Assembly (NCBI GenBank): GCA_018658605.1
Contig: JABHUV010000269.1
Span: 1 to 26,022 of the forward strand
Direction: 5' to 3'
DNA: 26,022 nucleotides
From: Planctomycetaceae bacterium
Lineage (GTDB): Bacteria; Planctomycetota; Planctomycetia; Pirellulales; Pirellulaceae
A model generated the notes under the pieces. It was not told the DNA's origin, did no database searches, and worked only from the letters and a program-made list of their open reading frames with translations. The position numbers and the translations under genes were made by a program. Shown here in pieces: positions 1-26,022 of the stretch (position 1 is its first letter; each line of letters starts with the position of its first letter).

Positions 1-1030
1 CGCTCCGCAGTTCAAAGATCGAATTTTGAATGAAAAGGCGACGGTTGCCGCTAAACTGGATCAAGTGGGCGCGGTGTTAGTTGCCAAGTTAGCATTAGGT
101 GCGTTGGCAATGGGTGATAAGTGGTATGGTGGCCCGACGAATAATCCTTGGAATCCGGCGCAAGGTTCCAGTGGTTCAAGTGCGGGTTCCGCTAGCGCTA
201 CGGCCGCAGGTTGCGTCGGTTTTTCATTGGGCAGCGAGACCTTGGGTAGTATTATGTCGCCCTCACGTCGGTGTGGGGTTACGGGATTACGCCCTACCTT
301 TGGCCGAGTCAGTCGCCAGGGTTGCATGTCATTGTCGTGGAGCATGGATAAGTTAGGACCAATTTGTCGCAGTGCCGAGGATTGTGCTTTGGTGTTTCAA
401 GCGATCCACGGTGCCGACGGACTAGATCCGTCAGCCGTGGACCGTCCCTTTCAATGGCCCGTAAAGATGAACATGAAACGAATTTGCGTTGGGTATGTTG
501 ACGATGGCCGCAAGCTGGCCGACCGTGAAGCGTTGCAGGTGTTTAAGGACCGCGGTTGTAAGTTGGTGGAGATTCAATTACCTACCGAATTGCCGACGTG
601 GCCGTTAACCAATATTTTGTATGCCGAGGCGGCTGCACAGTTCGATCCGTTGACGCGAACGGGCGTTGAAGAGGGGCTCAACTCTTGGCCTAGATTGTTC
701 CGTCGCGCAGAATTCGTACCGGCGGTTGAATATTTACGGGCGCAGCGAATTCGCAGTAAGCTGCAAGATGAAATGCAACAAGTTATGGAGCAGGTAGACG
801 TGTTTGTTGATGGCGGCCGTGATGAGGCTTTGATTACTAATATGACCGGGCACCCGGCGATTGCGATGCCCAATGGATTTGTTGAGCGAGCAGGTGTGCG
901 GCAACCAATGAGCGTGCAGTTGACTGGTCGTTTGTACGATGAAACAACCATTTTGGCGCTTGCCCAGTTATTTCAATCTGAGACCAATTACCATCTTCAG
1001 CGGCCGCCACTTGAGAAGATAAAAGAATGA
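1..1030 (+). CDS. Amidase-signature family hydrolase (5' end outside window)
   Basis: This is the C-terminal part of an amidase-signature serine hydrolase, a family that cleaves carbon-nitrogen amide bonds. The frame is open from base 2, so the start lies upstream; the TTG at 26 is not the true start. The Ser-cisSer-Lys triad is visible. The lysine is in GAVLVAKLALGALAMG (codon 86-88), the cis-serine is in the Gly/Ser-rich GSSGSSAG (about 164-187), and the nucleophile is in TLGSIMSPS (codon 248-250), followed by CGVTGLRPTFGRVS. The nucleophile motif reads SETLGSI where many family members have D-T/I-GGSI. The C-terminus ends in HLQRPPL. It lies 118 bases before a nitrilase-superfamily gene on the same strand, which suggests a shared amide or nitrile breakdown role (inference). 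GatA was considered, but no gatB or gatC is nearby. The family is certain; the substrate is unknown. Confidence 0.88.
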   Translation, partial: APQFKDRILNEKATVAAKLDQVGAVLVAKLALGALAMGDKWYGGPTNNPWNPAQGSSGSSAGSASATAAGCVGFSLGSETLGSIMSPSRRCGVTGLRPTFGRVSRQGCMSLSWSMDKLGPICRSAEDCALVFQAIHGADGLDPSAVDRPFQWPVKMNMKRICVGYVDDGRKLADREALQVFKDRGCKLVEIQLPTELPTWPLTNILYAEAAAQFDPLTRTGVEEGLNSWPRLFRRAEFVPAVEYLRAQRIRSKLQDEMQQVMEQVDVFVDGGRDEALITNMTGHPAIAMPNGFVERAGVRQPMSVQLTGRLYDETTILALAQLFQSETNYHLQRPPLEKIKE

Positions 1031-1148
1031 TAGGTACGTCATTGGCAACGCCGGCACTGGTTAATTCGATAGATGTTATAATCGATCATGTGTATTTCAC
1101 TAATGCACTGACGTTTACTGAATGGTTTGTTTTGACAGAAAGCTCAAC

Positions 1149-1991
1149 ATGACGTTTAAAATAGCTGGCGTGCAAATGGATATTGTTTTGATGGACATAT
1201 CTGCCAACCTAAGAGCTATGGAAAAGGCGCTACGTAAAACGACGAGCACCGGCGCGAGGTTGACCATCTTTCCCGAATGTGCTGTTACCGGCTATTGTTT
1301 TGATAGTCTCGAAGAAGCAATGCCCTATGCGGAATCCATTCCAGGGGAGAGCAGCCAGTTTTTTGAAAAGTTGTGTCGCGAAACCGACAGCTTCGTTATT
1401 TATGGTACTTTAGAGCGAGTTGATGACAAGCTTTTTAACGCTTGTGTATTGGTTGGTCCAGCTGGCGTGATTGGATCTTACCGAAAGATCCACCTGCCAT
1501 TTCTAGGAATTGACCGCTTTACGACCCCGGGAGACCGTCCATTCGAAGTTCACGATTTAGGCGATATTCGAGTTGGCATGAATATCTGCTACGACGGATC
1601 GTTTCCTGAATCGTCACGAGTGATGGCTCTCGGCGGTGCGGATCTGGTGGTGCTTCCAACGAATTGGCCGCCTGGGTCGGAGACGTTTCCGTTGTATGTC
1701 ATTAATACTCGTGCTGTAGAAAATAAGATCTATTATGCGGCGGTCGATCGTATTGGCGTGGAACGGGGATTCGCGTTTATTGGAGGAAGTAAGATTGTTG
1801 CGCCCAATGGATATGACATACAATTTGCTGATCATACAAACTTTGAAATACTGTACGGCGAAATTGATGTTGAAAAGAGTCGCAATAAACATATTGTTCG
1901 AGTGGCGGATAAACATGAGATTAATCGATTTGCTGATCGCCATCCGCAGTGGTACGACGCTATCTCGGATCCCAGAAATGACGACAACTAA
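1149..1991 (+). CDS. Carbon-nitrogen hydrolase (nitrilase superfamily)
   Basis: This is a cytoplasmic carbon-nitrogen hydrolase of about 280 residues, the usual length for one nitrilase-fold domain. The Glu-Lys-Cys triad is complete: E43 in FPECAVTGY, K113 in YRKIHLP, and C147 in NICYDGSFPES. The start at 1149 (MTFKIAGVQMD) is preferred because IAGVQMD is the typical first beta-strand of the fold. An in-frame ATG at 1122 would add nine residues without family character. No strong Shine-Dalgarno sequence is seen. The superfamily covers omega-amidases, carbamoylases, aliphatic amidases and nitrilases, and the sequence does not separate these. The gene lies between an amidase and an enolase-superfamily gene on the same strand, 26 bases before the latter, so it could be co-transcribed with both. 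Confidence 0.9.
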   Translation: MTFKIAGVQMDIVLMDISANLRAMEKALRKTTSTGARLTIFPECAVTGYCFDSLEEAMPYAESIPGESSQFFEKLCRETDSFVIYGTLERVDDKLFNACVLVGPAGVIGSYRKIHLPFLGIDRFTTPGDRPFEVHDLGDIRVGMNICYDGSFPESSRVMALGGADLVVLPTNWPPGSETFPLYVINTRAVENKIYYAAVDRIGVERGFAFIGGSKIVAPNGYDIQFADHTNFEILYGEIDVEKSRNKHIVRVADKHEINRFADRHPQWYDAISDPRNDDN

Positions 1992-2017
1992 ACACTTTTA
2001 CTTGAAATGAAACTGAT

Positions 2018-3451
2018 ATGAGTATGCTGAACAAACTGAACACGCCGCATCAACTGAAAGTCCCACGAGCTGGAATGAAACGCCGTCGTTTCCTACAAGG
2101 AGGCTTCGCTGCGTTGGCTGGTCTGAGCTTACCGGAAGTGTTTGACCAAACAAGCTACGCTGCTCGGTTGGGAAAGCAGCCATCAAAATTGAAAATTGTG
2201 GACATCGATCGTCAAACGGTACGGCTACCCTTTAGAGCAGCGCCCCAGCGTGCAATGGATCGGGAGATTCCCCATTGGCGTTGGGCTGAATTGGTGAAAG
2301 TCACATTATCTGGTGGCGTTGAAGGGGTGGGCGAAGGTCTACTATATTATTCTTGGGGTGTCACGTCCGATGAAAACGTTAAATATGCGATCGGGCGCAA
2401 TGCCGCCGAATTGATGTGGAATGATGACCTCGGTGCGGCGCTGCAGATGGCGTTGTTTGACGCGGTGGGTAAGGCGGGGGATGTTCCAGCACATCGATTG
2501 TTGGGCAATCAGTTGTATGACACGACTCCATTGTCATGGTGGAATATCGATATGCCGACTAATGATATGTTGAGCGAATGTAAAACAGCGGAGCGATTAG
2601 GGTACAAAGCCTATAAGACGAAAGGTCGTCCCTGGTACGATTTGTGGGATCAAACGAAGACGTGTGCAGCAGCGATGCCGGAAGACTTTAAAATCGATAT
2701 GGATTTTAATGAGACGTTGCTGACTGCGAAACAGGCTATTCCTATTCTGCAGTGGATGGACCAGTTTCCGCAGATCGATATTTACGAGTCACCTATTCCT
2801 CAGGCAGATGCGTTAGGTAATGCGGAGATAACCAAAGCAGTAAGAGCTGGCGTTTCGTTACACTATGGCACACCGCCGGCAAAGGATGTTATCAAGTTGG
2901 ATGTTTGTGATGGATTTGTGATTGGTGGTGGAGCCACTCGGCTCATGACACAGGCGCATGTAGCAGAAACAGCCGATATGCGATTTTGGTTGCAGTTAGT
3001 GGGTACTGGAGTAACAGCCGCCTTTAGTCTGCACTTCGGTGCTGTCTGCAAAGCGGCGACTTGGCCCGCGGTGAACTGTCATCAATTGTATGTACACGAC
3101 TTGTTGAAGCATCCAATCAAGGTAAAGGGCGGTTACGCTGATGTGCCGGATAAACCAGGGCTCGGAATCGAGATTGATTGGAATGCGGTGGCGAAATATC
3201 GCGTAGAAAAACCTGCGGCGCGGCCTGACCCCAGGCGGATGATCGAGACGACTTGGCCTGATGGACGCCGCATGATGACGGCCAACGACGGGACTGTAAA
3301 CTTTATGCTCAATCCAGCCCGCTCCCCGGGCAATATGCCATTCTTTGAAAAGGGAGTCGATTCTCGGCTATTGCCAGACGATGGCTCCGCGCAATGGGAT
3401 CAGTGGTATCAGCAAAGCCGTAAACAAGGGCCAACAATGGTCGAGGAGTAA
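2018..3451 (+). CDS. Tat-exported enolase-superfamily (mandelate racemase/muconate lactonizing-like) protein
   Basis: This 477-residue protein has a twin-arginine signal (MKRRRFLQGGFAALAGLSL, residues 20-38), so it is probably exported folded. The body is enolase-superfamily: an N-terminal capping domain (about 55-150) and a TIM barrel with a KTK motif in YKAYKTKGRPW, a metal-ligand Asp in KIDMDFNET, and a Glu in IDIYESPIPQ. The superfamily abstracts a proton alpha to a carboxylate, as in racemases, sugar-acid dehydratases and cycloisomerases. The segment where the third metal-ligand Glu/Asp is expected reads SLHYGTPP and shows no obvious acid. About 90 residues after the barrel (with NFMLNPARSPGNMP) match nothing I recognise. 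The start at 2018 gives a 19-residue lead before the Arg pair; the ATG at 2075 is a compact alternative. The substrate is unknown. Confidence 0.82.
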   Translation: MSMLNKLNTPHQLKVPRAGMKRRRFLQGGFAALAGLSLPEVFDQTSYAARLGKQPSKLKIVDIDRQTVRLPFRAAPQRAMDREIPHWRWAELVKVTLSGGVEGVGEGLLYYSWGVTSDENVKYAIGRNAAELMWNDDLGAALQMALFDAVGKAGDVPAHRLLGNQLYDTTPLSWWNIDMPTNDMLSECKTAERLGYKAYKTKGRPWYDLWDQTKTCAAAMPEDFKIDMDFNETLLTAKQAIPILQWMDQFPQIDIYESPIPQADALGNAEITKAVRAGVSLHYGTPPAKDVIKLDVCDGFVIGGGATRLMTQAHVAETADMRFWLQLVGTGVTAAFSLHFGAVCKAATWPAVNCHQLYVHDLLKHPIKVKGGYADVPDKPGLGIEIDWNAVAKYRVEKPAARPDPRRMIETTWPDGRRMMTANDGTVNFMLNPARSPGNMPFFEKGVDSRLLPDDGSAQWDQWYQQSRKQGPTMVEE

Positions 3452-3517
3452 AAGTCCTTCGAATAAAAACGATCGCGAATTCACGCGAATGTGATCATTG
3501 GGTAATTTCCTCAACGC

Positions 3518-4507
3518 CTAAGTCAACGACACCGGTTCATTCTCTACGAAGGTTTCAAGAGTGCCGATGCTACTGATGTGAGCGTGTAATACATCACCTG
3601 CTTTGAGGAATGTGTTCGTGGTTTTTCCAACACCGGCTGGTGTGCCCGTAGAGATAATGTCGCCAGGTTCAAGTGTCATCGAGCGTGACAGAAATTCAAT
3701 CACGGCTGCTATCGGAAATACTTGTAATGCCGTAGTGCTGTCCTGACGCAATTCACCGTTGAGTGACAGTTTAAGGTCTAGCGTTTGGGGGTCGGGTATC
3801 GAAGTTGGTGTCGCAATGCAGGGACCGCAGGGGCACGAACTGTCGTGCCATTTGCCATGCATCCAATCGAAGAAACCATCACGGGAGCGTTCCTTGCGCT
3901 GCGGAAATGGATGGTAACCACGGTCTGAGATATCGTTGACCACGGTATAACCCGCGACGTAATTCAGCGCGTCCGCCTCGGAGATGTGTTTCCCGCGGCG
4001 GCCTATAACAACGGCCAATTCAAGTTCCCAGTCAAAATTATCCGGACTGGATGATGCAATTTGGATCGCAGTTCCGGGATCCGTAAGTGTGGTCGATGCG
4101 GGCTTCATAAAGACGTACGGAAATGTTTCCGCACGTTCAATTGGATCTCCTCCTCCTTCTTGGACATGTGCGGAGTAGTTGCCGGCTAGTAGTAACAGTT
4201 TATTGGGACGAGGAATCGGCACGAGCAGTTTAATGTCCTGGCATTCGGTCTTGAGTGAATCAACTTCATGTGGGTTTTCACACAGCCAATGCCATATGGT
4301 GTCTACCGACGCTAAATGTTCGCCCTCGGGGGGGAGCAATTGTAGCATGCAGGTGACTTGCCCAAGCTGTGTGGCATCTATAGATGTGGCTGCAGTGTGG
4401 GTCGCCGCGCAATAAGCAGTTGCGGCGGATGCAAGGTTGACGACGTGTTGATCAAAGTAAAAACCAAATTTGGTGATATCGTTTTGTTGGTATCGGCTGA
4501 TTCTCAT
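3518..4507 (-). CDS. Fumarylacetoacetate hydrolase (FAH) family protein
   Basis: This 329-residue FAH-fold enzyme belongs to a family that hydrolyses or decarboxylates C-C bonds, or hydrates 2-keto acids, in aromatic and sugar-acid breakdown. The family metal site is visible: E161 and E163 in DWELELAVVIGRRGKHI and D192 in VVNDISDRGY. H114 in AGNYSAH and K219 in MHGKWHD fit the usual catalytic positions. SLNGELRQDSTT and GDIISTGTPAGVG are standard FAH segments. The start at 4507 (MRISRYQQND) is chosen because AAAGGA lies about ten bases upstream and family similarity begins there. A frame open back to 4684 would add 59 unrelated residues. It follows the Gfo/Idh/MocA gene by 73 bases on the same strand, so the two are likely co-transcribed. 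The substrate is unknown. Confidence 0.9.
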   Translation of the reverse strand: MRISRYQQNDITKFGFYFDQHVVNLASAATAYCAATHTAATSIDATQLGQVTCMLQLLPPEGEHLASVDTIWHWLCENPHEVDSLKTECQDIKLLVPIPRPNKLLLLAGNYSAHVQEGGGDPIERAETFPYVFMKPASTTLTDPGTAIQIASSSPDNFDWELELAVVIGRRGKHISEADALNYVAGYTVVNDISDRGYHPFPQRKERSRDGFFDWMHGKWHDSSCPCGPCIATPTSIPDPQTLDLKLSLNGELRQDSTTALQVFPIAAVIEFLSRSMTLEPGDIISTGTPAGVGKTTNTFLKAGDVLHAHISSIGTLETFVENEPVSLT

Positions 4508-4580
4508 AGTTGCGGAATCCTTTGGTGTGTTGTAGAGAAAAATCAGTAAGTAATTGTAGTGACAGGAGCAATGAACCGAA

Positions 4581-5633
4581 TTAGCAATCGATACGGCGGC
4601 CTTCGTCTGAGGCGGTGATAATATTTTCAATAAGCCTAACTGTGTCGACCATGGACTGTGTTGTATTGCGACATGCGGTGACATCGCCGCGGATCAGTGC
4701 ATACCAATCTCGCAATAATGCTACACCGTTAATGCCACCGTATCCATGTGTGTCATCGGCGGGGGCAATAAATTCATCTTCCATCGCATACCATTGGGGC
4801 TGGGGACCATGAATTTCTAAAACTCCGCCAGTGTTTTCTTTCCGTGGATCCCAGTGCACCCAGCGTTCGCTGCCACGCAGTGTCCAGTACATTTCCCCCG
4901 CCCAACGCGGAACCCAGTATCCGCCGCTAATGGTGGCTAGAGCGCCATGTTGCATATCAAGCAGTGCGGTTCCGCCGTCTTCGACAGTCGCTGGTATATC
5001 GCCAAACACGCCCACTCGAGCGGTAATTGCTTTGACGCTTTGGTCGGTGATGTACAGTAATAGGTCGAGATGATGACAAGCGAGCCAACTGAAGAAACCG
5101 GCATAGCTTACGGCTTCATCAAAAAGATAATGATCTCGGCCTCGGCGATTAACGTCGCTGGTTACATACTTGGATTCAATGCTTATGAGTTTCCCGAACT
5201 GACCGTCGCTGACCATTTGGCGTAGTCGATTAGCGCATTGGTCATAACGAAACATGTAACCACTTTGAAAGGCCACTCCGGCTTGGTCGACAGCAATTTT
5301 TATCTGTTCAGCGTCTATAACTCGACCGGCGCCAGGTTTTTCAAGCAGGATGTGTTTTCCGGCGGCGGCAAGTTGTTGCACAACTGCGACGGTCTCGTCG
5401 TTAGGCAGACAGATGACCGCAGCATCGAATTGTTCGTTGGCGATGAGTTCGGTAGTTGAAACATAGCGTGGAAGATCCACGTAGCATTGCTGCAAGCTAG
5501 CAGTAGTTGCGCCATACATTGGTACGAGGCTGGTAATTGTTGCCTCTGAAGTGACATTGGCGATCAGGTCACGCCAACCAGCACCGTGTGGATTGTCGAC
5601 TCCTATAAAGGCTAATTTCAGTGGTTGCGTCAT
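4581..5633 (-). CDS. Gfo/Idh/MocA-family oxidoreductase
   Basis: This is a 350-residue NAD(P)-dependent sugar or polyol oxidoreductase-like protein. The N-terminal Rossmann domain starts at LKLAFIGVDNPHGAGW. It continues with VICLPNDE and the family hallmark EKP (E98-K99-P100 in HILLEKPGAG). The C-terminal alpha/beta domain carries ACHHLDLLLYI, where catalytic or metal-binding histidines often sit. The nucleotide loop reads GVDNPHG, not the canonical G-x-G-x-x-G. The start at 5633 (MTQPLKLAFIG) is preferred to the ATG at 5678, which only adds a non-family leader. It is the first gene of a likely two-gene unit with the FAH-family gene. Its promoter must lie in the 235-base gap shared with the divergent pabB. 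The substrate is unknown. Confidence 0.9.
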   Translation of the reverse strand: MTQPLKLAFIGVDNPHGAGWRDLIANVTSEATITSLVPMYGATTASLQQCYVDLPRYVSTTELIANEQFDAAVICLPNDETVAVVQQLAAAGKHILLEKPGAGRVIDAEQIKIAVDQAGVAFQSGYMFRYDQCANRLRQMVSDGQFGKLISIESKYVTSDVNRRGRDHYLFDEAVSYAGFFSWLACHHLDLLLYITDQSVKAITARVGVFGDIPATVEDGGTALLDMQHGALATISGGYWVPRWAGEMYWTLRGSERWVHWDPRKENTGGVLEIHGPQPQWYAMEDEFIAPADDTHGYGGINGVALLRDWYALIRGDVTACRNTTQSMVDTVRLIENIITASDEGRRIDC

Positions 5634-5868
5634 GGTGAGTTTTAATGGAATGATGGATGCGAAACTAACAGTTTTCACTATAACATAAAAACATTTTGAA
5701 AACGGGATCAGGAATTTTGATGTATTAGCGTGAAGTTAAATTCTACCCACGAACATTAATTTGTGATAATTGGTGTAATTTGTGGTTCAAATCGTAGTTG
5801 ACAGTCTATTCACGGAGCATACCACGGCGACTGCCCGAAGCTAAATTCATCTGTTAAAATCATGCCTT

Positions 5869-7302
5869 ATGAATGTGCCGAAATGTTTACCCATCGTTGA
5901 AGAATTGTTGCCGTTGGCGGATGTTGAATCTGTGTTTCTGCAATTGTCAAAACAACCCCATTGCTTGTTCCTTGATAGCGCAAAGCAACAAGATGATCTG
6001 GGACGCTATTCCTTCATTGCGGCGGATCCGTTTGATTATCTTGAGATTGCCAGCCATACAGAGAATGAAATAGATGTGTTGCAGCAACACTGGAATATGT
6101 TGTTACAAGATTTTGAAATTGAAACCATCGATGAGTTGCCACCGTTTCAAGGTGGCGTGGCGGGCATGTTTGGCTATGACATTGGGGCCAGTCTCGAAAA
6201 TATTCCAGTGCCACGTTGCAATGAATTTCAAATTCCCTCGTTAGCGGTTGGTTTTTATGACACCGTCGTCGCATTTGACCATCATCAAAATCGTGCTTGG
6301 ATTATTTCACAGGGCTTACCAGAAAAAGACCCTGTCGCTCGTACGACGCGTGCCGCTGCACGCATTGCTCAATTTCGCGACTGGATCAATGAGGAATCTG
6401 CCCCCGCGCAACAGATACCAGCGGCGGGGATCACTGCAACGACACTAGCGCCACAATTTCCCGTATCCGCCAAAGGGGTACCAGTTGGTCGATTAACCAG
6501 TAATATGTCTGCTGAAAAATATCTTGAGACAGCGCAAAAGGTGGTTGACTACATCCACGCTGGAGATATTTTCCAAGTTAATTTGAGCCAGCGGCTTTTA
6601 CATCGGGCGAGTACCGATGCGGTCAGTCTGTATCAACGGCTACGGCAGCGGAACGCCGCAACATTTGCGGGCTATTTTGCAATGAATGAGTTTGAGATTG
6701 TTAGCGCATCGCCTGAGCGGTTTTTGCAGGTAACTCAAGGTGTTGTAGAAGCGCGACCGATCAAAGGAACACGCGCACGAATCGCTATGCCTGAAGCTGA
6801 CCTTTACGCCGCCGCAGATTTGCAACAGAGTGAAAAAGACCGAGCGGAAAATGTGATGATCGTGGATTTGTTGCGTAACGATATTTCACGCGTCTGTGAT
6901 GCGGATAGTGTGTTTGTGACAGACCTTTGCCGTCTGGAAGTGTATGAAACGGTTCAGCACTTAGTCAGTGTCGTCCAAGGGCGATTGCGCTGTGATGCCA
7001 ACGTATTTGATCTTTTGCGAGCGACCTTTCCTGGCGGTTCCATTACTGGTGCCCCCAAAGTGCGTGCGATGGAGTTAATCGCCGAATTGGAACCGACGGC
7101 ACGTGGACCCTATTGTGGTAGCTTAGGGTACATTGGATTCAATGGAGATATGGATTTTAGCATCCTCATCCGTACGATTACGGCAGGTAAAGGTTGGTGG
7201 CAGTTTCCCGTTGGCGGTGGAATCGTCGCGCAATCAAATCCACAACGTGAATATGCGGAAACGTGGGAAAAAGCCGCTGGTATGTTGCGGGCCTTGGAAT
7301 AG
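5869..7302 (+). CDS. pabB: Aminodeoxychorismate synthase component I
   Basis: PabB converts chorismate plus ammonia to 4-amino-4-deoxychorismate, the precursor of p-aminobenzoate. The protein has 477 residues: an N-terminal TrpE/PabB domain (about 1-170) and a C-terminal chorismate-binding domain (about 215-475). Chorismate-binding motifs are GDIFQVNLSQ, ENVMIVDLLRNDISRV, ATFPGGSITGAPKVRAMELI and PVGGGIVAQSNP. K299 in RPIKGTRAR marks PabB, because TrpE enzymes usually have Ala there (PIAGT). It lies 17 bases before a PabA-type amidotransferase. Near a beta-RFAP synthase gene, its product could feed both folate and methanopterin synthesis (inference). No Shine-Dalgarno is seen. An extended -10-like TGTTAAAAT ends at 5860, only eight bases before the ATG, so the mRNA may have a very short leader. 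Confidence 0.93.
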   Translation: MNVPKCLPIVEELLPLADVESVFLQLSKQPHCLFLDSAKQQDDLGRYSFIAADPFDYLEIASHTENEIDVLQQHWNMLLQDFEIETIDELPPFQGGVAGMFGYDIGASLENIPVPRCNEFQIPSLAVGFYDTVVAFDHHQNRAWIISQGLPEKDPVARTTRAAARIAQFRDWINEESAPAQQIPAAGITATTLAPQFPVSAKGVPVGRLTSNMSAEKYLETAQKVVDYIHAGDIFQVNLSQRLLHRASTDAVSLYQRLRQRNAATFAGYFAMNEFEIVSASPERFLQVTQGVVEARPIKGTRARIAMPEADLYAAADLQQSEKDRAENVMIVDLLRNDISRVCDADSVFVTDLCRLEVYETVQHLVSVVQGRLRCDANVFDLLRATFPGGSITGAPKVRAMELIAELEPTARGPYCGSLGYIGFNGDMDFSILIRTITAGKGWWQFPVGGGIVAQSNPQREYAETWEKAAGMLRALE

Positions 7303-7319
7303 GTAATAATAGAAACGAT

Positions 7320-7982
7320 ATGATTTTACTCATCGATAATTATGATAGTTTTGTTCATAACCTAGCTCGGTATTTCCAACGGCTAGGACAACAAACGTTA
7401 GTTGTTCGCAATGATGCGATGACAATCGCTGAAATCCGTGAACTCAAGCCAACGGCAATTGTCCTTTCACCAGGTCCCTGTGTTCCCGATACAGCTGGTA
7501 TTAGCCTAGAGGTCGTTTCCGTTTTGTCAGGCGAGTTTCCAATCTTAGGGATATGCCTTGGACACCAAGCCATTGGCCAAGCGTTTGGTGGTGATGTGGT
7601 TCTAGGGGCGGAACCTGTGCATGGTCGCACCAGTTGCATGGAGCATGATGGTCGGGGGGTGTTTGCAAGCGTACCACAAGGGTTTGCCGCTTGCCGTTAT
7701 CATTCACTCGTGTTAGACCGTGAAACGTTGCCTGATGCCCTGCAGGTAACTGCATGGTTGGCGGATGAAACGTTGATGGCGATCCAACATCGCGAGTATT
7801 GTGTCGTGGGTCTGCAGTTCCATCCAGAGTCAGTACTCACCAGTAACGGATATCTATTGCTTGCTAATTTCCTCAAGATGGCGGGTGTAGATGTGCCGAA
7901 TAATAATTTGACAATGGGTAACGAACGGCATCTTGTTGTCGATCAAACAACGGATGAAACTGAGCGAATCATTACGTTTTAA
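7320..7982 (+). CDS. pabA: Aminodeoxychorismate synthase glutamine amidotransferase component
   Basis: This class I glutamine amidotransferase of 220 residues releases ammonia from glutamine for its synthase partner. The catalytic triad is visible: C79 in ILGICLGHQAIG, and H168 and E170 in QFHPESVLT. MILLIDNYDSFVHNLARYF and VLSPGPC are typical of the PabA/TrpG group. The start at 7320 is chosen because the family N-terminus begins exactly there; the ATG at 7263 lies inside pabB. It is downstream of a PabB with the diagnostic lysine, so the PabA role is favoured. Many bacteria share one subunit between PabB and TrpE, and no trpE is in the window. About 20 polar residues after the usual end (from NNNLTMGNERH) are not typical. 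Confidence 0.9.
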   Translation: MILLIDNYDSFVHNLARYFQRLGQQTLVVRNDAMTIAEIRELKPTAIVLSPGPCVPDTAGISLEVVSVLSGEFPILGICLGHQAIGQAFGGDVVLGAEPVHGRTSCMEHDGRGVFASVPQGFAACRYHSLVLDRETLPDALQVTAWLADETLMAIQHREYCVVGLQFHPESVLTSNGYLLLANFLKMAGVDVPNNNLTMGNERHLVVDQTTDETERIITF

Positions 7983-8031
7983 AATAGCGTCGATTCGAAT
8001 AAACGATGAAAAATGAAATGGCATTTTCGAT

Positions 8032-8598
8032 ATGATTCTTGAAGGCATTGTTACGACACGCAACACAGATGGCACAGTCAATGTTTCGCCAATGGGTCCT
8101 GAAATTGGTGATGACTCTGTCGGCAATAAGTTTGTGCTTAAACCTTTCAATACATCGCAGACCTATCAGAATTTGAAGCGCAGCGGGGTGGGAGTGTTGC
8201 ATATTACGGATGATGTGTTGCTGATTGTCCGCGCGGCCATTCATCAATTAACGGAGATACCGACGATTGATGAGAGTTGTGGCAACCATCGGTTGGTAAT
8301 CGGGAATGTATGCAGGTGGTTTGAATTTGAAGTAGTGGAATTGGACGACGAGCTACAGCGGACAAGGATTCAATGCAAAATCACCCAGCAGGGAGAATTA
8401 CGGCCGTTCTTGGGATTCAATCGAGCTAAACATGCCGTACTTGAAGCAGCCATTCTTGCGACTCGAGTAGGGATTCTGGAGCGGCAGGAAATTGATCAAC
8501 AGATGCAACACTTAGAAGTCATTGTCGAAAAAACCGCGGGTGAACAGGAACTCGCCGCATTTGAATTGGTTCAACGTTTCTTGGCGGCCACAAATTAG
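8032..8598 (+). CDS. DUF447 family protein, probably linked to tetrahydromethanopterin metabolism
   Basis: This 188-residue protein matches the DUF447 pattern, beginning MILEGIVTTRNTDGTVNVSP and continuing MGPEIGD, FKPFNTSQTY-like text and GVLHITDDVLL. The fold is thought to be a flavin-reductase-like split barrel. From recalled family distribution, these proteins occur in methanogenic archaea and in bacteria with methanopterin-linked C1 metabolism; the reaction is not established. The C-terminal half contains GFNRAKHAVLEAAILATR, which is typical of the family. The start is the only ATG in frame after a stop at 8014-8016, and no Shine-Dalgarno is visible. It lies 49 bases after pabA on the same strand and ends 32 bases from the convergent DHPS-like gene. 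That neighbourhood supports a cofactor role (inference). Confidence 0.8.
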   Translation: MILEGIVTTRNTDGTVNVSPMGPEIGDDSVGNKFVLKPFNTSQTYQNLKRSGVGVLHITDDVLLIVRAAIHQLTEIPTIDESCGNHRLVIGNVCRWFEFEVVELDDELQRTRIQCKITQQGELRPFLGFNRAKHAVLEAAILATRVGILERQEIDQQMQHLEVIVEKTAGEQELAAFELVQRFLAATN

Positions 8599-8630
8599 CA
8601 TTCGCCTGCGCGAACGGAGACTAAAACCGC

Positions 8631-10064
8631 TCAATTCGTTTGTTTACGGGTGAGGCGATGGCTGGTTTCTTCTTGGGTTAAGTAGCCCCAGTCCAACGAT
8701 TGGTCTTGGGTATATTGTTTGTCTAACGTTAGCGCAGTAAGTGCCTTTCCCATTTCAAAGCCCAAATAGAAACTGTGCGCTGCATCTAGATTTGTGGGCT
8801 TTGCGGATTGACCCTGGCCGCTGAGCAATTGCTCGAAAATCACGAACGGATCTCTATCGGATAAGTGTAGTTGTCGACTGACAAGATGAATTTCATCCCG
8901 TTCCGTAAAAATGCGATAGTTATTGTCTTTTAAATCTGTAGCCAATCGGTCCAGTTCTTCGCTTCCAAAACTCATTATTTCTTCGTCTCGCAAAGTGACT
9001 AAATCACGTGCGACGTGTTTTGGTGGGACCCGTTGCTCGATGGCATAATGTACGAGTTGCCTAGCAATGGCGCATTCGCGGACACTTGTCCGAGACCAAT
9101 TGATAACTTGGGTTGTTAAAACACTGTGGATCGCTAGTTCTTGGCAAATGCCCAACAACAGCAGGTTAACACCGGCACTATCGCAATCGGTTAGCTCGGT
9201 AAGATTACCGATCCCCATCATCATTTCAGCGTCTGGATACCGTTGTCGTACATCCATGTAGCGTGAAAGACTTTTGGCAAAGCCGCAGCCGATTGGTTCG
9301 AGGATCGGGTCAATCCGCAGCGAAATGTTGTTGACCGCCAAAAATTCAATGGTGTCATCGAGTCCACCAAGTGTCGTTGGCTCATCCGGGATCGCAATAA
9401 CAGTCGCATCCCAATCGACAGCGGCGTCTCGATTACTACTGTTGACGCTCAACACTAATTCAGCGCCCGCAGCAACGGCCGTGGTGATTTCTGTGGTATT
9501 AAGGCTATCAATGGAAACCCGCAAGCCTTCTGCGCGTAATGCCTTAACACAGTCGGCTACTCCTGGCCAAGTGCTGCCTGGGTCACAACCAACATCTATG
9601 ATATCAGCGCCGTCACTAGCAAGTTGTTTGGCTGTCGTAATGATATCCGGCAGTGGCAAGCGTGGGGCATGATTGATTTCAGCGATAATCTCGATGGTTG
9701 ACTCGCCATAATTATGCGGCGGTTGGTAGCCGAGGCCAAAGTGTTGACGAAGTTTGCGCAAATCTCGAGGTCCCGCTTCTATCGGGCAGGGGAGTGTGGC
9801 AATCAGTGGTGATAGATCTCCTTGGCAATACCCCGGGATGATGACTAAATCAATTCCGTTAGGAATTTCAAGTTTCTTGGCGATCCAAGCAGGGGTCATG
9901 AGGGCGGCAACGGTTATGGGTAGCACAGCGACTTCATAATCGATGCCCACTTGCGGCGCAAGTTCCCTCAATTCGTTTTCGAGCGCATGTTGCGCTAGGC
10001 GACCCGTTATAAACAGGATACGTTTTCCGGCCAGTGATTCGTTATTCGCCATTATATTGTTCAT
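8631..10064 (-). CDS. Dihydropteroate synthase-like protein (methanopterin-type)
   Basis: This 477-residue protein has an N-terminal domain of about 125 residues (KRILFITGRLAQ, LVIIPGYCQGDL) ahead of a DHPS-like TIM barrel (about 130-340) and a C-terminal helical extension. Barrel motifs recall DHPS: GADIIDVGCDPGSTWPG (about residues 153-168), RVSIDSLNTTEI and LRIDPILEPIGCGF. The STRPG loop of true DHPS reads STWPG here, replacing the Arg. This layout fits the DHPS-related family of methanogens and H4MPT-containing bacteria rather than FolP. The likely role is joining a pterin pyrophosphate to the beta-RFAP product (inference from family and from the mptG neighbour). The ATG at 10064 overlaps the upstream SDR gene by 23 nt; an alternative ATG at 10052 would overlap by 11. 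Either way translational coupling is likely. Confidence 0.85.
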   Translation of the reverse strand: MNNIMANNESLAGKRILFITGRLAQHALENELRELAPQVGIDYEVAVLPITVAALMTPAWIAKKLEIPNGIDLVIIPGYCQGDLSPLIATLPCPIEAGPRDLRKLRQHFGLGYQPPHNYGESTIEIIAEINHAPRLPLPDIITTAKQLASDGADIIDVGCDPGSTWPGVADCVKALRAEGLRVSIDSLNTTEITTAVAAGAELVLSVNSSNRDAAVDWDATVIAIPDEPTTLGGLDDTIEFLAVNNISLRIDPILEPIGCGFAKSLSRYMDVRQRYPDAEMMMGIGNLTELTDCDSAGVNLLLLGICQELAIHSVLTTQVINWSRTSVRECAIARQLVHYAIEQRVPPKHVARDLVTLRDEEIMSFGSEELDRLATDLKDNNYRIFTERDEIHLVSRQLHLSDRDPFVIFEQLLSGQGQSAKPTNLDAAHSFYLGFEMGKALTALTLDKQYTQDQSLDWGYLTQEETSHRLTRKQTN

Positions 10065-10866
10065 CTAAGTTAGCAGTTGGCTCTATGTGCTCATGACTCA
10101 AGCCACCGTTAATGGAGATGGTCTGCCCCGTAATGAAACTTGCTGCGGGTGCAGCGAGATGGACGGCAACGTTTGCTACGTCCTGGGGTGTACCCCAACG
10201 ACCCATCAGCGATTCCTTTTTTGCACGTTTGTCCCAATACGTTGACGTTGTATTTCCCCACGCTGTTTGGATCCAACCAGGTGCTAGGCAGTTGACTCGG
10301 ACATGTGGCGCTAGTTCTCGAGCTAAGCTGTGTGAAAAACCGATTACCGCCGATTTGGTTGAACCGAACAATTGACCACTGTCACCGCTTTGTCCGACGG
10401 CAGCTTGATCCCAACCCATATTTAGGATAACAGCATTAGCCTGTTTACCTACATTTATCATCGGTTTGCTTAATCGGCGGCAGATGCCGATTGTTCCTTG
10501 GACGTCAAGCTCCCACAGGGCCGCGAGTTTTTGTTCAAAAGACCATTCAGCAGCGTCTCCGGTAAGAACGTCGCGACCGGCGTTGTTAATCCAAATGTTG
10601 ATCTGTTCGTTGGCTTGGAATGCTTGCTCGACAAGTGATGCTTGGGCTGCGGTTGATGTCAGGTCGGCGTAAAGTAACGTGACGTCGCGTCCGTAACTGC
10701 GAATCTCAGCGGCTGTTGCTTCTAGGCCTGCTTGATTAGTGTTGGCATGGATGATCAGATTAGCACCCTGTTGAGCAAACGTGGTAGCGATTGCGTTACC
10801 GATTCCCGAAGAAGCACCGGTGACGACGGCCGTTTGATTTGCTAAAGGTGGTGAGTAATCGCCCAT
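10042..10866 (-). CDS. Short-chain dehydrogenase/reductase (SDR) lacking canonical Tyr and Ser
   Basis: This 274-residue protein has the classical SDR Rossmann fold. The nucleotide-binding TGASSGIG is at about residues 16-23. WINNAGRDV, VRVNCLAPGWIQTAW and ITGQTISINGG are also present, so dinucleotide binding looks intact. The catalytic Y-x-x-x-K reads F167-G-S-T-K171, with a clear TTC codon. The strand that normally ends in the catalytic Ser reads VILNMGWDQ with no Ser. The protein may therefore use a different proton donor, or may bind a cofactor without being a normal alcohol dehydrogenase (inference). It lies 35 bases after eboE and overlaps the DHPS-like gene by 23 nt, which suggests a role in the same pathway, such as pterin handling. 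Annotation as FabG from overall similarity would be unsafe. Confidence 0.85.
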   Translation of the reverse strand: MGDYSPPLANQTAVVTGASSGIGNAIATTFAQQGANLIIHANTNQAGLEATAAEIRSYGRDVTLLYADLTSTAAQASLVEQAFQANEQINIWINNAGRDVLTGDAAEWSFEQKLAALWELDVQGTIGICRRLSKPMINVGKQANAVILNMGWDQAAVGQSGDSGQLFGSTKSAVIGFSHSLARELAPHVRVNCLAPGWIQTAWGNTTSTYWDKRAKKESLMGRWGTPQDVANVAVHLAAPAASFITGQTISINGGLSHEHIEPTANLDEQYNGE

Positions 10867-10901
10867 AGATATATTATCTGTTGATCAATTGGTGGCGGTG
10901 G

Positions 10902-12065
10902 TTATGATTGTTCGGTGGAAACGAGATTGCGAAACCAAAGGAGTTCATCGGCGATACCTTGCGCTAAATCGGATCGTTGTAGATGCTCTGGTAGAACATT
11001 CCACGCGTAGGTTTCAACTTCGAAATGTTCTAAGTTTGGCATCGACTTGCAGACTTGCATGCATTCTAGAATATCCTGTTGCGATGTGCTGAGTAGCCCT
11101 AAGGATTCTAGAAAAATTGGGACATGGAAATGAACACTCCAGGTACTTTCGAGCGACTGGGGGTCGGTGACAGTTTCCAGAGCCATAGATAAGTCTTGAT
11201 GAAAATGAATGGTTTGATTGGATTCGCGAATGCAAGTTTGATGGAGATAACGAGGTTCATTGAAGTTGGCAAGTTGTTCAAATGCTGCAGTGCGATCACT
11301 AGCAGCAAGTTGTGCGAAGTTAACTTGGACCGCAGATGATACTTGGATCTTACCGACTTGAATTCCTAGTGCTTGATACCGTCGCAGTACATCTGCTTGT
11401 GATTCAAACATCACGGCACTGTGACAAACGTCGTGGCAGATTCGAATGTGGTGAAGGATTTTATCGGCAGAACCGTGGGGTAGCAGACGGTTTTGAAACA
11501 GGTCAATCATGTCTGCGGCGACGTCGAGTGCACAACCTGGTTCCGGTTCAATACAAATGTGGATCGTCCGGCCGGTTGCCTGTTGCAATTCATGTAAGAA
11601 ATCCGTAAGTTCAAGAAGTTGCCGAATCGTTGAATCCCATTGCTCTGCGGTGATAGATTGTTTTCCCCAAGCGACAGGCAAAGTAGAGATGCTGCCAGTT
11701 TTTCCCTTTGGGAGAATAGTCTCGAGAATCGTTGCAAGGTTTTTTGTGTATTGGAGTCGGTCATGGTCGTACCATGTTGGTTTGTAGACGTCGTGTTTGA
11801 CGACTTCGTTGTGGAAATTTCCATAGGGAAACCCGTTTAGCGTAAAGGGTATGAGTCCCTGATCGGCGAGCCAGTCACGAAAAACCGTGGTTTGTTTGGA
11901 GTCAATTAACTGCTGGGCGGCTGGTGCAGCGAGCCACAGCCCGATACCCATGGGGTCATGTGGAGAAACAAGTTGCTTGACGCGCGCAGCATATTTGGAG
12001 AGGTTCGCTTGAGTGGATTCAAGGTCGACTCCAGCATGCACGTTGGTACAGTAGCCAATCTCCAA
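10902..12065 (-). CDS. eboE: EboE-like metabolite traffic protein (TIM-barrel, xylose-isomerase-like)
   Basis: This 387-residue protein matches the EboE family from its start (IGYCTNVHAGVDLES) through FTLNGFPYGNFHNE, GSISTLPVAWGKQ, CIEPEPGC and CHDVCHSAVMFE. The fold is a sugar-phosphate-isomerase-like TIM barrel; conserved His, Glu and Asp residues could bind a metal. EboE comes from the ebo cluster, which has been linked to movement of precursor metabolites across the inner membrane in some bacteria; its reaction is unknown. None of the other ebo genes is visible here. The start is a TTG at 12063-12065, supported by AAGGAA about eight bases upstream, the best ribosome binding site in this gene run. 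It lies between pdxJ (48 bases upstream) and the SDR gene (35 bases downstream). Confidence 0.83.
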   Translation of the reverse strand: MEIGYCTNVHAGVDLESTQANLSKYAARVKQLVSPHDPMGIGLWLAAPAAQQLIDSKQTTVFRDWLADQGLIPFTLNGFPYGNFHNEVVKHDVYKPTWYDHDRLQYTKNLATILETILPKGKTGSISTLPVAWGKQSITAEQWDSTIRQLLELTDFLHELQQATGRTIHICIEPEPGCALDVAADMIDLFQNRLLPHGSADKILHHIRICHDVCHSAVMFESQADVLRRYQALGIQVGKIQVSSAVQVNFAQLAASDRTAAFEQLANFNEPRYLHQTCIRESNQTIHFHQDLSMALETVTDPQSLESTWSVHFHVPIFLESLGLLSTSQQDILECMQVCKSMPNLEHFEVETYAWNVLPEHLQRSDLAQGIADELLWFRNLVSTEQS

Positions 12066-12113
12066 AATAATTTCCTTGTTGCCGTAAGTAATGTGATAGG
12101 GTTGTCGCTGTTA

Positions 12114-12824
12114 TTAACTGATTAAGTCCTTCATTTCGCTGACTGCCTGCCGTAAACCAACAAACACAGCGCGGGCGACGATGGAATGCCCAATGTTGAG
12201 TTCCAACATGCTGTCGAGTTGCGCGACGGGCAGCACGTTTTGATAATTTAAGCCGTGGCCCGCATGGAGGTTTATGCCGGACTCGATGATGAGTTTTCCA
12301 GCAGTCGCCAGTTGCGCAAGGCACCGTATTTGTTCTTCGCCTTTGTGCAGTGCATATTGACCTGTGTGCAGCTCAATCGCTTGGACTCTCATCTTAGCCG
12401 CGGCTGCTATTTGTGACGGGTCTGGATCAAGGAATAGAGCAACACTGATGCCAGCATCTTGCAATCGGGAAACAACTGGTTTGATCGATTCGTAGTGTGT
12501 GCTGACGTCGAGTCCACCTTCGGTCGTGACTTCTTCTCGTTTTTCTGGAACCAGGGTTACTTGGTCTGGTGTTGTTTCACATGCAAGGTCAACGATGTCA
12601 GGGGCAGTGGCCATTTCAAGGTTGAGCTTGATGTTAACTGAATCACGAAGCATGTGGACATCTCGGTCGATGATGTGTCGGCGGTCTTCACGCAGGTGGA
12701 TGGTAATGCAATCGGCGCCACCGAGTTCCGCGAACGCTGCCGCCCATACTGGATCGGGTTCATACGTTTTTCTCGCTTGGCGAATAGTCGCGACGTGATC
12801 GATGTTGATGCCTAATTCGACCAT
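12114..12824 (-). CDS. pdxJ: Pyridoxine 5'-phosphate synthase
   Basis: PdxJ condenses 1-deoxy-D-xylulose 5-phosphate with 3-amino-1-hydroxyacetone 1-phosphate to give pyridoxine 5'-phosphate, the last ring-forming step of DXP-dependent vitamin B6 synthesis. The 236 residues match the usual length. Characteristic segments are [27 protein letters not shown] (H43), KLNLEMA (E70), [24 protein letters not shown], and GHGLNYQN followed by [14 protein letters not shown]. The active-site His and Glu positions known from the family are conserved. It sits between mptG (125 bases upstream) and eboE (48 bases downstream) on the same strand. No functional link to methanopterin is known, so co-location may simply reflect a shared operon. 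Confidence 0.97.
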
Positions 12825-12949
12825 ATTAGAAGATTTGCTTTCGTAAATTGGTAAGTGTTAACAGGGTTTAGCCGTCAAAGATATTGTACGGTGTGGACCG
12901 CAGATCGGTAAGAATGTCAAGAAGAAATTGGTAGCGAATGCGCAGTATC

Positions 12950-13930
12950 TTAGGAGATGTCGGCGCCTTGATTGTCGGCCCGGACGATTTCGACACGTAA
13001 CGTTTGGCCAGAATCATCACTTCCCATAGAATCTTTGAATCGCTGGGCGTCGGCTTCCGTTTCGAATATGCAAAACAATGTTGGCCCCCAACTGCTCTGA
13101 CCAATTCCGTGAGCACCTAGATCTTTGAGCCACTCCACGCGGCGATTTAACAAGCGACCATTATAGGGTCCGCCTTGAATCGAAGAAAAACAACCTCCCG
13201 CAATACGGCCGTAGTTTTCGATCGCATCAGCGGCCATCATGAAATCACCTGATGTGATGCCAGGTAGTAAGCCAGATTCAAGTTCGGTGATAAGTTGATC
13301 GGTGGTTCGCTGTGCGACGGGTGGGATGTCGCCGAACGCACGAGTTTCTTGTTCACCACTTAGCCCTTGTTCGTTTTCGGGGCGTATTAACATAATACGC
13401 CACGCATCGGGAAAGTCGAGTCGGCACTCGAGCGGGGAGATGCGTTCACTGGGAAGACGCCCGCGTTCCACGATTAATCCACCGAATTCGAATCCATAGG
13501 TTCCGACAGCACTTCTAGATGCGCGGTTCACAACGAAGGCTCGCTCCATAGCACCAAAGCCTTCGCCTGTAAGGAAGGCTTGTAGTATTTCTGCGGTGGA
13601 CAACCCAAGTTGAGTGCCAAGGCCGAGACCGACGTGTTGCTCGGGGGCGTCGGTAACGGTGAGAACACAAGATGGCAAAGTGTCGACTTGTGTGTAAAGC
13701 TGCCATTGTTGCGCAAAATCAAGCAGTCGTTCAGCGTAGGGACCTTTTGTGGCGAATTCGTCGGATGGAGTTGCTGTGATTTCGACGCGCGGTTCTTTTA
13801 GCATCAAGCCCACACCACCGAAATTTCGACCTTCTTGATTTCCGAAAGAGAGTAGGCCGAAGTGTAGTCGCGTGGGAGCGCTGACATGAACAGCTTTCGT
13901 GCCGTGTATTTGCAGGTGTGATTGAGTCAT
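12950..13930 (-). CDS. mptG: Beta-ribofuranosylaminobenzene 5'-phosphate synthase (beta-RFAP synthase)
   Basis: Beta-RFAP synthase condenses p-aminobenzoate with PRPP, releasing CO2 and pyrophosphate. It is the step that commits p-aminobenzoate to methanopterin rather than folate. The 326-residue protein has the GHMP-kinase-related fold of the family: VSAPTRLHFGLLSFG (about 16-30), FGGVGLMLKEP, HVGLGLGTQLGLSTAEIL (about 99-116), NRASRSAVGTYGFEFGGLIVERG split across the middle, and GIGQSSWGPTLFCIF near the C-terminus. It follows glnS by 27 bases on the same strand. With pabA, pabB, DUF447 and the DHPS-like gene nearby, it gives strong evidence for an H4MPT-type cofactor in this organism. Confidence 0.93.
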   Translation of the reverse strand: MTQSHLQIHGTKAVHVSAPTRLHFGLLSFGNQEGRNFGGVGLMLKEPRVEITATPSDEFATKGPYAERLLDFAQQWQLYTQVDTLPSCVLTVTDAPEQHVGLGLGTQLGLSTAEILQAFLTGEGFGAMERAFVVNRASRSAVGTYGFEFGGLIVERGRLPSERISPLECRLDFPDAWRIMLIRPENEQGLSGEQETRAFGDIPPVAQRTTDQLITELESGLLPGITSGDFMMAADAIENYGRIAGGCFSSIQGGPYNGRLLNRRVEWLKDLGAHGIGQSSWGPTLFCIFETEADAQRFKDSMGSDDSGQTLRVEIVRADNQGADIS

Positions 13931-13957
13931 CAGCTATTGAAAGAAAAGTGAGGGGAG

Positions 13958-15718
13958 CTATTTTTTGCGTTGCATCTTTGCCCAAGTGTCTCGCAATGTC
14001 ACACTGCGGTTAAACACGAGGTTTTCTGGGGTCGAGTCTTTGCTGTCCACGCAGAAATATCCAAGGCGCTCAAATTGATAAAGCTCACCGACTGCGGCAT
14101 CTCCGAGCGAAGGTTCAAGCTTGCAATCAGTGAGAATTTCTATCGAGTTTTCGTTGAGGTTATTCAAGTAGCTATCAGCGGCGGGGGGGGCGGTCGCTGC
14201 GCCGGATTGGTCGGCATTACCCACTTCAAAGGGATCTGCCGTTTTGAAGAGGTGATCGTAGAGACGAACTTCGGCTGTAACCGCAGTAGCTGCGGCCACC
14301 CAGTGAATGGTCCCGCGTACTTTTCGGCCGTCAGGCGCTTGGCCTCCCAATGTTTTCGGATCGTAGGTGCAACGTAGTTCGACGACTTCGCCGGCATCGT
14401 TTTTAATGACGTCCGTGCAGGTAATGAAATAGCCGTATCGCAGACGGACCTCTCGACCAGGTCCGAGCCTGAAAAATTTCTTGGGCGGGTCTTCCATAAA
14501 GTCTGTTCGTTCGATGTAAAGTTCCCGGGCAAATGGGACTTTGCGTTTACCGGCACTTTCGTCTTCGGGGTTGTTGATTGCGTCAAGCTGTTCGACTTGA
14601 TCTTCAGGGTAGTTTTCGATCACGATTTTAAGGGGTCGTAATACACCGGCTCGGCGATTGGCCCGTTTGTTGAGGTCCGCGCGAAGCGCATCTTCGAGCC
14701 ATGCCATGTCGTGCAGACTGTTTTGCTTGGTGACGCCAATGCGTGCGCAGAAAGCTCGGATGGACTCGGGAGTGTAGCCTCGCCGTCTCAAACCGGAAAT
14801 GGTGGGCATGCGAGGGTCATCCCAGCCTGAAACATGATTGTCTTGGACAAGTTCGAGCAACTTCCGTTTACTCATCATTGTGTGGGTGATGTTCAACCGA
14901 GCGAATTCAATTTGACGAGAACGGAAGATGTCCAATGTTTCCAGAAACCAATTGTAGAGCGGTCGGTGATGTTCAAATTCGAGCGTGCAAATTGAGTGTG
15001 TGATTTCTTCGATGGAGTCGCTGATGCCATGGGCATAGTCGTACATGGGGTAGATGCACCAGTCGCTGCCGGTGCGATGATGCTCGATATTACGGATACG
15101 GTAGATGGTGGGGTCACGCATGTTCATGTTGGGTGAGGTCATGTCGATTTTGGCACGCAGAGTGTGCTCGCCTTCGGCAAACTCGCCCGCTTTCATGCGG
15201 CGAAAAAGGTCGAGACTTTCATCTCGATCTCGATTGCGGTAGGGACTGTCTTTCCCGGCATCGTTCCAGCCTCCGCGGTAACTGCGAGTTTCTTCAGCGT
15301 CGAGGCTGCATACGTATGCGTGGCCAGTCTTGATAAGTTGTTCAGCAAAATCGTATAGTTGCTGGAAGTAATCTGAAGCGAAGTAGACGTGGTCCCACTG
15401 GAATCCAAGCCAGCGCACGTCTTCCATGATCGAGTCTACGTACTCGGTTTCTTCTTTGGCTGGGTTGGTGTCGTCAAATCGTAAATTGGTCTGTCCGCCA
15501 TTTGCTGCCGCAATGCCGAAGTTTAAACAGATGCTCTTGGCATGACCAATGTGCAGATAGCCATTAGGTTCCGGCGGGAATCGAGTATGCACGCGTCCTT
15601 GATGTTTTCCAGACGCGTTGTCTTCGGCGACGATCTGCTCGATGAAATTAAGCGAAGCAGCGGCAGATTCGTTACGCGGATCGTTGTCGCTACTTTTTGA
15701 GTGTTGATTCTGATTCAT
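13958..15718 (-). CDS. glnS: Glutaminyl-tRNA synthetase
   Basis: GlnRS charges tRNA-Gln with glutamine directly. The 586-residue class I synthetase has the signature [16 protein letters not shown] (HIGH at 56-59) and a KMSKS-type loop MMSKR at 281-285. [28 protein letters not shown] and [16 protein letters not shown] are GlnRS-specific segments. The C-terminal beta-barrel anticodon-binding region runs from about 345 to the end ([24 protein letters not shown]) and looks complete. The first 35 residues are a polar, family-variable leader. It lies 128 bases after gltX and 27 bases before mptG on the same strand. A GlnRS implies that the adjacent GluRS need not misacylate tRNA-Gln (inference). 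Confidence 0.97.
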
Positions 15719-15846
15719 GATAATAGGTGTGTGTTGGTGAACCGGTTCTGTGGGTTGATTTGTGAGTGAATCCGCTATGTGACTAATTCACTGTTTGTGA
15801 TTGTAACGTGAAGCCGACTAGTTTTAATATGGCAAAAAAGGCTTTG

Positions 15847-17433
15847 TTATGCCGAGTCGTTGTTGGGTAAAGTTGCTGCAAGAGTGATAGCCCGTTCGAT
15901 ACGATTGAGACAGCGTTGTTGGCCGAGAATTGCAAGCGTGTCAAAAAGCCCGAAGCCGGCGGGTTTACCTGTAATGGCGATCCGTACGGGATGCACAACT
16001 TGGCCAAACTTAAGGTCGCGGTCAGCGATGAACTGCCGCATCGCGGCTTCTATGTTTTCGGTGGTGTATGATTCAATAGCAGCGAGGGTGTTCGTAAAAT
16101 CTCGCAGTAACTCAACCGCTTCGGCGGTATTAACGATTCGTTTGCTAAAAGCTTTTTCATCGTAAACGATGGCATCGTCGTCGGTGAAGAAATTATCGTA
16201 ATCTAGGATGTCACCGGCCACAGTCATTCGCTGTTCGCTCGCTGTAATGATCGAATTTACATAAGGTGCGGTGTCGCAGTTTGGCGGAGCGTCGATGAGC
16301 CCAGCTTGTTGTAAGTAGGGAACGGACATGGCTGTTTTTTGTTTTACGTCGAGTTGGTCCATAGCGCGTTGTTGGAACGCAGTCAGTTTTGTTGGATCAA
16401 AGCTGGCAGGACTTTTGACAACACGTTCTAGTGAAAATACACGGATCATTTCATCGCGCGTAAAGTCCTCAGTTTCACCGTCGAGTGACCATCCTAGCAA
16501 TAGTAGATAGTTGACAACGGCATTGGGGAGAAAACCGATGTCACGGTAAAAGTCGACGAGTACGGGGTTGAATGTTTCTGGGGCGAGTTGTTTTCCACAA
16601 ATTGTAGCGATACGACTGCCGTGCTCGTAGAGTTTTAGGAAGTCCTGATTTTTAAGGTATTTGGCTATTTTACGTTTGCTGAGTTTGTTTTTACTGCCAG
16701 GTTCTGCGACGTAAGGCAAATGTGCGTATTGCGGTAGGTCGTAGCCGAGTCCTTGAGCGATAAAGATTTGTCGCGGGGTGTTCGAAAGGTGTTCTTCGGC
16801 ACGGATGACATGGGTGATTGCAAATGCTGCATCGTCGACGACGCTTGCTAAGTGATACAGGCAACTGCCATCGGATTTTTGAATCACCATGTCTTGTTCG
16901 CTGGCCCATTGGAATTCGACATCACCGCGGATCAGGTCAGGTATTACGCAAGTGCCTTCGCGGGGCATCTTTAGGCGTACCACAGCAACTCGCCCTTCGG
17001 CTTCGTAGGCAGCGGCTTGAGCATCGGTTTCTGCCATCCAGTTACGGCTGTATAGATAGGAAGTACCAGCACCTTGAGCGATCTCGCGTTCCGCTTGAAC
17101 TTCTTCGGTGCGCGAATAGTCCCGATATGCGAGTCCCTTTTCCAGTAGTGTTTCGACGGCACTTTGGTAGTGATCACTCCGTTGTGATTGGAAATATGGG
17201 GCGCAGTCGCCACCGATCTCTGGGCCTTCGTCCCAATCAATGCCTAGCCAGCGAAAGCCGTCGAGGATTGGTTGTAATGCTGCGTCAACGTTGCGATTTT
17301 GGTCGGTATCATCGATACGGAGGATGAATTGGCCTCCGTGTTTGCGAGCGTACAGCCAGTTGAATAGTGCAGTGCGGACTCCACCGATGTGAAGGTAACC
17401 TGTTGGGCTTGGAGCGAATCGTGTACGAACCAT
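15847..17433 (-). CDS. gltX: Glutamyl-tRNA synthetase with internal insertion
   Basis: GluRS attaches glutamate to tRNA-Glu. The 528-residue class I enzyme has RFAPSPTGYLHIGGVRTALF (HIGG at 15-18, a normal GluRS variant) and KLSKR at 250-254. After KLSKR, most bacterial GluRS continue with a short H-G-A type loop. Here a longer segment of about 35-40 residues (KIAKYLKNQDFLKLYEHG to ETFNP, about 255-290) precedes FLPNAVVNYLLLLGWSLDG. From memory, planctomycete and some other GluRS share this insertion. The C-terminal helical anticodon-binding domain is present. It is the first gene of the leftward run and diverges from imuA across a 289-base gap. Nucleotides before the ATG are A/T-rich (TTTTAAAATC) with no Shine-Dalgarno. 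Confidence 0.96.
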   Translation of the reverse strand: MVRTRFAPSPTGYLHIGGVRTALFNWLYARKHGGQFILRIDDTDQNRNVDAALQPILDGFRWLGIDWDEGPEIGGDCAPYFQSQRSDHYQSAVETLLEKGLAYRDYSRTEEVQAEREIAQGAGTSYLYSRNWMAETDAQAAAYEAEGRVAVVRLKMPREGTCVIPDLIRGDVEFQWASEQDMVIQKSDGSCLYHLASVVDDAAFAITHVIRAEEHLSNTPRQIFIAQGLGYDLPQYAHLPYVAEPGSKNKLSKRKIAKYLKNQDFLKLYEHGSRIATICGKQLAPETFNPVLVDFYRDIGFLPNAVVNYLLLLGWSLDGETEDFTRDEMIRVFSLERVVKSPASFDPTKLTAFQQRAMDQLDVKQKTAMSVPYLQQAGLIDAPPNCDTAPYVNSIITASEQRMTVAGDILDYDNFFTDDDAIVYDEKAFSKRIVNTAEAVELLRDFTNTLAAIESYTTENIEAAMRQFIADRDLKFGQVVHPVRIAITGKPAGFGLFDTLAILGQQRCLNRIERAITLAATLPNNDSA

Positions 17434-17609
17434 GATTTTAAAATTTTCGCTAGTTGTGGTGACTGGGGCGTTTGGTGAAATAGCGTATTTACATTGTGTC
17501 AGTTGTCTATTCTATCGGGGAGTTCCTGTGGCGAGTATGACGTAGTCATGATTAATCGAGTTAGTTTATTGCGTTTTTTGTGCAGAGTGAAAAAAAATGT
17601 GCCGATGAC

Positions 17610-17637
17610 TTGACAAGGTAGTGTACGCATGTACACT
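17610..17637 (+). promoter_or_regulatory. Predicted promoter of imuA-imuB-dnaE2
   Basis: A perfect -35 box TTGACA is at 17610-17615. A -10-like TACACT is at 17632-17637, giving a 16-base spacer. Transcription would start near 17644, about 80 bases before the imuA ATG. The spacer and -10 box overlap the inverted repeat at 17617-17640, the usual arrangement for repression by a dimeric regulator. The call rests on motif matching only. Confidence 0.55.
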
Positions 17638-17640
17638 ACC
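17617..17640. promoter_or_regulatory. Perfect inverted-repeat operator, probable SOS (LexA-type) site
   Basis: Arms GGTAGTGTAC and GTACACTACC are exact reverse complements separated by GCAT, giving a 24-base site with no mismatch. It starts one base after the -35 box of the mutasome cassette and covers the -10. imuA-imuB-dnaE2 cassettes are LexA-controlled in many bacteria, so a LexA-family repressor is the likeliest ligand (inference). The core GTAC-N4-GTAC has the spacing of the Gram-positive GAAC-N4-GTTC box and resembles the cyanobacterial one, but it differs from the enterobacterial CTGT-N8-ACAG. Confidence 0.7.
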
Positions 17641-17722
17641 ATAGGCAGCGCAAATAAAACAGTGCCTTGCTGACTGTTATGAAATTAGAGTGATGAAAGA
17701 AGGAGTGAATAATATTTAATAA

Positions 17723-18532
17723 ATGCCTGTTTCCCAACAACATCAACATGAAGGACACGACAAACATGCAGGACATGACCAATCTGAACAGCAGGGAGAA
17801 AACGAGCAAAGTGATCAAAAAAGGATATTACAACAACTGCAGTACTTGATACGTGATTCGCAGCCAGTGGTTACTGCAAAAGTTGGGGAATCAAGTGTGC
17901 CGACGGGTTGGAAGCAATTAGATTCGATTTTGCCACATGGAGGATGGCGATCGGGGCAATTGGTAGAGTGGCTGGGCGAAGTTAAAGGTGGTGGAGTGGG
18001 ATTACTAGGACTATGGTCTGCTTGGCAAGTGGCGCAGCGTGGAGGCGTACTTGTGGTACTAGACAATACAGGCCAGTTTTTCCCACCGGCAGCCGCCGCG
18101 TTGGGGATCCACTTGAGTCGCATGTTGGTGGTGAGCCCTCAGGGTAAGGCAGATTTTGACTGGACATTGGATCAAGTGTTACGTTGTCGAGCTGTGGGAG
18201 CGGTATGGGTGAATTTGCCCAAAATTGATAATCGAGCTTATCGGCGACTACAGTTGGCAGTTGAGCAAAGTGGTGTATTTGGTGTTTTGGTTAGAGAGCA
18301 GAAGTGTTTACCGGATCCGACATGGGCACATTTACGATTGCATGTAACTCCCTTAGCGGGACAAGGCAATTGGCGGTTTCAGGTCGAGGTGATACGTGCT
18401 GTTGGTGGGAATACGGGAGCAAGTTGTGAATTGGAATTTATGGAAATCGCAAATCAACAGTGGTCTAAAAAAAATAGGGCTTTGTTAAACCCTGCAAACG
18501 AACCGCAAATTATTACTAATTACTTCCAATGA
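17723..18532 (+). CDS. imuA: ImuA-like RecA-related protein of the damage-tolerance cassette
   Basis: ImuA is a RecA-like accessory protein needed with ImuB and DnaE2 for damage-induced mutagenesis. This 269-residue protein starts with a hydrophilic His/Gln/Asp-rich tail of about 33 residues, then VPTGWKQLDSILPHGGWRSGQLVEWLG, the ImuA/SulA-like equivalent of the RecA core start. The Walker A region (GEVKGGGVGLL) is degenerate. GGVLVVLDNTGQFFPPAAAALGI and VRCRAVGAVWVN-like text (about 150-170) match ImuA proteins. The ATG at 17723 is the only reasonable start before the core; AGGAG ends 17 bases upstream, which is rather far. It lies six bases before imuB and downstream of the operator-overlapped promoter. 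Position in the cassette makes the call firm even though ImuA proteins diverge. Confidence 0.88.
   Translation: MPVSQQHQHEGHDKHAGHDQSEQQGENEQSDQKRILQQLQYLIRDSQPVVTAKVGESSVPTGWKQLDSILPHGGWRSGQLVEWLGEVKGGGVGLLGLWSAWQVAQRGGVLVVLDNTGQFFPPAAAALGIHLSRMLVVSPQGKADFDWTLDQVLRCRAVGAVWVNLPKIDNRAYRRLQLAVEQSGVFGVLVREQKCLPDPTWAHLRLHVTPLAGQGNWRFQVEVIRAVGGNTGASCELEFMEIANQQWSKKNRALLNPANEPQIITNYFQ
17745..17779 (+). repeat. Tandem 18-base duplication at the imuA 5' end
   Basis: The unit AACATGAAGGACACGAC (17745-17761) recurs 18 bases later as AACATGCAGGACATGAC (17763-17779) with two mismatches. The spacing keeps the frame and encodes two similar hexapeptides, HEGHDK and HAGHDQ, giving a short His/Asp-rich tract at the ImuA N-terminus. 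Confidence 0.75.
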
Positions 18533-18538
18533 TCTCCG

Positions 18539-20266
18539 ATGAAAAAAATAATTTGTATATGGATACCCGGTGGAATTGAGTTCACTGGCAAGGATGGGAC
18601 GAGTAAGGAGACTGGTAAGGATACCCGGTCTGTCGAGCGGCAAGTTTGGGAAACTCAGGATGGGATGTTCCAACTTGCTCGCTGGGCAAACCGCTATTCG
18701 CCACTAGTAGGTTTCCCCGAGTCGGTAAATTGGAAGCGTGAGTTAGCTGCTCAAGAAAAACGGGCTGCCGGCAAACATGTAGGGACTCAATATGCACATC
18801 AACCAGATCCCCGCGCTGCGGCTTGGAAAACGGAAGCAATTTGGCTGGATGTTACCGATGTGTGCGATTATTTTGGGACGGTGACAAAATTAGTGGAGCG
18901 GATCAGTAAAGACTTAATACGATTGGATATCGCAGCACGTATAGCGGCGGCAAGTACGGTTGGCGCAAGTTGGGCCGCGTGCCTGTACTTGGCGAATTCA
19001 ACAGTAAACCAAACGATAGTGTTAGCGACGGATCAACTGGATCAAGCGGCCTTACGGGAAGAACTTGGACCACTCCCTGTAAATAGTCTTAGGCTTCCCG
19101 CTACCGCGCTTGATGCTTTGGATCGGCTAGGGATCATTACTCTCGAACAATTAATTGGATTACCACAAGAAGCGATAGCTCAGCGTCTTGGGACGCTGGT
19201 TACTCAGAGATGCCAGCAGCTTTTTGGTCAGGCCGTTGAGCCGCTGAAAATGGTGCATCCACAGCAGCGGTATCTTTCCGAACAAGTGTTGCTAGGTCCC
19301 ATTGGCGGTGTGCAAATGATTGTGGATTTATTTAAACACGTGCTCGAACCTATTTTAGAGCGTCTTAGGAAGCGAGGTCATGGAATATTACAACTCTGCT
19401 GTAAGTTTGAAGTGTCACGGTACGGCCAGCGGGTTTATTGTAATGCGACTGCGAATGTTGGCTCCAAGTCCGTCGCGGCATCAGGTATCCACATCGAACA
19501 ATTTACTATTGGCTTGTATCGACCTACGGTTGAATGTTCACATCTTGTTTCATTATTTGAATTAGCTTGGGAGAAGGTGGGACGCATCGACGAGATGTAT
19601 CACATTTCCATCGAAGCAACCCAAACGGTAGAGATGCAAGAGGTTCAATTAGAGTTATTCTCGGATAAAGAATTAGAGCAACCTGTTGCAGGAAATCGTG
19701 AAATAGTTAGGGATCAAATTCCGCCACGTGTTTTATCGCAATTGATTGATCGTTTAACGAGTCGGCTTGGAAAACAACAGGTTTCACGACCGCAGTTGAG
19801 AGCGGAAGCTCAGCCAGAATTTAGTTTTGTAATGCAAGTAGTCGTCGAATTGGATATACAACGCTGGTGCAATCATGTTTTGCGCGCGGCCCGTAAATCA
19901 TTGGAAGCGAGCAGTGGGAATTCTCCGCCCATTACCTCTCAGAAAACACCGTACAACAGTCAACACTCAGGTTGGGCATTGGGTCAGCAATTGTCAATCG
20001 ACGCACGACCGTTATGGCACTGGAGCTCTCCACTGGAAATTCGATGTCACACTAAAAGTCGAACGGGTGCACCAATCCGTTTGTTTCATAGTGGAAGTTG
20101 GCAACAGGTGATACGTTCATGGGGGCCTGAGCGGATTGAAACGGGTTGGTGGCGGTCGCGTGCTGTGCGGCGAGAGTATTTTCGAATCGAAATTGATAGC
20201 GGCCAACGATTTTGGGTGTTCAGGCAACTGCCAACTTCACAGTGGTTTTTGCAAGGAAGCTTTTGA
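18539..20266 (+). CDS. imuB: ImuB, catalytically inactive Y-family polymerase homologue
   Basis: ImuB is a Y-family polymerase relative that acts as a hub linking the sliding clamp, ImuA and DnaE2. The 575-residue protein has a Y-family core from IICIWIPGG to about residue 355. It includes AIWLDVTDVCDYFG (ImuB-type palm) and the helix-hairpin-helix-like LPATALDALDRLGIITLEQLIGLP. The first palm strand lacks the metal-binding Asp of active polymerases, so no synthesis is expected. QLELF at 370-374, just after the little-finger region, fits a beta-clamp binding motif. The remaining roughly 200 residues are the variable ImuB C-terminal region. A polar insertion (about residues 14-40, GKDGTSKETGKDT) interrupts the palm. 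The gene lies six bases after imuA and 12 before dnaE2, so the three genes form one transcription unit. Confidence 0.92.
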   Translation: MKKIICIWIPGGIEFTGKDGTSKETGKDTRSVERQVWETQDGMFQLARWANRYSPLVGFPESVNWKRELAAQEKRAAGKHVGTQYAHQPDPRAAAWKTEAIWLDVTDVCDYFGTVTKLVERISKDLIRLDIAARIAAASTVGASWAACLYLANSTVNQTIVLATDQLDQAALREELGPLPVNSLRLPATALDALDRLGIITLEQLIGLPQEAIAQRLGTLVTQRCQQLFGQAVEPLKMVHPQQRYLSEQVLLGPIGGVQMIVDLFKHVLEPILERLRKRGHGILQLCCKFEVSRYGQRVYCNATANVGSKSVAASGIHIEQFTIGLYRPTVECSHLVSLFELAWEKVGRIDEMYHISIEATQTVEMQEVQLELFSDKELEQPVAGNREIVRDQIPPRVLSQLIDRLTSRLGKQQVSRPQLRAEAQPEFSFVMQVVVELDIQRWCNHVLRAARKSLEASSGNSPPITSQKTPYNSQHSGWALGQQLSIDARPLWHWSSPLEIRCHTKSRTGAPIRLFHSGSWQQVIRSWGPERIETGWWRSRAVRREYFRIEIDSGQRFWVFRQLPTSQWFLQGSF

Positions 20267-20278
20267 TAGGAATTGTAA

Positions 20279-23200
20279 ATGAACTACGCCGAACTACATT
20301 GCAAATCCAGTTTTTCATTTCTGCAAGGCGCTTCTTCTGCTGATCAGTTGGTGCAGCGAGCGATAAGGCTTGGATATTCTGCTTTGGCAATTACCGATCG
20401 TAATACCCTAGCTGGAATTGTTCGCGGACATGGTGCGGCCGTTGATGCAGAATTACAATATATCGTCGCTGCGGAATTAACGTTTGATGATGCTCCGCCT
20501 TGCGTTGTCTGGATTCGCAACCGTTCAGCTTACGCCTCGTTGTGTCGTTTGCTGACACTTGGACGCCGTCAGGCCTCCAAAGGTAATTGCCGTTTATCCT
20601 TTGAGGACTTAGTTTCTCATGGTGACGAGTTCCTGTTGGGCGTGATCCCTGATTGGAATCGGTTGTCGACGGCAACTATCTCGGATCATCACCGCGTACA
20701 TGCTGCCGCCAAACTTATCGACGCCGCAGATTTGCAACGATACAACGACATGTTTGGGGAGCGTTGCTATTTGCTAGCGGAATTACACCGCGGATCAGCG
20801 GATCTACAGCGACTTGATTCGCTTCAGAAATTGTCACAACAAACGCATGTTCCATTAGTTGCTTCTGGCGATGTTTACTATCACGATCCCTCGCACGCGC
20901 GGCTGCAAGATGTTCTCACCGCAACTGCTCATGGTTGTACCGTGTATGATATTGGACCCTATCAGTTTGCGAATGCCCAACGACACATGCGTCCACTTGA
21001 AGACATTGCGAAACTATTTTGCCAGATTCCACAGGCACTTCGACGAACTCGGGAAATTGCTGACATTTGCAGGTTCTCACTTTCTGAATTGCGATATGAG
21101 TACCCCGAAGAACTTGTCCCAACAAATATCACTCCAATTGCATACCTCAAACAACTGGCGTGGACCGGGGCCGACGAGCGATATCCGCGAGGGGTTCCAC
21201 GCAAGGTTATTAATCTTCTGCAACACGAATTGGAACTGATTGGGGAGTTGCATTACGAAGCCTACTTTTTAACGGTTTGGGATCTGGTTCGGTTTGCCCG
21301 CAGCCAAGATATTCTATGTCAGGGGCGAGGTTCGGCCGCTAATTCCGTTGTCTGCTTTTGTTTGGGCGTAACCTCGGTTGACCCAGATACAACTCAGTTG
21401 TTGTTTGAGCGTTTTATTAGTCGCGAACGGGCTGAAGCACCTGATATTGATGTCGATTTCGAGCATGAACGTCGTGAAGAAGTACTTCAATACCTGTACA
21501 ACAAATATGGACGCGACCGCGCCGGAATGACCGGTGTGGTGACTACCTATCGTATGCGTAGTGCGGTGCGGGAAGTCGGTAAAGCTCTTGGTTTTCCCTT
21601 GGATTTAGTCGATGCGATTGCTAAAAACCTAGATGGGCGTATTGCTGAAGGTGACCTCTGTTTGCGGTGCCGAGAAGTAGGATTAGACCCAGATAAATTG
21701 GTGGGGGAACGATTTATAGAGCTTGTGGAGATGCTGCGAGGAATGCCGCGGCATCTGTCGCAGCACGTAGGTGGAATGGTTATCACCCAAGGGTTACTTA
21801 GTGAACTAGTACCGATTGAAAATGCGGCCATGGATGGACGGACAGTGATTCAATGGAATAAAGATGACCTCGATGAACTGGGAATTCTAAAAGTCGACTG
21901 TTTATCATTGGGAATGCTTAGTGCGATTCATAAGTGTTTCGATATGTTACGGCAACACAAGAATCAAGAATGGACGTTGGCAACGATTCCTATGGATGAC
22001 AGTAAGGTGTATGACATGATTTGCAAGGCTGATACAGTGGGAGTGTTTCAGATTGAGAGTCGGGCACAGATGAGTATGCTACCCCGACTTAAGCCGCGTT
22101 GTTTCTATGATCTTGTCATCGAAGTTGCGATTGTCCGACCTGGTCCTATTCAGGGTAACATGGTTCATCCTTACCTGAAACGCCGTGACGGTTTGGAAGA
22201 ACCTTGTTATCCAAACGATGCAATTCGTGAGGTACTCGATCGTACGCTCGGGGTACCGCTGTTTCAAGAACAGGCAATGCGATTGGCTGTGGTCGCGGCT
22301 GGATTTACACCCGGCGAAGCTGACCAACTGCGGCGGGCAATGGGGGCATGGCGGCGACCTGGCGTGATCGAGAAATTTCATCAAAAATTGATCAAAGGAA
22401 TGTTGGTGCGAGGCCTGAGTGTGGAATTTGCAGAACAAGTATTTACACAAATTCGAGGATTTGGGGAATACGGATTTCCCGAGTCACATGCGGCGAGTTT
22501 TGCATTGTTGGTGTACGTATCTGCGTGGTTTAAGTGCCATCATCCCGCGGTATTTACGGCAGCAGTTATTAATAGTCAACCAATGGGATTTTATAGTGTC
22601 AGCGATCTAGTGACTGACGCCCGGCGGCACGAAGTTGTTGTTTTACCGGTTGACGTCAATTTAAGCGATTGGGATTGTACGCTAGAAGAACGGGTCGTTG
22701 GTACGAACCAGTCGAACAAACAGTTGGCTTTGCGATTGGGAATGAAAGTCGTTCATGGTATTCGCAAAAGCGACGTAATGCGAATCTTGAAGAACCGTGG
22801 CGGGAAACTGTACGGGTCGGTGGAAGATTTACGACGACGTGGCCGTGCTAGCCGATCGTTTATTATGAAGTTGGCGGACGCGGATGCGTTTTCGAGCTTT
22901 CAACGAGATCGCCGGTCCGCGCTGTGGGAAGCTTTAGCCCAAGAACGCAGCATATGTGAGCAGCCATTATTTGATCTAATCAATGCCAGTGATGACGACG
23001 TTCCGGAATTGCCCGCGATGCAACCTGCAGAGCAAGTAGAGATGGATTATCGAACCGTCGGTCTTTCCCTTAAAGGTCATCCGTTGATGTTCTGGCGTAA
23101 ACAGTTAAATGCAAAGTCGGTTGTTACGGCGAATCAGTTGGAAAATCTGGCCAATAATCGTTACGTGCGAATTGCTGGGATTGTATTGCTGCGTCAACGG

Positions 23201-23440
23201 CCATCTACTGCAAAGGGGATTACCTTTGTTACGCTTGAAGATGAAACGGGCACGATTAATCTTGTCCTAAAACAGTACATTTGGGAACGGTATTACAGCG
23301 TTGGTCGTCACAGTAACGCATGGCTAGTTCATGGGAAACTAGAAAGAAAAAGTTCAGTTATTCACGTCGTCGCCCACCGTTTGGAGGATCTCTCTGTTGC
23401 ACTCGGTAAATACAAGCCGAAATCTCGCGACTTCCGCTGA
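20279..23440 (+). CDS. dnaE2: Error-prone DNA polymerase III alpha subunit
   Basis: DnaE2 (ImuC) is the C-family polymerase that performs translesion synthesis in the ImuA-ImuB-DnaE2 mutasome. The 1053 residues are normal for DnaE2 and shorter than replicative DnaE. The N-terminal PHP domain starts YAELHCKSSFSFLQGAS. The palm has GRGSAANSVVCFCLGVT, then APDIDVDFEHERR with D389 and D391, and D540 in LKVDCLSLGML, the expected catalytic acids. The middle has RPGPIQGNMVHPYLKRR and GFGEYGFPESHAASFALLVY. A C-terminal OB fold (VRIAGIVLLRQRPSTAKG, FVTLEDETG) ends the protein. In the PHP domain, usual metal ligands are changed (HCK for HCH, TDRN for TDHD), so proofreading by this domain is unlikely. 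AGGA sits about seven bases before the ATG. The gene is last in the cassette and converges on the kinase gene. Confidence 0.97.
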   Translation: MNYAELHCKSSFSFLQGASSADQLVQRAIRLGYSALAITDRNTLAGIVRGHGAAVDAELQYIVAAELTFDDAPPCVVWIRNRSAYASLCRLLTLGRRQASKGNCRLSFEDLVSHGDEFLLGVIPDWNRLSTATISDHHRVHAAAKLIDAADLQRYNDMFGERCYLLAELHRGSADLQRLDSLQKLSQQTHVPLVASGDVYYHDPSHARLQDVLTATAHGCTVYDIGPYQFANAQRHMRPLEDIAKLFCQIPQALRRTREIADICRFSLSELRYEYPEELVPTNITPIAYLKQLAWTGADERYPRGVPRKVINLLQHELELIGELHYEAYFLTVWDLVRFARSQDILCQGRGSAANSVVCFCLGVTSVDPDTTQLLFERFISRERAEAPDIDVDFEHERREEVLQYLYNKYGRDRAGMTGVVTTYRMRSAVREVGKALGFPLDLVDAIAKNLDGRIAEGDLCLRCREVGLDPDKLVGERFIELVEMLRGMPRHLSQHVGGMVITQGLLSELVPIENAAMDGRTVIQWNKDDLDELGILKVDCLSLGMLSAIHKCFDMLRQHKNQEWTLATIPMDDSKVYDMICKADTVGVFQIESRAQMSMLPRLKPRCFYDLVIEVAIVRPGPIQGNMVHPYLKRRDGLEEPCYPNDAIREVLDRTLGVPLFQEQAMRLAVVAAGFTPGEADQLRRAMGAWRRPGVIEKFHQKLIKGMLVRGLSVEFAEQVFTQIRGFGEYGFPESHAASFALLVYVSAWFKCHHPAVFTAAVINSQPMGFYSVSDLVTDARRHEVVVLPVDVNLSDWDCTLEERVVGTNQSNKQLALRLGMKVVHGIRKSDVMRILKNRGGKLYGSVEDLRRRGRASRSFIMKLADADAFSSFQRDRRSALWEALAQERSICEQPLFDLINASDDDVPELPAMQPAEQVEMDYRTVGLSLKGHPLMFWRKQLNAKSVVTANQLENLANNRYVRIAGIVLLRQRPSTAKGITFVTLEDETGTINLVLKQYIWERYYSVGRHSNAWLVHGKLERKSSVIHVVAHRLEDLSVALGKYKPKSRDFR

Positions 23441-23538
23441 GCGTGAATTATGTGTTTAAACCTACTGATTGCTTTTGTGGATTCGATGAAATTATCCCCG
23501 AATGTAAAAACTGGATTACCTTCGATAATCTCTAGCCA

Positions 23539-25353
23539 CTATCGCATACCGTTCAACTTTTCGATGGCATCCTCGATTAGCTGGAGCTCGTCAAGCAAGA
23601 ATTCTTGTTGCGAAAACAGCGCCTTAGCATTGTGCAGCATGTTGATAGCTTGTGGGTGATCGGAATTGGCAAGTTCTACGGCGGCGGTAACGATCCTATT
23701 GATCTCGTCACGATAATTGGCTCTTAATCGTGTCGTCATTTGGTCCATTTCAATCGATTCTAACTGGAAGTGTTTGAGTTGGAGTTTAGCGAAATCGACG
23801 CAGCGGACGGCATCTTTGTCAGCTTTGAAGACATCGTATGTGGCGATAAATGTTTCAAGTGTTACAACGCCCGCTTGTGGATCGTCGCTGGCAGTATTCA
23901 AAACTGAAAGCAACTGTAATTCTACCACTGACAACGCACCTGTATCCCTGGACAGTCTATCGATGTATTTTTGTAGATATCGTTCGGCAGCAAGCACGTC
24001 GTGTAATTGTTTGATTTCCTCATATTGATCATGGTCAGGAAAACGTCTGATGAACTCCTCCATCTCTGTATGCGCTTGTGCCCAATCTGAACCGGGGTTA
24101 ATCCTCGCCTGCAAAATATGTTCTAGTAACTCGTCGGCGGTGGCTGCGCGGTTGATATAGTTGGTAAAGGCAAATATTCCGCCGATAACCGCCAAGAATC
24201 CTATCGCGATCAGAATGCTCGCAATCACTCCTCGCTTTTGGCTGTCTTGTTCTTGGGCGTGCGTTGGGTCGACGCGCGTGAAATGGTTGTGACTGTCGGG
24301 GTCAACGGTTGTCGTTGGTACATCTTCCGATTGAATATCTGCGAGTGACAAGTCGTCGGGCGCTGCTCCAGTCTGATAGGGGCCTTTCAGTGTGGGATGC
24401 AACAGGGTTGGCGAGTTGTCTTCGTCAATTTCACCGCGAGTGAATTCACCAGTCGGAGCATTATCGTCGCAGGTTATTCCAGCATTGGTGTTGCTAATAT
24501 CGACAAGTGGATTGTTGGTTGTGGAAGGTAGTTTAGAATCTAACGCATGTTGCATGGCCTGTAGGCGGTGAATTATGGCCAGGGGTGTGGGCACTCGGTC
24601 ATCCGGATTCTTGCTGAGCAATTGACGCACGAGATGATTGAGTTCACGGGGAATGTCCAGTCTTAAATCAAGCAGTGAAGGCGGTGGATCATGTTGCAGC
24701 CTATGAATAACTTGAGCGATAGAAGGACTAGAAAACGGTGGCTTTCCCGAGAGCAACGCGTACATAACGGCACCTAGTGAATACAGATCGCTGCGCACCG
24801 TGGGGCGTTGGCCTTCGGCTTGCTCGGGGGACATATAGTCTGCTGTCCCGACGACGGCATGATCGGCTGTAAGTTGCGTGGTACCGAAAAGTCGTGCGAT
24901 CCCAAAGTCGACTAATTTCACGGATCCGGATGGGGAAACGATTAGGTTGGATGGTTTCAGATCACGGTGAATGACGCCGCGGTCATGCGCATGTTTTAAT
25001 GCATGGCAAATTTCGATAGTGATGCGGACAACATCTCTCCAAGCAACTGGCCCTTCAGATTTGAGCGTTTCATAAAGGCTAGGCCCGTCTACTAGTTCCA
25101 TGCTGTAGAAAAGCGTGCCTTCCTGCTCACCAAAACCGAATATTTCGACGATACCAGAATGATGTAGTTGTTTCAGAGTTTCAATTTCCAATGAAAATCG
25201 ATTGCGGAAATTCTCATCATCTGCGAAACCGACCGATAGTATTTTTACGGCGACAACTTCATCGGTGTCTTCGTGATGTGCCGCATAAACAAACCCCATA
25301 CCACCTCGGCCAATTTGCTTGTCGATGATGTAGGGACCAAGTTGTTTTAGCAT
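23539..25353 (-). CDS. Membrane-anchored Ser/Thr protein kinase with C-terminal helical domain
   Basis: This is a 604-residue Hanks-type kinase. The kinase domain (about 7-268) has the glycine loop IGRGGMGFVY (14-23), the ATP lysine K37 in VAVKIL, HRDLKPSN with D131, DFG at 149-151, and GTADYMSPEQ in the activation segment, so it should be active. An acidic, Ser/Thr-rich linker (about 272-372) follows. One transmembrane helix is at about 375-399 (GVIASILIAIGFLAVIGGIF). The C-terminal roughly 200 residues are helical and charged, probably outside the cytoplasmic membrane, and match no PASTA, WD or TPR domain I recognise. The family phosphorylates proteins in response to signals; the ligand is unknown. 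It lies 90 bases after the sulfatase gene on the same strand and converges on dnaE2. Confidence 0.94.
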   Translation of the reverse strand: MLKQLGPYIIDKQIGRGGMGFVYAAHHEDTDEVVAVKILSVGFADDENFRNRFSLEIETLKQLHHSGIVEIFGFGEQEGTLFYSMELVDGPSLYETLKSEGPVAWRDVVRITIEICHALKHAHDRGVIHRDLKPSNLIVSPSGSVKLVDFGIARLFGTTQLTADHAVVGTADYMSPEQAEGQRPTVRSDLYSLGAVMYALLSGKPPFSSPSIAQVIHRLQHDPPPSLLDLRLDIPRELNHLVRQLLSKNPDDRVPTPLAIIHRLQAMQHALDSKLPSTTNNPLVDISNTNAGITCDDNAPTGEFTRGEIDEDNSPTLLHPTLKGPYQTGAAPDDLSLADIQSEDVPTTTVDPDSHNHFTRVDPTHAQEQDSQKRGVIASILIAIGFLAVIGGIFAFTNYINRAATADELLEHILQARINPGSDWAQAHTEMEEFIRRFPDHDQYEEIKQLHDVLAAERYLQKYIDRLSRDTGALSVVELQLLSVLNTASDDPQAGVVTLETFIATYDVFKADKDAVRCVDFAKLQLKHFQLESIEMDQMTTRLRANYRDEINRIVTAAVELANSDHPQAINMLHNAKALFSQQEFLLDELQLIEDAIEKLNGMR

Positions 25354-25443
25354 GACTCGATAGGTTTGATGGAATAGTGTGGTCGTGGTGTGTTGAAATT
25401 CAATTTAACCAATTGTTCAACGGATATACCTGTAAATCGATTT

Positions 25444-26022
25444 CTACATCGGTGCGATTCGTTCAGACCCAACATCGGTCGTAAGCAGCACATGTGCATC
25501 AAAGCTCTTTGCGATAAGATCCGCTTTTACAGTAGCATACTCGGGATTGTTCCATAAGTCGTTAAATTCCCAGGGATCGTTTTCTAGATCATACAATTCC
25601 CCGAGTATGTGCCCATGATATACCGAAAGCTTGAATTGACGATTTCGGTACATCGTGGCAAAAGCGCCAGTTCCGCCAGTGAAAAATGGGTCCAATGCGT
25701 CGAAATATTCGCATCGCACAAAGTCTCGATGACTATCGTCGGCGTTTGAATTTGTTAAAAGTGGTATCAGCGAACGTCCTTGCATATAGTCGGGTTGCTC
25801 GATCCCCGCGAGTTCAATGATGGTTGAAGTTAAGTCGAGAAGTTCAACCAAAGCGTCCCTGCGGACATTTTGCAGTAACTTTGTGGGACAGGAAAAAATG
25901 AGTGGGACGCGGACAAGGCCCTCATAAAACCGACATCCCTTTTCTAGTAGTCCGTGGTCTCCAAGAGATTCGCCATGATCACTGGTGAAGATTACGACGG
26001 TATTGTCGAGTTGATTCGTGTC
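25444..26022 (-). CDS. Type I sulfatase family protein (N-terminal part outside window)
   Basis: The reading frame stays open from the stop at 25444-25446 to the right edge, giving 192 residues of a C-terminal part. The visible region begins DTNQLDNTVVIFTSDHGES and continues LGDHGLLEKGCRFYEGL, then VRVPLIFSCP. The SDHGE-x-LGDHG motif is a standard part of the alkaline-phosphatase-like sulfatase fold and carries metal-site and substrate-site residues. VELLDLTSTIIELAGI and QGRSLIPLL are typical of the last third, and ELYDLENDPWEFNDLW closes the protein as in many planctomycete sulfatases. The formylglycine C/S-x-P-x-R motif and any signal peptide lie outside the window, so catalytic competence cannot be judged. 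The substrate is unknown; sulfated polysaccharides are usual for the family. Confidence 0.92.
   Translation of the reverse strand, partial: DTNQLDNTVVIFTSDHGESLGDHGLLEKGCRFYEGLVRVPLIFSCPTKLLQNVRRDALVELLDLTSTIIELAGIEQPDYMQGRSLIPLLTNSNADDSHRDFVRCEYFDALDPFFTGGTGAFATMYRNRQFKLSVYHGHILGELYDLENDPWEFNDLWNNPEYATVKADLIAKSFDAHVLLTTDVGSERIAPM

Follow-up and report, generated by a model that had tools for sequence, protein, structure and literature searches.

A predicted LexA operator within the promoter of a planctomycete imuA-imuB-dnaE2 cassette, and its counterparts at SOS genes of related genomes

The window analysed here, a stretch of planctomycete DNA of 26,022 bases, carries between gltX and imuA an inverted repeat that is very probably an operator at which LexA would repress imuA-imuB-dnaE2 (Table 1). 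We favour this reading, which rests on sequence comparison, because the same box is found at lexA, recA and imuA in related planctomycetes. In the mechanism that we propose, a LexA dimer would bind the two TGTAC half-sites and block RNA polymerase at the imuA promoter; after DNA damage, RecA filaments would trigger the self-cleavage of LexA, the operator would be freed and the mutagenic polymerase cassette would be made. The prediction is that mutagenic DNA synthesis is damage-inducible in these bacteria. The LexA binding site has changed many times. With a defined motif, one could predict from sequence how the SOS response of a whole bacterial order is organised, and a LexA core like that of cyanobacteria would be placed in a phylum far from them.

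Table 1. Coordinates of the cassette, its divergent neighbour and the predicted control elements in the window
Feature	Position	Strand	Basis
gltX, divergent neighbour	15847..17433	-	TIGR00464, 448 bits
-35-like hexamer TTGACA	17610..17615	+	consensus match
predicted LexA operator, inverted repeat GGTAGTGTAC-GCAT-GTACACTACC	17617..17640	not assigned (dyad)	arms and score under the lexA-trained matrix
-10-like hexamer TACACT, within the right arm of the operator	17632..17637	+	consensus match
imuA (RecA-like, ImuA)	17723..18532	+	NCBIfam NF033429, E 9.5e-31, below curated cut-off
imuB (divergent Y-family-like protein)	18539..20266	+	weak match to DNA polymerase IV, E 1.1e-5; position
dnaE2, error-prone DNA polymerase	20279..23440	+	NF004225, 1408.5 bits, above cut-off

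The three genes lie in one run with the make-up of an ImuA-ImuB-DnaE2 mutasome cassette, in which DnaE2 is strongly matched, ImuA stays under its curated cut-off and ImuB is weakly matched. No Pfam family was found for imuB, and its assignment is supported by tblastn matches in relatives that fall between imuA and dnaE2. The DnaE2 of the window is closest to that of a Rhodopirellula MAG (65%), followed by other planctomycete MAGs, several of them Pirellulales, and the host is therefore likely a member of that order. Its ImuA is 86% identical to that of genome G353 and 89% to that of G357, which by this measure are the two closest relatives. The gltX/imuA arrangement is common to the window and the loci L001 and L198 (the GltX of L198 was read by eye), and in L198, from genome G242, gltX, a TTGACA and TAGTGTACATATGTACACTA are kept at the same intergenic place. 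A lexA-imuA-imuB-dnaE2 SOS cassette is known from proteobacteria; the order imuA-imuB-dnaE2 is the same in the window, but no lexA adjoins the cassette there. A gene for a serine/threonine protein kinase that is extended at its C-terminus (23539-25353, minus strand) lies convergent to dnaE2.

The element between gltX and imuA had been described in the first-pass annotation as a perfect 24-base palindrome. Its two 10-nt arms are indeed 100% complementary around GCAT, but this 4-nt spacer is not self-complementary, and the element is therefore an inverted repeat with a spacer. The string GTGTAC-N4-GTACAC occurs exactly once in the window. With three mismatches allowed there are 7 matches where 7.35 are expected by chance, and therefore the exact site alone stands out. 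Under a 20-wide matrix derived from the lexA promoters of genomes other than that of the window, the repeat scores 22.2 of a maximum of 26.2 bits, while the runner-up among all window positions reaches 11.2 bits; under an independent-base model the per-position chance of such a score is about 6e-9.

The TTGACA and TACACT hexamers proposed around the repeat are both present, with a 16-nt spacer. The resulting promoter, recognised by consensus match, points to imuA, and a dyad-symmetric site overlaps it at the -10, a geometry looked for in a LexA operator (SOS box). We extended this comparison to 48 imuA sites, the window included, each scoring at least 12 bits. Just 5′ of the box, a match of at least 5/6 to TTGACA was present in 34 of the 48, and random 19-mers from the same DNA gave such a match in 6.5% of cases. 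The spacer from the TTGACA-like hexamer to the box-borne hexamer was 16-17 nt in 31 of those 34 sites, and TACACT itself occupied the -10 place of the box in 18 of the 48. By its place over the -10 of a promoter of conventional type, the predicted operator would fit repression by occlusion. Co-variation between the arms was also tried on the 48 imuA sites as proof of selection on the dyad and was abandoned, as half-positions 8 (p 0.001) and 14 (p 0.0055) were the only two to exceed shuffles at p<0.01 and the remaining 18 of 20 did not.

The motif was then derived from 117 genomes of the order, whose identity as Pirellulales is inferred from the best matches of DnaE2. These gave 90 matches for ImuA (some of them RecA cross-matches only), 113 for lexA and 113 for recA, and the best-scoring 30 loci were used for each gene; one imuA locus (L108) with 8 nt of upstream DNA was dropped, leaving 29. 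A palindrome-constrained search without a seed was run separately on each gene set. At width 18 it returned AnTgTACatatGTAcAnT from the imuA promoters and anTgTACanntGTAcAnt from the lexA promoters, and at width 22 it returned atAgTgtaCanntGtacAcTat from the recA promoters. TGTAC-N4-GTACA was thus obtained separately from imuA and lexA and, at widths 20-22, from recA; at widths 16 and 18 the recA search gave an unrelated motif instead. For scoring, the 30 lexA promoters (250 bp) alone served to train a 20-wide matrix, which was applied with a threshold of at least 12 bits. A further set of relatives of G242 comprised imuA in 27 newly fetched loci and lexA and recA in 11 chosen genomes. The counts that follow are not independent, since the loci are the best-scoring ones and not a random draw, all are related and some genomes belong to more than one set; longer upstream windows also raise chance matches somewhat.

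Within 250 bp upstream of lexA, 26 of the 30 training loci of the order reached 12 bits, as did 10 of 11 further lexA promoters from the relatives (300 bp). For imuA, which took no part in the training, the threshold was reached in 25/29 loci of the order within 250 bp and in 27/29 within 400 bp, and among the relatives of G242 in 19/27 within 500 bp and 20/27 within 700 bp. The recA promoters of the order reached it in 17 of 30 cases within 250 bp and in 25 of 30 within 400 bp, and those of the relatives in 5/10 within 300 bp and 10/10 within 450 bp. By contrast with these counts, none of 30 upstream regions of dnaA (order, 400 bp), the one unrelated gene whose promoters were scored, did so. 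DNA downstream of genes gave 0/89, coding pieces 1/176 and dinucleotide shuffles 6/1780. In the two closest relatives, the box was found upstream of imuA (TGGTGTACATATGTACACTA, 22.6 bits) and lexA (AAGTGTACGGATGTACATTA, 21.3 bits) in G357, where nothing beyond the ImuA cross-match was found for recA, and upstream of imuA (18.8 bits), lexA (21.3 bits) and recA (14.9 bits, at -439) in G353. The check suggested with the first annotation, to look for the motif before lexA, before recA and before further imuA cassettes, therefore found it in relatives. The proposal that the GTAC-N4-GTAC core may define the LexA motif of the lineage is supported in that the box recurs at SOS genes, but the exact string GTGTAC-N4-GTACAC turned out to be one form of a looser box, approximately TRTAC-N4-GTAYA.

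Named planctomycete MAGs and loci gave a similar picture. Eight of 13 lexA-like genes from such MAGs reached 12 bits within 300 bp (L087, L090, L091, L092 and L093 were below), and so did 8 of 10 loci with an imuA match within 400 bp (L009 and L034 were below). When the DNA upstream of imuA was read directly in nine planctomycete loci, TAC-N4-GTA was seen in seven and TAA-N4-GTA in L001, while in the ninth, L009, imuA is immediately preceded by a lexA-like gene, a point of resemblance to the proteobacterial cassette. This divergent lexA-like gene (L009 3150-3474, and L092) belongs to an Isosphaeraceae MAG. The best matrix score before it is 9.5 bits, and it is possibly a second LexA with a site of its own. 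An exact GTAC-N4-GTAC proved too strict as a lineage motif, since 11 of 12 planctomycete loci lack it, and a matrix was needed. A box common to the whole phylum was likewise discarded, since no more than 5 of 29 additional lexA promoters reached 12 bits, and we make no claim for the phylum. Among these further LexAs, 2 of the 4 with an SPNGVMCH helix have a promoter of at least 12 bits, as do 3 of the other 25; L214, one of these 3, fits CTGT-N8-ACAG as well.

Some further features of these upstream regions were noted. In six of 30 recA loci (L156, L163, L165, L166, L169 and L182), two dyads of the same type overlap, for example AGTGTACGCCGATACAGTATACTGTCGTACAG, which suggests putative tandem LexA sites. 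GCTAGC, considered as a companion of the imuA box, was rejected as not specific, being present in 14/29 imuA but also in 16/30 dnaA upstream regions; it occurred in 1 of 30 nrdJ upstream regions from the Pirellulales loci.

LexA exceeded the family cut-off in 110 of the 117 genomes of the order. We aligned LexA to solved LexA structures and examined 41 LexAs, 30 of the order and 11 of the relatives, for sequence motifs. The SPNGV helix, the AG cleavage motif and the GxSM motif were present in all 41 and the lysine motif in 40. In relatives, the host lineage encodes a cleavable LexA by these cleavage and catalytic motifs (40-41 of 41), and lexA lies mostly elsewhere in the genome, not beside the imuA cassette. 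Four genomes of the order gave no lexA match, and boxes are still present in three of them: at imuA in G075 and G076, and at recA and nrdJ in G112. Missing contigs would be the simplest explanation for the absent lexA in these box-bearing genomes.

We compared the box with known LexA sites. The GTAC-N4-GTAC core had been put forward as matching neither the enterobacterial nor the classic Gram-positive box; this is correct, but the core is not unprecedented, as the accessible text of PMC3091678 gives the cyanobacterial LexA box as RGTACNNNDGTWCB or AGTACWNWTGTACT, with the same core and spacing as in the window. According to the same text, the recA site of Prochlorococcus MIT9515, AGTACGCATGTACT, has the inner 12 bases of the window site, GTACGCATGTAC. 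The base before GTAC differs: it is A (or R) in the cyanobacterial box as described there, whereas the imuA sites here carry T or G, with A at the aligned position in only 1 of 48 left arms. The window has TGTAC, not the cyanobacterial-type RGTAC with R mostly A, and its arms are longer and symmetric (TAGTGTAC) compared with the cyanobacterial box in that description. The B. subtilis box, CGAAC-N4-GTTCG in the available portions of PMC3091678 and PMC2248561, shares the xAC-N4-GTx spacing, but the main half-site here is TGTAC or GATAC, not CGAAC; mixed GTTC and GTAC/GTAT half-sites occur at some planctomycete sites, such as L099 and L344. The enterobacterial box, given as CTGT-N8-ACAG in the accessible part of PMC8565304, is likewise palindromic and placed at SOS promoters but differs in half-site and spacing. 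The available text of PMC3108266 states, with reference to another paper, that the E. coli motif is not recognised by the LexA of planctomycetes. Several LexA motifs are named in PMC8565304, and 'planctomyc' does not appear in its main text as available. No planctomycete LexA motif was found in the literature searched, and papers outside that search could have one. Three things look new: the box is assigned to planctomycetes, T or G replaces A next to the core, and the regulon, as predicted, extends to a B12-dependent ribonucleotide reductase.

The box is missing from some of the expected promoters (imuA in 2/29 loci within 400 bp and 7/27 within 700 bp, recA in 5/30 within 400 bp), which we count against LexA control. 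We also considered other explanations. Deinococcus is known for a DdrO-like repressor that an IrrE-like peptidase cleaves, and a damage-responsive regulator of this or another kind, distinct from LexA, might bind the box and have lexA, recA and imuA as its targets. Such a regulator would agree with the two of 23 exact sites (described below) that adjoin Peptidase_M78/IrrE-like genes, in L184 and L199, and with the three box-bearing genomes that gave no lexA match. These genomes may, however, be incomplete, the box stands at lexA itself in most lexA loci of the order and of the relatives, as autoregulation would give, and its core is that of cyanobacterial LexA boxes as far as these are described in the text cited above. 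We consider this other regulator very unlikely.

Still less likely is a repeat that serves no regulator at all, either as an RNA or transcription-termination hairpin or as a chance palindrome. A hairpin could form from these exact 10-nt arms, separated by a loop of 4 nt. Against this reading, the repeat extends over the -10, a search of 17400-17800 found no terminator-like site, and unlinked SOS genes carry the box again, less strict in its arms but with the same core. It is least likely of all, and hardly credible, that the operator serves the divergent gltX and not imuA. The repeat does lie within the intergenic region shared by the two genes; however, 184 bp separate it from the gltX start, and the promoter that it overlaps is directed to imuA. 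Moreover, of 12 planctomycete loci only L001 has a gltX match (L002, L005 and L010 have too little upstream DNA to tell), while 8 of the 10 loci that gave an imuA match have the box at that gene. The reading of the repeat as the operator through which LexA would control the cassette remains the one that we prefer.

We further looked for exact sites at a genome-wide scale. Of 246 genomes, 16 contain TANTGTACN4GTACANTA, where its reversed control gave 1, and 5 of these 16 sites are at imuA and 1 at nrdJ. Of 117 genomes, 8 contain AGTGTACN4GTACACT, where the control again gave 1, with 4 sites at nrdJ; as half of its sites lie without a plausible SOS target, this string was rejected as a genome-wide SOS marker. 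The two lists overlap at one site (G109), which leaves 23 distinct sites: 5 at imuA, 5 at nrdJ, 2 at Peptidase_M78/IrrE-like genes, 1 at a DUF5131 gene and 1 about 420 nt before ruvC, while no target could be named for 9 of the 23. The candidate targets besides imuA and nrdJ are to be taken as leads only. For nrdJ, which encodes the class II (B12-dependent) ribonucleotide reductase, 14 of 30 upstream regions of the order reached 12 bits within 400 bp.

An IrrE-type protease class is known from the radiation response of Deinococcus. We put forward, as a tentative proposal that we hold to be possible rather than probable, that Pirellulales have a LexA with an SPNGV-[MV]-[CG]-H recognition helix and a -10-embedded box TAGTGTAC-N4-GTACACTA, and that its SOS regulon, not charted so far, adds to lexA, recA and the mutasome a B12-dependent ribonucleotide reductase and an IrrE-type metallopeptidase. 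If true, this would link LexA control to the protease class of the Deinococcus response. Among individual loci, LexA-like boxes were seen upstream of class II ribonucleotide reductase genes in L185-L188, L196 and L294-L323. L184 and L199 have an exact LexA-like box (site at 1501) beside a Peptidase_M78 gene (IrrE N-terminal-like), with a rimO-like gene, recognised by eye, on the opposite side. In L204, L205 and L206, a gene for a conserved protein of about 380 aa with GHG and DDCYSAD motifs lies beside the box, with the imuA match on the other side in all three; read by eye, this protein is perhaps a caspase-like peptidase.
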